From Sphingomonadales bacterium (lineage in GTDB: Bacteria > Pseudomonadota > Alphaproteobacteria > Sphingomonadales > Sphingomonadaceae): a stretch of 51,610 nt of DNA. Numbering within the stretch: position 1 is the first letter of the stretch; every line of letters starts with the position of its first letter. The stretch lies in the NCBI GenBank assembly GCA_027483465.1, contig JAIXUQ010000118.1:1-51610 (forward strand). Reading direction: 5' to 3'. Shown piece after piece: positions 1 through 51,610 of the stretch. Both the position numbers and the translations under genes were made by a program. The notes under the pieces were generated by a model. That model was not told the DNA's origin, made no database searches, and saw only the letters and a program-made list of their open reading frames with translations.

Positions 1-956
<956 letters not shown>

Positions 957-1041
957 TCAGATTGTCGCAGGTTGGATAAAGGCTGGGGGCCGACTGTGCA
1001 ACCGCAGCAATCCCTTATCCGGGCAAAACTGGCAGGGGGTT

Positions 1042-2151
1042 TCAGCCGCCGTGGCCCAGCGCCCGATAATCGGCCGACTGCATTTCCATCAGCCGGCTGA
1101 CAGTGCGCTCAAATTCGAAGCTGGAATCGCCAGCCGGATAGAGCGCCGCGGGTTCGGCATCGGCACTGGCAATCAGCTTCACCCGCCGTTCGTACAGCGC
1201 ATCGATCAGGTGGATGAAGCGGATCGCTTCGTTGCGGTTTTCCGGATTGAGCCGGGGAATGCCGACGATGATCAGCGTGTGATAATGGCGGGCAATGGCA
1301 AGATAATCAGCCGCACCCAGCGGTTGCCGGCAAAGGCGGGCAAAGCTGAACACCGCCACACCCTTCAGGGACTTCGGCACGAACAGGCTGCGCCCACCGG
1401 GCAGTGGCAGTTCGGCCGATGGCACATGGGCGCGGTCTTCAGGTGGATAATCGGTGAGCCGGAAAAAGGCCGCGGCGCAGGCAGCGGTGGCCTGTGGCCC
1501 ATTGGGCACATGCCAGGTGGGGGCGCCACCCAGGCGCTGCAACCGGTAATCCGTGGGGCCATCCAGCGTCACCACATCCATCCGCTGCCCGATCAGATCG
1601 ATGAAGGGCAGGAACAGGTGGCGGTTGAGGCCGTTCAGATAAAGATCCTGCGGCGGCCGGTTGCTGGTGGTGACGATGGTGGTGCCCCGTTCCATCAGCG
1701 CGGTGAACAGGCGGGAGAGGATCGCGGCATCGGCGATATCCTTTACCTGCATCTCATCGAAACACAGCAGCCGTGCCTCGGCGGCAATGGCGGTGGCCAC
1801 GCTGATCAGCGGATCAGGCTCCCCGGCGGCGCGGGCGGCGTGGATGCGGCCGTGCACCTCGGCCATGAATTCGTGGAAGTGGCTGCGGCGCTTGGGCGCC
1901 ACGGCAGAGGCAGCGAAAAACAAATCCATCAGCATGGATTTGCCGCGGCCCACCCCGCCCCAGATGTAGAGGCCCTTGGGCGGTGGTGCCGGTTTGGCAA
2001 ACAGCCGGCCAAAGAGGCCGGTCGGGGTGGCGGGCCGGGCCAGTTCTCCCTCCAACGCAGCCAACAGAGCGGCCACGCCGGCCTGGGCGGCATCGGGCCG
2101 CAATTCGTCCGCCGCCAGCAACTGGCGGTAGCGGTCGGCGATATCAGTCAA
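1042..2151 (-). CDS. zapE: cell division protein ZapE (AFG1-like ATPase)
   Basis: P-loop ATPase of the AFG1/ZapE family, which in E. coli acts on the Z ring late in division and in mitochondria on respiratory-complex quality control. A Walker A motif GGVGRGKS lies near residues 65-72 and a Walker B-like LLCFDEMQVKDIADA follows. The C-terminal part carries the family segments RRVKLIASAD and FEFERTVSRLMEMQ. I chose a TTG start at 2151-2149, whose bases overlap the stop of the thioesterase gene (TTGACTGA), giving 369 residues, the usual family length. An in-frame ATG at 2253 would add 34 residues entirely inside the upstream gene. No clear Shine-Dalgarno precedes the TTG, so translation is probably coupled. 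Confidence 0.9.
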   Translation of the reverse strand: MTDIADRYRQLLAADELRPDAAQAGVAALLAALEGELARPATPTGLFGRLFAKPAPPPKGLYIWGGVGRGKSMLMDLFFAASAVAPKRRSHFHEFMAEVHGRIHAARAAGEPDPLISVATAIAAEARLLCFDEMQVKDIADAAILSRLFTALMERGTTIVTTSNRPPQDLYLNGLNRHLFLPFIDLIGQRMDVVTLDGPTDYRLQRLGGAPTWHVPNGPQATAACAAAFFRLTDYPPEDRAHVPSAELPLPGGRSLFVPKSLKGVAVFSFARLCRQPLGAADYLAIARHYHTLIIVGIPRLNPENRNEAIRFIHLIDALYERRVKLIASADAEPAALYPAGDSSFEFERTVSRLMEMQSADYRALGHGG

Positions 2152-2629
2152 CCTGGGTTTCGCCCGGACGGTTGGGATGACCTTCGCCGGTGGGGCGAGC
2201 CGTACGAGGGATTTTGCGCATCGTGCCGGTAAAGCTGGCGAGATTGATGCCATCCTGGGTCACCAGCCCACGCACAAACAGCATCTTGCCGGTTTCCTTC
2301 AGAATTTCGCCATGCGCCTCGATCGGCTTGCCCACGATGCCAGCCGAAAGAAAATCGGTGGCACAGCTGAGCGTGACCGCGGCGCTATTTTCCAGCTGCC
2401 GGAAAATGAAGGCAAACATCGCCATATCAATGAACGACATGATGAAGCCGCCGTGCAGATAGCCCAAGCCATTCGAATGTTTGCGGGCAGTTTCCATCCG
2501 GCATTCCACCCCGCGCGCGCCCTCGCGGAAATAGAAATCGCCCAGCATCGAGGCAAACCGGCCATCCGGATCCCGGCGCCAGACGGTCCAGCCCGCGTTG
2601 GGGCCTTCGGTGATGGTCTCGCGTGACAT
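2144..2629 (-). CDS. PaaI-family hotdog thioesterase
   Basis: A 161-residue single-domain hotdog-fold protein. The central helix reads GYLHGGFIMSFIDMAMF, the HGG motif of acyl-CoA thioesterases of the PaaI/4HBT group. The family hydrolyses aromatic or medium-chain acyl-CoA thioesters; the substrate here cannot be read from sequence. Its 3' end overlaps the start of zapE by a few bases, so the two are probably co-translated. The C-terminal tail beyond about residue 140 is Pro/Arg/Gly rich and poorly conserved in appearance. Confidence 0.85.
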   Translation of the reverse strand: MSRETITEGPNAGWTVWRRDPDGRFASMLGDFYFREGARGVECRMETARKHSNGLGYLHGGFIMSFIDMAMFAFIFRQLENSAAVTLSCATDFLSAGIVGKPIEAHGEILKETGKMLFVRGLVTQDGINLASFTGTMRKIPRTARPTGEGHPNRPGETQVD

Positions 2630-2708
2630 GGCGGCCGGTTAGCGTGACCGCTGGGTTGCGTCCAGCCGGGAAATGGCCGCGGCCGCCCGTCTGCTCATGC
2701 GCGAGCCG

Positions 2709-4355
2709 TCACGCGCGCCGGCGGACCAGGCTGTTGGCCGGTGCCTTCGCCGCCGCCGCCCGTGCCTCGTCGGCCAGCCGCTGATCCTGCAGGCGCTTGA
2801 TCGCCAGGATGATGCCGGCAAACAACAGGGCCAGATACACGTTGTCGGTCGTGCTGATGACATAACAGACGATAACGAATGAAATCAGGCCGATGGCTGC
2901 CGCGCCAGCATATTCCTCCACCGGTCTCGCCGCCCGCAGGAACACGAAGACCCCGATCCAAGCGGCGCGCAGGAACAGGCCAAAGAACCCAACGAAGCCA
3001 ATGAAACCAACATCCACCAGCATGTTGATGTAGAGACTGTCAACAATCAGGGTGATCTTGCCGGGTCGTTCCACCCCAACCGCATTGACCGAGTTGCCGG
3101 CCCCGATGCCGATCGGGTTTTTCCGCAGCTGGTTCCAGGCGTTGTTCCACTGTTCATCACGGGTTTCATCGCTGGATGCATGCTGGGAGCCGCCGAACGT
3201 GTACATCTGTAGCCGGTGACTCGTGGCCAGTGCGCCGCCCAACAGCGCCATCGCCAGCAGCAGCACAGAGAGCACCAGCCCCAGTTTCAGCGTGTCCCGC
3301 TTGTGCCCGCCGCGCAGCAACCGCAACATGCCCATGCCAGCAAAAGCAAACAGCGGGACCAACAGGCTGATGAATGCGGTGCGGGCGTTGGTGAACCAGA
3401 TGGTGTGCAACAACAGACCCAGCAGCGCGATCGCCACAGCCAGATGGCGCTTGCGCGCCTGCCAGCAGGTGTAAAGGATCAGCGGCACCATCAGAGACAG
3501 ATATTGTGTGTAGTAGAGCACGATCGGGAAGGTCGTGCGGATGCGATACCGGCTGTCCCCGGCGCGGGCTTGGGGAGACAGGAATGTGGCAAGGAAATTC
3601 TCGTCGATCCGCATGAAGGGCGGGATGTAATTTGCCCACGGCGGACTTTGCATGTAGTTTTCCAGCACCCCCACCGACATCGTGAAAACGCTTCCAAGCA
3701 CCACGGTGCGGACGATCAGGGCAATATTGGCCTCACTGGCCATCAACACGCCGGCCATCAGCACCACCGCCAAGCTTTGCAGCTGCTGCAGCAGATAATA
3801 GCTGACCGTTTCGCTCAGGCTGGGCGCCATCGGCAGCACCAGCACGTTCATCACCTCGTACAGGCCAAACAGCAGCAGGGCGATCCGATCATACCCAAGG
3901 ACTTCCGCAAGCGTGCCGCGCGCCTTGCTGTGCTGGGGATAATGCACAACCATCAGCACCAGCATCACTGCCAGCACCAGACGCGGCGGCGTGATCCACG
4001 GCAGACCGGGTATGACGATGGCGAGATAATTGGGCCAGATCACCAGGCTGAGCAGATAGAGCAGCAAGGTGCCCTTGAAATACTGCGGTTCCGCCGTCGC
4101 AACGGCATGGCGATCGGCATCGGGCAGCAGCCACATCACGGCCGCGCCCAGCATCACCACCGGCACCACGGCGAATTTCAGCAGCACGGTGCCGGCCAGG
4201 CTGGTGAGCAGCGTGGCAAACACCACGCTGACAACCATGAAGCCGATCAGGCCGGTGCGCAGCCAGGGAAACCAGGACTGATATTCCAGCGCGTTATAGG
4301 GCGCAATGATGCGGGCCGCCCGCCTCGGCAACGCCACCCGACTGGCCAACGCCAT
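2709..4355 (-). CDS. O-antigen ligase-like polytopic membrane protein
   Basis: A 548-residue integral membrane protein with about a dozen hydrophobic segments, for example FMVVSVVFATLLTSLAGTVLL and LYLLSLVIWPNYLAIVI. A long polar loop around residues 240-290 is followed by more helices with FTNARTAFISLLVPLFAF and a loop containing NPIGIGAGNSVNAVGV. That layout, with an Arg in TNART and a GIGxGN motif in the large loop, is typical of the O-antigen ligase / Wzy polymerase (Wzy_C) superfamily acting on lipid-linked polysaccharide. ATG at 4355 follows an AAGG element; a GTG at 4361 is an alternative. No glycosyltransferases accompany it, so the polymer involved is unknown. The 292 bp upstream, before sdhB, hold no gene that I can support. 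Confidence 0.75.
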   Translation of the reverse strand: MALASRVALPRRAARIIAPYNALEYQSWFPWLRTGLIGFMVVSVVFATLLTSLAGTVLLKFAVVPVVMLGAAVMWLLPDADRHAVATAEPQYFKGTLLLYLLSLVIWPNYLAIVIPGLPWITPPRLVLAVMLVLMVVHYPQHSKARGTLAEVLGYDRIALLLFGLYEVMNVLVLPMAPSLSETVSYYLLQQLQSLAVVLMAGVLMASEANIALIVRTVVLGSVFTMSVGVLENYMQSPPWANYIPPFMRIDENFLATFLSPQARAGDSRYRIRTTFPIVLYYTQYLSLMVPLILYTCWQARKRHLAVAIALLGLLLHTIWFTNARTAFISLLVPLFAFAGMGMLRLLRGGHKRDTLKLGLVLSVLLLAMALLGGALATSHRLQMYTFGGSQHASSDETRDEQWNNAWNQLRKNPIGIGAGNSVNAVGVERPGKITLIVDSLYINMLVDVGFIGFVGFFGLFLRAAWIGVFVFLRAARPVEEYAGAAAIGLISFVIVCYVISTTDNVYLALLFAGIILAIKRLQDQRLADEARAAAAKAPANSLVRRRA

Positions 4356-4647
4356 GCTCACCTTGGTTCACCCCATACATTCGCCACGGTGACTTGCCCA
4401 TTCGCCGCGTCCAAAGCCTGATACGGCCATAACCGACGAAAGTTGCCCGCATGTGACTAACATCAGCCATGCTGCACTGCAAGAGAAGCCTACCGGGCGT
4501 CTGCCGCACCGGGCGTCCATTCTGGCGTGAACACGGCCAATTCAAGCGCGACTTGCGGCAAGCGACTGACCCGGCAAAACCGTCCGAAAACGTGCCTCGA
4601 CCGGCTGACCCAACCCCACCTAGACTGATCGCGGCTGTGGCTTGTGA

Positions 4648-5433
4648 TCAGCCGGCACGCTCAAGCATCATCAGCTTGATCTCGGCAATGGCCTTGGCCG
4701 GGTTCAACCCCTTGGGGCAGACATTGGCGCAGTTCATGATGGTGTGGCAGCGATAGACGCGGAAGGGGTCTTCAAGTGCATCCAGGCGCTCGCCGGTCAT
4801 CTCGTCGCGGCTGTCGGCCAGCCAGCGATATGCCTGAAGCAGGATGGCTGGGCCCAGAAACTTGTCGCTGTTCCACCAATAAGACGGGCAGGCGGTTGAG
4901 CAGCAAGCACACAGGATACATTCATAAAGCCCATCGAGCTTCTCGCGCTCGTCCGGTGACTGGATGCGCTCCTCGCCAGACGGGGCTGGGGTAACGGTCT
5001 GCAGCCACGGCTTGATCGAGGCATATTGGGCATAGAAATGCTTGAAATCGGGAACGAGGTCCTTGATGACCTCCATGTGCGGCAGTGGTGTGATCACCAC
5101 CTCGCCCCTCACCTCCTCGATCGGCTTGGTGCAGGCCAGCGTGTTGGCACCATCGATATTCATCGAGCAGGAACCACAGATGCCTTCGCGGCACGAGCGG
5201 CGAAAGGTGAGCGTGGGGTCCACCTCGTTCTTGATCTTGATCAGCGCGTCCAGCACCATCGGGCCGGTGGCATCGAGATCAAGTGCATAGGTGTCATAAC
5301 GCGGGTTCTGGCCATCGTCCGGGTTCCAGCGGTAGATCTTGAAGCTCTTGGTCCGCGTCGCGCCGGCCGGCGCCGGATAGCGTTTGCCGTTGCCCTTGAT
5401 GACGCTGTTGGGGGGAAGAGAAAATTCAGCCAT
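4648..5433 (-). CDS. sdhB: succinate dehydrogenase iron-sulfur subunit
   Basis: Iron-sulfur subunit of complex II, passing electrons from the FAD of SdhA to quinone at the inner membrane. All three cluster-binding regions are visible in order: [14 protein letters not shown] with a later ACTK cysteine for the 2Fe-2S cluster, [16 protein letters not shown] for 4Fe-4S, and [18 protein letters not shown] for the remaining clusters. Length 261 residues, as expected. It follows sdhA after a 17-base gap and is the last gene of sdhCDAB. A start at 5433 is supported by the conserved reading frame. Confidence 0.97.
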
Positions 5434-5450
5434 GGTCCATCACCGCCTGA

Positions 5451-7238
5451 TCAATAGGTCCGCGCCTTGGGCTTGATATATTCCACCTCATCCGACAGCG
5501 TGTAGGTGTGCACCGGGCGCTTGGCGAGTTCCACCGAACCGTCGCGGAACCAGCCAAGGCTGTGCACCATCCATTCATTGTCGTCTCGGTTGGGGAAATC
5601 CTCGTGCATGTGGGCGCCGCGGCTTTCGTGGCGGTTGCGCGCCATGTGCATGGTCAGAACAGCCTGACCGATCATGTTGTCCAATTCCAGCGTCTCGATC
5701 AGATCAGTGTTGAACACCATTGAACGATCAGCGGTGCCGATATCGGCCATGCGTTGATAGACGGCGTCAATCTTTCGCACGCCTTCATCCAGGATTTCGC
5801 TGGTGCGGAACACACCCGCGTTGGACTGCATGGTCTTCTGCATGGCCAGACGGATTTCGGCGGTGGTGGAACCGCCCTTGGCGTGGCGGAAACCATCCAG
5901 GCGGCCCAGGGCGAAATCAGCATTGTCCTTGGGCAAGGTAGCGTGGGCGGCGTTGGCCTTCTGGATGGCGGCGATGCGGTGGGCAGTGGCCCGACCGAAC
6001 ACGACCAGATCGATGAGGCTGTTGGAGCCGAGGCGATTGGCGCCGTGCACCGAAACGCAGGCAGCCTCGCCCACAGCGAACAGGCCGGGCACCACCTGAT
6101 CGGGGTTGCCATCCTTCAGGGTGACAACCTCACCGTGGTAATTGGTGGGAATGCCGCCCATGTTATAGTGAACCGTCGGCACCACCGGGATCGGCGCCTT
6201 CGTCACGTCAACCCCGGCGAAGACTTTGGCGGTTTCGCTGATGCCGGGCAGGCGCTGGGCCAGCACAGCGGCATCAATGTGGTTGAGGTGGAGGTGGATA
6301 TGATCGCCCTCAGCACCCACACCGCGGCCTTCGCGGATTTCCATCGCCATCGAACGAGACACCACGTCGCGGCTGGCCAGATCCTTGGCCGAAGGGGCAT
6401 AACGCTCCATGAAGCGTTCGCCCTTCGAATTGGTGAGATACCCCCCCTCCCCGCGCGCGCCTTCAGTGATCAACACCCCGGCGCCATAGATGCCGGTGGG
6501 GTGGAACTGCACGAACTCCATGTCCTGCATGGCAACGCCGGCGCGGATCGCCATGCCACCGCCATCACCTGTGGAGGTATGGGCCGAGGTGGCGGAGAAA
6601 TAGCAGCGACCATAGCCGCCGGTGGCGAGCACTGTCTGATGGCTGCGAAACCGATGGATGCTGCCATCTTCCATGTTGAGCGCAATCACGCCCCGGCATT
6701 CGCCGTTCACCATGATCAGATCGATGGCGAAATACTCGATGTAGAAATCGCAGCTGTATTTCAGGCTCTGCTGGTAGAGCGCGTGCAGCATGGCATGGCC
6801 GGTGCGGTCAGCCGCGGCGCACGTGCGCTGGGCGGGCGGGCCGGCGCCCATGTTCTGCATCATCCCGCCGAACGGGCGCTGATAGATGCGCCCGGCTTCG
6901 GTGCGGCTGAAGGGCACGCCGAAATGCTCCAGCTCGTAAACGGCGGCTGGGGCTTCGCGGCAGAGATACTCGATCGCGTCCTGATCGCCGAGCCAGTCGC
7001 TGCCCTTCACCGTGTCATACATGTGCCAGGTCCAGTGATCCGGGCCCATGTTGCCCAACGCGGCAGCAATCCCGCCTTGGGCTGCCACGGTGTGGCTGCG
7101 GGTGGGGAAAACCTTGGTGATACAAGCGGTTTTCAAGCCGGCTTCGGCGATGCCCATGGCGGCGCGCAGGCCGGAGCCCCCGGCGCCAACGACAACGGCA
7201 TCATAGACATGATCGATAATCTGATAGGCTTCTGGCAC
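5451..7238 (-). CDS. sdhA: succinate dehydrogenase flavoprotein subunit
   Basis: Flavoprotein of complex II, oxidising succinate to fumarate. The FAD-binding [12 protein letters not shown] is followed by [10 protein letters not shown], whose histidine carries the covalent flavin. [11 protein letters not shown] and [22 protein letters not shown] are substrate and active-site regions. I start at GTG 7238-7236 ([17 protein letters not shown]), preceded by GGGA at a suitable distance. This gives 595 residues, the usual size, and places the start just after the sdhD stop. An upstream in-frame start at 7268 would overlap sdhD and looks less natural. Confidence 0.96.
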
Positions 7239-7254
7239 GTTCAATATCCCGCAA

Positions 7255-7638
7255 TCAGGCCGGAGCAAGCGCCACCTTCAGCACCGAAAACAGCGCGAAG
7301 GCAGCCATCACGAATGTGTAGAAATTGAGCGCGAGCATGGCGATGACGCGCTTTGACCCATGCAGATAATCTTCGAGCAGCACCTGCACGCCCAGGCGGA
7401 AATGCCAGAAGACGCTGACGATCATCAGGCACATCGGCACGGCCACGATCGGTTGCGCCAGCCACAGCCGGGCGCTGGCATAATCCAGACTGGGCAACCG
7501 AGCCAGGCTGAAAGCGAACCACAGCACCAGGATCAGGCTGGCAACCGCAGTGACGCGCTGCAACCACCAATGATGCACAACGCCGCCGCCGGCCGCGCCC
7601 AAACCGCGCACGCGGCCGAGTTGGGTACCATTGCCCAT
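7255..7638 (-). CDS. sdhD: succinate dehydrogenase membrane anchor subunit
   Basis: Hydrophobic anchor subunit of complex II, helping bind haem b and quinone. It has 127 residues with three membrane segments: around [36 protein letters not shown] and [20 protein letters not shown]. The second carries the HxRLGxQ-like segment [18 protein letters not shown], whose histidine region is typical of SdhD. ATG at 7638-7636 lies two bases after the sdhC stop, so the two are almost certainly co-translated. Confidence 0.92.
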
Positions 7639-7640
7639 GA

Positions 7641-8051
7641 TCAGAGCCCTTTGCCGAGGAAGATGAAGGCCCAGAAGGCTGCGGTGGCGAGGACGCCAAA
7701 GCCGAACGCCATCAGCGCCATGCACCGCGATGTGGCCAGATCATAGCCTTCGCCGGCATCCATGATGAAGTGGCGCAGGCCGCTTCCCATGTGCTGAAAC
7801 ATGCACCAGGTGAAGCCGACACCCACGATCAGACCCAGCGGCGAGAAGACGATGGCCTGGAAGAAACGATAATAGTCCGGCCCGCTGGCCAGCGCCGCCA
7901 GCCACCAAGTGAAGAACAGCACAGCGCCAAAGGCCATCGCGTTGCCGGTGGCGCGATGCACGATCGACACCGCCATGTGTACCCGCCATTTCCAGATGGT
8001 GAGGTGCGGCGACAATGGGCGCGGCACTGGCGCGGTTGGACGTGAAGCCAT
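7641..8051 (-). CDS. sdhC: succinate dehydrogenase cytochrome b556 subunit
   Basis: Cytochrome b subunit of complex II. The 136 residues contain the SdhC signatures RPLSPHLTIWKW near the N-terminus, SIVHRATGNAMAFG (serine and arginine at the quinone site) and HMGSGLRHFIMDAG with the haem-ligand histidine. Three transmembrane helices are visible. It is the first gene of sdhCDAB; GGGGG immediately before the ATG at 8051 serves as ribosome-binding site, and a plausible promoter lies 58 bases upstream. Confidence 0.95.
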   Translation of the reverse strand: MASRPTAPVPRPLSPHLTIWKWRVHMAVSIVHRATGNAMAFGAVLFFTWWLAALASGPDYYRFFQAIVFSPLGLIVGVGFTWCMFQHMGSGLRHFIMDAGEGYDLATSRCMALMAFGFGVLATAAFWAFIFLGKGL

Positions 8052-8108
8052 TGATCCCCCTTCTGGCCGGCCACACGCAGCGGCCGGCGATCATCATTTC
8101 ACCGCGCA

Positions 8109-8136
8109 ACCATAACGTGCTGGCGCTGCGGTGCAA
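8109..8136 (-). promoter_or_regulatory. predicted sigma-70-type promoter of sdhCDAB
   Basis: Read on the minus strand, TTGCAC (8136-8131) and TATGGT (8114-8109) are separated by 16 bases, 58 bases upstream of the sdhC start. The transcript would carry a 5' leader containing a perfect 7-bp hairpin (8066-8088, GCCGGCC / GGCCGGC with a 9-base loop). Assigned by eye only. Confidence 0.35.
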
Positions 8137-8169
8137 CAGTCAAGCGCCAGCCACGCCTTGCTGCCGCCT

Positions 8170-8604
8170 TCAGCCGCACTGGATCAGCACGGTGCGTTCC
8201 AGCCCGGCATAGCGGTGCACCAGCGCCTCGCGATAGCCGGCATCGGCCATCATGGCGAGGAAATGCTGCCGGCTCGGATAGCGAACCAGCAGCAGCTTGT
8301 CCCAATCGGTGGCCTCGGTGCCCGCCTGCCCAATGAAGACCTGTTCGCACGGCCCGTCGTAGATCACTTCGGCCTGGCTGATCGCACCCACCGCCACGGT
8401 GAAGGCATGCTGATACCGGTCATAGGCGACCTTGCCGCTGGACGGTGCCATGCCCAATTCGGGTGGATAATCGGCCGTTTCCCGGAACTTGAGCAGGTTC
8501 ATCATCACCACCGGTCCGTCGCGGCCATGATCGCGCAAGGCGCGCACCTGATCGCGGGTGGGATCGATATCGGCGTGGTGGTTGGCAAGCTGAGGTATGG
8601 CCAT
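8170..8604 (-). CDS. DUF1330-like dimeric alpha-beta barrel protein
   Basis: A 144-residue protein resembling DUF1330, small ferredoxin-like/alpha-beta barrel proteins of unknown function. Typical pieces are DGPVVMMNLLKF near the N-terminus, YDRYQHAFTVAVGAISQAEVIYDG, and WDKLLLVRYPSRQHFLAMMADAGY, with the recurrent RYPS and F..M patterns of that family. I start at ATG 8604; a TTG at 8619 would add five residues. It diverges from the P450 operon, with 85 bases between the starts, so the two may share control. The substrate or role is not inferable. Confidence 0.75.
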   Translation of the reverse strand: MAIPQLANHHADIDPTRDQVRALRDHGRDGPVVMMNLLKFRETADYPPELGMAPSSGKVAYDRYQHAFTVAVGAISQAEVIYDGPCEQVFIGQAGTEATDWDKLLLVRYPSRQHFLAMMADAGYREALVHRYAGLERTVLIQCG

Positions 8605-8689
8605 GATGGGGACTCGCAAGGCTGTTCAATCCAGCGTAGCATGCGCTTCAAGACCGCCAAGAGGCGGCGCACAAAATGGGGAGGATGAT

Positions 8690-9928
8690 ATGGCGACTCT
8701 GTCTCCGGCGGCCGGGCTGGATGTGCCACTGGCTGCCATCGATGTTTCGGATGCCACGCTTTACGCCACGGACAGTTGGCGGCCGGTGTTTGCCCGGCTG
8801 CGCGCCGAAGCGCCGGTGCATTTCCAGCCCAACAGCCCGTTTGGCCCCTATTGGTCGGTCAGCCGCCATGCCGACATCATGGCGGTGGAGGCACGACCCG
8901 ACATCTTCTCCAGCAGCCATGAATTTGGCGGCATCACCATCCTGGACCTGTTCGACGAGTTCAACCTGCCGCAGTTCATCGCGATGGACCGGCCAAAGCA
9001 CAGTGAGCAGCGCCGGGTGGTGGCACCGGCCTTTGGGCCATCGGAAATTGCCCGCATGGCCATCGAGGTGCGGCGGCGCACGCAGGAATTGCTCGACAGC
9101 CTGCCGGTGGGACAAGCATTTGACTGGGTGGACAAGGTTTCCATCGAGCTGACCACGCAAATGCTGGCCATCTTGTTCGATTATCCTTGGGCGAAGCGCC
9201 GCGATCTCACCCTTTGGTCCGATTGGGGCGGCGATATCGAGGCGGCGCTCAACCCGGCCACCAACCTGATCCGGCATCAGCACATGCTGGACATGACCCA
9301 TGCCCTGGATGCGCTCATGGCCGAACGCAAGGCAAAGCCCCCCAGCGGCGATCTGATCAGCGCCATGGCCCACAGCGAGGCGATGGGCGACATGCCGTTC
9401 AAGGAGCGCACCGGCAATTATATCCTGCTGATTGTGGGCGGCAACGACACCACCCGCAATTCGATGTCGGGCCTGGTTGAAGCGTTCAATCGCCATGATG
9501 GCGAATGGGCGCGGCTGGAGGCCGATGCCAGCCTGATCCCCAACGCGGTTTCCGAGTTGATCCGCTGGCAGACGCCGCTGGCCCATATGCGGCGCACGGC
9601 AGTGGCCGATGCCGATATCGCCGGGGTGCCGGTGAGGAAGGGCGACAAGATTGTCGTGTGGTACATCAGCGGCAACCGCGACGAGGAGGTGTTCCCCGAT
9701 GCCGAACGCTTTGATGTTGGCCGCGCCAATGCCCGCCGGCATCTGTCGTTCGGGTTTGGCGTGCACCGCTGCGTGGGCGCGCGGCTGGCGGAACTGCAAC
9801 TGAATGTGCTGATCGAGGAATTGCTCGCCCGCCGGGTCTTCCCGCGCCAGACTGGACCGGCCGAATATGTGCCGCAGGCCTTCGTCCATGGTTTCCGCAA
9901 GCTGCCGGTTGTGCTTGAACGGCGTTGA
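8690..9928 (+). CDS. cytochrome P450
   Basis: Soluble bacterial P450 of 412 residues that would hydroxylate a hydrophobic substrate using a ferredoxin partner. The I-helix oxygen-activation motif is GGNDTT (residues 250-255), the K-helix ExxR is E289-R292 in SELIRW, and the haem loop FGFGVHRCVG contains the thiolate ligand Cys361. The helix C segment HSEQRRVVAPAF is also canonical. Start chosen at ATG 8690 because GGGGAGG sits just upstream; an upstream in-frame start at 8597 lacks this. The sequence is of the CYP125/142/109-like bacterial type often linked to steroid, terpene or fatty-acid use, but no specific substrate can be assigned. No ferredoxin gene is adjacent. Its stop overlaps the cupin start (TGATG). 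Confidence 0.95.
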   Translation: MATLSPAAGLDVPLAAIDVSDATLYATDSWRPVFARLRAEAPVHFQPNSPFGPYWSVSRHADIMAVEARPDIFSSSHEFGGITILDLFDEFNLPQFIAMDRPKHSEQRRVVAPAFGPSEIARMAIEVRRRTQELLDSLPVGQAFDWVDKVSIELTTQMLAILFDYPWAKRRDLTLWSDWGGDIEAALNPATNLIRHQHMLDMTHALDALMAERKAKPPSGDLISAMAHSEAMGDMPFKERTGNYILLIVGGNDTTRNSMSGLVEAFNRHDGEWARLEADASLIPNAVSELIRWQTPLAHMRRTAVADADIAGVPVRKGDKIVVWYISGNRDEEVFPDAERFDVGRANARRHLSFGFGVHRCVGARLAELQLNVLIEELLARRVFPRQTGPAEYVPQAFVHGFRKLPVVLERR

Positions 9929-10377
9929 TGCCGAAGCTCGATCCTGCCGCCCTGCCCGTCATCGCCGGTTCGGGCTATCTGGCGCCCTATCGCGAAGCCG
10001 TGGCCGGCCGCAGTTGGCAGGCGGTCGCCGCGGCCGGCGGGTTGACGCAATTTGGTGCCAATCTCGTCACCCTCGCGCCCGGTGCCTGGTCCAGCCAGCG
10101 CCATTGGCACAGCCATGAAGACGAGATGGTGGTGATACTGGCCGGCGAGGCGGTGCTGGTGGAAGCGCAGGACGAGACGCTGCTTCGCGCCGGGGACATC
10201 GCCTGTTTCCCGGCCGGCAACCCAAATGGCCATCACCTCCAGAACCGCAGTGATGCGCCCTGCCGCTTCCTTGCCATTGGCACGGATCGGCCCGATGATG
10301 ATGAATGCCATTATCCGGATATCGACATGCATCTTGATCGCACCGGCTTCCACCGCAAATCTGACCGGCCGTCATGA
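9928..10377 (+). CDS. cupin-domain protein
   Basis: A single-domain cupin of 149 residues. The first motif is HWHSHEDEMVVILAGEAVL, with the metal-ligand pattern HxH...E, and the second motif is LRAGDIACFPAGNPNGHH, ending in the third ligand histidine. Cupins of this build bind metal and serve as sensors or as small enzymes such as isomerases and dioxygenases. The ATG at 9928 shares a base with the P450 stop, and its own stop overlaps the next ATG, so P450, cupin and hydrolase form one translationally coupled unit. Function beyond metal binding is unknown. Confidence 0.85.
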   Translation: MPKLDPAALPVIAGSGYLAPYREAVAGRSWQAVAAAGGLTQFGANLVTLAPGAWSSQRHWHSHEDEMVVILAGEAVLVEAQDETLLRAGDIACFPAGNPNGHHLQNRSDAPCRFLAIGTDRPDDDECHYPDIDMHLDRTGFHRKSDRPS

Positions 10378-11384
10378 TGGCCCGGCGCACATTGTTGGCG
10401 GGCGGGCTGGCCAGCCTGCTGCCAGCCCGGCTTGCAGCCAGCCCGCTGCGCCAGGGCGCGACTGCTCCCGGCATCCGGCTGGCGCCCGATCGCGAAGCGA
10501 TGGTGGCTGTGCCTGCCCAATCCGGGCAGGCACGTATTTATGTGCGGGTGAATGGCGCGCTCAAGGGTGGCAAGCCGCCTGTGCTGTTCATCCACGGCGG
10601 GCCGGGCGGCTCGCACTGGGGATGGCTCAACGCCACCGCATTGGCTGATGAACGGGCGGTGATCCTGTATGACCAGCTGGATTGCGGCCGCTCTGACCGG
10701 CCGGGCGATCCGGCGAACTGGACCGTGCCACGCTTTCTGGCCGAGATCGAAGCAATCCGCGCCCATTTCGGCATTGACCGCTGGCATGTGGTGGGCGGCA
10801 GCTGGGGCGGCACGCTGGCGCTGGAATATGGCGCGGCGCAGTTTCCCGCACCGGTTCTGGCCAGCCTGGTGCTGCAATCGCCGCTGGTGTCCACAGCCGC
10901 CTGGCTGAAGGATGCCGCCATGTTGAAGGCCGGAATGCCGGCTGATGTTGCCCGGCTGCTTGATGCCTGTGACACGCCGGGCGCGGCGCCCGAAACCGCC
11001 TGCCAGGCCGCGACCGATGCCTTTTATGCTGCCCATGTGCGCCAGGTGATGCTGCCGCCAGCGATTGCCGCCTATCGCGATGCGCTGCCGGCACCGTTTG
11101 CGGCACCGCTCTATAATCATATGTGGGGCAGGGCCGAGTTCACCTGCACCGGCACGTTGAAGGATTATGACGGCCGGCCACTGCTGGCCCGGCTGAACGG
11201 GCGGCGCAGCCTGTTCGTTGCCGGCGTGGCAGACGAGGCCCGCCCGGCCACCGTGGGCGGCTTTGCCGAACAGGCCGGCGCGCCGCTGGCGGTGATCCCC
11301 GGCGCGGCACACAGCATCATGCTGGACAATCCGGCCGCCTATCTGGCCGTGCTCAGGCCCTGGCTGAACCGGCTTGATGCCTAA
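10374..11384 (+). CDS. exported proline iminopeptidase-like alpha/beta hydrolase (S33)
   Basis: Alpha/beta hydrolase of 336 residues. The N-terminus MMARRTLLAGGLASLLPARL looks like a twin-arginine-type or ordinary signal peptide. The oxyanion loop LFIHGGPGGSHWGW, nucleophile elbow GGSWGGTLALEY (serine in GxSxGG) and late GAAHSIM histidine make a complete triad. The segment YNHMWGRAEFTCTGTLKDYD matches the cap region of proline-specific peptidases of family S33, although export is unusual for cytosolic proline iminopeptidases. The start overlaps the cupin stop (ATGA). The stop codon overlaps that of the convergent minus-strand gene in the 4-base word CTAA. Confidence 0.88.
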   Translation: MMARRTLLAGGLASLLPARLAASPLRQGATAPGIRLAPDREAMVAVPAQSGQARIYVRVNGALKGGKPPVLFIHGGPGGSHWGWLNATALADERAVILYDQLDCGRSDRPGDPANWTVPRFLAEIEAIRAHFGIDRWHVVGGSWGGTLALEYGAAQFPAPVLASLVLQSPLVSTAAWLKDAAMLKAGMPADVARLLDACDTPGAAPETACQAATDAFYAAHVRQVMLPPAIAAYRDALPAPFAAPLYNHMWGRAEFTCTGTLKDYDGRPLLARLNGRRSLFVAGVADEARPATVGGFAEQAGAPLAVIPGAAHSIMLDNPAAYLAVLRPWLNRLDA

Positions 11385-11752
11385 GCCTCGGCCGCGGTTG
11401 CCAGTCGCTTGAAGGTGGCATAGCGCGGATTATCCACCGCACATTTGGCCAGTGCCACGGCCAGCAGCCCATCAACCAGCCCCGGCGTGCCCTCCCCCAT
11501 GCGGCCATCGCGCAGGGCCGCGCACAGTTCGGCACGCAGGCCGTCCAAATCACCGCCATGGCCAAGCACGCCGGCCAGCAAGGCCTGCTCCCGCGCCTGC
11601 GGGGCCTGCGCCAGTTCGCGCGCCACGATGGCAAGCGCATTGCCAGCAACCTTGGCATGAAAGGCGCGGCGGCCGGAAAGCTCGGGCTCCAGTTCGGCGA
11701 GAAACATCCGCACTGCCTCGATCAGCGTGGTGGCTTCGATCTGTTCGGCCAT
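11381..11752 (-). CDS. DUF6285-like protein paired with a phosphotransferase
   Basis: A 123-residue, largely helical protein. Visible segments are LIEAVRMFLAELEPELSGRRAFHAKVA, NALAIVARELAQ and LRDGRMGEGTPGLVDGLLAVALAKCAVDNPRY. This resembles DUF6285, which I recall as often encoded next to APH-type phosphotransferases. Its ATG at 11752 overlaps the phosphotransferase stop by one base (TGATG), so the two are translationally coupled and probably work together. No catalytic motif is evident. Confidence 0.65.
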   Translation of the reverse strand: MAEQIEATTLIEAVRMFLAELEPELSGRRAFHAKVAGNALAIVARELAQAPQAREQALLAGVLGHGGDLDGLRAELCAALRDGRMGEGTPGLVDGLLAVALAKCAVDNPRYATFKRLATAAEA

Positions 11753-12732
11753 CACAGATTCCCGAACTTCAGCAGGTGCATCAGATCAAGCTCCACTTCA
11801 GAGACCCGGCGGCCGATGGCGGCGCGCTCCACGCTGCGCAGCCGACCAGAGACATGATCATCGCCCAGTTGCAGGCAGGCGATGCCCCACTTCAGCGTGC
11901 CCCACACTTCCCACAGATGCGCCCGCGCCGTGTCAACCGGGCCGCCGCCCGCCGCTTCATAGGCTGCATAAAGCGCGGCCCGTTCGCCAAAGCCGCCTAC
12001 AGGCTTGTCCCACAGGCCAAAGCGCCAGGCGTTGCAGCACAGCCAGCCCAGATCCTCGTGGCCATCGCCCAGATGCGCCAATTCCCAATCCAGCACCGCC
12101 ACTAGCCCATTGGAGGCCACCAGGAAATTGCCGGAACGGAAATCACCGTGGACGATCGCCGTGGCCGGACGGTCCTCCACCCGTTCCTTCAACCAGGCGA
12201 ACGCAAGATCGAACACAGGGCTATTCACGCTGAAGCGGCGGTAATTGGCGGCCATGCGCGCCAGCCCCTCAGCCGTGCTGCCGCCAGGCAGGCGCAGACC
12301 AGCGGCATGTTCGATCGGCAGATTGTGCAGCTGGGCCAGCACGCTGGCACACTGGCTGGTCAGGGCCGCGCGGGCGGGGCCATACTCAGGCAGTTTCAGC
12401 CATTTCGGTGCCAGCGCCTCACCGGGCAGACGCGCCATGATGAAGCCTTCGCCAAGGCCATCGCCGGGCTCCAACACGCGCACGACTTCGGCCACCGGCA
12501 GGCCAGCCTGAAAGGCAATCTGCTGCAGGCGGGCCTGATCGGCGCGTGGCAGGCCGCCTTCAGGCACACTTCCGGTGGCAGCACATTGCAGAATCAGGGG
12601 CCAGGGGCTGCCATCGGCGCGCATGGCATCCACGGCGTAGGTGGCCGATGACGCGCCGCCCGACAGCGCCTCGATGCGCGTCACCGGTGCCGCGATCAGC
12701 GCCGACAGCATCGCGGGCGTGGGCGTTGCCAT
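11752..12732 (-). CDS. APH-fold phosphotransferase (ACAD10/11-like kinase)
   Basis: Aminoglycoside-phosphotransferase-fold kinase of 326 residues. The catalytic loop AIVHGDFRSGNFLV has the HGD and downstream Asn pattern, followed by VAVLDWELAHLGDGHEDLGW, where DWE replaces the usual DFG. Members with this sequence style are related to the kinase domain of ACAD10/11, which phosphorylates 4-hydroxyacyl-CoA so that it can be dehydrated, so a lipid-catabolic role is more likely than antibiotic resistance. ATG at 12732 overlaps the stop of the acetyltransferase; the downstream partner is the DUF6285-like gene. Confidence 0.85.
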   Translation of the reverse strand: MATPTPAMLSALIAAPVTRIEALSGGASSATYAVDAMRADGSPWPLILQCAATGSVPEGGLPRADQARLQQIAFQAGLPVAEVVRVLEPGDGLGEGFIMARLPGEALAPKWLKLPEYGPARAALTSQCASVLAQLHNLPIEHAAGLRLPGGSTAEGLARMAANYRRFSVNSPVFDLAFAWLKERVEDRPATAIVHGDFRSGNFLVASNGLVAVLDWELAHLGDGHEDLGWLCCNAWRFGLWDKPVGGFGERAALYAAYEAAGGGPVDTARAHLWEVWGTLKWGIACLQLGDDHVSGRLRSVERAAIGRRVSEVELDLMHLLKFGNL

Positions 12733-13250
12733 CAATCGCTCACCAGCCGGGCATAGGAAAGTTCATCAAACCACTGATTGCCCTCACGCCAGCTTTGCAC
12801 GAAGCGGCCTTCCAGGCGAAACCAGTTGCGTTCCAGCACGCGCTGGGCTGGGCGGTTGCGCACGTCGGTCACAGCCATCACCCGGCGTCGGCCGCGATGG
12901 AACAGGCGGCGCACCATGGCGCCCACCGCCTCGCTGCCGATGCCCTTGCCGCGTTGGGCGGGATCGACAGCAAAACCGATTTCGGCCGTGGCATTCCACG
13001 GCGGTGTGAAGCGTATGCCCAGATCCCCCAGCATGCTGCCATCCTTGGCAATGATGCTGAATTGCTGCCACCCATCGGAATCGGGAGCGGCACGATTTTG
13101 CATGGCGGCGATCATGGCCATGCTTTCCTCAACACTGCGGGTGAGCGGATCAAACGGCGCGCTGGCGCGGATGGCGTGCCATTCGCGCGCTTCGTCGATG
13201 CGCATTGGACGGATCAGCAGACGATCGCTGCTGATTTCCCAATCGGACAT
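12732..13250 (-). CDS. GNAT-family N-acetyltransferase
   Basis: A 172-residue GNAT of the RimJ/RimL type. It opens ISSDRLLIRPMRIDEA, the standard start of this group, and carries the acetyl-CoA loop VDPAQRGKGIGSEAVGAMV (Q/R-x-x-G-x-G). It ends with RVLERNWFRLEGRFVQSWREGNQWFDEL, typical of protein- or antibiotic-acetylating members. ATG at 13250 has GGGGAG upstream; a more distal start at 13373 would add an unlikely Arg/Ser-rich extension. First gene of the minus-strand trio. Confidence 0.88.
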   Translation of the reverse strand: MSDWEISSDRLLIRPMRIDEAREWHAIRASAPFDPLTRSVEESMAMIAAMQNRAAPDSDGWQQFSIIAKDGSMLGDLGIRFTPPWNATAEIGFAVDPAQRGKGIGSEAVGAMVRRLFHRGRRRVMAVTDVRNRPAQRVLERNWFRLEGRFVQSWREGNQWFDELSYARLVSD

Positions 13251-13343
13251 GGCATATTCTCCCCTGCGCGCAGCCACGGCCGCGCTTGATGACCCTTTTG
13301 TTGCGCGCCGGCCACAGTGCAGCCGGGACGATGCGCCGACTGC

Positions 13344-13371
13344 TTGCAAAACGGCTGACGTGCTGTAATCC
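13344..13371 (+). promoter_or_regulatory. possible promoter of the TonB receptor operon
   Basis: TTGCAA (13344-13349) and TAATCC (13366-13371) are separated by 16 bases in the 200-bp gap between the divergent GNAT and receptor genes. A small perfect hairpin (CCCCG-ACAA-CGGGG, 13383-13396) follows in the leader. I saw no TPP or cobalamin riboswitch core in the gap. Weak, by-eye call. Confidence 0.25.
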
Positions 13372-13451
13372 ATTGCCAGTCACCCCGACAACGGGGGCAA
13401 GCACGGCCGGGCCCACTATTGTTCAGGCGCCGCCGATTGGGAAGGATTGTC

Positions 13452-15962
13452 ATGAATTTGAACCGGATCACTGGTGCGGCCGCCCTGCGCGCCGTTCTCC
13501 TCCTGGGTGCCGCAACTTTTGCTGTGCCGGCACTCGCGCAAACGGCCGCTGCCGCGGAAGAGGGCGCCGAGGACGACATCATCATCGTTACGGCCAGCAA
13601 GCAGGCCAAGACCCTGCAAGACACCGCGATCGCGGTTTCGGTGGCCAGCAAGGCCACGCTGGAAGTGGCGCAAATCCGCGACGCGCTGGATCTGCAGACC
13701 CTGGTGCCCAGCTTGCGCGTGTCGCAGCTGCAATCATCAGCCAACACCAATTTCATCATCCGCGGCTTTGGCAACGGCGCCAACAATGCCGGCATCGAAC
13801 CCAGCGTGGGCGTGTTCATCGACGGCGTCTATCGCAGCCGCTCCGCTGCCCAGATCGGCGACCTGCCCAGCCTTGAACGGGTGGAAGTGTTGCGCGGCCC
13901 GCAATCGACCCTGTTCGGCAAGAATGCTTCGGCGGGGATCATCTCGGTGGTGACGGCCGAACCCAAGTTCGAATGGGGCGGCGCGGCCGAATTGTCGTAC
14001 GGCAATTACAACGCCATCGTGGCGCGTGCCGAAATGACCGGCCCGATCAGCGACACCATCGCCTTCAGCCTGGCAGGCAACTACAACCGGCGTGACGGCT
14101 ATGTGCGCAACGTCACGCTGAACCGCGACGACAACGAACGCAACCGCGGCGGCGTGCGCGGGCAATTGCTGTTCAAGCCGTCGGATGATTTCAAGCTGCG
14201 CATCATCGGCGATTATGATGTGATCGATGAAGTCTGCTGCTCGGTGGTCAACATCGTCGATGGCCCCACTGGCAATGCAGTGCGCGCGCTGGGTGGGCGG
14301 CTGATCTCCAACCAGCCGCTGGCGCTGACCTCGGCCACCAACTTCGCTTCGGAAAACAAGATCGACAATTTCGGCGTGTCAGCCCAGGCCGATTACAAGC
14401 TGGGGCAGTTCGACCTCACCTTCATCGGCGCCTATCGCGGCGTGCGGCTGAGCACCAATGCCGACAGCGACTTCACCAGCGCCGACATCATCGGCGCCAA
14501 CCGTGGTCGCAACGCCATCGACACGTACACTGCGGAATTCCGCATCGCTTCGAAGTTCGATGGCCCGATCAATTTCCTCGTGGGTGCCTTCTATTTCCAC
14601 GAGAATATCGACGCGCAAGCAGCCTTGACCTTCGGGCGCGATTTCCGCGGCTATGCCAGTGCCCTGTCGGGCGGTGCCTACACCAACCTGGAGCCCACGC
14701 TGCGCACGCTGCTGCCAGGCACACCATCGGGTGCCTTCGGCGGGCAGGGCCAGGGCCGGTTCGAGGATTATGATTACAAGAACCGCGCCATTTCGATCTT
14801 TGGCACGGTGGATTGGGAGATCGCCGAAGGACTGATCTTCACCGCCGGTGGCAACTATACCAGCGACCGCAAGAATGTTGCCACGAATGTCAGCAGCACC
14901 GATGTGTTTTCGGGCCTTGATCTGGTTCGGGCCGGGGTGAATGCCGGGGTACCGGCCACGGTGGCCGCCAACCCGCAGTTCAATCCCTTCCTGGGCCTGC
15001 GCGCGCTGCAATTCCTGCCGCCGTTCCTCAATTTCCCCAACGCGGTCGAAAATGGCCGCACGTCGGATCAGGATTTCGCCTACACGCTGCGCCTGTCCTA
15101 CAAATTCAGCGACAATATCAACGTCTATGCCACCCACGCCACTGGCTTCAAGGCATCCTCGTTCAACCTGTCGGCTGATTCGCGGCCGTTTGCAGCGGAT
15201 TTCATCCCCGGGTCCACTTCACAGGTGCCGGCACCGGCCGCCTCGCCGATCCGCACGGCACTGGGCGCCAATCTGCCGGTCAACCTCACCACCGGCTCGC
15301 GCTTTGCCAATCCGGAATATGCGACCGTCTATGAAGTGGGCATCAAGGGCCAGTGGGAGGGCTTCACCGTCAACGTGGCCGCCTTCCGCCAGATCCTGAA
15401 CGGCTTCCAGAGCAATGTCTTCTCCGGCACCGGCTTCATCCTCGCCAATGCCGATCAGCAATCGGTGAACGGCCTCGAGATCGAGAGCAATTTCTCCCCG
15501 ATCCGCGATCTGCGCTTCTCGGCCAGCCTGACGTATCTGGATGCCAAGTTCGATCGCTTCCCGGGCGGTGCGGCGCTGGTCAACGGCAGCTTCTCCACCG
15601 TGCCGCTGGATCTTTCCGGCCAGCGCGCCGCCGGCACCCCGGAATATGCGGTGTCGCTGGGCGCCGATTACACCAAGCGGCTCAGCGATGCGGCCAAGCT
15701 GATCTTCCACGCTGATTATCAGCATGAAAGCCCGACGCAGATTGCCCAGGGCACGGTGCCGCTCACCCGTGAGGTCAACAATCTCAACACCTCGATCACG
15801 CTCAATCTGAACAACCGTCTCGATCTGTCGGTGTGGGCGCGCAACCTCACCAACGAAGCCTGGATCACCACCATCTTCCCAGGTGTGGCGCAGGCCGGCA
15901 CGCTTTCCGGCTATCGCAACCAGCCGCGCACCTTTGGCGGCCTGGTGCGCTACCGCTTCTGA
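13452..15962 (+). CDS. TonB-dependent outer-membrane receptor, likely for a B3-type vitamin precursor
   Basis: An 836-residue outer-membrane transporter. A signal peptide ends at PALAQ (near residue 30), followed by a TonB-box-like DDIIIVTASKQ. The plug domain contains IEPSVGVFIDGVYRSRS and LERVEVLRGPQSTLFGKNA. The beta-barrel ends in GGLVRYRF with the terminal aromatic residue used for outer-membrane assembly. ATG at 13452 has GGAAGGA upstream. A strong hairpin separates it from pnuC and a nicotinamide riboside kinase gene. From that context I infer that it imports nicotinamide riboside or a related nucleoside; the sequence alone does not show substrate. Confidence 0.9.
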   Translation: MNLNRITGAAALRAVLLLGAATFAVPALAQTAAAAEEGAEDDIIIVTASKQAKTLQDTAIAVSVASKATLEVAQIRDALDLQTLVPSLRVSQLQSSANTNFIIRGFGNGANNAGIEPSVGVFIDGVYRSRSAAQIGDLPSLERVEVLRGPQSTLFGKNASAGIISVVTAEPKFEWGGAAELSYGNYNAIVARAEMTGPISDTIAFSLAGNYNRRDGYVRNVTLNRDDNERNRGGVRGQLLFKPSDDFKLRIIGDYDVIDEVCCSVVNIVDGPTGNAVRALGGRLISNQPLALTSATNFASENKIDNFGVSAQADYKLGQFDLTFIGAYRGVRLSTNADSDFTSADIIGANRGRNAIDTYTAEFRIASKFDGPINFLVGAFYFHENIDAQAALTFGRDFRGYASALSGGAYTNLEPTLRTLLPGTPSGAFGGQGQGRFEDYDYKNRAISIFGTVDWEIAEGLIFTAGGNYTSDRKNVATNVSSTDVFSGLDLVRAGVNAGVPATVAANPQFNPFLGLRALQFLPPFLNFPNAVENGRTSDQDFAYTLRLSYKFSDNINVYATHATGFKASSFNLSADSRPFAADFIPGSTSQVPAPAASPIRTALGANLPVNLTTGSRFANPEYATVYEVGIKGQWEGFTVNVAAFRQILNGFQSNVFSGTGFILANADQQSVNGLEIESNFSPIRDLRFSASLTYLDAKFDRFPGGAALVNGSFSTVPLDLSGQRAAGTPEYAVSLGADYTKRLSDAAKLIFHADYQHESPTQIAQGTVPLTREVNNLNTSITLNLNNRLDLSVWARNLTNEAWITTIFPGVAQAGTLSGYRNQPRTFGGLVRYRF

Positions 15963-15970
15963 TCCGGCGC

Positions 15971-16008
15971 CCGGCGGGCAAGGGGGCGCTGCCCCATTTG
16001 CCCGCCGG
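15971..16008 (+). terminator. strong intercistronic hairpin between receptor and pnuC
   Basis: A perfect 11-bp stem (CCGGCGGGCAA at 15971-15981 with TTGCCCGCCGG at 15998-16008) encloses a second hairpin, GGGGC-GCT-GCCCC. No T-run follows, so it is more likely an attenuator or mRNA-stability element than a full intrinsic terminator. It would let the receptor be made in excess over the downstream genes. Confidence 0.45.
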
Positions 16009-16046
16009 TGCTTGCAATTGCCGCACAGCCGGGCTTAAGCCGCAGC

Positions 16047-16610
16047 GTGAACCCTTGGGAACTTCTTGCCGCGGCCTTCGGGCTGGCCAACATGCTGCTA
16101 TTGGCGCGGCGTTCGGTTTGGAACTACCCCGCCGGCATGGCCATGGTGGCAATCCTGGCGGCGGTGTTCGTGCAGTCACGGCTTTATGCGGTGGCCGGTT
16201 TGCAGATTTTCTTCTTCCTGGCGCAGGCGCAGGGCCTGTGGGCATGGGCACGGGCCCCGCGCGAAGCGGGGGCCGTAAGCGTGCGGCAAATGCCCCGTCG
16301 CGGCTGGCCAGCGGTGATCGGCACCGGCGTGGCCGCATCGGCCCTGCTGGCCATGCTGCTGCGTGAAACCGATGCCGCCGCCCCGATCAGCGATGGCACC
16401 GTGGCCGGATGGTCGCTGGTGGCCCAGCTGCTCACCAACGGCCGCTATCTGGAAAGCTGGCCAATCTGGGTGGGCATCAACATCCTTTCGATTGGCCTGT
16501 ATGCCAGCCAGGCCCTGTGGGTGACGGCGGCGCTCTATGTCGCCTTCCTGGCGGTGGCTGTGTACAGTTGGCGGGAATGGCACGGTGCCGCCCGCGCCAG
16601 CCGGGCCTGA
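16047..16610 (+). CDS. pnuC: nicotinamide riboside transporter PnuC
   Basis: Inner-membrane facilitator of 187 residues that moves nicotinamide riboside, whose phosphorylation inside traps it. PnuC hallmarks are NPWELLAAAFGLANMLLL at the start, SVWNYPAGMAMVAILAAVF, LYAVAGLQIFFFLAQAQGLWAWA and the C-terminal YLESWPIWVGINILSIGLYAS. About seven helices can be drawn. I prefer the GTG start at 16047 (V-NPWELL) because it aligns with the usual PnuC N-terminus; a GTG at 16008 lies inside the preceding hairpin. The kinase gene starts four bases after the stop. Confidence 0.9.
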   Translation: MNPWELLAAAFGLANMLLLARRSVWNYPAGMAMVAILAAVFVQSRLYAVAGLQIFFFLAQAQGLWAWARAPREAGAVSVRQMPRRGWPAVIGTGVAASALLAMLLRETDAAAPISDGTVAGWSLVAQLLTNGRYLESWPIWVGINILSIGLYASQALWVTAALYVAFLAVAVYSWREWHGAARASRA

Positions 16611-16614
16611 CGCC

Positions 16615-17130
16615 ATGCGGCACATCTGTTTCACCGGCGTGGAATCCACTGGCAAGACCAGTCTTGCCCAGCAATTGGCCATTGATCATGGCGCGGCGCT
16701 GATGCCGGAATATGGCCGCAATTATGCCGAAACCATCGGCACCGATTTCACCCCCGATGCGTTGCGGCATATCGCAGCCGAACACGCCCGCCGCCGCGCC
16801 GCGCTGCTGGCCTCTGGCCCGGCGCTGCTGATCGAGGATACCGATATCGTCACCACCGCGGCCTGGTTCCGCATGCTGCATGGAACGCGCGATCCCTGGT
16901 TGAGTGCGCAGCCATCACCAGCGCAATTGCACCTGCTGTTCGCGCCCGATACGCCTTGGGTGGCCGATGGCACGCGGCAGTTCACCGGGGCAGAACGCGA
17001 ACGGTTTCACCGGGTGATTGTGGACGAACTTCACCAGCGCGGTTGCGCCATACGGGTGATCGCCGGCAGTTGGGCCGATCGCCGCGCCGGTGCCGAAGCT
17101 GTGCTGGCCCAGCGGGAGATGATCGCATGA
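16615..17130 (+). CDS. NadR-type ribosylnicotinamide kinase (stand-alone)
   Basis: A 171-residue P-loop kinase matching the C-terminal kinase domain of NadR. Walker A is GVESTGKTSLAQQLA, followed by PEYGRNYAETIGTDFT, LLIEDTDIVTTAAWFRMLHG and the late PWVADGTRQF (compare PWVxDGxR in NadR). The adenylyltransferase and DNA-binding parts of NadR are absent, so it would make NMN from nicotinamide riboside but not NAD itself. ATG at 16615. It follows pnuC by four bases and overlaps the next SDR by four (ATGA), which places it in the same transcript. Confidence 0.88.
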   Translation: MRHICFTGVESTGKTSLAQQLAIDHGAALMPEYGRNYAETIGTDFTPDALRHIAAEHARRRAALLASGPALLIEDTDIVTTAAWFRMLHGTRDPWLSAQPSPAQLHLLFAPDTPWVADGTRQFTGAERERFHRVIVDELHQRGCAIRVIAGSWADRRAGAEAVLAQREMIA

Positions 17131-17825
17131 ATATCCTGATCACCGGCGCCTCGCGCGGGATTGGCGCGGCCGCAGTCACGGCACTTGTGGCCGCCGGCGG
17201 CCGCGTGATCGGCCAATCCACCCGCGGCGGCGATGGCCTGATCGCCGCCGACTTTGCCCTGCCCGGTGCCGCCGATGCGCTGTGGGCGGCGGCACTGGCG
17301 CAGGCCGGTGGCCGCATTGATGTGCTGGTCAACAATGCCGGGGTGTTTGAAGCAGCCGATATCGATGATGCCGATGGCTTTGCCAGCGCCTGGGCGCGCA
17401 GCCTCGCCATCAACCTTACATCCGCTGCCGATCTGTGCCGTCACGCTGTGCGCCATTTCCAGCAGACCGGCGGTGGCCGCATCATCAATGTTGCCAGCCG
17501 CGCTGGCCATCGCGGCGATTCCCCGCGCCATTGGCATTATGCGGCGGCCAAGGGCGGCATGCTGGCGATGACAAAGACCATCGCCCGCGCTTATGCCAAC
17601 CAGAATATCCTGGCATTTGCCATCACACCCGGCTTCACCATGACTGGCATGGCCGAAGACTATCTGGCCAGCCGTGGTGGCGACAAGTTGCTGGCTGATA
17701 TCCCGCTGGGCCGCGTGGCCGACGCAGCCGAAGTGGCGGAAACCATCCGCTGGCTGGCCACCAGTGCGCCGGCCTCGCTCACCGGTGCCACCATCGATAT
17801 CAACGGCGCATCCTACGTGCGCTGA
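17127..17825 (+). CDS. short-chain dehydrogenase/reductase
   Basis: Classical SDR of 232 residues: nucleotide loop TGASRGIG, VNNAG, catalytic Ser in NVASRAGHRG and the YxxxK motif HYAAAKGG, ending in TGATIDINGASYVR. The ATG at 17127 overlaps the kinase stop by four bases, so it is coupled to nucleotide-cofactor salvage genes. The substrate is unknown. Note the short gap to purA (15 bases). Confidence 0.9.
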   Translation: MNILITGASRGIGAAAVTALVAAGGRVIGQSTRGGDGLIAADFALPGAADALWAAALAQAGGRIDVLVNNAGVFEAADIDDADGFASAWARSLAINLTSAADLCRHAVRHFQQTGGGRIINVASRAGHRGDSPRHWHYAAAKGGMLAMTKTIARAYANQNILAFAITPGFTMTGMAEDYLASRGGDKLLADIPLGRVADAAEVAETIRWLATSAPASLTGATIDINGASYVR

Positions 17826-17840
17826 ACGGAAACGAGGAAC

Positions 17841-19130
17841 ATGCCGAACGTCACGGTTGTGGGCGCCCAGTGGGGCGATGAGGGCAAGGGCAAGATTGTC
17901 GACTGGCTGTCGGCCCGTGCCGATGTGGTGGTGCGCTTTCAGGGCGGCCACAATGCCGGCCACACGCTGGTGGTGGGTGACAAGGTCTATAAACTGTCGC
18001 TGCTGCCTTCGGGCATCGTGCGCGGCACGCTGAGCGTGATCGGCAATGGCGTGGTGTTTGATCCCTGGCATTTCCGCGACGAGGTGGCCCGCATCGGCGG
18101 CATGGGCGTGAGCATCACGCCCGACAATCTGGCCGTTTCGGAAAGCGCGCCGCTGATCCTGCCGCTGCACCGCGACCTTGATGCGCTGCGCGAGGATGCC
18201 ATGGGCGCCGGCAAGATTGGCACAACCCGGCGCGGCATCGGCCCCGCTTATGAGGACAAGGTGGGCCGCCGTGCCCTGCGGGTGATCGATCTGGCGCATC
18301 TGGACGCGATCGAACCACAGCTTGAGCGGCTGCTGGCCCATCACAACGCCCTGCGTGCCGGCTTTGGCGTGGCACCGGTGGATGCCGCAGAGTTGAAGGC
18401 GCAGTTGGCCGATGTGGCGCCGGCCGTGCTGCCCTTCATCCAGCCGGTGTGGAAGCGGCTGCGCGATGCGCGCTGGCGGCGTGACCGCATCCTGTTCGAG
18501 GGTGCGCAGGGCGTGCTGCTGGACGTGGACCATGGCACCTGGCCGTTTGTCACCTCCTCCAACGTGGTGGCCGGGCAGGCTGCTGCCGGTTCAGGCATGG
18601 GCCCCGATGCCACCGGCTATGTGCTGGGCATCACCAAGGCCTATACCACGCGGGTCGGCTCTGGCCCCTTCCCAACCGAGCAAGACAATGAAGTGGGTGA
18701 GCGCCTGGGCACGCGCGGGCATGAATTCGGCACCGTCACGGGCCGCAAGCGCCGCTGCGGCTGGTTTGATGCCGTGCTGGTGCGCCAGGCCATCGCGGTG
18801 GGTGGCATCACCGGCATGGCGCTCACCAAGCTGGACGTGCTGGACGGGCTGGATACGGTGATGATCTGCACCGGCTATCGCCTGGATGGCCGCGAGCTGG
18901 ACTATTTGCCAGCGCATCCAGCGGAACAGGCACGGGTCGAGCCCATCTATGAGGAATTTGAAGGCTGGAGCGAATCCACCGCCGGAGCCCGCAGCTGGGC
19001 ACAGCTGCCCGCGCAGGCAATCAAATACATCCGCCGGATCGAGGAATTGACCGAATGCCCGGTGGCGCTGGTGTCCACCAGCCCGGAACGGGAAGACACG
19101 ATCCTGGTGAAGGATCCGTTCCGGGATTGA
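17841..19130 (+). CDS. purA: adenylosuccinate synthetase
   Basis: GTP-dependent ligation of IMP and aspartate to adenylosuccinate, the first committed step to AMP. The N-terminal [16 protein letters not shown] is the PurA P-loop signature, [10 protein letters not shown] contains the catalytic His, and [16 protein letters not shown] and [18 protein letters not shown] are further signatures. Length 429 matches the family. GAGGAAC serves as ribosome-binding site. Transcribed with the NAD-salvage genes immediately upstream. Confidence 0.97.
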
Positions 19131-19167
19131 TGGCCATGCGGCGGCGCCGTGCCCGGAGGTGGTGCTG

Positions 19168-19899
19168 ATGCCCGGCCTGCTGCTGGTGGCAGCGGTGGCT
19201 GGCAGCTTTGGCTGCGAAGCGCCCCGGCATCGGGACGGCGACAATGTGCGCTGCGCCAATATCGAGCAGAGCATCCGCTTGCAGGGCATTGATGCGCCGG
19301 AAATGCCCGGTTCCTGCCGGCCAGGCCGCACATGCACGCCGGGCGATCCCTATGCCGCGCGTGATTATCTGCGCGGCCTCACGCAAGGCCACACGCTGGC
19401 CTGCACCAGGGAAGATGTTGATCGTTATGGCCGCATCATCGCCCGTTGCAGCGTCGATGGCGTCGACCTCAGCTGCGCGATGATCGCCGCCGGCCATGCC
19501 GTGCCGCGCTATGCCGAACTTGATTGTGACGGGCAGCCGGGTGCACCGACGGTGCCGGCGCAGGCGCCAGCCGCAGTGCCAGCACCCCCGGCCCAGCCAC
19601 TCGCTGCCCCAACCTCGGCTACGCCGCCTTCGCCTCTGGTGGCGTTTGGCTGGCTCGCCCTGATCAACCTGCTCGCCTATGCTGCGTTTGCCTTTGACAA
19701 GGCGCGGGCGCGCAGCCTGTGGAAAACCCGCCTGCCCGAACGCTGGCTGCTGGCGCTGGCGGCGCTTGGCGGCAGCGCGGGGGCCTGGGCGGCCATGGTG
19801 CAGCTGCGCCACAAGCTGGGCTTGACCCGTTTTGTCGGCCGGCTGGCGGCGATCACCGCGGCACAGGCCGGGTTGCTGCTGGCGCTGTTGTGGCGCTGA
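19168..19899 (+). CDS. secreted thermonuclease fused to a DUF1294 membrane domain
   Basis: A 243-residue fusion. After a signal-like segment (MPGLLLVAAVAGSFGC), residues about 15-120 form a staphylococcal-nuclease fold. It retains the key residues: Asp in HRDGDNV, Arg/Asp/Glu in IRLQGIDAPEM and Arg in DRYGRIIA, so it should cleave DNA/RNA with calcium. A Pro/Ala-rich linker follows. The C-terminal 90 residues (FGWLALINLLAYAAFAFDKA ... RLPERWLLALAALGG ... RHKLG) resemble DUF1294, a small membrane domain. Start at ATG 19168 with GGAGGT seven bases upstream. A membrane-anchored periplasmic nuclease is the likely product. Confidence 0.8.
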   Translation: MPGLLLVAAVAGSFGCEAPRHRDGDNVRCANIEQSIRLQGIDAPEMPGSCRPGRTCTPGDPYAARDYLRGLTQGHTLACTREDVDRYGRIIARCSVDGVDLSCAMIAAGHAVPRYAELDCDGQPGAPTVPAQAPAAVPAPPAQPLAAPTSATPPSPLVAFGWLALINLLAYAAFAFDKARARSLWKTRLPERWLLALAALGGSAGAWAAMVQLRHKLGLTRFVGRLAAITAAQAGLLLALLWR

Positions 19900-19970
19900 T
19901 TGGCCGGCTCGCTCAGGTTGAACGGCCAAATTGATTGGCGCTGCCGCCCGCCCGCGCCTATGGAGCGGGC

Positions 19971-21311
19971 ATGAGCAGCCATGATTTCGACCTGTTGGTG
20001 ATCGGTGCCGGTTCTGGCGGGGTGCGGGCCAGCCGCATTGCCGCCGGCCATGGCGCACGCGTGGCAGTGGCAGAGGAGTTTCGCGTGGGCGGCACCTGCG
20101 TGATCCGCGGTTGCGTGCCCAAGAAGCTGCTGGTGTATGGCGCGCATTTTGCCGAAGATCTGGAGGATGCCGCCCGCTTTGGCTGGACGATCGAGGGCAA
20201 GCGCTTTGATTGGGCCACCCTGCGCAACAATGTGGCGGACGAGGTGGACCGCCTCAACGGCCTGTATCAGAACACGCTCGACAACAACAAGGTGACGACC
20301 TTGCTGGGCCATGCCCGGATCATCGATGCCCACACGGTGGAGGTGGCGGGCGCCCGCCATACGGCGGGCACCATCCTGATCGCCACCGGGGCGCGGCCGT
20401 TCATTCCCGATGTGCCCGGTGCCGAGCATGGCATCACCTCCAATGAGATTTTTCATCTGCCCGAACAGCCGCGCCGCATGGTGATTGCCGGCGCCGGCTA
20501 TATCGCCACCGAGTTTGCCGGCGTGTTTCACGAATTGGGCACGGATGTGACGGTGATCAACCGCAGCGACACCATCCTGCGCGGCTGGGAACCGGCGCTG
20601 GCCGATCGGCTGCTGCAGATCAGCCTGGCCAAGGGCCTGAATTTCAAGCTCAACTGCCGGCTGGTACGCGTTGAAAAGACGGATGCCGGCTTGGTGCTGC
20701 ACTTTGCCGATGGCAAGAGCATCGAAACCGATGTGCTGCTGTGGGCGCTGGGCCGGGTGCCACAGACCGAGGGCCTGGGCCTGGCCGAGGTGGGCGTGGC
20801 GCTGAATGACAAGGGCGCCATCGCCGTGGACGCCGACAACCGCTCCAGCGTGCCCAGCATCTTCGCGGTGGGCGACGTGACCGACCGGGTGCAGCTTACC
20901 CCGGTGGCAATCCGCGAAGGCCATAGTTTTGCTGACCGGCTGTTCGGCGGAAAGGCCTGGCGGGTGGATTACAAGGCCATTCCCTCGGCGGTCTTCTCCA
21001 ACCCCCCGCTTGGCAGCGTGGGCCTTACCGAGGCCGAAGCGCGCAACGCCCATGGCGAGGTGCGCGTGTTCACCGCCGATTTCCGCCCGATGAAGAATGT
21101 GCTGGCCGGGCGTAACGAGCGCGCGCTCTACAAGCTGGTCGTGGATGCCAGCACCGATCGGGTGGTGGGCGCCCACATGATCGGCCCCGATGCACCGGAA
21201 ATCTTGCAGGCTGTGGCCATCGCGGTGAAGGCCGGGCTGACCAAGGCCCAGTTTGACGAGACGATGGCGCTGCACCCGACGATGAGCGAGGAACTGGTGC
21301 TGATGCGCTGA
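19971..21311 (+). CDS. gor: glutathione-disulfide reductase
   Basis: FAD/NADPH disulfide reductase of 446 residues keeping glutathione reduced. The FAD loop is GAGSGGVRASRIA, the redox-active disulfide is in GGTCVIRGCVPKK, the NADPH domain has GAGYIATEFAGVFHELG with downstream Arg in NRSDTILRGWE, and the C-terminal active-site histidine is in ALHPTMSEE. The lack of a 4-residue mercury- or trypanothione-type variation and the RGCVPKK motif favour glutathione reductase. ATG at 19971 follows GGAG. An isolated monocistron or read-through from purA. Confidence 0.93.
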   Translation: MSSHDFDLLVIGAGSGGVRASRIAAGHGARVAVAEEFRVGGTCVIRGCVPKKLLVYGAHFAEDLEDAARFGWTIEGKRFDWATLRNNVADEVDRLNGLYQNTLDNNKVTTLLGHARIIDAHTVEVAGARHTAGTILIATGARPFIPDVPGAEHGITSNEIFHLPEQPRRMVIAGAGYIATEFAGVFHELGTDVTVINRSDTILRGWEPALADRLLQISLAKGLNFKLNCRLVRVEKTDAGLVLHFADGKSIETDVLLWALGRVPQTEGLGLAEVGVALNDKGAIAVDADNRSSVPSIFAVGDVTDRVQLTPVAIREGHSFADRLFGGKAWRVDYKAIPSAVFSNPPLGSVGLTEAEARNAHGEVRVFTADFRPMKNVLAGRNERALYKLVVDASTDRVVGAHMIGPDAPEILQAVAIAVKAGLTKAQFDETMALHPTMSEELVLMR

Positions 21312-21389
21312 ACCGCGCCGCCACCATCGGCGGAGCCAGCGGCGCCCATGCTTGCACCCACTGCCAAAATGCCGCAAAGCGAGCCCGTC

Positions 21390-22766
21390 ATGACGAAGAA
21401 CTGGACCCCCGACAGCTGGCGCGCCTGCGAAGCCCGGCAATTGCCCGCCTATCCCGATGCCGCTGCTCTGGCCGCCGTGGAAGGCGAACTGCGTTCTTAT
21501 CCGCCGCTGGTCTTTGCCGGCGAGGCACGCGATCTGACCGATCGGCTGGCCACGGTGGCCGCCGGCGACGCCTTCCTGCTGCAGGGCGGCGATTGCGCCG
21601 AAAGCTTTGCCGAATTTCACCCCAACACCATCCGCGACACCTTCCGCGTGCTGTTGCAGATGGCGGTCACCCTCACCTTTGCCAGCAAGATGCCGGTGGT
21701 GAAGGTTGGCCGCATGGCCGGCCAGTTTGCCAAGCCGCGTTCCGGCGACTTCGAGGAACAGGACGGCATCTCGCTGCCCAGCTACCGCGGGGACAATGTG
21801 AACGACATCGAGTTCACCGCCGCGGCGCGCACGCCCGATCCGCAACGCATGATCCGCGGCTATCTGCAATCGGCGGCCACACTCAACCTGCTGCGCGCCT
21901 TTGCCAGCGGCGGCTATGCCAATCTGCACCAGGTGCACAAATGGAACCTGGACTTCGCCGCACGCAGCCCGTGGGCGGATCAATATGCCCAACTGGCCGA
22001 TCGCATCGGCGAGGCGCTGGACTTCATGGCCGCCATTGGCCTGTCTCCTGATACTGTGCCGCAGTTGAAAGGCACCAGCTTCTTCACCAGCCACGAGGCG
22101 CTGCTGCTGGGCTATGAGGAAGCCATGACCCGGCAGGACAGCCTGACCGGCGACTGGTACGACACATCGGCCCATATGCTGTGGATCGGGGACCGCACCC
22201 GCTTTGCCGGCAGTGCCCATGTGGAATTCCTGCGTGGGGTTGGCAATCCGCTGGGCCTGAAATGCGGGCCAAGCCTTGAGGCCGACGATCTTTTGCGCCT
22301 GATCGACACGCTCAATCCCGGCAATGTGCCCGGCCGCCTTACCCTGATCACCCGGTTTGGCCACGACAAGGTGGACCAGCATCTCCCACGCTTGATCCGC
22401 GCCGTGCGGCGCGAGGGCCGGCATGTGGTGTGGAGCTGTGATCCGATGCACGGCAACACCATCAAGGCCAGCGGCGGCCTGAAAACCCGGCCGTTCGAGC
22501 GGATCCTGGCCGAAGTGAAGGCATTTTTCGCCATCCACCGCGCCGAAGGCAGCCACGCCGGCGGCATCCATCTGGAAATGACCGGGCAGGATGTGACCGA
22601 GTGCACCGGCGGCGCCATCGCCATTTCCGATGAAGGGCTGGCCAGCCGCTATCAGACCCAGTGCGACCCCCGGCTGAACGCCAGCCAGAGCCTGGAAATG
22701 GCCTTCCTGATCGCCGAAGCGCTCAAGGCCGAGCGCGAGGCGGTGGCGCGCAGCCAGGCGGCCTGA
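21390..22766 (+). CDS. class II 3-deoxy-7-phosphoheptulonate synthase (DAHP synthase)
   Basis: Condenses phosphoenolpyruvate with erythrose 4-phosphate, the entry step to aromatic amino acids. The 458-residue product is a plant/mycobacterial-type class II enzyme: [15 protein letters not shown] with the metal-binding Cys, [53 protein letters not shown] and [21 protein letters not shown] at 21390 ([11 protein letters not shown]) matches the conserved start; ATGs at 21348 and 21369 are less likely. Convergent with the DUF1223 gene. Confidence 0.95.
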
Positions 22767-22778
22767 GCCGCCTGCCCG

Positions 22779-23444
22779 TCACAGCCGGCTGGCTGCCACG
22801 ATCGGCCCGCCCTGCCCGGCCTGCAACAGCAGCGCGCTGGCCAGGCCAGCGTCGGGCGCGGCCGGCAAGGCATAGCGCGCAGCCGCACCATTCCAGCGGC
22901 CCAGTTTCACCAGTTGCACCACGATATTTCGGTGCGGCAGGGTGCGGCCAGCATTTTCGCCGGCCCGCACCGCAACATCCCGCTGGCGCGGATCATAGCG
23001 CACCAGCCAAAGATCGCCGCCGCCACCCTGGGCCGAAAGGCTGATCTGGCCGGCCGTGGCCGACACCGGCAGGGCCGGCAGCGGCGTCGCTGCCGTGATG
23101 GCGCCGGCAAATTCGGCCGGCCGGGGCCCCACCAATGTGGTGCGTCCGTTCACATACACCTGTGGCGTCCACACGCTCTGGCGGCCCTGGGCGTGGGCAT
23201 AATCATACTGCCGCGCGGTGTAAGCAGGGCTGGCAAAGCGATCCGGCCAGCCCAGCCGATCCCAATAGGTGACCGCGAATGACAGGGGCAGCAGGTCCGC
23301 CCGGCCTGCCACGGCGTTCAGATTGGCATTGGCCGGCGGGCAGGATGAACAGCCCTGGCTCTGGAACAATTCCACCACCACCAGCCCCGCCCGCGCAGGG
23401 CCGGTGAGCAACAGTGCGGCAGCAAGCATGATGGTGGAGCGCAT
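22779..23444 (-). CDS. DUF1223 thioredoxin-like secreted protein
   Basis: A 221-residue exported protein. A signal peptide (MRSTIMLAAALLLTGPARA) precedes LVVVELFQSQGCSSCPPANANL, a thioredoxin-like CxxC (CSSC) typical of DUF1223. It continues with VTYWDRLGWPDRFASPAYTARQ and TPQVYVNGRTTLVGPR, both DUF1223 landmarks. Function is unknown; the fold and CxxC suggest periplasmic thiol redox or metal handling. ATG at 23444. Diverges from the SDR-enoyl-CoA hydratase pair. Confidence 0.88.
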   Translation of the reverse strand: MRSTIMLAAALLLTGPARAGLVVVELFQSQGCSSCPPANANLNAVAGRADLLPLSFAVTYWDRLGWPDRFASPAYTARQYDYAHAQGRQSVWTPQVYVNGRTTLVGPRPAEFAGAITAATPLPALPVSATAGQISLSAQGGGGDLWLVRYDPRQRDVAVRAGENAGRTLPHRNIVVQLVKLGRWNGAAARYALPAAPDAGLASALLLQAGQGGPIVAASRL

Positions 23445-23573
23445 GGCCGGTTTCCTTTGCCCGCTGCTCCGGCCGGCAGCAGCAGCCGGTTACACCCTGT
23501 CACATGCCACAGATGCATGCGCCCGCGGCGCGGCGCACCAATGGGCAGCAAACCGGCCCATCAGGACATGACC

Positions 23574-24347
23574 ATGACCTACCCCCTGCCCAATGCCAGC
23601 CATGATCTTTCGGGCCAATTGGCCATCGTCACCGGTGCCTCCTCTGGCCTTGGTGCCCGCTTTGCCCGGGTGCTGGCGGCGGCCGGCGCCCGGGTGGCGC
23701 TGTGCGCGCGGCGGGTTGACCGGCTGGAAGCGCTGGTGGCCGAGATCGGCGCTGCCGGCGGCACCGCCCAGGCCTTTGCCGTGGATGTTGCCGATCAGGC
23801 CCAATGCCTGGCGCTGGTTGAACAGGTGGAGGCCGCGATGGGGCCGGTATCCATCCTGATCAACAATGCCGGCATCCCCGATGCCGCGCGCGCCCACAAG
23901 TTGAGCCCGGCGCTGTTCAACCAGGTGATGGCGGTGAATGTCCACGCCCCCTGGCTGCTCTCCACCAGCCTGGCCGCCCGCCGCATCGCCGATGGCGGCC
24001 CCCTGCGCATCGTCAACATCGCCTCGATGGCGGCCTTTGAATATAATGGCCACGGTGCCGCGCTTTACAGCATGACCAAGGCCGCCGTGGTGCGCATGAC
24101 CGAGGTGCTGGCGGTGGAATGGGCGAAATTTCCCATCAATGTCAACGCCATCGCCCCCGGCGCCTTTGCCAGCGAGATGATGGACGGCATGATGTCCCGC
24201 ATGGGGGACATCACCCAGCATTTCCGCCGCAAGCGCCTCGGCGATCCGGCGATGATGGATTCCACCCTGCTCTATCTGGTGGCGCCGGCCGGTGAAGCGG
24301 TGACCGGCACCATCATCAAGATCGACGACGGCCAATCCAACAGGTGA
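23574..24347 (+). CDS. short-chain dehydrogenase/reductase (FabG-like)
   Basis: Classical SDR, 257 residues: VTGASSGLGARFA nucleotide loop, ILINNAGIPD, catalytic Ser in NIASMAAF and YxxxK in LYSMTKAA, with a C-terminal TGTIIKIDDGQS. Two start codons lie six bases apart (23568 and 23574); AGGA at 23563-23566 has the better spacing for 23574. It is followed after five bases by an enoyl-CoA hydratase, which supports a 3-hydroxyacyl-CoA or related lipid-oxidation role rather than fatty-acid synthesis. Confidence 0.9.
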   Translation: MTYPLPNASHDLSGQLAIVTGASSGLGARFARVLAAAGARVALCARRVDRLEALVAEIGAAGGTAQAFAVDVADQAQCLALVEQVEAAMGPVSILINNAGIPDAARAHKLSPALFNQVMAVNVHAPWLLSTSLAARRIADGGPLRIVNIASMAAFEYNGHGAALYSMTKAAVVRMTEVLAVEWAKFPINVNAIAPGAFASEMMDGMMSRMGDITQHFRRKRLGDPAMMDSTLLYLVAPAGEAVTGTIIKIDDGQSNR

Positions 24348-24352
24348 ACCAC

Positions 24353-25141
24353 ATGAGTTACGAAACCATTGCGGTCGAACAGCGCGGGCCCGTGGATTGG
24401 CTCACGCTTAATCGGCCAGAGGCGCTGAACAGCATCAACAACCAGATGGTGGCCGAGCTTTCGGACTATTTCGGCCGGCTATTCCACGCCAAATCCACCC
24501 GCATCGTGGTGATGAAGGGCGCCGGCCGCGCCTTTTGCGCCGGGCTGGACATCAAGGCGCAAGGCACGGAGCCGGCGCCCTTTGCCGGCGGTTTCGGCTT
24601 TCAGGGCTGGCTGGCGGATGTCTATGTGAAGATGCGGCGCTGCCCGCAGCCGATCATCAGCCTGATCCACGGGCCGGCCTGTGGCGGCGGCTTTGCCTTT
24701 GCGCTGGCCAGCGATGTGCGCATTGCCGCCCGCTCGGCCCGCATGAATGCCGCCTTCATCAAGCTGGGACTGACCAGTTGCGACATGGGCACATCCTATT
24801 TCCTGCCGCGGCTGGTGGGCGCCAGCCTGGCCGCCGAACTGATGTTGACCGGGCGTTTCGTGGACGCCGAGCGGGCGTTGGTGACCGGTCTGGTGAGCCA
24901 GGTGACGGCAGACGAGCAACTGGTGGCCGCAGGCGAGGCATTGGTGGCCGAAATGCTCGCCACCTCGCCCATCGGCCTCAGGATGACGAAGGAAGGGCTG
25001 AATTTCGCCATTGATGCCCCCAGCCTGGAGGCGGCGATCGCGCTGGAAAACCGCAACCAGCTGATGGCGGCGGCCAGTGATGACTTCAAGGAAGGGCTGG
25101 CCGCCTTTCTCGAAAAGCGGCCGCCGCGCTATTCGGACTAG
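24353..25141 (+). CDS. enoyl-CoA hydratase/isomerase (crotonase family)
   Basis: Crotonase of 262 residues. The two oxyanion-hole segments are GAGRAFCAGLDIKA and HGPACGGGFAFALASDVRIA. The third catalytic region FIKLGLTSCDMGTSYFLPRLVG carries an Asp (CDMG) where classical hydratases have Glu, a pattern seen in mycobacterial EchA-like proteins and isomerases, so isomerase or dienoyl-type chemistry is possible. ATG at 24353 has AGGTG upstream; a GTG at 24344 overlapping the SDR stop is an alternative. The stop TAG is shared with the opposite-strand gene in the palindrome CTAG (25138-25141). Confidence 0.92.
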   Translation: MSYETIAVEQRGPVDWLTLNRPEALNSINNQMVAELSDYFGRLFHAKSTRIVVMKGAGRAFCAGLDIKAQGTEPAPFAGGFGFQGWLADVYVKMRRCPQPIISLIHGPACGGGFAFALASDVRIAARSARMNAAFIKLGLTSCDMGTSYFLPRLVGASLAAELMLTGRFVDAERALVTGLVSQVTADEQLVAAGEALVAEMLATSPIGLRMTKEGLNFAIDAPSLEAAIALENRNQLMAAASDDFKEGLAAFLEKRPPRYSD

Positions 25142-25515
25142 GCGCCGAGCCGGGCGACGAGGCCAACCGGATCCACTTTCTTCACCTGATCCCAGCGGCC
25201 GCGCGCGGTTTCGGTGCAATAGCGGCTCTCGCCCAGATCGCCGCGGTTGCCGCCCTGGATGGCCGGCTTGCCGATGCGCACCGCCCCGCTGGCCAGGTCG
25301 ACCACCACGCGCACCGGCCCGGCGCGGGTTTCAATCAGGCCGCACACGCCAGGCTGGCCCTGGCCATCAAGCCCGGCAATGGGGGCCAGCAACGCGACAT
25401 TCTGCTGCCCGGCACGGGCCAGCAGGGTTTCGGCGCGGCGGGCGGCCAATTGTTCGGGCGGCAATTCGGGCGAACAGGCGGCCAGCGGCAGGGCAAAAAG
25501 AAGCAAATGGCGCAT
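25138..25515 (-). CDS. small lipoprotein of unknown function
   Basis: A 125-residue predicted lipoprotein: MRHLLLFALPLAACSPELPP has a hydrophobic core and an LAAC lipobox, so the mature protein would start at Cys14. The rest is soluble, with QPGVCGLIETRAGPVRVVVDL and a second cysteine in SRYCTETARGRW. I recognise no family. Start at ATG 25515; an upstream in-frame start at 25560 would bury the lipobox. Convergent with the enoyl-CoA hydratase, whose stop codon lies on the same four bases. Confidence 0.75.
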   Translation of the reverse strand: MRHLLLFALPLAACSPELPPEQLAARRAETLLARAGQQNVALLAPIAGLDGQGQPGVCGLIETRAGPVRVVVDLASGAVRIGKPAIQGGNRGDLGESRYCTETARGRWDQVKKVDPVGLVARLGA

Positions 25516-25572
25516 GGCGAACGCGATAGCAGAGCCGCCGCCGCCCTGCCCCGCTGACACGCTGTCGCGGGA

Positions 25573-25980
25573 TCAGGCCGGCTGGCTCGCCACCTTCTGC
25601 AGCATCTCGCCCATCATCTGGTGCACCATCTGGATCGCCTTCAACGGCCGCACCATCACCTTGAAATGCACGATCTGGCCGGCCTCGTTCCAGCTGATCA
25701 TGTCGATCCCGTTGACCTTGATGCCATTGATGACATTTTCAAATTCGATGATGGCCCCCTGATCGTTCAGCCATTGGCCGGTGTAGCGGAAGCCCTCCCC
25801 GCCCAGCACCTTGTCGGCACTGGCGAGATATTTGAACACGATCTCGCGCCCGCGCTGCGGCGTGTGCACCACCGGGCTTTCGAACACGGCATCGGGGTGC
25901 AGCATGTCCCACAGGGCCTGATGGTCGGGGTTCTTCACATACTGCTGCCAGCGGGCGAGATGGTCGGCGGCGGTCGGCAT
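25573..25980 (-). CDS. SnoaL/NTF2-like protein
   Basis: A 135-residue protein with the NTF2-like cone fold pattern: LARWQQYVKNPDHQALWDMLHPDAVFESPVVHTPQRGREIVFKYL, split here by eye into the N-terminal helices and the first strands, then FENVINGIKVNGIDMISWNEAGQIVHFKVMVRPLKAI. This is the SnoaL/limonene-epoxide-hydrolase-like group, often annotated nuclear transport factor 2 family. Small-molecule binding or isomerase activity is possible but unassigned. Single gene upstream of the RND operon terminus. Confidence 0.8.
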   Translation of the reverse strand: MPTAADHLARWQQYVKNPDHQALWDMLHPDAVFESPVVHTPQRGREIVFKYLASADKVLGGEGFRYTGQWLNDQGAIIEFENVINGIKVNGIDMISWNEAGQIVHFKVMVRPLKAIQMVHQMMGEMLQKVASQPA

Positions 25981-26059
25981 CGTCTGGTCTCCTCAGCCGG
26001 CCAAGCCTAGCGCAAAGCCCGCCCCGCGCCACCTCGCAGCAGCGGGAGGGCGAGGTGCT

Positions 26060-29000
26060 TCATTCGGCCGCCTCCGGGCGGAAGACGGCGGCGCCAGGCA
26101 GTTCCTTCACCTCGGCGGCACCGCGGCGCACCCGGAACCAGCTCATCATGCTCTCGATGCCCAGATACACCACCGGCGTGATGAACAGGGTGAGCACCTG
26201 GCTGACGACCAGGCCGCCCAGCACGGCAATGCCCAGCGGCTGGCGCAGTTCGGCGCCGGCGCCCACGCCGAGCGCCAGCGGTGCCGCCCCGGCCATGGCG
26301 GCAAAGGTGGTCATCATGATCGGGCGGAAACGCTTGGCCGCCGCCTCGCGGATGGCGTGGGCCGGGGTCCAGCCATGCTCGCGCTGCCCGGCAAGGGCGA
26401 AATCGATCATCATGATGGCGTTCTTCTTGACGATGCCGATCAGCAGCACGACGCCGATGATGCCGATCACGTCCAGCGGCATGTTGAACAGCCACAGGAA
26501 GGCCACCGCGCCGATGCCGGCCGCCGGCAGGCCCGACAGGATGGTGATCGGATGGGCAAAGCTTTCATAGAGCACGCCCAGCACGATGTAGATGACGATG
26601 ATCGCCGCCAGGAACAGGATCGGCATGGATTTGGTGCTGGCCTCAAACTGCTGGGCATTGCCGCCCAGCGCGCCCGACACGCCGGTGGGAACGCCAATTT
26701 CGGCCGAGGCGGCTTCGATCAGCGGCTTGACCTGGCTGAGCGCGATGCCCGGCGCCAGATTGAAGCTGATGGTGACGGCGGGCAGCTGGCTCTGGTGCGA
26801 GATGGTCAGCGGCGCGCCCTCCACCCGCACGCGGGTGACATTTGAGAGGGTGACAAGGCCGCCGTTGGCACCGCGCACGCTGAGCAGGCCGATGGCATCG
26901 GGGTTCAGCTGTGAGGCCTGATCAATCTCCATGATCACCTGATAATCATCGGCATCCGTGAAGATGCGGCTGATCTGCTGGTTGCCATAGGCGGCAAGCA
27001 GCACGCGGCGGATGGCATCCACCGGCACGCCCAGCCGGGCCGCGGCGTCACGGTCCACCTCAACATAGGCCTGGCGGGCGCCGCGCTGATAATCGCTGTT
27101 CACATCGACAATGCCCGGAATGCCGCGCATCGCCTGCTCCAGCCGGGGCGCAAAGCCATAGAGCGCATCCTTGTCCACCGCCGAAATCGTGTATTGATAA
27201 TTGGTGGCGCTCTGGCGGCCGCCCAGGTTGAGGTTCTGCGGCACGTTGGGGAAAGCCGAAAAGCCGGGCACCTGCGAAACGGCCTTGCGCAGCCGGGCCT
27301 GCACCACCTCGATCTTGTCACGCTCGTCGCGCGGTTTCAGCGGGGCAAACATGCGGCCACGGTTGCCCTCGCCGCCCAGGATGGAGTTGACCCGCTCAAC
27401 CGCCGGATCCTTGCGCACGATGGCGGCAATGATGTCCTGCTTGCGCTGCATCTCGCTGAAGCCCAGATCGGGGGCGCCTTCGGTGCCAAAAAATACCGAA
27501 CCGGTGTCTTCGGTGGGGAAAAAGCCCTTGGGCACGGTCATGAAGCCCCACACCGCCACGAACACCGACGCGATGGTGAGCATCCCCACCGTCTTGCGGT
27601 GCTGCAACGTCCAGTCAAAGGCCTTGAGATAGTTGCTGGTCAACCGGCCGAAGGCAGCCGTGGTGATGCGCGCCAACCGGCCCGGTTCGTGATGGCCGGA
27701 TTTCAGCAGGCGGGCCGCGATCATGGGGATCAGCGTGAGCGACAACACGGCCGAAACGCCGATGGCGATCGTCATCGTCACGGCAAATTCGAAGAACAGC
27801 CGGCCGATGATGCCGCCCATGAACAGCAGCGGAATGAACACCGCCACCAGGCTGACCGAGATGGACAGCACGGTGAAGGCGATCTCGTTGGCCCCGGTCA
27901 CGGCGGCGCTGCGCGGGTCCTCGCCATCCTCGGTGTGACGGACGATGTTTTCCAGCACGACGATGGCATCATCGACCACGAAGCCGGTGGCGAGCGTCAG
28001 CGCCAGCAGCGACAGATTGTCGAGGTTGAAGCCAAAGAAATACATGCCGGCAAAGGTGCCGATGGCGGCCACCGGCAACACCACGGCCGGAATGGTGGTG
28101 GCGCGGCCATCGCCCAGCACGAGGTAGATGACAAACACCACCAGCAGCGCCGTGCCCACCAGGGTGATCTGGGCATCGAACACGCTTTCGCGCACGCTTT
28201 CGGAGCGGTCGACAATTTCGGTGATGGTCACCGATGGCGGCATCGCCTCACGCACCGCAGGCAGCACGGCGCGCACGCTGTCCACCAGCTTGACGACATT
28301 GGCGCCGGGCTGGCGCGAGATGGCGATGGTGAGCGCCTGTTCGCCGTTGAACTTGGTGCCGCCGCGCAAGCGTTCATAGCTGCTGATGACGCTGGCGACA
28401 TCGCCCACACGCACCGGCAGCCCGTTGCGCGTGGCCACGATGATATTGGCGAATTCTTCCGGCTTTTCCATGTTGCCAGAGGCATCGAGGGTGAAATTGC
28501 GCGGGCCGCCGGTGATGCTGCCCACCGCGATGTTGCTGTTGGCCGAAGCAACCGCCTGGCGCAGATCATCCACCGTGAGGTTGCGCGCCGCCAGCGCCTG
28601 CGGGTTGAACTGGATGCGGATGGCAAAGCGGCGATCGCCAAAGGTGATCACCTGCCCGGCCCCCGGCAACGTGGACAGGCGCGGGATCATCAGCGTATCG
28701 ACCAGCGTCTGCAATTCGTTCATGGCGCGCGTCTTGTCGCGCACCGAAAGGATCAGCACCGGCTGATCGGCCGGGTTGATCTTGCGGAAACTGGGCGGGC
28801 TGGGCATTTCCGGCGGCAGCCGGCGGGTGACGGCAGACAGCACCGACTGGACATCGAGCGCGGCGGAATCAATGTCCCGATCCAGCGCGAACTGCACGGT
28901 GATCTGGGTGCTGCCGGTGTTGCTGGTGGAAATCACCTGCTCGATGCCGGAAATGGTGGAAAGCTGGCGTTCGATCGGGGTGGCCACCGAAGCCGCCATG

Positions 29001-29173
29001 GTGCCGGGGTTGGCGCCGGGCAGGCTGGCCTCAATCTGGATGGTGGGCAGATCCACCTCGGGCAAGGCCGAGACCGCCAGTTGGCGATAGCCGAAAAAGC
29101 CACCAAAGATCACCGCCAGGGTGAGCAGGATGGTCGCAACCGGCCGTTCGACACAAAGGCGGACAAATCCCAT
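26060..29173 (-). CDS. RND efflux transporter, inner-membrane pump (MdtB/C-like)
   Basis: Proton-driven RND pump of 1037 residues. It opens MGFVRLCVERPVATILLTLA, the standard RND start, and has the repeated 12-helix/porter layout. The essential proton-relay Asp pair is in TLATGFVVDDAIVVLENIVRH (helix 4). The porter region carries GDRRFAIRIQFNPQALAARNLT and the second half FALAGQREHGWTPAHAIREAAAKRFRPIMMTT is split over TM segments. Sequence style is HAE1/MdtBC-like, exporting hydrophobic compounds or bile-salt-like molecules. Its ATG overlaps the adaptor stop (TGATG). No outer-membrane TolC gene is adjacent. Confidence 0.94.
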   Translation of the reverse strand: MGFVRLCVERPVATILLTLAVIFGGFFGYRQLAVSALPEVDLPTIQIEASLPGANPGTMAASVATPIERQLSTISGIEQVISTSNTGSTQITVQFALDRDIDSAALDVQSVLSAVTRRLPPEMPSPPSFRKINPADQPVLILSVRDKTRAMNELQTLVDTLMIPRLSTLPGAGQVITFGDRRFAIRIQFNPQALAARNLTVDDLRQAVASANSNIAVGSITGGPRNFTLDASGNMEKPEEFANIIVATRNGLPVRVGDVASVISSYERLRGGTKFNGEQALTIAISRQPGANVVKLVDSVRAVLPAVREAMPPSVTITEIVDRSESVRESVFDAQITLVGTALLVVFVIYLVLGDGRATTIPAVVLPVAAIGTFAGMYFFGFNLDNLSLLALTLATGFVVDDAIVVLENIVRHTEDGEDPRSAAVTGANEIAFTVLSISVSLVAVFIPLLFMGGIIGRLFFEFAVTMTIAIGVSAVLSLTLIPMIAARLLKSGHHEPGRLARITTAAFGRLTSNYLKAFDWTLQHRKTVGMLTIASVFVAVWGFMTVPKGFFPTEDTGSVFFGTEGAPDLGFSEMQRKQDIIAAIVRKDPAVERVNSILGGEGNRGRMFAPLKPRDERDKIEVVQARLRKAVSQVPGFSAFPNVPQNLNLGGRQSATNYQYTISAVDKDALYGFAPRLEQAMRGIPGIVDVNSDYQRGARQAYVEVDRDAAARLGVPVDAIRRVLLAAYGNQQISRIFTDADDYQVIMEIDQASQLNPDAIGLLSVRGANGGLVTLSNVTRVRVEGAPLTISHQSQLPAVTISFNLAPGIALSQVKPLIEAASAEIGVPTGVSGALGGNAQQFEASTKSMPILFLAAIIVIYIVLGVLYESFAHPITILSGLPAAGIGAVAFLWLFNMPLDVIGIIGVVLLIGIVKKNAIMMIDFALAGQREHGWTPAHAIREAAAKRFRPIMMTTFAAMAGAAPLALGVGAGAELRQPLGIAVLGGLVVSQVLTLFITPVVYLGIESMMSWFRVRRGAAEVKELPGAAVFRPEAAE

Positions 29174-30402
29174 CAGCCGGCACTCCCGATCGCCGGCGCG
29201 GCCTGGGCCGGCGGCTTGGCCGCCATCTGCGGCTTGCCCGGCGGCTTCACCCGCACCATGTCACCCTCTTTCAGGCGGGCCAGCGCGTCCACCACGATCT
29301 GTTCACCGGGCTGAAGGCCGCTGGCCAGGAACACCTTGCCGCCCATGCGGCCGGCCACCACCACATCGCGCATCTGCACCTTGCCAGCCGGGCCGCGGCC
29401 ACCGGCGGCGGCGCCGGGCTGGCCGGCGGCCACTGCCCAGACGAATGGGGCGTCACGGCCGGTCTGCACCGCGCTTTCGGGCACGGCAACATGCGGCCGC
29501 GGGGCGCCCAGCGGAAATTCGATGTTCACGATGGCGCCGGGCCACAGGATGTCGCCTTCGTTGCGGAATTCGGCGCGGGCGGCCACGCCGCCGTTGCCGG
29601 GATCGACATTGTTGTCGAGGAACACCAGCCGGCCGCTGGCCAGTTCGGCACCGCTCTGCTGATCACGGGCCACCACCTTGCCGCCACCATTGGCCAGCAG
29701 GCTGCGCGCCTGCTGCACATTCACCGACGGCACCAGGAAGCGGACATGGATGGGCGACAACTGGTTGATGGTGACGAGCGCGGTGGCATCGCCCTGGCGC
29801 ACATTGGCGCCCAGGCGGAAGCCCAGTTCGCCGGTGCGCCCCGAGATCGGCGCCGTCACGGTGAGGAAGGACAATTGCACCTTGGCCTGTTCAAGCAGGG
29901 CGTGGGTGGTTTCGATGGTGCTGCGCGCCGCATAGGCGTTGGCGCGGGCCAGATCGCGGGCGGCGGCCGACACGAAGCCCTTGGCCACCAGCGCCTCGGC
30001 CCGTTCATAATCCAGCCGGGCGCGGCGTTCTGCGGCAATCGCGCCCTTCACCTCGGCTTCGGCCTGGGCCACCGCAGCGCGGGCCTGGCGCGCATCCAGC
30101 TTGAACAGCAACTGGCCAGCGCGCACATTGTCCCCCTCGCGGAAGGCGATGCCCACGATCTCGCCATCGGCGCGCGGACGCACCGCCACACTCTGGCTGG
30201 GGGTGACAGTGCCCAGCGCGATCAGCGTGGGGGCATAATTTTCGATTGCGGCAATCTGGGCCGAAACCAGCTGCGGCGGCCGCTTGGCCGCGCCGGCGCC
30301 GCTGGCACTGCCGCCCTCCCCGCTGCTGCACGCGAACAGCAACAGCGTTGCCGCGCTGATACCGGCCAGCCGGCCAATGGGGGAACGGGTGATCATGATC
30401 AT
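29173..30402 (-). CDS. RND efflux periplasmic adaptor (membrane fusion protein)
   Basis: A 409-residue adaptor with a lipoprotein-like N-terminus: RLAGISAATLLLFACSSGEG. The lipoyl/biotinyl-like domain is SQSVAVRPRADGEIVGIAFREGD, the helical hairpin runs around residues 100-165 (ARAAVAQAEAEVKGAIAAERR), and the beta-barrel has LTVTAPISGRTGELGFRLGANV. It bridges the pump to an outer-membrane channel. The last residues (Pro/Ala-rich) are a flexible tail. ATG 30402, with an alternative at 30396. First gene of the two-gene efflux operon. Confidence 0.93.
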   Translation of the reverse strand: MIMITRSPIGRLAGISAATLLLFACSSGEGGSASGAGAAKRPPQLVSAQIAAIENYAPTLIALGTVTPSQSVAVRPRADGEIVGIAFREGDNVRAGQLLFKLDARQARAAVAQAEAEVKGAIAAERRARLDYERAEALVAKGFVSAAARDLARANAYAARSTIETTHALLEQAKVQLSFLTVTAPISGRTGELGFRLGANVRQGDATALVTINQLSPIHVRFLVPSVNVQQARSLLANGGGKVVARDQQSGAELASGRLVFLDNNVDPGNGGVAARAEFRNEGDILWPGAIVNIEFPLGAPRPHVAVPESAVQTGRDAPFVWAVAAGQPGAAAGGRGPAGKVQMRDVVVAGRMGGKVFLASGLQPGEQIVVDALARLKEGDMVRVKPPGKPQMAAKPPAQAAPAIGSAG

Positions 30403-30520
30403 AACTGCCCAAGTTTACGCGATGAAAAGCGAAATCCCCCGCCGGCCATCGCACGCCCCGGTTAAGCCCATGCCGGGGCCCACGCAAATACGTCGTTGCC
30501 GCACCGCGCACCCAACGGGC

Positions 30521-30548
30521 GCGGGCCTGTGATGCGTTTCAGGCCCGC
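30521..30548 (-). terminator. hairpin overlapping the ABC-2 permease stop codon
   Basis: A perfect 9-bp stem (GCGGGCCTG at 30521-30529 with CAGGCCCGC at 30540-30548) and 10-base loop. On the minus strand it includes the TGA of the permease gene. A second 6-bp hairpin (CCCCGG/CCGGGG, 30456-30478) follows. No T-tract, so termination strength is uncertain. Confidence 0.35.
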
Positions 30549-31369
30549 AAGCGCCAGCCGGATTTCACCACGCGATAGCAGATGAACCACAGCGCGGCAT
30601 TGACCAGCGCCAGCACCAGCGCCCCCTGCCCCAGCAGGCCATCGCTGTTGCCGATGAAGCCCGAACGGAAGCCATCGATCACATAAAAGAAGGGATTGGC
30701 GTGGCTGAGGCTGGCCAGGAGCGGGTTGACCCGGTCGATCACATAGAAGGTGCCCGACAACAGGGTGAGCGGCTGGATGACGAAATTGGTGACCGCGGCG
30801 GCATGATCGAACTTGTCGGACCAGATGCCGGTGAGGATGCCGAGCAGCGCCAGCAGCAGCGCACCCATGGTGCCGAAATAGGCGACCAGCAGCGGATTGC
30901 GGATCGGCACATCCACCCCCGGCGCCAGCGCCATCGCCGCCCACACCGCAAAGCCCACCAGCCAGGCGCGGGTGAGCGCCCCGCCCACCCAGGCCAGCAT
31001 CAGTTCCCCGGCCGAAAGCGGCGGCATCATCACGTCGATGATCGAACCCTGCACCTTGGCGACCAGGATGGAGGAGGAGGTGTTGGCAAAGCTGTTCTGG
31101 ATCATGCCCATCACGATCAGGCCGGGGCCGAGGAAATCGGCATAGGGCACGCCCAGGATCAGCGTGTTGTTGCGCCCCAGCGCCACCGCGAAGATGACGA
31201 GGAACAAGAGGGTGGTGACCGCCGGCGCCCAGATGGTTTGCAGCTGCACCTTGAAAAAGCGACGCACCTCTTTCAGATAGAGGGTCTTGAGCCCTTCGAC
31301 GTTGAGCCGGGCGATCACCGGCACGCCGGGTTCGCGCACCGCTGGCAGCTTGTTATCCGCGTGCATCAT
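30539..31369 (-). CDS. ABC-2-type transporter permease
   Basis: A 276-residue ABC-2 permease: cytoplasmic start then RFFKVQLQTIWAPAVTTLLFLVIF as TM1, followed by GPGLIVMGMIQNSFANTSSSILVAKVQGSI, the amphipathic loop LSAGELMLAW, and LTLLSGTFYVIDRVNPLLA with the FYVIDG segment. This matches exporters of polysaccharide, drugs or heme-type substrates. The ATP-binding subunit normally encoded beside it is absent: upstream is the divergent gcrA and downstream the RND operon. Start at ATG 31369 (second ATG at 31366). Confidence 0.88.
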   Translation of the reverse strand: MMHADNKLPAVREPGVPVIARLNVEGLKTLYLKEVRRFFKVQLQTIWAPAVTTLLFLVIFAVALGRNNTLILGVPYADFLGPGLIVMGMIQNSFANTSSSILVAKVQGSIIDVMMPPLSAGELMLAWVGGALTRAWLVGFAVWAAMALAPGVDVPIRNPLLVAYFGTMGALLLALLGILTGIWSDKFDHAAAVTNFVIQPLTLLSGTFYVIDRVNPLLASLSHANPFFYVIDGFRSGFIGNSDGLLGQGALVLALVNAALWFICYRVVKSGWRLRA

Positions 31370-31440
31370 CGCTAGGGGCTTACGGGTGATTGGGCCGCCT
31401 GCCAAGGGGCTGGCGGCCATTTTGAAGGCAAAGACAGTCG

Positions 31441-32016
31441 ATGGCCTGGACCGAAGAGCGTATCGCCAAGCTGAAGCAGGGCTGGGAGAGCGGCATGACC
31501 GCGACCCAGATCGCCGAGATGCTGGGTGAAGGCGTGACCCGCAACGCCGTGATCGGCAAGGCGCACCGGCTGGGGCTGGAAAGCCGCCCGTCGCCGGTGA
31601 AGGCTGCCGCCGAGGAACCGGCCGCGCCGCGGGTGGCGGCACCGGCTGCGCCCCCGGCAGCAGCGGCGCCGCCCGCCGCGCCGCGCGCTGCCCCGGCGGT
31701 CCCTGATCTGGCCCCGGCCACGCGCACCGAATCGGCCGCTGCGCCTGCAACCCCGGCACCGGCCGCGGCGCGCCCGGTGGCAAAACCGGCCAAGCCGGGC
31801 AAGCAGGCCCGCACCACCCTGCTCGATCTCAACGAGAAGGTGTGCAAGTGGCCGATCGGCCATCCCGGCGAGCCGGATTTCCATTTCTGCGGCAAGCCGG
31901 TGCAGCCGGGCTTCCCCTATTGCGGGGAGCATTGCCTGATCGCCTATCAGGCTCAGATGCCGCGCAAGGACCGGCCGCGCCCGCTGCCGCCCCTTCCCGG
32001 CGCGCCGCGCCGGTGA
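31441..32016 (+). CDS. gcrA: GcrA-family cell-cycle regulator
   Basis: Alphaproteobacterial transcription cofactor that works with sigma-70 at promoters methylated by CcrM (GAnTC). The N-terminal domain MAWTEERIAKLKQGWESGMT, with ATQIAEMLGEGVTRNAVIGK continuing it, is the GcrA DNA-binding module. A long Ala/Pro linker (residues about 57-130) connects to the C-terminal sigma-binding domain CKWPIGHPGEPDFHFCGKP with GFPYCGEHC, whose cysteines look metal-binding. Length 191. ATG at 31441; the permease start lies 71 bases away on the other strand. This gene is the clearest taxonomic marker in the window. Confidence 0.93.
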   Translation: MAWTEERIAKLKQGWESGMTATQIAEMLGEGVTRNAVIGKAHRLGLESRPSPVKAAAEEPAAPRVAAPAAPPAAAAPPAAPRAAPAVPDLAPATRTESAAAPATPAPAAARPVAKPAKPGKQARTTLLDLNEKVCKWPIGHPGEPDFHFCGKPVQPGFPYCGEHCLIAYQAQMPRKDRPRPLPPLPGAPRR

Positions 32017-32088
32017 AACGAATAACGCCCGGCGCGCCCAGGCGCTGAACCGGCCCTGCCGTTTTGACCCATTGCCGCGCGCCACTGG

Positions 32089-32112
32089 CCGCTTTACGTT
32101 TGCGTAAAGCGG
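32089..32112. promoter_or_regulatory. perfect 10-bp dyad before the monooxygenase start
   Basis: CCGCTTTACG (32089-32098) and CGTAAAGCGG (32103-32112) form a perfect inverted repeat with a 4-base spacer, ending on the Shine-Dalgarno (GGGGAGAG) of the gene starting at 32123. It could be a TetR-type operator (TTTACG-N4-CGTAAA core) or, in RNA, a hairpin that hides the ribosome-binding site. No regulator gene is adjacent. Confidence 0.5.
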
Positions 32113-32122
32113 GGAGAGCGCC

Positions 32123-33604
32123 ATGGCCGATGTTGATCTTGATGTCCTGATCGTGGGGGCCGGCCTGTCGGGCATCGGGGCGGCTGTGCAATTGCAGCAG
32201 CAATGCCCGCAGCGGCGCTGGGCCATCGTGGAGGGGCGCGGCGCCATCGGCGGCACCTGGGACCTGTTCCGCTATCCCGGCATCCGGTCTGACAGTGACA
32301 TGTACACGCTGGGCTATCGCTTCAAGCCGTGGCGGGCGGCCAAGGCCATTGCCGATGGCCCGTCCATCCGCAGCTATATCCGCGAAACGGCGACCGAACA
32401 TGGCATCACCCCGCATATCCGCTTCCACCACAAGGTGACGGACGCGGCGTGGGACAGCGGAACCGCCCGCTGGACGGTGACGATGGACACGCCGGACGGG
32501 CCGACCTCGCTCACCACGCGCTTCCTCTATATGTGTTCGGGCTATTACAGCTATGCCGAGGCGCACCGCCCGCACTGGGCGGGGGAGGCGGATTTCGCCG
32601 GCCAGATCATCCACCCGCAATTCTGGCCGGACGGGCTGGATTATGCCGGCAAGCGCGTGGTGGTGATCGGTTCGGGCGCCACCGCGGTCACGCTGGTGCC
32701 GGAAATGGCCAAGCAGGCGGCCAGCGTCACCATGTTGCAGCGCACGCCGACCTGGATGGTCTCGCGCCCGTCATCGGATGCGATCGCCAATATCCTGAAA
32801 GCGATCCTGCCGGCACAGATGGCCTATGATCTGGTGCGCTGGAAGAATATCACATTCGGTCAGTGGTTCTACCGGCAAACCCGCGAGAAACCCGGCAAGG
32901 TGCGCGAACAATTGCTCAAGCGGCTGGCGAAGCTGCTGCCGGCCGATTACGACCTCGAAACCCATTTCACCCCCGGCTACAACCCGTGGGACCAGCGGCT
33001 CTGCCTGGTGCCAGATGCCGATCTGTTCACCGCCATCAAGGCCGGCCGCGCCCGGATCGTCACCGATCAGATCGATCGCTTCGAGGCCGGCGGCATCCGG
33101 CTGGCTTCGGGCGCGCTGCTGGCCGCCGACATCATCGTGACCGCCACCGGCCTCAAGCTGGAGGCGGTGGGCGGCATGCGCATCAGCGTGGATGGCCAGC
33201 CCCGCCGCACCGCCGACAGCCTGGCCTACAAGGGCATGATGTATTCGGGCATTCCCAACCTGTTCCAGAGCTTTGGCTATATCAACGCCAGCTGGACCCT
33301 GCGGTCAGACCTGATTGCCGATTATGTCTGCCGGCTGCTCAACCACATGGCTGCCAGGGGCGTGGAGATCGCCACCCCCACCCCGGCGCCCGACGTGGTG
33401 CCGGAACGCCTGGCGATGGACCTCGCCTCGGGCTATGTGCAGCGCGGCGCCGATGCGCTGCCGCGCTCGGGCAACCGCGCGCCCTGGGTCGTCACCGCCA
33501 ACTATACCTATGACAAGGCCGAACTGCTCGACGGGCCGGTGGACAACGAGCTGGTGCTGAGCCGCGCCAGTGCCACCGCGCCGCTGCTGGAAGCCGCCGA
33601 ATGA
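32123..33604 (+). CDS. Baeyer-Villiger-type flavin monooxygenase (EthA-like)
   Basis: FAD/NADPH monooxygenase of 493 residues. The FAD loop is VGAGLSGIG (residues 11-19), GGTWD follows, and the Baeyer-Villiger fingerprint FxGxxxHxxxWP is present as F158-A-G160 with H164 and W168-P169. A second nucleotide loop is VVIGSGATAV. This predicts insertion of oxygen next to a ketone to give an ester or lactone. GGGGAGAG precedes ATG 32123. Its stop overlaps by four bases the start of a secreted serine hydrolase that could open such an ester. EthA-type members also activate thioamide drugs. Confidence 0.9.
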   Translation: MADVDLDVLIVGAGLSGIGAAVQLQQQCPQRRWAIVEGRGAIGGTWDLFRYPGIRSDSDMYTLGYRFKPWRAAKAIADGPSIRSYIRETATEHGITPHIRFHHKVTDAAWDSGTARWTVTMDTPDGPTSLTTRFLYMCSGYYSYAEAHRPHWAGEADFAGQIIHPQFWPDGLDYAGKRVVVIGSGATAVTLVPEMAKQAASVTMLQRTPTWMVSRPSSDAIANILKAILPAQMAYDLVRWKNITFGQWFYRQTREKPGKVREQLLKRLAKLLPADYDLETHFTPGYNPWDQRLCLVPDADLFTAIKAGRARIVTDQIDRFEAGGIRLASGALLAADIIVTATGLKLEAVGGMRISVDGQPRRTADSLAYKGMMYSGIPNLFQSFGYINASWTLRSDLIADYVCRLLNHMAARGVEIATPTPAPDVVPERLAMDLASGYVQRGADALPRSGNRAPWVVTANYTYDKAELLDGPVDNELVLSRASATAPLLEAAE

Positions 33605-35082
33605 GGGCGGCGCTGGCGGCGCTGGCCGCCCTGCTGGCCGGCAGCGCCGCCGCTGCCCCAAGGCCCGTCACCCCGCCCGCCCTGCCGCCCTCCATGTCGC
33701 CCGCCACGGCCGAGGCGGTGCGCCTGATCGATGCCTGGGCCGATGCGGCGCTGGTCTATGGCCGCTGGCCGGCCTATTCGATCGCCATCGGGGAGCGTGG
33801 CCGGCTGGTCTGGTCGAAGGGCTATGGCCATGTCGATGCCGATCGACGGGTGCCGGCGCGCGGGGACACGATCTATTCGATCTGCTCGATTTCCAAGCTG
33901 TTCACGGCGGTGGCGGTGATGCAGCAGTGGGAGGCCGGCCGGCTGCGGCTGGACGAGCCGATCACCACCTATCTGCCCTGGGCGGCGCACCGGCCCGATG
34001 GCCGCGATGCCATTCCCGTCACGCTGCGCACCCTGCTCACCCATTCGGCCGGCGTGCAGCGCGACAGCGAGAGCGGCAGCTGGACCGGGCCGGATTTCCG
34101 CTTTCCCACCCGCGCCGAATTGCAGGCCGAAATCGGCCGCCAGCCGCCGCTCTATCCGGCCGGGCGCTTCTATCAATACAGCAATATCGGGATCAGCCTG
34201 GCCGGCGAGGCCGCCGCCAGCGTGGCCGGGCGCGATTATGCCGGCCTGGTCACCAGCAGCATCATCGAGCCGCTTGGTCTGGCCGATACGCGGCCCGATC
34301 ATCCCTATCATCTGATCGGCACCCGCATGGCGCTGGGCTGGAGCCCGCTGGCCCGCGATGGCAGCCGCACGCCGCTCGCCCGCTTTGATGCGCGCGCCAT
34401 CACCCCGGCGGCCGGCTTCACCAGCACGGCCGAAGATCTGGTGCGCTTTGGCCTGTGGCAGCTTGATCTGTTGAAACAGGATGTGCTGCCGGCGCGGCCG
34501 GGCGTGCTGCGGCCCAGCACGCTGAAGGAAATGCAGCGGGTGCAGTTCGTCGATCCGCCCACCGGCACCAGCCTTGGCCTGGGATTCTTCAGCGAGGTGG
34601 ATGGCGAAGGCCATGTGGTGGGCCATGATGGCAGCTGCCCCGGCTATCACACCACGCTGCTGATCCGCCCCGAGAGCGACACGGCGGTGGCGGTGATGAC
34701 CACCGACAATCACGAAGTGTGGGCCGATACGGTGCAGGTGCACCGGCTGCTCGATGCCCGCCGCCAGCACCAGTTCAAGGGCCCCGCCGCCGCGATCGTG
34801 CCGCTGGAGGATTATGCCGGCCGCTATGTTTCGGGCGTGTGGGACAGTGAGACGATCATCCTGCCGTGGAATGGCGGCCTCGTCACCCTTTCCCTGCCCG
34901 AAGCCGAACCGGCGGCGCATCTGGGTTTTCTGAAGCCGGTGGCGCCCGACCGGTTCCGCCGCATCGCCCCTGATGGCAGTGCCATGCACGAGGTGATCTT
35001 CCAGCGCGACACCAGCGGCCGGGTGGTGGCCAAGCAGGAGTTTTTCCAGCGCAGCCGCCGCGAACCGCCGCCCGAACTGTAA
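33601..35082 (+). CDS. secreted class C beta-lactamase-like serine hydrolase
   Basis: A 493-residue protein with signal peptide MRAALAALAALLAGSAAAA. The SxxK catalytic tetrad S96-ISK99 lies in YSICSISKLF, the second motif is Y193-S-N195 in YQYSNIGIS, and a third HxG-like element HDGSCPGYH replaces the KTG of true penicillinases. This is the esterase/D-aminopeptidase branch of the beta-lactamase C superfamily. A C-terminal domain of about 120 residues follows. The ATG overlaps the monooxygenase stop (ATGA), which argues for joint function: ester produced, then hydrolysed. The palindromic repeat element begins directly after the TAA. Confidence 0.88.
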   Translation: MRAALAALAALLAGSAAAAPRPVTPPALPPSMSPATAEAVRLIDAWADAALVYGRWPAYSIAIGERGRLVWSKGYGHVDADRRVPARGDTIYSICSISKLFTAVAVMQQWEAGRLRLDEPITTYLPWAAHRPDGRDAIPVTLRTLLTHSAGVQRDSESGSWTGPDFRFPTRAELQAEIGRQPPLYPAGRFYQYSNIGISLAGEAAASVAGRDYAGLVTSSIIEPLGLADTRPDHPYHLIGTRMALGWSPLARDGSRTPLARFDARAITPAAGFTSTAEDLVRFGLWQLDLLKQDVLPARPGVLRPSTLKEMQRVQFVDPPTGTSLGLGFFSEVDGEGHVVGHDGSCPGYHTTLLIRPESDTAVAVMTTDNHEVWADTVQVHRLLDARRQHQFKGPAAAIVPLEDYAGRYVSGVWDSETIILPWNGGLVTLSLPEAEPAAHLGFLKPVAPDRFRRIAPDGSAMHEVIFQRDTSGRVVAKQEFFQRSRREPPPEL

Positions 35083-35267
35083 AGCGTTTTCCGACCAATC
35101 TGGATTGGCGGCACGGTGCGGAATTTGGTTCGTGGCAAGAAGCGAGGAGGGCGCGATGCAGTCGCCATCGCAACCGACGAGCAACGCCGCCACGGGCCGA
35201 ATTCCGCCCGCCCCGCAGGGGGCGCCGGCACGGCGATGACGCCGATCCAGATTGGTCGGGAAATGCT
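35083..35267. repeat. 185-bp palindromic element with 27-bp pairing arms
   Basis: The left arm (35083-35109) and right arm (35241-35267) pair over 27 consecutive positions: 24 Watson-Crick and three G-T/G-U (35086:35264, 35090:35260, 35106:35244). Sub-stems lie inside: 35117-35137 with about 35190-35210, GCGATG/CATCGC near 35153-35171, and GCCCC-GCAG-GGGGC near 35210-35225. The element starts at the base after one stop codon and ends eight bases before the stop of the convergent SDR. It looks like a MITE- or REPIN-type repeat, or a structured RNA. I noticed no second copy in the window. Confidence 0.65.
35156..35239 (+). CDS. 27-residue micro-ORF inside the palindromic element
   Basis: ATG 35156 follows AGGAGG (35144-35149) at ideal spacing and runs to TGA 35237-35239. 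The peptide is MQSPSQPTSNAATGRIPPA then PQGAPARR: Pro/Ser/Ala/Arg rich, with no hydrophobic segment. The ATG lies in the 5' strand of a small hairpin (GCGATG/CATCGC). The Shine-Dalgarno is the best argument for translation; chance remains possible in GC-rich DNA. I know of no homologue. Confidence 0.25.
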   Translation: MQSPSQPTSNAATGRIPPAPQGAPARR

Positions 35268-35275
35268 CTTGCGGG

Positions 35276-36007
35276 TCAGCGCAGCATCAGCCCGCCATCG
35301 ATGGCCAGGCTCTGCCCGGTGATATAGCTGGCGGCCGGGCTGGCCAGAAACACGATGGCGTGCGCCACTTCGGTGGGCAGGCCCCAGCGCTGCATCGGGA
35401 TGGCCTTCATCAGCCGGCGCTCCCGCTCCGGATTCTGGCGGGCGCCTTCGGTCATGCGGGTTTCGATGAAGCCGGGCGCCACCAGATTGACCCGCACGCC
35501 ATCGCCGGCCCATTTGTCGCCCAACGCGCGTGTGAGGCCGAGCAGCCCGGCCTTTGACGCGGTGTAGGCCGGGGTTTCCTTCAGGGCCAGGAAACTGGCC
35601 AGGCTGCCAACATTGACAATGCTGCCCCGCGCCGCCTTCAGCAGTGGGTGCAACCGCACCGAAAGGTCCATCGCCGCGTTCAGATTGGTGTCGATGACGG
35701 CTTCAAACTCCTCCTGCTCATATTCGCGCGCCGAACCGCGGCCGGCGTTGTTGATCAGCACATCCAGATGCTCGAAATGCGCCGCCACTTCGGCGCGCGC
35801 CTCCGGCCAGGTGAGATCGGCCTGGATATAGGCCACGCCATCGGGCGGACCGTCATAGCATTCGATGTGGCTGCGGGTGCCGGTGATCGTCACCCTGGCG
35901 CCCAGCCCGACGAAATGTTCGGCCACTGCCTTGCCGATGCCCTGCGTGCCACCGGTGACCAGCACGGACCGGCCGCGCGCCCAACTGCCGTTGCCAAGCC
36001 CATTCAT
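35276..36007 (-). CDS. short-chain dehydrogenase/reductase
   Basis: Classical SDR, 243 residues: VTGGTQGIGKAVAEHF nucleotide loop, LINNAGRGSA, catalytic Ser in NVGSLASF and YxxxK in PAYTASKAG, then RVNLVAPGFIETRM and the C-terminal ITGQSLAIDGGLMLR. The Rossmann loop TGGTxGIG suits FabG-like or sugar/steroid dehydrogenases. ATG 36007 overlaps the stop of the upstream SDR by four bases (ATGA), so the two are coupled and probably act in series or as a heteromer. The palindromic element sits 8 bases downstream of its stop. Confidence 0.92.
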   Translation of the reverse strand: MNGLGNGSWARGRSVLVTGGTQGIGKAVAEHFVGLGARVTITGTRSHIECYDGPPDGVAYIQADLTWPEARAEVAAHFEHLDVLINNAGRGSAREYEQEEFEAVIDTNLNAAMDLSVRLHPLLKAARGSIVNVGSLASFLALKETPAYTASKAGLLGLTRALGDKWAGDGVRVNLVAPGFIETRMTEGARQNPERERRLMKAIPMQRWGLPTEVAHAIVFLASPAASYITGQSLAIDGGLMLR

Positions 36008-36729
36008 GCCGACAATCCTCCATCGATCACCAGCGATGTGCCGGTGACATAACGCGCCGCCGCCGAGGCCAGAAACAGGATCGGCCCGGCGATGTCATCA
36101 GGCTCGCCGATGCGCCCCAGCGGCACCTGCCGCTCGGTGGAGGCCAGCCGGTCGGGATGTTCCCAGGTGATCGCGGTCATCTTGGAGCGGACCAGCCCCG
36201 GCGCCACCAGATTGACCCTGATCCCCTCCCCGCCCAGCGCCTGCGCCAGCGTGCGGGTGAGGGTGAGCAGCCCGCCCTTTGAGGCGGAATAGGCCGGCTG
36301 GCCGATGGTGCCGCGAAAGCTGGCGACACTGCCGACAAAGATGATGCTGCCGCGCGCGGCGGCCAGGGCAACGCGGAACTTCATCGCCAGCGCCATCGGG
36401 CCGGTGAGATTGGTGGCCAGCACATCGGCAAAGGTTTCGGGCACGAACTCGGCGCGCTTGTACGCAACCTTGGCGCCGGAGACGACCAGCGCGTCCAGCC
36501 GCTCGACGCCGGGATCAAAGGCCGCCACCGCGGCCAGATCGCCCTGATCCAGCCGGTGATAGTCCATCCCGGCCAGATCGCCATCGGTGCCGGCATAATC
36601 CGCCGGCGCTGCGCGCGTGCCCGTGATGATCACGCGCGCGCCGCCCGCCCGGAAGCCGCGGGCGGCGGCGTTGCCGATCCCGGTGGATCCCCCTGTCACT
36701 AGCACGGTCTTGCCGGCCCATTCCCCCAC
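36004..36729 (-). CDS. short-chain dehydrogenase/reductase
   Basis: SDR of 241 residues: VTGGSTGIGNAAARGF, ALVVSGAKV in place of the usual NNAG motif, catalytic Ser in FVGSVASF, YxxxK in PAYSASKGG and C-terminal TGTSLVIDGGLSA. No ATG is available in frame near the Rossmann fold; GTG 36729-36727 has GGGGGAG at good spacing, and GTG 36735 is an alternative. A far-upstream start at 37920 would run through the divergent SDR and is rejected. It overlaps the next SDR by four bases. Replacement of NNAG by SGAK is notable and may affect cofactor or substrate positioning. Confidence 0.85.
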   Translation of the reverse strand: MGEWAGKTVLVTGGSTGIGNAAARGFRAGGARVIITGTRAAPADYAGTDGDLAGMDYHRLDQGDLAAVAAFDPGVERLDALVVSGAKVAYKRAEFVPETFADVLATNLTGPMALAMKFRVALAAARGSIIFVGSVASFRGTIGQPAYSASKGGLLTLTRTLAQALGGEGIRVNLVAPGLVRSKMTAITWEHPDRLASTERQVPLGRIGEPDDIAGPILFLASAAARYVTGTSLVIDGGLSA

Positions 36730-36771
36730 GCCCACTCTCCCCCAGGCGATTGATGAAGGGAGATTTGGGCC

Positions 36772-37740
36772 ATGGCGCTTCTGGCGGGCAAGGTCGCGAT
36801 TGTGACAGGCGCAGGCCGTGGATTGGGCCGGTGCCACGCGCTGGCACTGGCCGCCCATGGCGCGGCGGTGGTGGTGAATGATCTGGGCGGCAGCGTGGTG
36901 GGCGGCGCCCCTGAAAAAAACGGGCCTGACAAAAACGGGGAGGATGCCGCCGCCGTCGTGGTGGCCGAGATCATCGCCAGTGGCGGCCGCGCCGTGGCCA
37001 ACCGCGCCAGCGTGGCCGATTGGGCCGGTGCCAAGAGCATCATCGATGACGCCGTGGCCGCCTTTGGCGGGCTGGACATCGTGGTCAACAACGCCGGAAT
37101 CAACCGCCCGGCCAGCCTGATCACCCTGACCGAGGCGGATTATGATCTGGAAACCGCCGTCCATCTGAAAGGCACCACCGCCGTCTGCCACCATGCCGCG
37201 GCGCTGTGGGCCAGGCAGGGCCGCCGCGAAGGCCGGGCGATCATCAACACCACCTCGCCGGTGGGGGTGCATCCAATGCCCGATGGCGGCCCCTATTGCG
37301 CCGCCAAGGCCGGCATCGCGGCATTGACCGTGGTGGCAGCACAGGAACTCGCCAGCCTTGGCGTGCGCGCCAACGCCGTCGCCCCGGCCGCCCGCACCCG
37401 CATGGTGATGGCCAGCCCCAGCGTTGACCAGTTGATGCCACGCGCCGCGGGCTTTGACCGGCACCTGCCCGATCATGTCTCGCCGCTGGTCGTCTATCTC
37501 GCCAGCCCATTGAACCGCTTCACCGGCCGGGTGTTTGGCGCCGAGGGGCCGGACGTGGCGCTGTATCAGCCGTGGAGCGCCGATTGGCTGGTGAGCGGTG
37601 ACGGGCAATGGCCGGTCGAAGCGCTGGCCGAGGCGTTGGCCGCCCTGCCCGAACAGGCGCCGATCCGCGCCTTCTACCCCGGTGGCCGCATCGACACGCT
37701 GATCCCGCCCAACCGCACGCTCAAGGGCCTGCGGGGATGA
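36772..37740 (+). CDS. short-chain dehydrogenase/reductase (MFE-2/17-beta-HSD4-like)
   Basis: A 322-residue SDR, longer than the classical 250. It has VTGAGRGLGRCHALALAAHG, then VVNDLGGSVVGG, the extended loop seen in (3R)-hydroxyacyl-CoA dehydrogenases of the peroxisomal multifunctional enzyme type. VNNAGINRPA, catalytic Ser in NTTSPVGVHP and YxxxK in PYCAAKAG follow. The 70-residue C-terminal extension (FYPGGRIDTLIPPN) fits that subfamily. A beta-oxidation or steroid-side-chain role is suggested. Diverges from the two-SDR operon with 42 bases between starts, and overlaps the GST gene by four bases. Confidence 0.9.
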   Translation: MALLAGKVAIVTGAGRGLGRCHALALAAHGAAVVVNDLGGSVVGGAPEKNGPDKNGEDAAAVVVAEIIASGGRAVANRASVADWAGAKSIIDDAVAAFGGLDIVVNNAGINRPASLITLTEADYDLETAVHLKGTTAVCHHAAALWARQGRREGRAIINTTSPVGVHPMPDGGPYCAAKAGIAALTVVAAQELASLGVRANAVAPAARTRMVMASPSVDQLMPRAAGFDRHLPDHVSPLVVYLASPLNRFTGRVFGAEGPDVALYQPWSADWLVSGDGQWPVEALAEALAALPEQAPIRAFYPGGRIDTLIPPNRTLKGLRG

Positions 37741-38381
37741 CGGCGATCGTTTCGGTGTTTGTCGCATCGCCCGATGGCGGGCGCGGGCTGGCGCGCGACA
37801 TGGCGGTGCGCTGGGCGCTGCGAGAGGCCGGGGTGGCGCACGATGTGCGGCCGCTGGCGTTCGCCGACCTGAAAATGCCGGCGCACCGGGCGCGCCAGCC
37901 CTTTGGCCAGATCCCCACACTGGACAGCGATGGCCTCACCCTGTTCGAATCGGGGGCCATCGTGCTGCACATCGCCGAACGCCACGGCCTGCTGCCGGCC
38001 GACGCTGCCGGCCGCGCGCAGGCGATCAGCTGGATGTTTGCGGCGGTGGCCACGCTGGAGCCGGTGATTGTCGAACGCGAGGTGGCGCTGCTGCTGGAGG
38101 GGGACCAGCCGTGGACGCCCGCGCGCCTGCCGCTGATCGAGGCGCGGCTGCGGCAGCGGCTGGACGATCTGGCCACCGCGCTGGCCGGGCGGGACTGGCT
38201 GGCCGGCGGCTTCAGCGGGGCCGATATCATGATGGTGAGCGCGCTGCGCCGGCCGGCGGCGCAGCGGCTTCTGGGCGACTGGCCAACGCTTGCCGCCTAT
38301 GTGGCGCGGGGAGAGGCCCGGCAGGCCTTCGTGGCGGCCTTTGCCGATCAGCACGCCCGCTGGCAGGCGGCGCGCGGCTGA
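37737..38381 (+). CDS. glutathione S-transferase-like protein
   Basis: A 214-residue GST-fold protein. The thioredoxin-like N-terminal domain runs to about residue 80 and contains the cis-Pro segment PFGQIPTLDSDGLTLFESGAIVLHIAERHG, shown here only as the conserved QIPTL and ESGAI parts. The C-terminal helical domain has DWLAGGFSGADIMMVSALRR, the N-capping-box region. No catalytic Cys or Ser is obvious at the N-terminus. ATG overlaps the SDR stop (ATGA), suggesting detoxification or isomerisation of an SDR-pathway intermediate. Confidence 0.85.
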   Translation: MTAIVSVFVASPDGGRGLARDMAVRWALREAGVAHDVRPLAFADLKMPAHRARQPFGQIPTLDSDGLTLFESGAIVLHIAERHGLLPADAAGRAQAISWMFAAVATLEPVIVEREVALLLEGDQPWTPARLPLIEARLRQRLDDLATALAGRDWLAGGFSGADIMMVSALRRPAAQRLLGDWPTLAAYVARGEARQAFVAAFADQHARWQAARG

Positions 38382-38390
38382 CAAATTTCC

Positions 38391-38421
38391 GCATTGCGCC
38401 GCCGGCCGGCTGCGGCAATGC
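38391..38421. other. hairpin between GST and vWA genes
   Basis: GCATTGC (38391-38397) pairs with GCAATGC (38415-38421), continued after an internal loop by GCCGG/CCGGC. It lies ten bases after the GST stop and 28 before the next ATG. It could be a weak terminator or a leader structure; no T-run. Confidence 0.3.
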
Positions 38422-38448
38422 TCAACCGTCATTGACCGGGGATACACG

Positions 38449-39627
38449 ATGTTTCTCTCCTTCCTCCAGGAATTGCGCGCGGCCAAGATCCCGGCCTCGA
38501 TGAAGGAGCATCTGATCCTGCTGGAGGCGCTGAAGAGCGACACGATCGATTTTTCGATCACCGATTTCTATTATCTGGCCCGCGCCACCTATGTGAAGGA
38601 CGAGGGCCTGCTCGACCGGTTCGACATGGTGTTTGCCAAGGTGTTCAAGGGCCTGGAGCCGACACTTGAGACGGGCGAGGCGGAAATCCCGGCGGAATGG
38701 CTGAAAGCGCTGGCCGAACTCAACCTGACGCCCGAGGAAATGGCCGAACTGGAGAAGATGGGCTGGGACAAGCTCATGGAAACTCTGCAGAAACGGCTGG
38801 AGGAACAGAAGAAGCGCCACGAGGGCGGCAACAAGTGGATCGGCACCGCCGGCAAATCCCCATTCGGCGCCCAGGGCTCCAACCCGGAAGGCGTGCGCAT
38901 CGGCCAGAAGGACGGCCGCAAGCAGAGCGCGGTGAAGGTGTGGGACAAGCGGGAATTCAAGAATCTCGATTCCACCGTTGAGTTGGGCACCCGCAACATC
39001 AAGGTGGCATTGCGGCGGTTGCGGCGGTTCGCGCGCGAGGGCGCGGCCGACGAGCTTGATCTGGATTCCACCATCCGCGGCACCGCCAAGCAGGGCTGGC
39101 TGGATATCGTGATGCGCCCGGAACGGCACAATGCGGTGAAACTGCTGCTGATGCTGGACATCGGCGGTTCGATGGACCCGCACATCAAGCTGTGCGAGGA
39201 ATTGTTCTCGGCGGCCAAATCCGAGTTCAAGCATCTGGAATTCTTCTATTTCCACAACTGCCCCTATGAGGCGGTGTGGAAGGACAACAAGCGCCGCTGG
39301 ACCGAGCGCACGCCGATGATGGAGGTGCTTCACAAGTTCCCGCATGATTACAAGCTGGTCTTTGTCGGCGATGCCTCGATGAGCCCCTACGAGATCAGCT
39401 ATGCCGGCGGCAGCACCGAGCATTGGAACGAGGAGCCGGGCGAAGTCTGGCTGCGGCGGATGCTGGATGTGTATCAAAGCGCGGTGTGGTTGAACCCGAT
39501 CCCGGAGAAACATTGGGACAATGGCCAATCGATCCGCATGATCCGCGAAATCATGGCCGGCCGGATGTTTCCCTTGACCCTGGAAGGGCTTGACCGCGGG
39601 ATGCGCGAATTGAGCCGGAAACGCTGA
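38449..39627 (+). CDS. vWA-domain protein (CoxE-like)
   Basis: A 392-residue cytoplasmic protein. The first 110 residues are helical and charged (ELEKMGWDKLMETLQKRLEE resembles a coiled coil). The C-terminal von Willebrand A domain starts near residue 228 with LLLMLDIGGSMDPH, where D237-x-G-x-S241 is the metal-ion adhesion site. It continues with FFYFHNCPYEAVW and the second metal loop VGDASMSPYE. Such CoxE-like proteins usually pair with a MoxR AAA+ ATPase to insert metals or remodel complexes; no MoxR gene is present here. ATG 38449; no strong Shine-Dalgarno. Target complex unknown. Confidence 0.85.
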   Translation: MFLSFLQELRAAKIPASMKEHLILLEALKSDTIDFSITDFYYLARATYVKDEGLLDRFDMVFAKVFKGLEPTLETGEAEIPAEWLKALAELNLTPEEMAELEKMGWDKLMETLQKRLEEQKKRHEGGNKWIGTAGKSPFGAQGSNPEGVRIGQKDGRKQSAVKVWDKREFKNLDSTVELGTRNIKVALRRLRRFAREGAADELDLDSTIRGTAKQGWLDIVMRPERHNAVKLLLMLDIGGSMDPHIKLCEELFSAAKSEFKHLEFFYFHNCPYEAVWKDNKRRWTERTPMMEVLHKFPHDYKLVFVGDASMSPYEISYAGGSTEHWNEEPGEVWLRRMLDVYQSAVWLNPIPEKHWDNGQSIRMIREIMAGRMFPLTLEGLDRGMRELSRKR

Positions 39628-39697
39628 TCCAACCAGCGCCATTGCCGCCTTAAGGGCCGCCCACCTTCGCCGTTTCTGTGCGGTGGAGGAGAATGGC

Positions 39698-41491
39698 ATG
39701 GGCGTTTCGCAGCGCATCAACCAGGAGGATGCGACCGAAATCGACTGGTTTGCGCTGGCCGTCGGCCGGCTTGACACGCCTGAAACGGTGCGCCGCCTGC
39801 AACGCAGTTTCCAGCTGGCGCAGGAAGTGGGCAACATCGGCTGTTTCGAAATCGATATCCGCACCGGCATGGCCTATGCCACGCCCACATTCTTTGCCCA
39901 GCACGGCCTGCCGCGCGACCGGGCGCGCATCACCAACGAGGAATGGCAGGGCTATGTCCACCCCGATGACTGGCCAGAGGTGCGCAAGCGCCAGTTGCAG
40001 CTGATCAACGCGCCCGACGACGATTGGCACGAATATCGCATCGTCACCACCACCGGCGAGGTGCGCTGGGTGGCCAACCGCTGCCGGGTGGAATGCGACC
40101 AGCATGGCCGGCCGGTGATGCTGTTCGGCATCCAGCAGGACATCACCGACCGCCGCCGCGCCCAGGACGAGGTGCGCTTCTTTGCCACCCATGATGTGCT
40201 GACCGGGCTGGCCAACCGCGCCCTGTTCAACGAAACGCTGCGCCGCCGCCATCAGCAGCCGGGCGGCCTGGGCGGTTCGGCACTGATCATGCTGGATCTG
40301 GATCTGTTCAAGCAGGTGAACGACACGCTGGGCCATCCCATCGGCGATGCGCTGTTGCGGGCCGCCGCCGGGCGGCTGCGCGCCACCGTGCCGGTGGAGG
40401 CGCTGGTGGCGCGGCTGGGCGGCGATGAGTTCGCCGTGTGGCTGCCGCCCGGCTGCTGCACGCCGGCCGATCAGCTGGCGGGCGAAATCGTCAACCGGCT
40501 GCACCGGCCGTTTCTGCTCGCCGGCAATGTGGTGGAGATCGGCGGCAGCGTGGGCGTGGCACTGGCGCCGGATGATGCGATTGATCCCGATGCGCTGATC
40601 CGCGCTGCCGATCTGGCGCTCTATTCCGCCAAGAAGGCCGGCCGCAACGATTGGCGCCGCTTCTCCCCGGACATGGATCTGGCCGCGCGCGAGCGGCAGC
40701 AGATGGTGCAGGATCTGCGGCGGGCGCTGGCGCTGGGGGCGCTGCACATCGAATATCAGCCGCTGGTCGGGGCCAATGGCCACCAGGTTGCCGGGTTCGA
40801 GGCGCTGGTGCGCTGGGACCGGCCCGGCCATGGCCTGATTTCGCCCGAAATCTTCGTGCCGCTGGCCGAAGACCATGGCCTGATCACCCCGATCGGCGAA
40901 TGGGTGCTGCACAGCGCCGCGCGGGAGGCGATGCGCTGGCCCGATCATTTGCGCGTGGCGGTCAACCTGTCACCGCGCCAGCTTGAGGATGGCGACCGGC
41001 TGGTGGCCGTGGTGGTCAGGGTGCTGGCCGAAAGCGGCCTGCCCTCGCACCGGCTGGAGCTGGAAGTGACCGAAAGCGGCCTTGCCCAGGCCGGCGCCGA
41101 TGGCATGCGGCAATTGCACCGGCTGCGCGCGCTGGGGGTGCGCATCGCCATCGATGATTTCGGCACCGGCCATTCCAGCCTGTCGCGCCTGCTGGATTTT
41201 CCCTTTGATTCCATCAAGGTGGATCGCAGCTTCGTCGCCGGGCTGGGGGAGAATGACAAGGCCGGCGCGCTGGTGCGCTCCATTGCCATCCTTGCCCGGT
41301 CCCTCAATGTCACCGCCGTCGCCGAGGGCGTGGAAACCCGCGAACAGGCCATGCTGGCCCGCCATGACGGCTTCACCCAGATCCAGGGCTTTCTGATCAG
41401 CCGGCCGATGCCGCCCACCGCCATCGGGGGCTTTCTGGAACAGCTGGGTGATCTGCCAGCCGCCGCCAGCCCCCATCGGAGACTTGAATGA
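39698..41491 (+). CDS. PAS-GGDEF-EAL cyclic-di-GMP enzyme
   Basis: A 597-residue signalling enzyme, soluble. A PAS domain (about residues 25-145, ending RPVMLFGIQQDITDRRRA) precedes a diguanylate cyclase domain with intact GGDEF (241-245) and an EAL phosphodiesterase domain starting E368-A-L370. EAL catalytic residues are present: VNLSPRQ, ELEVTES, IDDFGTGHSS, KVDRSF, AEGVET and QGF. The product-inhibition RxxD I-site is missing (VPVEALVARLGGDEF). It could make or destroy c-di-GMP. ATG 39698 has GGAGGA upstream. It overlaps the BLUF gene, implying light control. Confidence 0.93.
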   Translation: MGVSQRINQEDATEIDWFALAVGRLDTPETVRRLQRSFQLAQEVGNIGCFEIDIRTGMAYATPTFFAQHGLPRDRARITNEEWQGYVHPDDWPEVRKRQLQLINAPDDDWHEYRIVTTTGEVRWVANRCRVECDQHGRPVMLFGIQQDITDRRRAQDEVRFFATHDVLTGLANRALFNETLRRRHQQPGGLGGSALIMLDLDLFKQVNDTLGHPIGDALLRAAAGRLRATVPVEALVARLGGDEFAVWLPPGCCTPADQLAGEIVNRLHRPFLLAGNVVEIGGSVGVALAPDDAIDPDALIRAADLALYSAKKAGRNDWRRFSPDMDLAARERQQMVQDLRRALALGALHIEYQPLVGANGHQVAGFEALVRWDRPGHGLISPEIFVPLAEDHGLITPIGEWVLHSAAREAMRWPDHLRVAVNLSPRQLEDGDRLVAVVVRVLAESGLPSHRLELEVTESGLAQAGADGMRQLHRLRALGVRIAIDDFGTGHSSLSRLLDFPFDSIKVDRSFVAGLGENDKAGALVRSIAILARSLNVTAVAEGVETREQAMLARHDGFTQIQGFLISRPMPPTAIGGFLEQLGDLPAAASPHRRLE

Positions 41492-41904
41492 TGCCGAACA
41501 GCTGGCGCCTCACCTACACCAGCCGGCGCACCTGCGCCGATGCCGCCCACGCCACTGCCGAGGTGGCCGCGATCCAGGCCATTTCATCGGGCAACAACCA
41601 GCGCGCCGGCCTGTTTGGCGCGCTGGTCGCGTCCCCTTGCCGCTTTGCCCAGGTGCTGGAAGGCCCGCGCGACCTGCTGGAGGCCACCTTCGAGCGCATC
41701 TGCCGCGACACGCGCCACGATGATCTTCTGGTCATGAGCTTTGCCCCCGCCGAGGAGCGCGTGTTCAGCGATTTCCGCCTGCAGGTGATCAGCGTTGACA
41801 CGCCGCCGGCGGCCGATCCCGAAACCGCCGGCGCGGCCATGCTGGCCCAGCTGCGCGCCTCGATGGAACGCGTGGGCACCGCCGACGCGCTGGAACCGGG
41901 CTGA
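41488..41904 (+). CDS. BLUF-domain blue-light sensor
   Basis: A 138-residue stand-alone BLUF (FAD blue-light) protein. It opens WRLTYTSRRTC with the flavin-signalling Tyr10. Asn37 lies in SSGNNQRAGLFGALV (equivalent to the conserved N-x6-G segment) and Gln55 in RFAQVLEGPRDLLEA, the glutamine that flips on illumination. The last 30 residues are a helical tail. The ATG overlaps the stop of the GGDEF/EAL gene (ATGA). BLUF proteins commonly regulate EAL partners (fused in YcgF and BlrP1), so this pair is probably a split version of the same device. Confidence 0.88.
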   Translation: MMPNSWRLTYTSRRTCADAAHATAEVAAIQAISSGNNQRAGLFGALVASPCRFAQVLEGPRDLLEATFERICRDTRHDDLLVMSFAPAEERVFSDFRLQVISVDTPPAADPETAGAAMLAQLRASMERVGTADALEPG

Positions 41905-41923
41905 CCGCTCAGCGCCTGAACGT

Positions 41924-44050
41924 TCAGCGCCCGGCCGCCTCCCGCGCCTTCAGTTTCCGGGCCTGATCGCCGACATAGGCCCGCACCGATTCCAGCTGGG
42001 CCGGGCTGTACCATTTGGCAAAGCTGATCATGCCATTGGCCTTCAGCGCACCATCATGCACGATCGCCTTCCACGCCTCGGCATCGGCCAGCGCGCCGGA
42101 GCGCCTGAGATCGGGCAGCACGCCCGATGAATGGGCGCCGGCGCCGTGGCACAGGCCGCAGGTCGCCTCGTAAATGCCGGCACCTTCTGCGATCTGCGCC
42201 GGGGTGAAGGCATCGGCCGGCGGATTGGCCGGCGCGAATTGCGGCGCGGTGGCCTTGGGCAGACGCGCAGTGCCGCCCAGCTTGAACACCAGCACGCGGC
42301 CATTGCGGGCCTCACGCGGGTCATCAAAGGCGGTCGAAAGCGGATAGGCGCCGCCATAGCCGGCCATCACCGCCACATATTGCACACCGCCCACCATATA
42401 GCTCACCGGCGGGGCGATCACGCCGGTCTGCGCGTCAAAGCTCCACAATTTCTCGCCGGTGGTGGCCTTGAACGCCTGCACGGCGCCGCCGCCATTGCCC
42501 TGGAACACCAGATTGCCGGCGGTGGCCAGCGTGCCGCCGTTCCACGGCCCGTCATAGGTGATTTCCCACGCCGGCTTCTGCGCCACCGGGTCCCAGGCGA
42601 TCAGCTTGCCCTTCAGCATCGCCTTGATCGCCTTGAACTGGGCGGGATCATCCGGCACCGGGTTGGAGAGGAGATCGATGCCCAGGTTCCACGCGCCCTC
42701 GCGGCGCTTGAAGCCCTCTTCGGTCTTGTAGAACAGCGGCACTTCCTGCGCCGGCAGATAGACAAGGCCGGTGCGTGGCGAGAAGCTCATCGGGTGCCAA
42801 TTGTGCGCGCCCAGCGCCGAAGGCATCACCAGAAAGCCATCCTTGCGGAAGCGGGCTTCTTCCACCTCGATCGGGCGGCCGGTCTTCAGGTCAACGCCCT
42901 TGGCCCAGGTCTGGGTGGCAAAGCCTTTGGCCGAGATCAGCTGGCCGTTGGCCCGGTCAATCACATAGAAAAAGCCGTTCTTGGGCGCCTGCATCAGCAC
43001 CTTGCGCGGCTTGCCCTCGATCATCAGGGTGGAGAGCAGGATCGGCTGGGTCTGGGTGAAATCCCATGTCTCGCCCGGCGTGCCCTGATAATGCCACAGA
43101 TACTCGCCGCTGTCGGGCTTCAGCGCCACCACCGAGGAGAGGAACAGATTGTCCCCCTTCCCGTTGGAGCGGATCTGGTGGTTCCACGGGCTGCCGTTGC
43201 CCACCCCGATGTACAGCTGATCCAGTTCCTGATCATAGACGATGGCATCCCACACGGTGCCGCCGCCGCCGCCGGCCCAATATTGGCCATCCCAGGTGCC
43301 GCGCGATTTGGCGGCGATCACCGCATCCGAAACCTCGCCGTCCGGCCCCTTGGCGGGATCGCCGGGCACGGTGAAGAAGCGCCATTTCTTCTTGCCGGTG
43401 ACGGCATCATACGCCGTCACATAGCCGCGCACGCCCAGTTCGGCACCGCCATTGCCGATGATCACCAGGCCCTTCACGACGCGCGGCGCGCCGGTGATGG
43501 TGTAGGGCTTGTCCACGTCCACAAAGGTCTGGGTTGACCATTTCACCCGGCCGGTCGCGGCATCCAGCGCGATCAGCCGGCCATCGAGCGCGCCGACAAA
43601 CACCATGCCGTTCCACACCGCCACCCCGCGGTTGACGACATCGCAGCAGGCCGCCTGCCCGCGCGCCTTGTCAACCTTGGGATCAAATTTCCACTTCACC
43701 CGGCCGGTGGCGGCATCCAGCGCCATCACCTTTGACCAGGCGGTGGTGGTGTACATCGTGCCATCCACCACGATCGGCGTGGCTTCCTGGCCGCGCGTGG
43801 TGTCAAGATCGACCGACCAGGCCAGCCCCAGCCGGCCGACATTGTCGGCAGTGATCTGGGTGAGATCGGCAAAACGCTGCTCGAAATAGCTGCCGCCGTG
43901 GGTGAGCCAATTGCCCGGTTCGCCGCGCGCGTTGGCCAGGCGCTGGGCATCCACGCCGCGCACCCCGCTGCCCGGCCCGCCCGACACGGCGAGGCCCGCC
44001 ACCAGCATCGAACCCGTCAGCAGCGCCGCTGCCATCATCTTGCGCATCAT
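41924..44050 (-). CDS. PQQ-dependent quinohaemoprotein alcohol dehydrogenase
   Basis: A periplasmic 708-residue dehydrogenase with signal peptide (MMRKMMAAALLTGSMLVAGL). The eight-bladed propeller shows repeated W-motifs, the vicinal disulfide C135-C136 (QAACCDVV) and catalytic Asp330 in PGETWDFTQTQP. Position 332 is Thr rather than Asp, so it lacks the second Asp typical of lanthanide-dependent enzymes and should use calcium. A fused C-terminal cytochrome c has haem motif C631-GLC-H635 and a likely ligand Met674. It oxidises primary or secondary alcohols to aldehydes. GGAGG precedes the ATG. It lies downstream of glpK and the small membrane gene on the same strand. Confidence 0.92.
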   Translation of the reverse strand: MMRKMMAAALLTGSMLVAGLAVSGGPGSGVRGVDAQRLANARGEPGNWLTHGGSYFEQRFADLTQITADNVGRLGLAWSVDLDTTRGQEATPIVVDGTMYTTTAWSKVMALDAATGRVKWKFDPKVDKARGQAACCDVVNRGVAVWNGMVFVGALDGRLIALDAATGRVKWSTQTFVDVDKPYTITGAPRVVKGLVIIGNGGAELGVRGYVTAYDAVTGKKKWRFFTVPGDPAKGPDGEVSDAVIAAKSRGTWDGQYWAGGGGGTVWDAIVYDQELDQLYIGVGNGSPWNHQIRSNGKGDNLFLSSVVALKPDSGEYLWHYQGTPGETWDFTQTQPILLSTLMIEGKPRKVLMQAPKNGFFYVIDRANGQLISAKGFATQTWAKGVDLKTGRPIEVEEARFRKDGFLVMPSALGAHNWHPMSFSPRTGLVYLPAQEVPLFYKTEEGFKRREGAWNLGIDLLSNPVPDDPAQFKAIKAMLKGKLIAWDPVAQKPAWEITYDGPWNGGTLATAGNLVFQGNGGGAVQAFKATTGEKLWSFDAQTGVIAPPVSYMVGGVQYVAVMAGYGGAYPLSTAFDDPREARNGRVLVFKLGGTARLPKATAPQFAPANPPADAFTPAQIAEGAGIYEATCGLCHGAGAHSSGVLPDLRRSGALADAEAWKAIVHDGALKANGMISFAKWYSPAQLESVRAYVGDQARKLKAREAAGR

Positions 44051-44153
44051 GCCATCCTCCCCAGAATGCCGGGGCAGACTATGGCACTGGCGGCAAAGCG
44101 CAAACCAACGATTGTCGCAGGCGCGTCAGCCTGGCCGCATCAGGCCGGCAGCG

Positions 44154-44323
44154 TCAGGCCGGGAGGGGCAGGCTGTTCACCCAGGCGTTGAACGCCACCA
44201 CCAGCGCGGCCAGCATCATCAGGCCGGCCTTGGTGCGGTTGCCGCCCGGCTGGCGCCACAGCCACAGGCCGCCCAGCAGCAGCGCCAGCGCCGCCGCCAG
44301 CGCCAGGCCGGTGAGCGGGGCCA

Positions 44324-44324
<1 letters not shown>
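44154..44324 (-). CDS. small membrane protein (56 residues) after glpK
   Basis: A 56-residue hydrophobic protein with two membrane segments: MAPLTGLALAAALALLLGGL, then a short polar loop (RQPGGNRTK), then AGLMMLAALVVAFNAWVNSL. Its ATG (44324) overlaps the glpK stop by one base (TGATG), which supports real translation. No family recognised. It may assist a glycerol or electron-transport complex, but this is only context. Confidence 0.6.
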
Positions 44325-45802
<1,478 letters not shown>

Positions 45803-45843
45803 GTCGCCTTTTCTATGGCGGCAAAGGCCGTTAGGGAAGGCGT

Positions 45844-47367
45844 GTGAGCAACATCAACACGCTTTTCGATCTGGCCATCATCGGCGGCGGCATCAATGGC
45901 GCCGGCATCGCCCGCGATGCCAGCGGGCGCGGCCTGTCGGTGGCCCTCCTCGATTCCGGCGATGTGGGCGGCGCCACCTCCTCGGCCTCCACCAAGCTGA
46001 TCCATGGCGGCCTGCGCTATCTGGAATATTATGCCTTCGGCCTGGTCAGAAAGGCGCTGGCCGAGCGCGAGGTGCTGCTGGATATCGCGCCGCACATCAC
46101 CTGGCCGCAGCCGTTCGTGCTGCCGCATGCGCCGGGGATGCGGCCGGAATGGCTGCTGCGGCTGGGCACCTTCCTTTACGATCATCTCGCCCGCCGCCAG
46201 GTGGTGCCCGGTTCGGCCCGGATCGATCTGCGCGCCGAACGCGCCGGCCGCGCGCTGGCCAGCGATTACCGCAGCGCCATGCGATATTGGGATGGCTGGG
46301 TGGATGATGCCCGGCTGGTGGTGGAAAATCTGAAGGATGCCCATGCGCGCGGGGCGCTGGTGCTGCCGCGCACGCCGGTGCTGCGCGCCGCGCGGGTGAA
46401 TGATGGGTGGGAACTGGCGTTGGCCGATGGCCGCAGCCTGCGCGCCCGCCGCCTGATCAACGCCGCCGGCCCCTGGGCGGAGGATGTGGCGCGCCGGGTG
46501 ATGGGCCTGAACGATGCGCCGCCGCTCAGGCTGGTGCAGGGCAGCCACATCGTCACCCGCCGGGTGCATCTGGGCCGCGATGCCTTCATGCTGCAACAGC
46601 CCGATGGCCGCATCATCTTCATCATCCCCTATGAACGGGATTATTCGCTGATCGGCACCACCGAAGCCGATGTGCAGCGGCCCGAGGATGCGACCGTGAG
46701 CGATGCCGAGGTGAGCTATCTGCTGGCCGCGGCCAACCGCTATCTGGCCCGCCCCCTCACACCCGATGATGTGGTGCACCGTTTTGTCGGCGTGCGCCCG
46801 CTGATCCTCGAAACCGGAAAGGGTGATAAGGAGACCACCCGCGATTACCGGCTGGTGGAGCATGATGGCCTGAACGCCATGACCGTGGTGGGCGGCAAGA
46901 TCACCACCTATCGCGTGCTGGCCGAGGATGTGATGGCCCGCATCGCGCCCGGTACCCGCAGCTGGACCGGCAGCGCCCCCCTGCCCGGCGGCGCCATCCC
47001 GCGCGGGCGCGGCGAGCATGGCCAGGCCGCCTTCCGCCGCTGGCTGGAGGATTTGCAGCGCCGCGAGGCCGATTATGATCCAAAGCTGATCAAGCGGCTG
47101 GCGATGACGATCGGCCAGCCCGCCGAACAATTGCTCGCCACCGGCCTGGGGCGCAATCTGGGCGGCGTGTTCGAAGCCGAGCTGGATTATTTCCGCGCCC
47201 ACGAATGGGCCACATGCAGCGCCGATGTGCTGTGGCGGCGCACCAAGCTGGGCCTGCATCTGGATGCCACCGCGCAAGGCCAGGTGGCGCGCTGGTTCGG
47301 CGAGGAGCCGGCCCCGGCGGCCGAGATTCCGGCCGGCCACCGCTTTGCCCGGCCGGGGATCGCCTGA
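45844..47367 (+). CDS. glpD: glycerol-3-phosphate dehydrogenase (aerobic, quinone-linked)
   Basis: FAD enzyme of 507 residues at the inner membrane, oxidising glycerol 3-phosphate to dihydroxyacetone phosphate. It has IIGGGINGAGIARDASGRG, the FAD loop, TSSASTKLIHGGLRYLE with active-site segment, and IFIIPYERDYSLIGTTE. The C-terminal LYDHLARRQ-like and DYDPKLIKRLAMTIGQ regions match GlpD. The start is GTG 45844, with AGGGAAGG upstream. It and glpK form the glycerol-use module. Confidence 0.96.
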   Translation: MSNINTLFDLAIIGGGINGAGIARDASGRGLSVALLDSGDVGGATSSASTKLIHGGLRYLEYYAFGLVRKALAEREVLLDIAPHITWPQPFVLPHAPGMRPEWLLRLGTFLYDHLARRQVVPGSARIDLRAERAGRALASDYRSAMRYWDGWVDDARLVVENLKDAHARGALVLPRTPVLRAARVNDGWELALADGRSLRARRLINAAGPWAEDVARRVMGLNDAPPLRLVQGSHIVTRRVHLGRDAFMLQQPDGRIIFIIPYERDYSLIGTTEADVQRPEDATVSDAEVSYLLAAANRYLARPLTPDDVVHRFVGVRPLILETGKGDKETTRDYRLVEHDGLNAMTVVGGKITTYRVLAEDVMARIAPGTRSWTGSAPLPGGAIPRGRGEHGQAAFRRWLEDLQRREADYDPKLIKRLAMTIGQPAEQLLATGLGRNLGGVFEAELDYFRAHEWATCSADVLWRRTKLGLHLDATAQGQVARWFGEEPAPAAEIPAGHRFARPGIA

Positions 47368-47378
47368 GGGAGACACGC

Positions 47379-47747
47379 ATGCCATTGGCCAGCCTGTTGA
47401 TCGCCGCAGCCGCACCGCTGACCGGACTGTGGGTGGTGGGCGAGGCCGCCGATTGCAGCAGGCCGGGCGCCAATGCCTGGGTGCTGATGGCCGATGGCCT
47501 CTATGCCGAAACCAGCCTGCCCCGGGGCCCGATCACCGCGGTGGGCCGCTGGCGCGATGGCGGCGACCGGCTGATCTACACCCATGCCCATATTCCCTTC
47601 ACCGCCCCGGCGCCGGAACGGGCGATGGTGATGAACGAGCGGACCGAGCAGCGGCTGGCAATGACGGCGCCTTCGGGCCGCAAGCGCGTGTTCAGCCGCT
47701 GCCCGGCCGGCAGCCTCAGCGCGCCGCCGGGGCAGCCACAGCACTGA
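47379..47747 (+). CDS. secreted protein of unknown function
   Basis: A 122-residue protein with a signal peptide MPLASLLIAAAAPLTGLWVV and two cysteines in the mature part, in AADCSRPGAN and FSRCPAGS, that could form a disulfide. The middle (PITAVGRWRDGGDRLIYTHAH) looks like an all-beta lipocalin-like repeat. I recognise no family. ATG 47379 has GGGAGA upstream. It follows glpD by 11 bases. Its last 32 bases overlap the convergent DUF2189 gene. Confidence 0.7.
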   Translation: MPLASLLIAAAAPLTGLWVVGEAADCSRPGANAWVLMADGLYAETSLPRGPITAVGRWRDGGDRLIYTHAHIPFTAPAPERAMVMNERTEQRLAMTAPSGRKRVFSRCPAGSLSAPPGQPQH

Positions 47748-48528
47748 CCGCCCGGCGGTACAGATGCCAGGTGGCGTGGCCCAGCACCGGCAGCACCACC
47801 AGCAGGCCGAGGAACAGCGGCAGCATCGCGGCAAACAGGCCGGCAGCGATCACAAGCGCCCAGGCCAGCATCACCGGCGCATTGGCCTTCACCACGCAGA
47901 AGCTGGTGATCATGGCGCTGAGGAAATCCACATCACGGTCAACCAGCATTGGCAGGCTGATCACCGTGGCGGCATAGAAGACCAGCGCAATCAGGCTGCC
48001 AACGCCGCCGCCCACCAGCAGCATCACCGCCCCGGCCGGGGTGAGCAGAAAGGCCAGTGATTCGGACTTGGCACCGGATTCGGCCAGCGCCACGGCAAAA
48101 ATGCCATGGGCGATCATCAGCCAGAACCCAAAGGCCACAAACAGCACCACGCCCATGGCCAGCAATTGCTGATCGCCATGGCCCTTGAGCGCGGCCAGCA
48201 CCGGCGGCCAGCGCAGCGGCAGGCCCTGTTCCCGCCGGCGGCTGACCTCATAGAGGCCAACCGCGCAAAAGGGCGCCAGCAACGGAAAGCCGGCCGCTGC
48301 CGGGATCAGCGAAAACAGGTCACCGCGCCCAGCCATCACCCAGGTGAGCGCCAGCCCAACCAGCACATAGACAGCGGCAAAGCCCAGCCCGAAGTGCGGA
48401 TGCGCCCGGTAATCACGCCAGCCAGCCGCCAGCGCCGCCCGCAAATCGGCAAGGCTCAGATCATGCGCGACCTGGCGGGCCAGCGCCTGCGTGGTGCCAC
48501 TGCTGTGGCGTGGTGCGGCAAGTGCCAT
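47716..48528 (-). CDS. DUF2189 integral membrane protein
   Basis: A 270-residue protein with six predicted helices. It carries LADLRAALAAGWRDYRAHPHFGLGFAAVYV (the DUF2189 opening), AAGFPLLAPFCAVGLYEVSRRREQG and SLPMLVDRDVDFLSAMITSF, all landmarks of this family, whose function is unknown. ATG 48528 has GGGGGA at six bases; an upstream start at 48606 lacks this. The 3' end overlaps the convergent secreted-protein gene by 32 bases. Confidence 0.85.
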   Translation of the reverse strand: MALAAPRHSSGTTQALARQVAHDLSLADLRAALAAGWRDYRAHPHFGLGFAAVYVLVGLALTWVMAGRGDLFSLIPAAAGFPLLAPFCAVGLYEVSRRREQGLPLRWPPVLAALKGHGDQQLLAMGVVLFVAFGFWLMIAHGIFAVALAESGAKSESLAFLLTPAGAVMLLVGGGVGSLIALVFYAATVISLPMLVDRDVDFLSAMITSFCVVKANAPVMLAWALVIAAGLFAAMLPLFLGLLVVLPVLGHATWHLYRRAVSAVAAPAAR

Positions 48529-48613
48529 GGCCAATCCCCCCGGATGGCGGCGCCGGCGCGGCGTCTCGTTGGCGGGAATGCTGGCCCAATTGCCTGCCCG
48601 GTGCAAGCGCCGA

Positions 48614-49600
48614 TCAGAGCGCTCCGGCCTGGGCCAGGCAATCCATCAGCACCGGCGCATCGATGTTTCCGCCCGACAGCGTGGCGATCACCGTCTTGCC
48701 GGCCACGTCCACCCGGCCGGCGAGCAGCGCCGCCAGCGTGACGGCGCCGCCCGGCTCCACCACCAGCTTCAGCTCGCGGAAGGCAAAGGCGACGGCGCGG
48801 GCCACCTCGGCCTCGCTCACCGCCACACCGGTGGCGCCATGGTGGCGCAGCGTGGCGAAGGTGATTTCGGCCATGCGCAGGGTTTGCAGCGCATCGCAGC
48901 GGGTGGGGCCGGGGTTTTCCACCGGCAAGATCTGCCCGGCCGCCAGGCTGCGGCAGACATCGTCATAGCCTGCGGGCTCGACGATGATGGTGGGCAGGCG
49001 GCTGCCGGCGGCGAATCCGCCGGCCAGCCCGCCGCCGCCACAGCAGACCAGCGCCAGATCGGCCGTCTCGCCCATCGCCGCCAGATCGGCCACCGCCTCA
49101 AGGCCGGCCGTCCCCTGCCCGGCGATGATCAGCGGATCGGCAAAGGGCGGCACGATCAGCGCGCCGCGGGCTTCGGCCAGGCCGGCGGCGATCGTCTCGC
49201 GGCTTTCGGTCAACCGGTCATAGAACACCACCTCGGCGCCATCGGCGCGGGTGCGCTCCACCTTCAGTTTTGGCGCATCGCTGGGCATCACGATGGTGGC
49301 CGGCATCCCCAGCAGCCGGGCGGCGCGCGCCACGCCCTGGGCATGGTTGCCGGACGAATAGGCCACCACGCCGCCACCGCGGCCATCGGCGGGAATCGCC
49401 AGCAACCGGTTCATGGCGCCGCGGAACTTGAAGCTGCCGGTGTGCTGCAGATTCTCCGGCTTCAGCCAGACCCGCCCGCCGCACAGCGCATCCAGCGCCG
49501 GGCAATTGAGCAGCGGTGTGCGCACCGGCCAGGTGCCCAGCCGGGCTGCGGCAATCACGACATCATCATGCACAACCGGCGAAACGCTGGGAGAAGTCAT
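48614..49600 (-). CDS. threonine/serine dehydratase-like PLP enzyme
   Basis: Fold-type II PLP enzyme of 328 residues. The PLP lysine is in HTGSFKFRGAMN, the substrate loop in YSSGNHAQGVARAARLLG, and the phosphate-binding glycine loop is CCGGGGLAGGFA. Sequence style matches the biodegradative/threo-3-hydroxyaspartate-like threonine dehydratases that lack a regulatory ACT domain, so it would deaminate threonine or serine to a 2-oxoacid. Single gene, diverging from the ornithine decarboxylase leader. Confidence 0.9.
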   Translation of the reverse strand: MTSPSVSPVVHDDVVIAAARLGTWPVRTPLLNCPALDALCGGRVWLKPENLQHTGSFKFRGAMNRLLAIPADGRGGGVVAYSSGNHAQGVARAARLLGMPATIVMPSDAPKLKVERTRADGAEVVFYDRLTESRETIAAGLAEARGALIVPPFADPLIIAGQGTAGLEAVADLAAMGETADLALVCCGGGGLAGGFAAGSRLPTIIVEPAGYDDVCRSLAAGQILPVENPGPTRCDALQTLRMAEITFATLRHHGATGVAVSEAEVARAVAFAFRELKLVVEPGGAVTLAALLAGRVDVAGKTVIATLSGGNIDAPVLMDCLAQAGAL

Positions 49601-49625
49601 TGAAAAACAGCCCTTTCACAAAAAC

Positions 49626-49639
49626 GTCACAACTGTGAC
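49626..49639. promoter_or_regulatory. operator-like dyad upstream of ornithine decarboxylase
   Basis: GTCACA-AC-TGTGAC (49626-49639) is a 6+2+6 perfect inverted repeat in an AT-enriched gap between the divergent dehydratase and decarboxylase genes, about 60 bases upstream of the predicted -35 box. It could bind a dimeric regulator; none is encoded here. Confidence 0.3.
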
Positions 49640-49693
49640 AAGCCCTTGAAAGCCCAACGCAAAACCGGCTTTTCGATTGTAACAAAAAACCGC

Positions 49694-49722
49694 TTTACAC
49701 AAAGGTCATGCTCTCATAACAA
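49694..49722 (+). promoter_or_regulatory. predicted promoter of the ornithine decarboxylase leader
   Basis: TTTACA (49694-49699) and TAACAA (49717-49722) are separated by exactly 17 bases. Transcription would begin near 49729, giving a leader of about 133 bases before the TTG start, which contains all of the predicted leader structure. Confidence 0.4.
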
Positions 49723-49728
49723 GCGCGC

Positions 49729-49861
49729 CGCTGCCCCATGGGACTTCCACCGCAAGGCAGCTTTGGTGTCAATGCCGGCGACCGGCCGGGCGGAGCTTTC
49801 GGGTTCCATCCGTTCAAGCGCGCAGCTGCGACATGCTTTGCCCACCCGGAGGTCCCTTGAG
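49729..49861 (+). ncRNA. structured leader of ornithine decarboxylase (speF-leader-like position)
   Basis: GGGACTTCC (49740-49748) can pair over nine positions, one G-U, with GGAGGTCCC (49848-49856), which contains the Shine-Dalgarno. That would close a multi-branched leader holding hairpins GCCGG-CGA-CCGGC (49774-49786), GGCA/TGCC (49756-49759 with 49773-49776, an alternative), and GGAGC/GTTCC (about 49792-49807). An alphaproteobacterial motif called speF is known upstream of ornithine decarboxylase genes; this sits in the same place, but I cannot confirm it matches without a covariance model. Confidence 0.45.
49738..49860 (+). CDS. possible 40-residue leader peptide upstream of ornithine decarboxylase
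   Basis: ATG 49738 opens a frame of 40 codons ending at TGA 49858-49860, one base before the TTG of the decarboxylase, so ribosomes finishing it could restart there. The peptide begins MGLPPQGSFGVNAGDRPGG and continues AFGFHPFKRAAATCFAHPEVP in two parts. It overlaps both the anti-Shine-Dalgarno and the Shine-Dalgarno. No good ribosome-binding site precedes its ATG, which weakens the case. Confidence 0.25.
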   Translation: MGLPPQGSFGVNAGDRPGGAFGFHPFKRAAATCFAHPEVP

Positions 49862-51064
49862 TTGCTCAAGCATCCTGAAGCGCTGGGGGTAGCGCTGTCC
49901 CTGCGTCCGACGCAGCCAGTCACCCTTGTCCGCCCGCACGCCGCCCGCCGCGCGGCCCGGTTTTTCCTGTCGGAATTTCCGGGCCGGCCGATGTATGCCG
50001 TGAAGGCCAATCCCTCGCCCGATCTGATCCGCACCCTGTGGGATTCGGGGCTGACGCATTATGACGTCGCCTCGATCGCCGAAGTGCGCCTGGTGCGCGA
50101 CATCGCGCCCAATGCCACCTTGTGCTTCATGCACCCGGTGAAGGCGCCCGAAGCGATTGCGGAGGCCTATCACGTGCACGGTGTGCGCGTGTTCAGCCTG
50201 GATTCGATCGAGGAACTGGAAAAGATCGTCGCCGCCACCGCCCGCGATGGCGTGCCGGCCAGCGATCTCACCCTGTGCGTGCGGCTGCGGGTGTCGTCCT
50301 CCCATTCCAAGCTCAGCCTCGCCTCCAAGTTCGGCGTGCCGGCCGATGCTGCGGCGCCGGTGCTGATGGCTGCCCGCCAGGTCGCCGATGCGCTGGGCAT
50401 CTGCTTCCATGTCGGCAGCCAGGCGATGAGCGCCCAGGCCTATGCCGATGCCATGGCGCAGGTGCGCGCCGCCATCGTGGCGGCCGGCGTCACCGTTGAC
50501 ATCATCGATGTCGGCGGCGGCTTCCCGTCTGTCTATCCGGGCATGGAACCGGGCCGGCTGGAGGCCTATTTCGAGGTGATCCACCGCGCCTTCGAAGCGC
50601 TGCCGATCTCCTATTCCGCCGAGCTGTGGTGCGAGCCCGGCCGCGCGCTTTGCGCCGAATATGCGTCGGTGCTGGTGCGGGTGGAGGCGCGCAAGGGCGA
50701 TGTGCTGTACATCAACGACGGCGCCTATGGCGCGCTGTTCGATGCCGCGCACATTGATTGGCGCTTCCCGGTGAAGCTGGTGCGCGACGAGCCCTCGCGC
50801 GCCAAGCCGATGGAATACAGCTTCTGGGGCCCGACCTGCGATGACATGGACTATATGCGCGGGCCTTTCGTGCTGCCGTCCGACATCGCCGCGGGTGACT
50901 ATATCGAGATCGGCATGCTGGGCGCCTATGGTTCGGCCATGCGCACGGGCTTCAACGGCTTCACCGCCGGCGAAACCGTGATGGTGGCCGATGAACCGAT
51001 GGCCACGCTGTACAGCGTCACGGAAGAGTCGCCGGAACGCGTTATCCACATCGCCAAGCATTGA
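49862..51064 (+). CDS. ornithine decarboxylase (fold type III PLP)
   Basis: Decarboxylates ornithine to putrescine. Alanine-racemase-fold enzyme of 400 residues: PLP Lys48 in MYAVKANPSP, LCVRLRVSSSHSKLSLASKFG, FHVGSQ, DIIDVGGGFPSVYPG, ELWCEPGRAL and catalytic FWGPTCDDMD. TTG 49862 (LLKHPEALG) has GGAGGT eight bases upstream and aligns with the expected N-terminus; an in-frame start at 49646 or ATG 49772 would extend through the leader. Followed by a DHS-like gene, which suggests homospermidine or a related polyamine as product. Confidence 0.93.
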   Translation: MLKHPEALGVALSLRPTQPVTLVRPHAARRAARFFLSEFPGRPMYAVKANPSPDLIRTLWDSGLTHYDVASIAEVRLVRDIAPNATLCFMHPVKAPEAIAEAYHVHGVRVFSLDSIEELEKIVAATARDGVPASDLTLCVRLRVSSSHSKLSLASKFGVPADAAAPVLMAARQVADALGICFHVGSQAMSAQAYADAMAQVRAAIVAAGVTVDIIDVGGGFPSVYPGMEPGRLEAYFEVIHRAFEALPISYSAELWCEPGRALCAEYASVLVRVEARKGDVLYINDGAYGALFDAAHIDWRFPVKLVRDEPSRAKPMEYSFWGPTCDDMDYMRGPFVLPSDIAAGDYIEIGMLGAYGSAMRTGFNGFTAGETVMVADEPMATLYSVTEESPERVIHIAKH

Positions 51065-51069
51065 GCTTC

Positions 51070-51091
51070 GGCCCCCGCCCCGGCGGGGGCC
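51070..51091 (+). terminator. GC-rich hairpin after ornithine decarboxylase
   Basis: A 9-bp stem with tetraloop (GGCCCCCGC / GCGGGGGCC), five bases after the TGA, followed only by ATTT. It may terminate partially. A second hairpin (GGCTTTCCG-TGAT-CGGAAGGCC, 51129-51150) lies between it and the next gene. Confidence 0.5.
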
Positions 51092-51128
51092 ATTTCCCGC
51101 TCGGCGCCGGACTCCCCCGGCCGCGGGC

Positions 51129-51150
51129 GGCTTTCCGTGATCGGAAGGCC
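51129..51150 (+). other. 9-bp hairpin upstream of the deoxyhypusine-synthase-like gene
   Basis: GGCTTTCCG (51129-51137) pairs with CGGAAGGCC (51142-51150) around TGAT, with one G-U. It ends 29 bases before ATG 51180. It could belong to the leader of the next gene or to a tandem terminator. Confidence 0.3.
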
Positions 51151-51179
51151 GGGCCACTGATCGTTACCGGGAGCAATTG

Positions 51180-51610
51180 ATGAGCACCGAATCCCTGAAC
51201 GCCGTTGTCACCGAACTCAGCCCGGCCGAGCGCCAGCGCAAGGCCGAGCTGCTCTCCACCCTGGTCGAGCATATCGACATCACCAGCTTTGATGCGCGCC
51301 CGATCATCGATGGCATGGCCAAGATGAGCTTCACCAGCCGCGATCTGGCGCGGGCCACCGGCATCTACAACCAGATGCTGCAAGACCCGGATTGCACCAT
51401 CTTCCTGGTGATCGCCGGCTCCACCTCGGCCGGCGGCTGCATGGACCTCTATGCCGAACTGGTGAAGAGCAACATGGTCGACGGCATTGTCGCCACCGGC
51501 GCCTCCATCGTCGACATGGATTTCTTCGAAGGCCTGGGCCACAAACATTATCAGGCCCTGGAAGTGCCGGATGACGACACGCTGCGCTCGCTGCTGATCG
51601 ATCGCATCTA
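51180..51610 (+). CDS. deoxyhypusine synthase-like protein (3' end cut by window edge)
   Basis: The first 143 codons of a DHS-family protein. NAD-binding segments AGSTSAGGCMDLYAELV and VATGASIVDMDFFEGLGHKH are unmistakable. Bacteria lack eIF5A, the normal DHS target, and DHS relatives here are thought to act on small amines, for example as homospermidine synthases using putrescine. Its place directly after ornithine decarboxylase supports that reading. GGGAG precedes ATG 51180. The catalytic lysine lies beyond the window. Confidence 0.9.
   Translation, partial: MSTESLNAVVTELSPAERQRKAELLSTLVEHIDITSFDARPIIDGMAKMSFTSRDLARATGIYNQMLQDPDCTIFLVIAGSTSAGGCMDLYAELVKSNMVDGIVATGASIVDMDFFEGLGHKHYQALEVPDDDTLRSLLIDRI

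Follow-up and report, generated by a model that had tools for sequence, protein, structure and literature searches.

The element at the locus

The window, by which we mean the whole 51,610-nucleotide stretch that was analysed, contains a mobile element of 187 bp (35082-35268, + strand) that occupies almost the whole gap between two convergent genes. The left neighbour carries a beta-lactamase-family domain (PF00144), a family that includes many serine hydrolases, and ends with a TAA stop codon at 35080-35082; the right neighbour is a short-chain dehydrogenase, and the facing ORF ends at 35276. The unit was defined from recent copies elsewhere, in which GAGC...GCTC is bounded by TA on either side. 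Judged from the G476 copies and the empty site described below, the left TA lies at 35080-35081 and forms the stop codon together with 35082, the first base of the element, which is A here where the consensus has G. The right target dinucleotide, at 35269-35270, is TT, one change from the TA consensus of other copies. An earlier note on this DNA had placed the start of the element at the base after the stop codon; it in fact begins with the last base of TAA, while the observation that it nearly fills the convergent gap stands.

Terminal inverted repeats of the kind by which a MITE is recognised are present as two 31-nt arms (35083-35113 and 35237-35267), which are 87% complementary with G-U pairs in addition and which resemble IS630-family ends. 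From 35083:35267 inward, 28 pairs follow one another without a break, and the only non-Watson-Crick pairs among them are G-U, at 35086:35264, 35090:35260 and 35106:35244. Both the uninterrupted outer pairing and the restriction of arm mismatches to these three G-U positions had been reported in the earlier note and are borne out. Within 34900-35450 the arms are the sole inverted-repeat pair reported. Seven such pairs (arms of at least 20 nt, at most 400 apart) occur in the whole window, and none of the other six matches the arms in length and complementarity together (31 nt at 77%, 20 nt at 90%).

The two repeats are predicted to pair as the basal stem, P1, of a branched fold. Inside it lie P2, with tandem G.A mismatches, and two small hairpins, P3 (35211-35221, CCCC/GGGG) and P4 (35223-35235); in many sphingomonad copies a second, inverted domain sits at P4. 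The lower stem of P2 is formed by 35114-35136 (columns 34-56 of alignment A2, see below) and 35187-35210, and the conserved core, with its tandem G.A internal loops, by strand A (35134-35159) and strand B (35164-35191). The + strand has an MFE of -124.9 kcal/mol (z = -10.6), and none of 200 shuffled sequences was equally low. Folding of the - strand is weaker (-104.4, z = -6.6). A known RNA family was considered and rejected: Rfam 15 gave no match at the gathering threshold in nine loci, and around the window element only two chance-level matches, far below gathering, were returned.

A 27-codon ORF at 35156-35236 (+ strand) is present, as had been noticed earlier, and its frame is not conserved. 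In the 214 of 231 copies that were examined, the commonest length of the ORF from the same ATG was 5 codons (37 copies), and 27 codons were found in 14. The conserved CGATGC is one half of a stem, and the 27-codon ORF had no Pfam match. We therefore reject a peptide gene, given the unconserved frame and the lack of a Pfam match; the ORF is probably no gene, and the earlier suggestion of a structured RNA "with a peptide" is not supported in its second part.

Copies in Sphingomonadales and in other bacteria

A blastn search of the element's own genome for further copies, as proposed in the earlier note, returned 18 matches, made up of 13 near-full-length copies (78-100% identity, window copy included), one 62-bp piece and four arm self-matches; relatives were found in other Sphingomonadales. 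These 13 copies refute a chance palindrome or one-off terminator, against which the covariation described below and the z of -10.6 also speak, and we give that reading next to no weight. Across genomes, blastn found matches in 20 of 60, own included, several of them weak.

Genomes were then searched with R1, a covariance model of the conserved core. R1 matched in 16 of 24 genomes of the genus, which we judge to be Sandarakinorhabdus because loci from it are identical to named contigs, and, under stricter filters, in 85 of 396 genomes of the order (24 of 84 genera), the own genome being included in both counts; several of the order-wide matches outside the host's family are weak. In another genus the core was found in 62 of 121 genomes. 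The core pattern occurred in at least 116 stretches of named genomes. Among the matches listed, at least 28 carry names from outside these bacteria (16 Bacteroidales, 8 Verrucomicrobia, 2 Aureimonas, 2 Mesorhizobium), at least 5 are labelled Bacillus or Arthrobacter and were taken for misnamed, and the remaining stretches are from Sphingomonadales or unspecified Alphaproteobacteria.

The core motif is thus also present in contigs of Rhizobiales, Verrucomicrobia and Bacteroidales. Six genomes of other groups, four of them metagenome bins, were searched with R1. One genome each of Verrucomicrobiia, Chthoniobacterales, Aureimonas and Mesorhizobium gave 41, 1, 10 and 3 copies, respectively, and a Muribaculaceae and a Bacteroidales genome gave 12 and 1, with weak E-values in both. 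A copy in a further bin (L123) has sphingomonad-like ends and may represent contamination; other folded copies from Verrucomicrobia and Bacteroidales have distinct, partly AT-rich arms of their own where these are not cut by the contig end. Carriage by phages or plasmids was rejected, as viral contigs contained no exact core match and the whole element had no blastn match in plasmids. Among the open-access papers that our literature searches listed, we found no title or displayed abstract with a description of this element family.

Insertion at TA

A filled and an empty version of one site were found in G012 and G001. The filled site reads GGCCTAGAGCGG...CCGCTCTAGAGAAAC and the empty site GGCCTAGAGAAAC, indicating a clean insertion; G003 has an internally deleted copy at the same position. 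This closer pair was used because more distant empty sites were too diverged for the junctions to be placed. Taken alone, it permits a duplication of either TA or CTAG. G476 carries six copies: four are almost identical and lie in separate places, and two close ones have a common left flank, which reflects a duplicated stretch. In each of the six, TA immediately adjoins GAGCG...CGCTC or GGGCG...CGCCC on both sides, and at two of the four a CTAG duplication is excluded because the next bases differ between the two sides. Taken together, the empty site and the G476 copies show that the element inserts at TA with a 2-bp duplication. In a crude scan of 31 genus copies, with six loci left out, TA was found on the left of 18, on the right of 19 and on both sides of only 11.

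The window element has no transposase of its own: it is 187 bp long and its longest named ORF is 27 codons. Its ends alone can persist, since six short derivatives of about 40-130 bp (L241, L242, L243, L244, L437 and L223, the last in G003) keep both ends and lack the full core; L244 amounts to a very short palindrome, and L437 is a copy that lacks P2.

We also considered a gene associated with the element in cis and rejected it by clustering of flanking genes and ORFs. The flanks of many copies had no gene in common: no cluster of the 232 predicted flanking genes covers more than 4 loci. When the 3,413 ORFs that surround 115 loci were clustered, the four biggest groups consisted mostly of translated element sequence, and the fifth comprised 8 loci at scattered distances.

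The ends resemble those of IS630 elements

Patterns derived from the arms also match places in the genus that have no core. At two of these (L235, L236) the match is the outer end of a gene with a DDE_3 domain, and with a 72-aa piece of one such gene as query, 7 of 24 genus genomes proved to contain relatives. One of these, L285, is an IS630-like element about 1,056 bp long that is bounded at either end by arm-type repeats; the transposase is spread over two frames, with a DDE_3 match at E = 2e-26 and weak helix-turn-helix matches, among them HTH_Tnp_IS630 below its cut-off. In L291, repeat-like ends about 1,055 bp apart flank an IS630-like gene. When the window arm was compared with all 33,866 26-mers of five IS loci, the seven closest were the seven IS ends, at 18-22 of 26 positions; the next best 26-mer matched at 16. 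IS630 elements are of the Tc1/mariner type.

Against this, the 72-aa IS630 query had no match in the host draft genome. In G476, the 12 end matches (at most 3 mismatches) are all accounted for by the six copies of the element, and thus no mobiliser appears next to these recent copies. Single end matches at L237-L239, L432, L435 and L436 were accompanied by no IS630 gene in the ORF list, by eye or by motif scan, nor was the one at L245, which was inspected by eye only. At L234 (1776-3376, where the contig ends) a gene for an IS66-family transposase adjoins an IS630-type end, probably one IS inserted into another.

A non-autonomous mobile repeat, the first of the possibilities raised in the earlier note, is supported by the 13 copies, the empty site, the TA ends of recent copies and the IS630-type ends. 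One could alternatively see the element as a palindrome of the REP/REPIN kind, with a Y1 (RAYT) transposase that moves it in the form of single-stranded DNA. Its hairpin with mismatches, its strand-specific fold and its frequent position at 3′ ends would fit, and movement as a single strand would explain selection on one strand. REP/REPIN sequences are not known to cause a TA duplication when moved by the Y1 enzyme; the TA duplication found here and the ends in common with IS630 elements speak against this origin, which we rate as very improbable.

The fold is maintained on one strand

We next examined covariation. Of 37 extracted copies, alignment A1 holds 28 and A2 holds 32; L022, L034, L036, L037 and L050 were left out of A2, and the partial matches L038-L041 and L048 were not extracted. 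Alignment A3 has 34 rows, picked for length and dissimilarity out of 165 copies; all of these rows except L221 and L208 come from outside the genus. As rows of an alignment are related, they are not independent in any of the counts that follow. In A2 (32 rows, 71 pairs), 95.9% of cells are paired, compared with 84.0% when partners are shuffled and 33-45% when they are slid, and double changes occur in 46 of the 71 pairs. In A3 the corresponding values are 95.0%, 83.5% and 32-54%. The covariation test on aligned copies suggested in the earlier note, done here with shuffled and slid controls, was therefore positive in both alignments.

If the pairs were subject to plain DNA decay, G-U and A-C cells would be equal in number. 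G-U cells outnumber A-C cells 209 to 30 (117 to 10 in the arms alone), and in A3 95 to 11, or 63 to 11 when one nearly fixed G-U pair is set aside; without L221, L208 and L209 the A3 numbers are 86 and 10. The nearly fixed pair is kept in 32 of the 34 A3 rows. The argument from wobble pairs, put forward for this single copy, was right and holds across the family. A mismatched pair in the core also varies in concert: A.G (117) and C.A (52) predominate over A.A (9), C.G (6) and C.C (3), counted over those 187 of 224 distinct cores that fit the search expression, although the events are fewer than these counts since the states partly follow subfamilies. The fold is thus kept on one strand, as an RNA would need. 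As to the fold, the structured RNA proposed earlier is upheld by the covariation and by the same-strand excess of G-U over A-C.

Template switching occurs in quasi-palindromes, and some of the covariation could stem from this process. The element might then be an ordinary MITE whose palindromes are kept at the level of DNA, by copying of one arm onto the other, with no RNA involved. The arms are long palindromes, and among copies of 82-88% identity double changes that keep a pair number 16,824, compared with 1,863 that break it (copy pairs not independent), both of which fit this mechanism. Template switching yields perfect pairs, however, with no preference for G-U over A-C (209 versus 30), and it would neither hold a G-U pair in 32 of 34 rows nor make a non-canonical pair covary. 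We regard it as an unlikely account of the element, if one of the more serious rivals.

Genomic context and the level of selection

Contexts were determined with a home-made gene caller on de-duplicated copies; 93 of 226 copies could be classified, the others being far from a called gene (74), without two neighbours (58) or of low G+C (1). Copies lie between convergent genes in 37 of 93 cases, compared with 20 of 180 background pairs (Fisher P = 9e-8), and between divergent genes in 16 of 93, compared with 26 of 180. Beside co-directional genes, 24 are in sense and 16 in antisense orientation. In the own genome, a called stop codon adjoins 10 of the 13 copies on one side or both; the target TA followed by the element's G reads TAG.

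These data bear on whether the element is an RNA of benefit to the host, a bidirectional terminator or a 3′-end stabiliser of convergent genes, recruited and then kept at each site. The enrichment between convergent genes (37 of 93), the 10 of 13 own copies next to a stop codon and the ability of both strands to fold would all be expected of such an RNA. Against it, there is no clear sense/antisense bias (24 versus 16), and for none of the 13 own copies were both flanks found again around a copy from another genome, in a DNA-level comparison limited to one genome per species. Where the ends of copies were inspected by eye, including those in G476, no T tract followed. Enrichment between convergent genes is also reported for pneumococcal repeats and IS elements, where PMC3049150 takes it as a sign of parasitic elements, so that the location requires no host function.

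Copies at the same site in different genomes provide a further test. Eight of ten pairs, all at least 93% identical and three of them from one trio, were used; the two left out (57% and 70% identity) aligned poorly, and for one the shared site is doubtful. Watson-Crick pairs had changed to G-U 14 times and to A-C 21 times, few events in all (44 and 47 with the two omitted pairs). Among eight G000 copies, compared in 28 pairs that are not independent, there were 182 G-U and 56 A-C changes. Over all core pairs, likewise not independent, the G-U share was 0.59-0.60 above 93% identity, 0.72-0.74 at 82-93% and 0.62-0.67 below. The lack of a G-U excess at shared sites suggests that what is selected is the lineage that spreads. 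Most simply, one can read this as filtering of the fold during spread and decay afterwards in resident copies; such a course argues against a function for the host at individual sites, and we rate a host-beneficial RNA as improbable. Sharing of both flanks between genomes is rare (five pairs by a strict test), but this scarcity counts for little because most of the sampled genomes are too distant.

A constant core between changing arms

In four copies (L031, L033, L035, L049) the arms are unrelated to those of the window element beyond a few end bases and yet complementary to each other. In other words, the arms can be replaced by unrelated sequence that is again complementary, with the core retained. 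Arms of the second type (AGGCCGTGAACTCATAAATGG) also surround a quite different structured interior of about 190-270 bp in G003, G008, G012 and G017. Members of this second folded family, with second-type arms and a different core, are L252 (1502-1767), L257 (1255-1520), L250 (1502-1767), L273 (1502-1768) and L263 (1502-1689); G008, which carries the family, has no R1 match. The plasmid record L330, which is annotated, has an IS5-family gene with an end that resembles the second arm type when compared by eye. In a wider plasmid search for IS5-type ends, most matches (24 of 39 records) came from Xanthomonas and lay within a hypothetical protein. A link between this arm type and IS5-family ends is suggestive only.

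Variant forms also occur. Distant Sphingomonadales copies, among them L117, L139, L146 and L174, are longer, with P4 extended by a second domain that resembles an inverted, related core (AAGGAGC and GCGACG motifs). G001 and G003 share a divergent copy at one site (L078, L079; E about 1e-4 to 7e-4) whose core has a different internal loop (GCAGCCGCAGCCGCGATG).

It is conceivable, and we put it forward tentatively, that the core acts as an RNA module with a function of its own, passed from phylum to phylum through exchange of terminal repeats. It would then be carried by IS630-type ends, by IS5-like ends and, in Verrucomicrobia and Bacteroidales, by other, unmatched ends, with the arms complementary throughout. 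Were this so, the RNA itself would be selected, for example through recruitment of a host factor that aids spread.

Discussion

Taken together, these data show a dispersed MITE with IS630-like ends that inserts at TA, with duplication of 2 bp, and has a conserved, strand-specific fold. As a short non-autonomous transposon, it would depend on an IS630-family (DDE) transposase, by which it is most likely moved in trans. We hold this account as a whole to be highly probable. At 3′ ends between convergent genes, TA and the element's G could restore a TAG stop codon. From the strand-specific fold we infer that RNA is produced from the element. One speculative role for the fold, which we rate well short of probable, is that transcripts reading through the element fold up into a closed form resistant to nucleases, which would leave insertions nearly harmless. 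Lineages that keep the fold would then spread, since their insertions do little damage, and resident copies would subsequently decay. This idea of harmless insertion is weakened by the copies between divergent genes, which show that promoter regions are not avoided.

Several small bacterial repeats invite comparison. RUP, the 107-bp repeat unit of pneumococcus (PMC2229807), offers a close parallel: as described in PMC2229807 and PMC3049150, it inserts at TA, has ends that resemble IS630-Spn1, folds tightly with its ends paired and is enriched between convergent genes. It is reported to be AT-rich and nearly confined to S. pneumoniae and S. mitis, whereas the present element has a GC-rich branched fold, a conserved core, different ends and a distribution over several phyla. 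ERIC/IRU/RU-1 shares TA termini and an intergenic location and is described as a transcribed stem-loop able to affect mRNA stability; it differs in its 7-bp terminal repeats (compared with arms of about 31 nt), its enterobacterial hosts, its length and its fold (PMC2229807). The Correia/NEMIS repeats of Neisseria also have TA ends, with 24-bp terminal repeats, and action of RNase III on their RNA stem has been proposed; the account in PMC2229807 gives them stem-loops and an IHF site, with no tandem G.A core or branched fold, and we set them apart by that description. CIR sequences of Caulobacter and Brucella are alphaproteobacterial intergenic repeats of about 110 bp with conserved RNA models, but they are described as two separate arms joined by a linker, with GANTC motifs (PMC2229807), whereas the present element is closed by its own ends; these, too, are set apart by description.

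The usual view of small mobile repeats is that they are remnants of insertion sequences in the course of decay. For annotators, the covariance model now covers a repeat found in about a fifth of the sampled genomes of the order (85 of 396). That a fold with a non-canonical core is kept on one strand, with changed ends, across distant bacteria suggests selection at the level of RNA, and hence that some bacterial MITEs are selected as RNA. It also raises the question of whether the fold aids the spread of the element, and with which partner.
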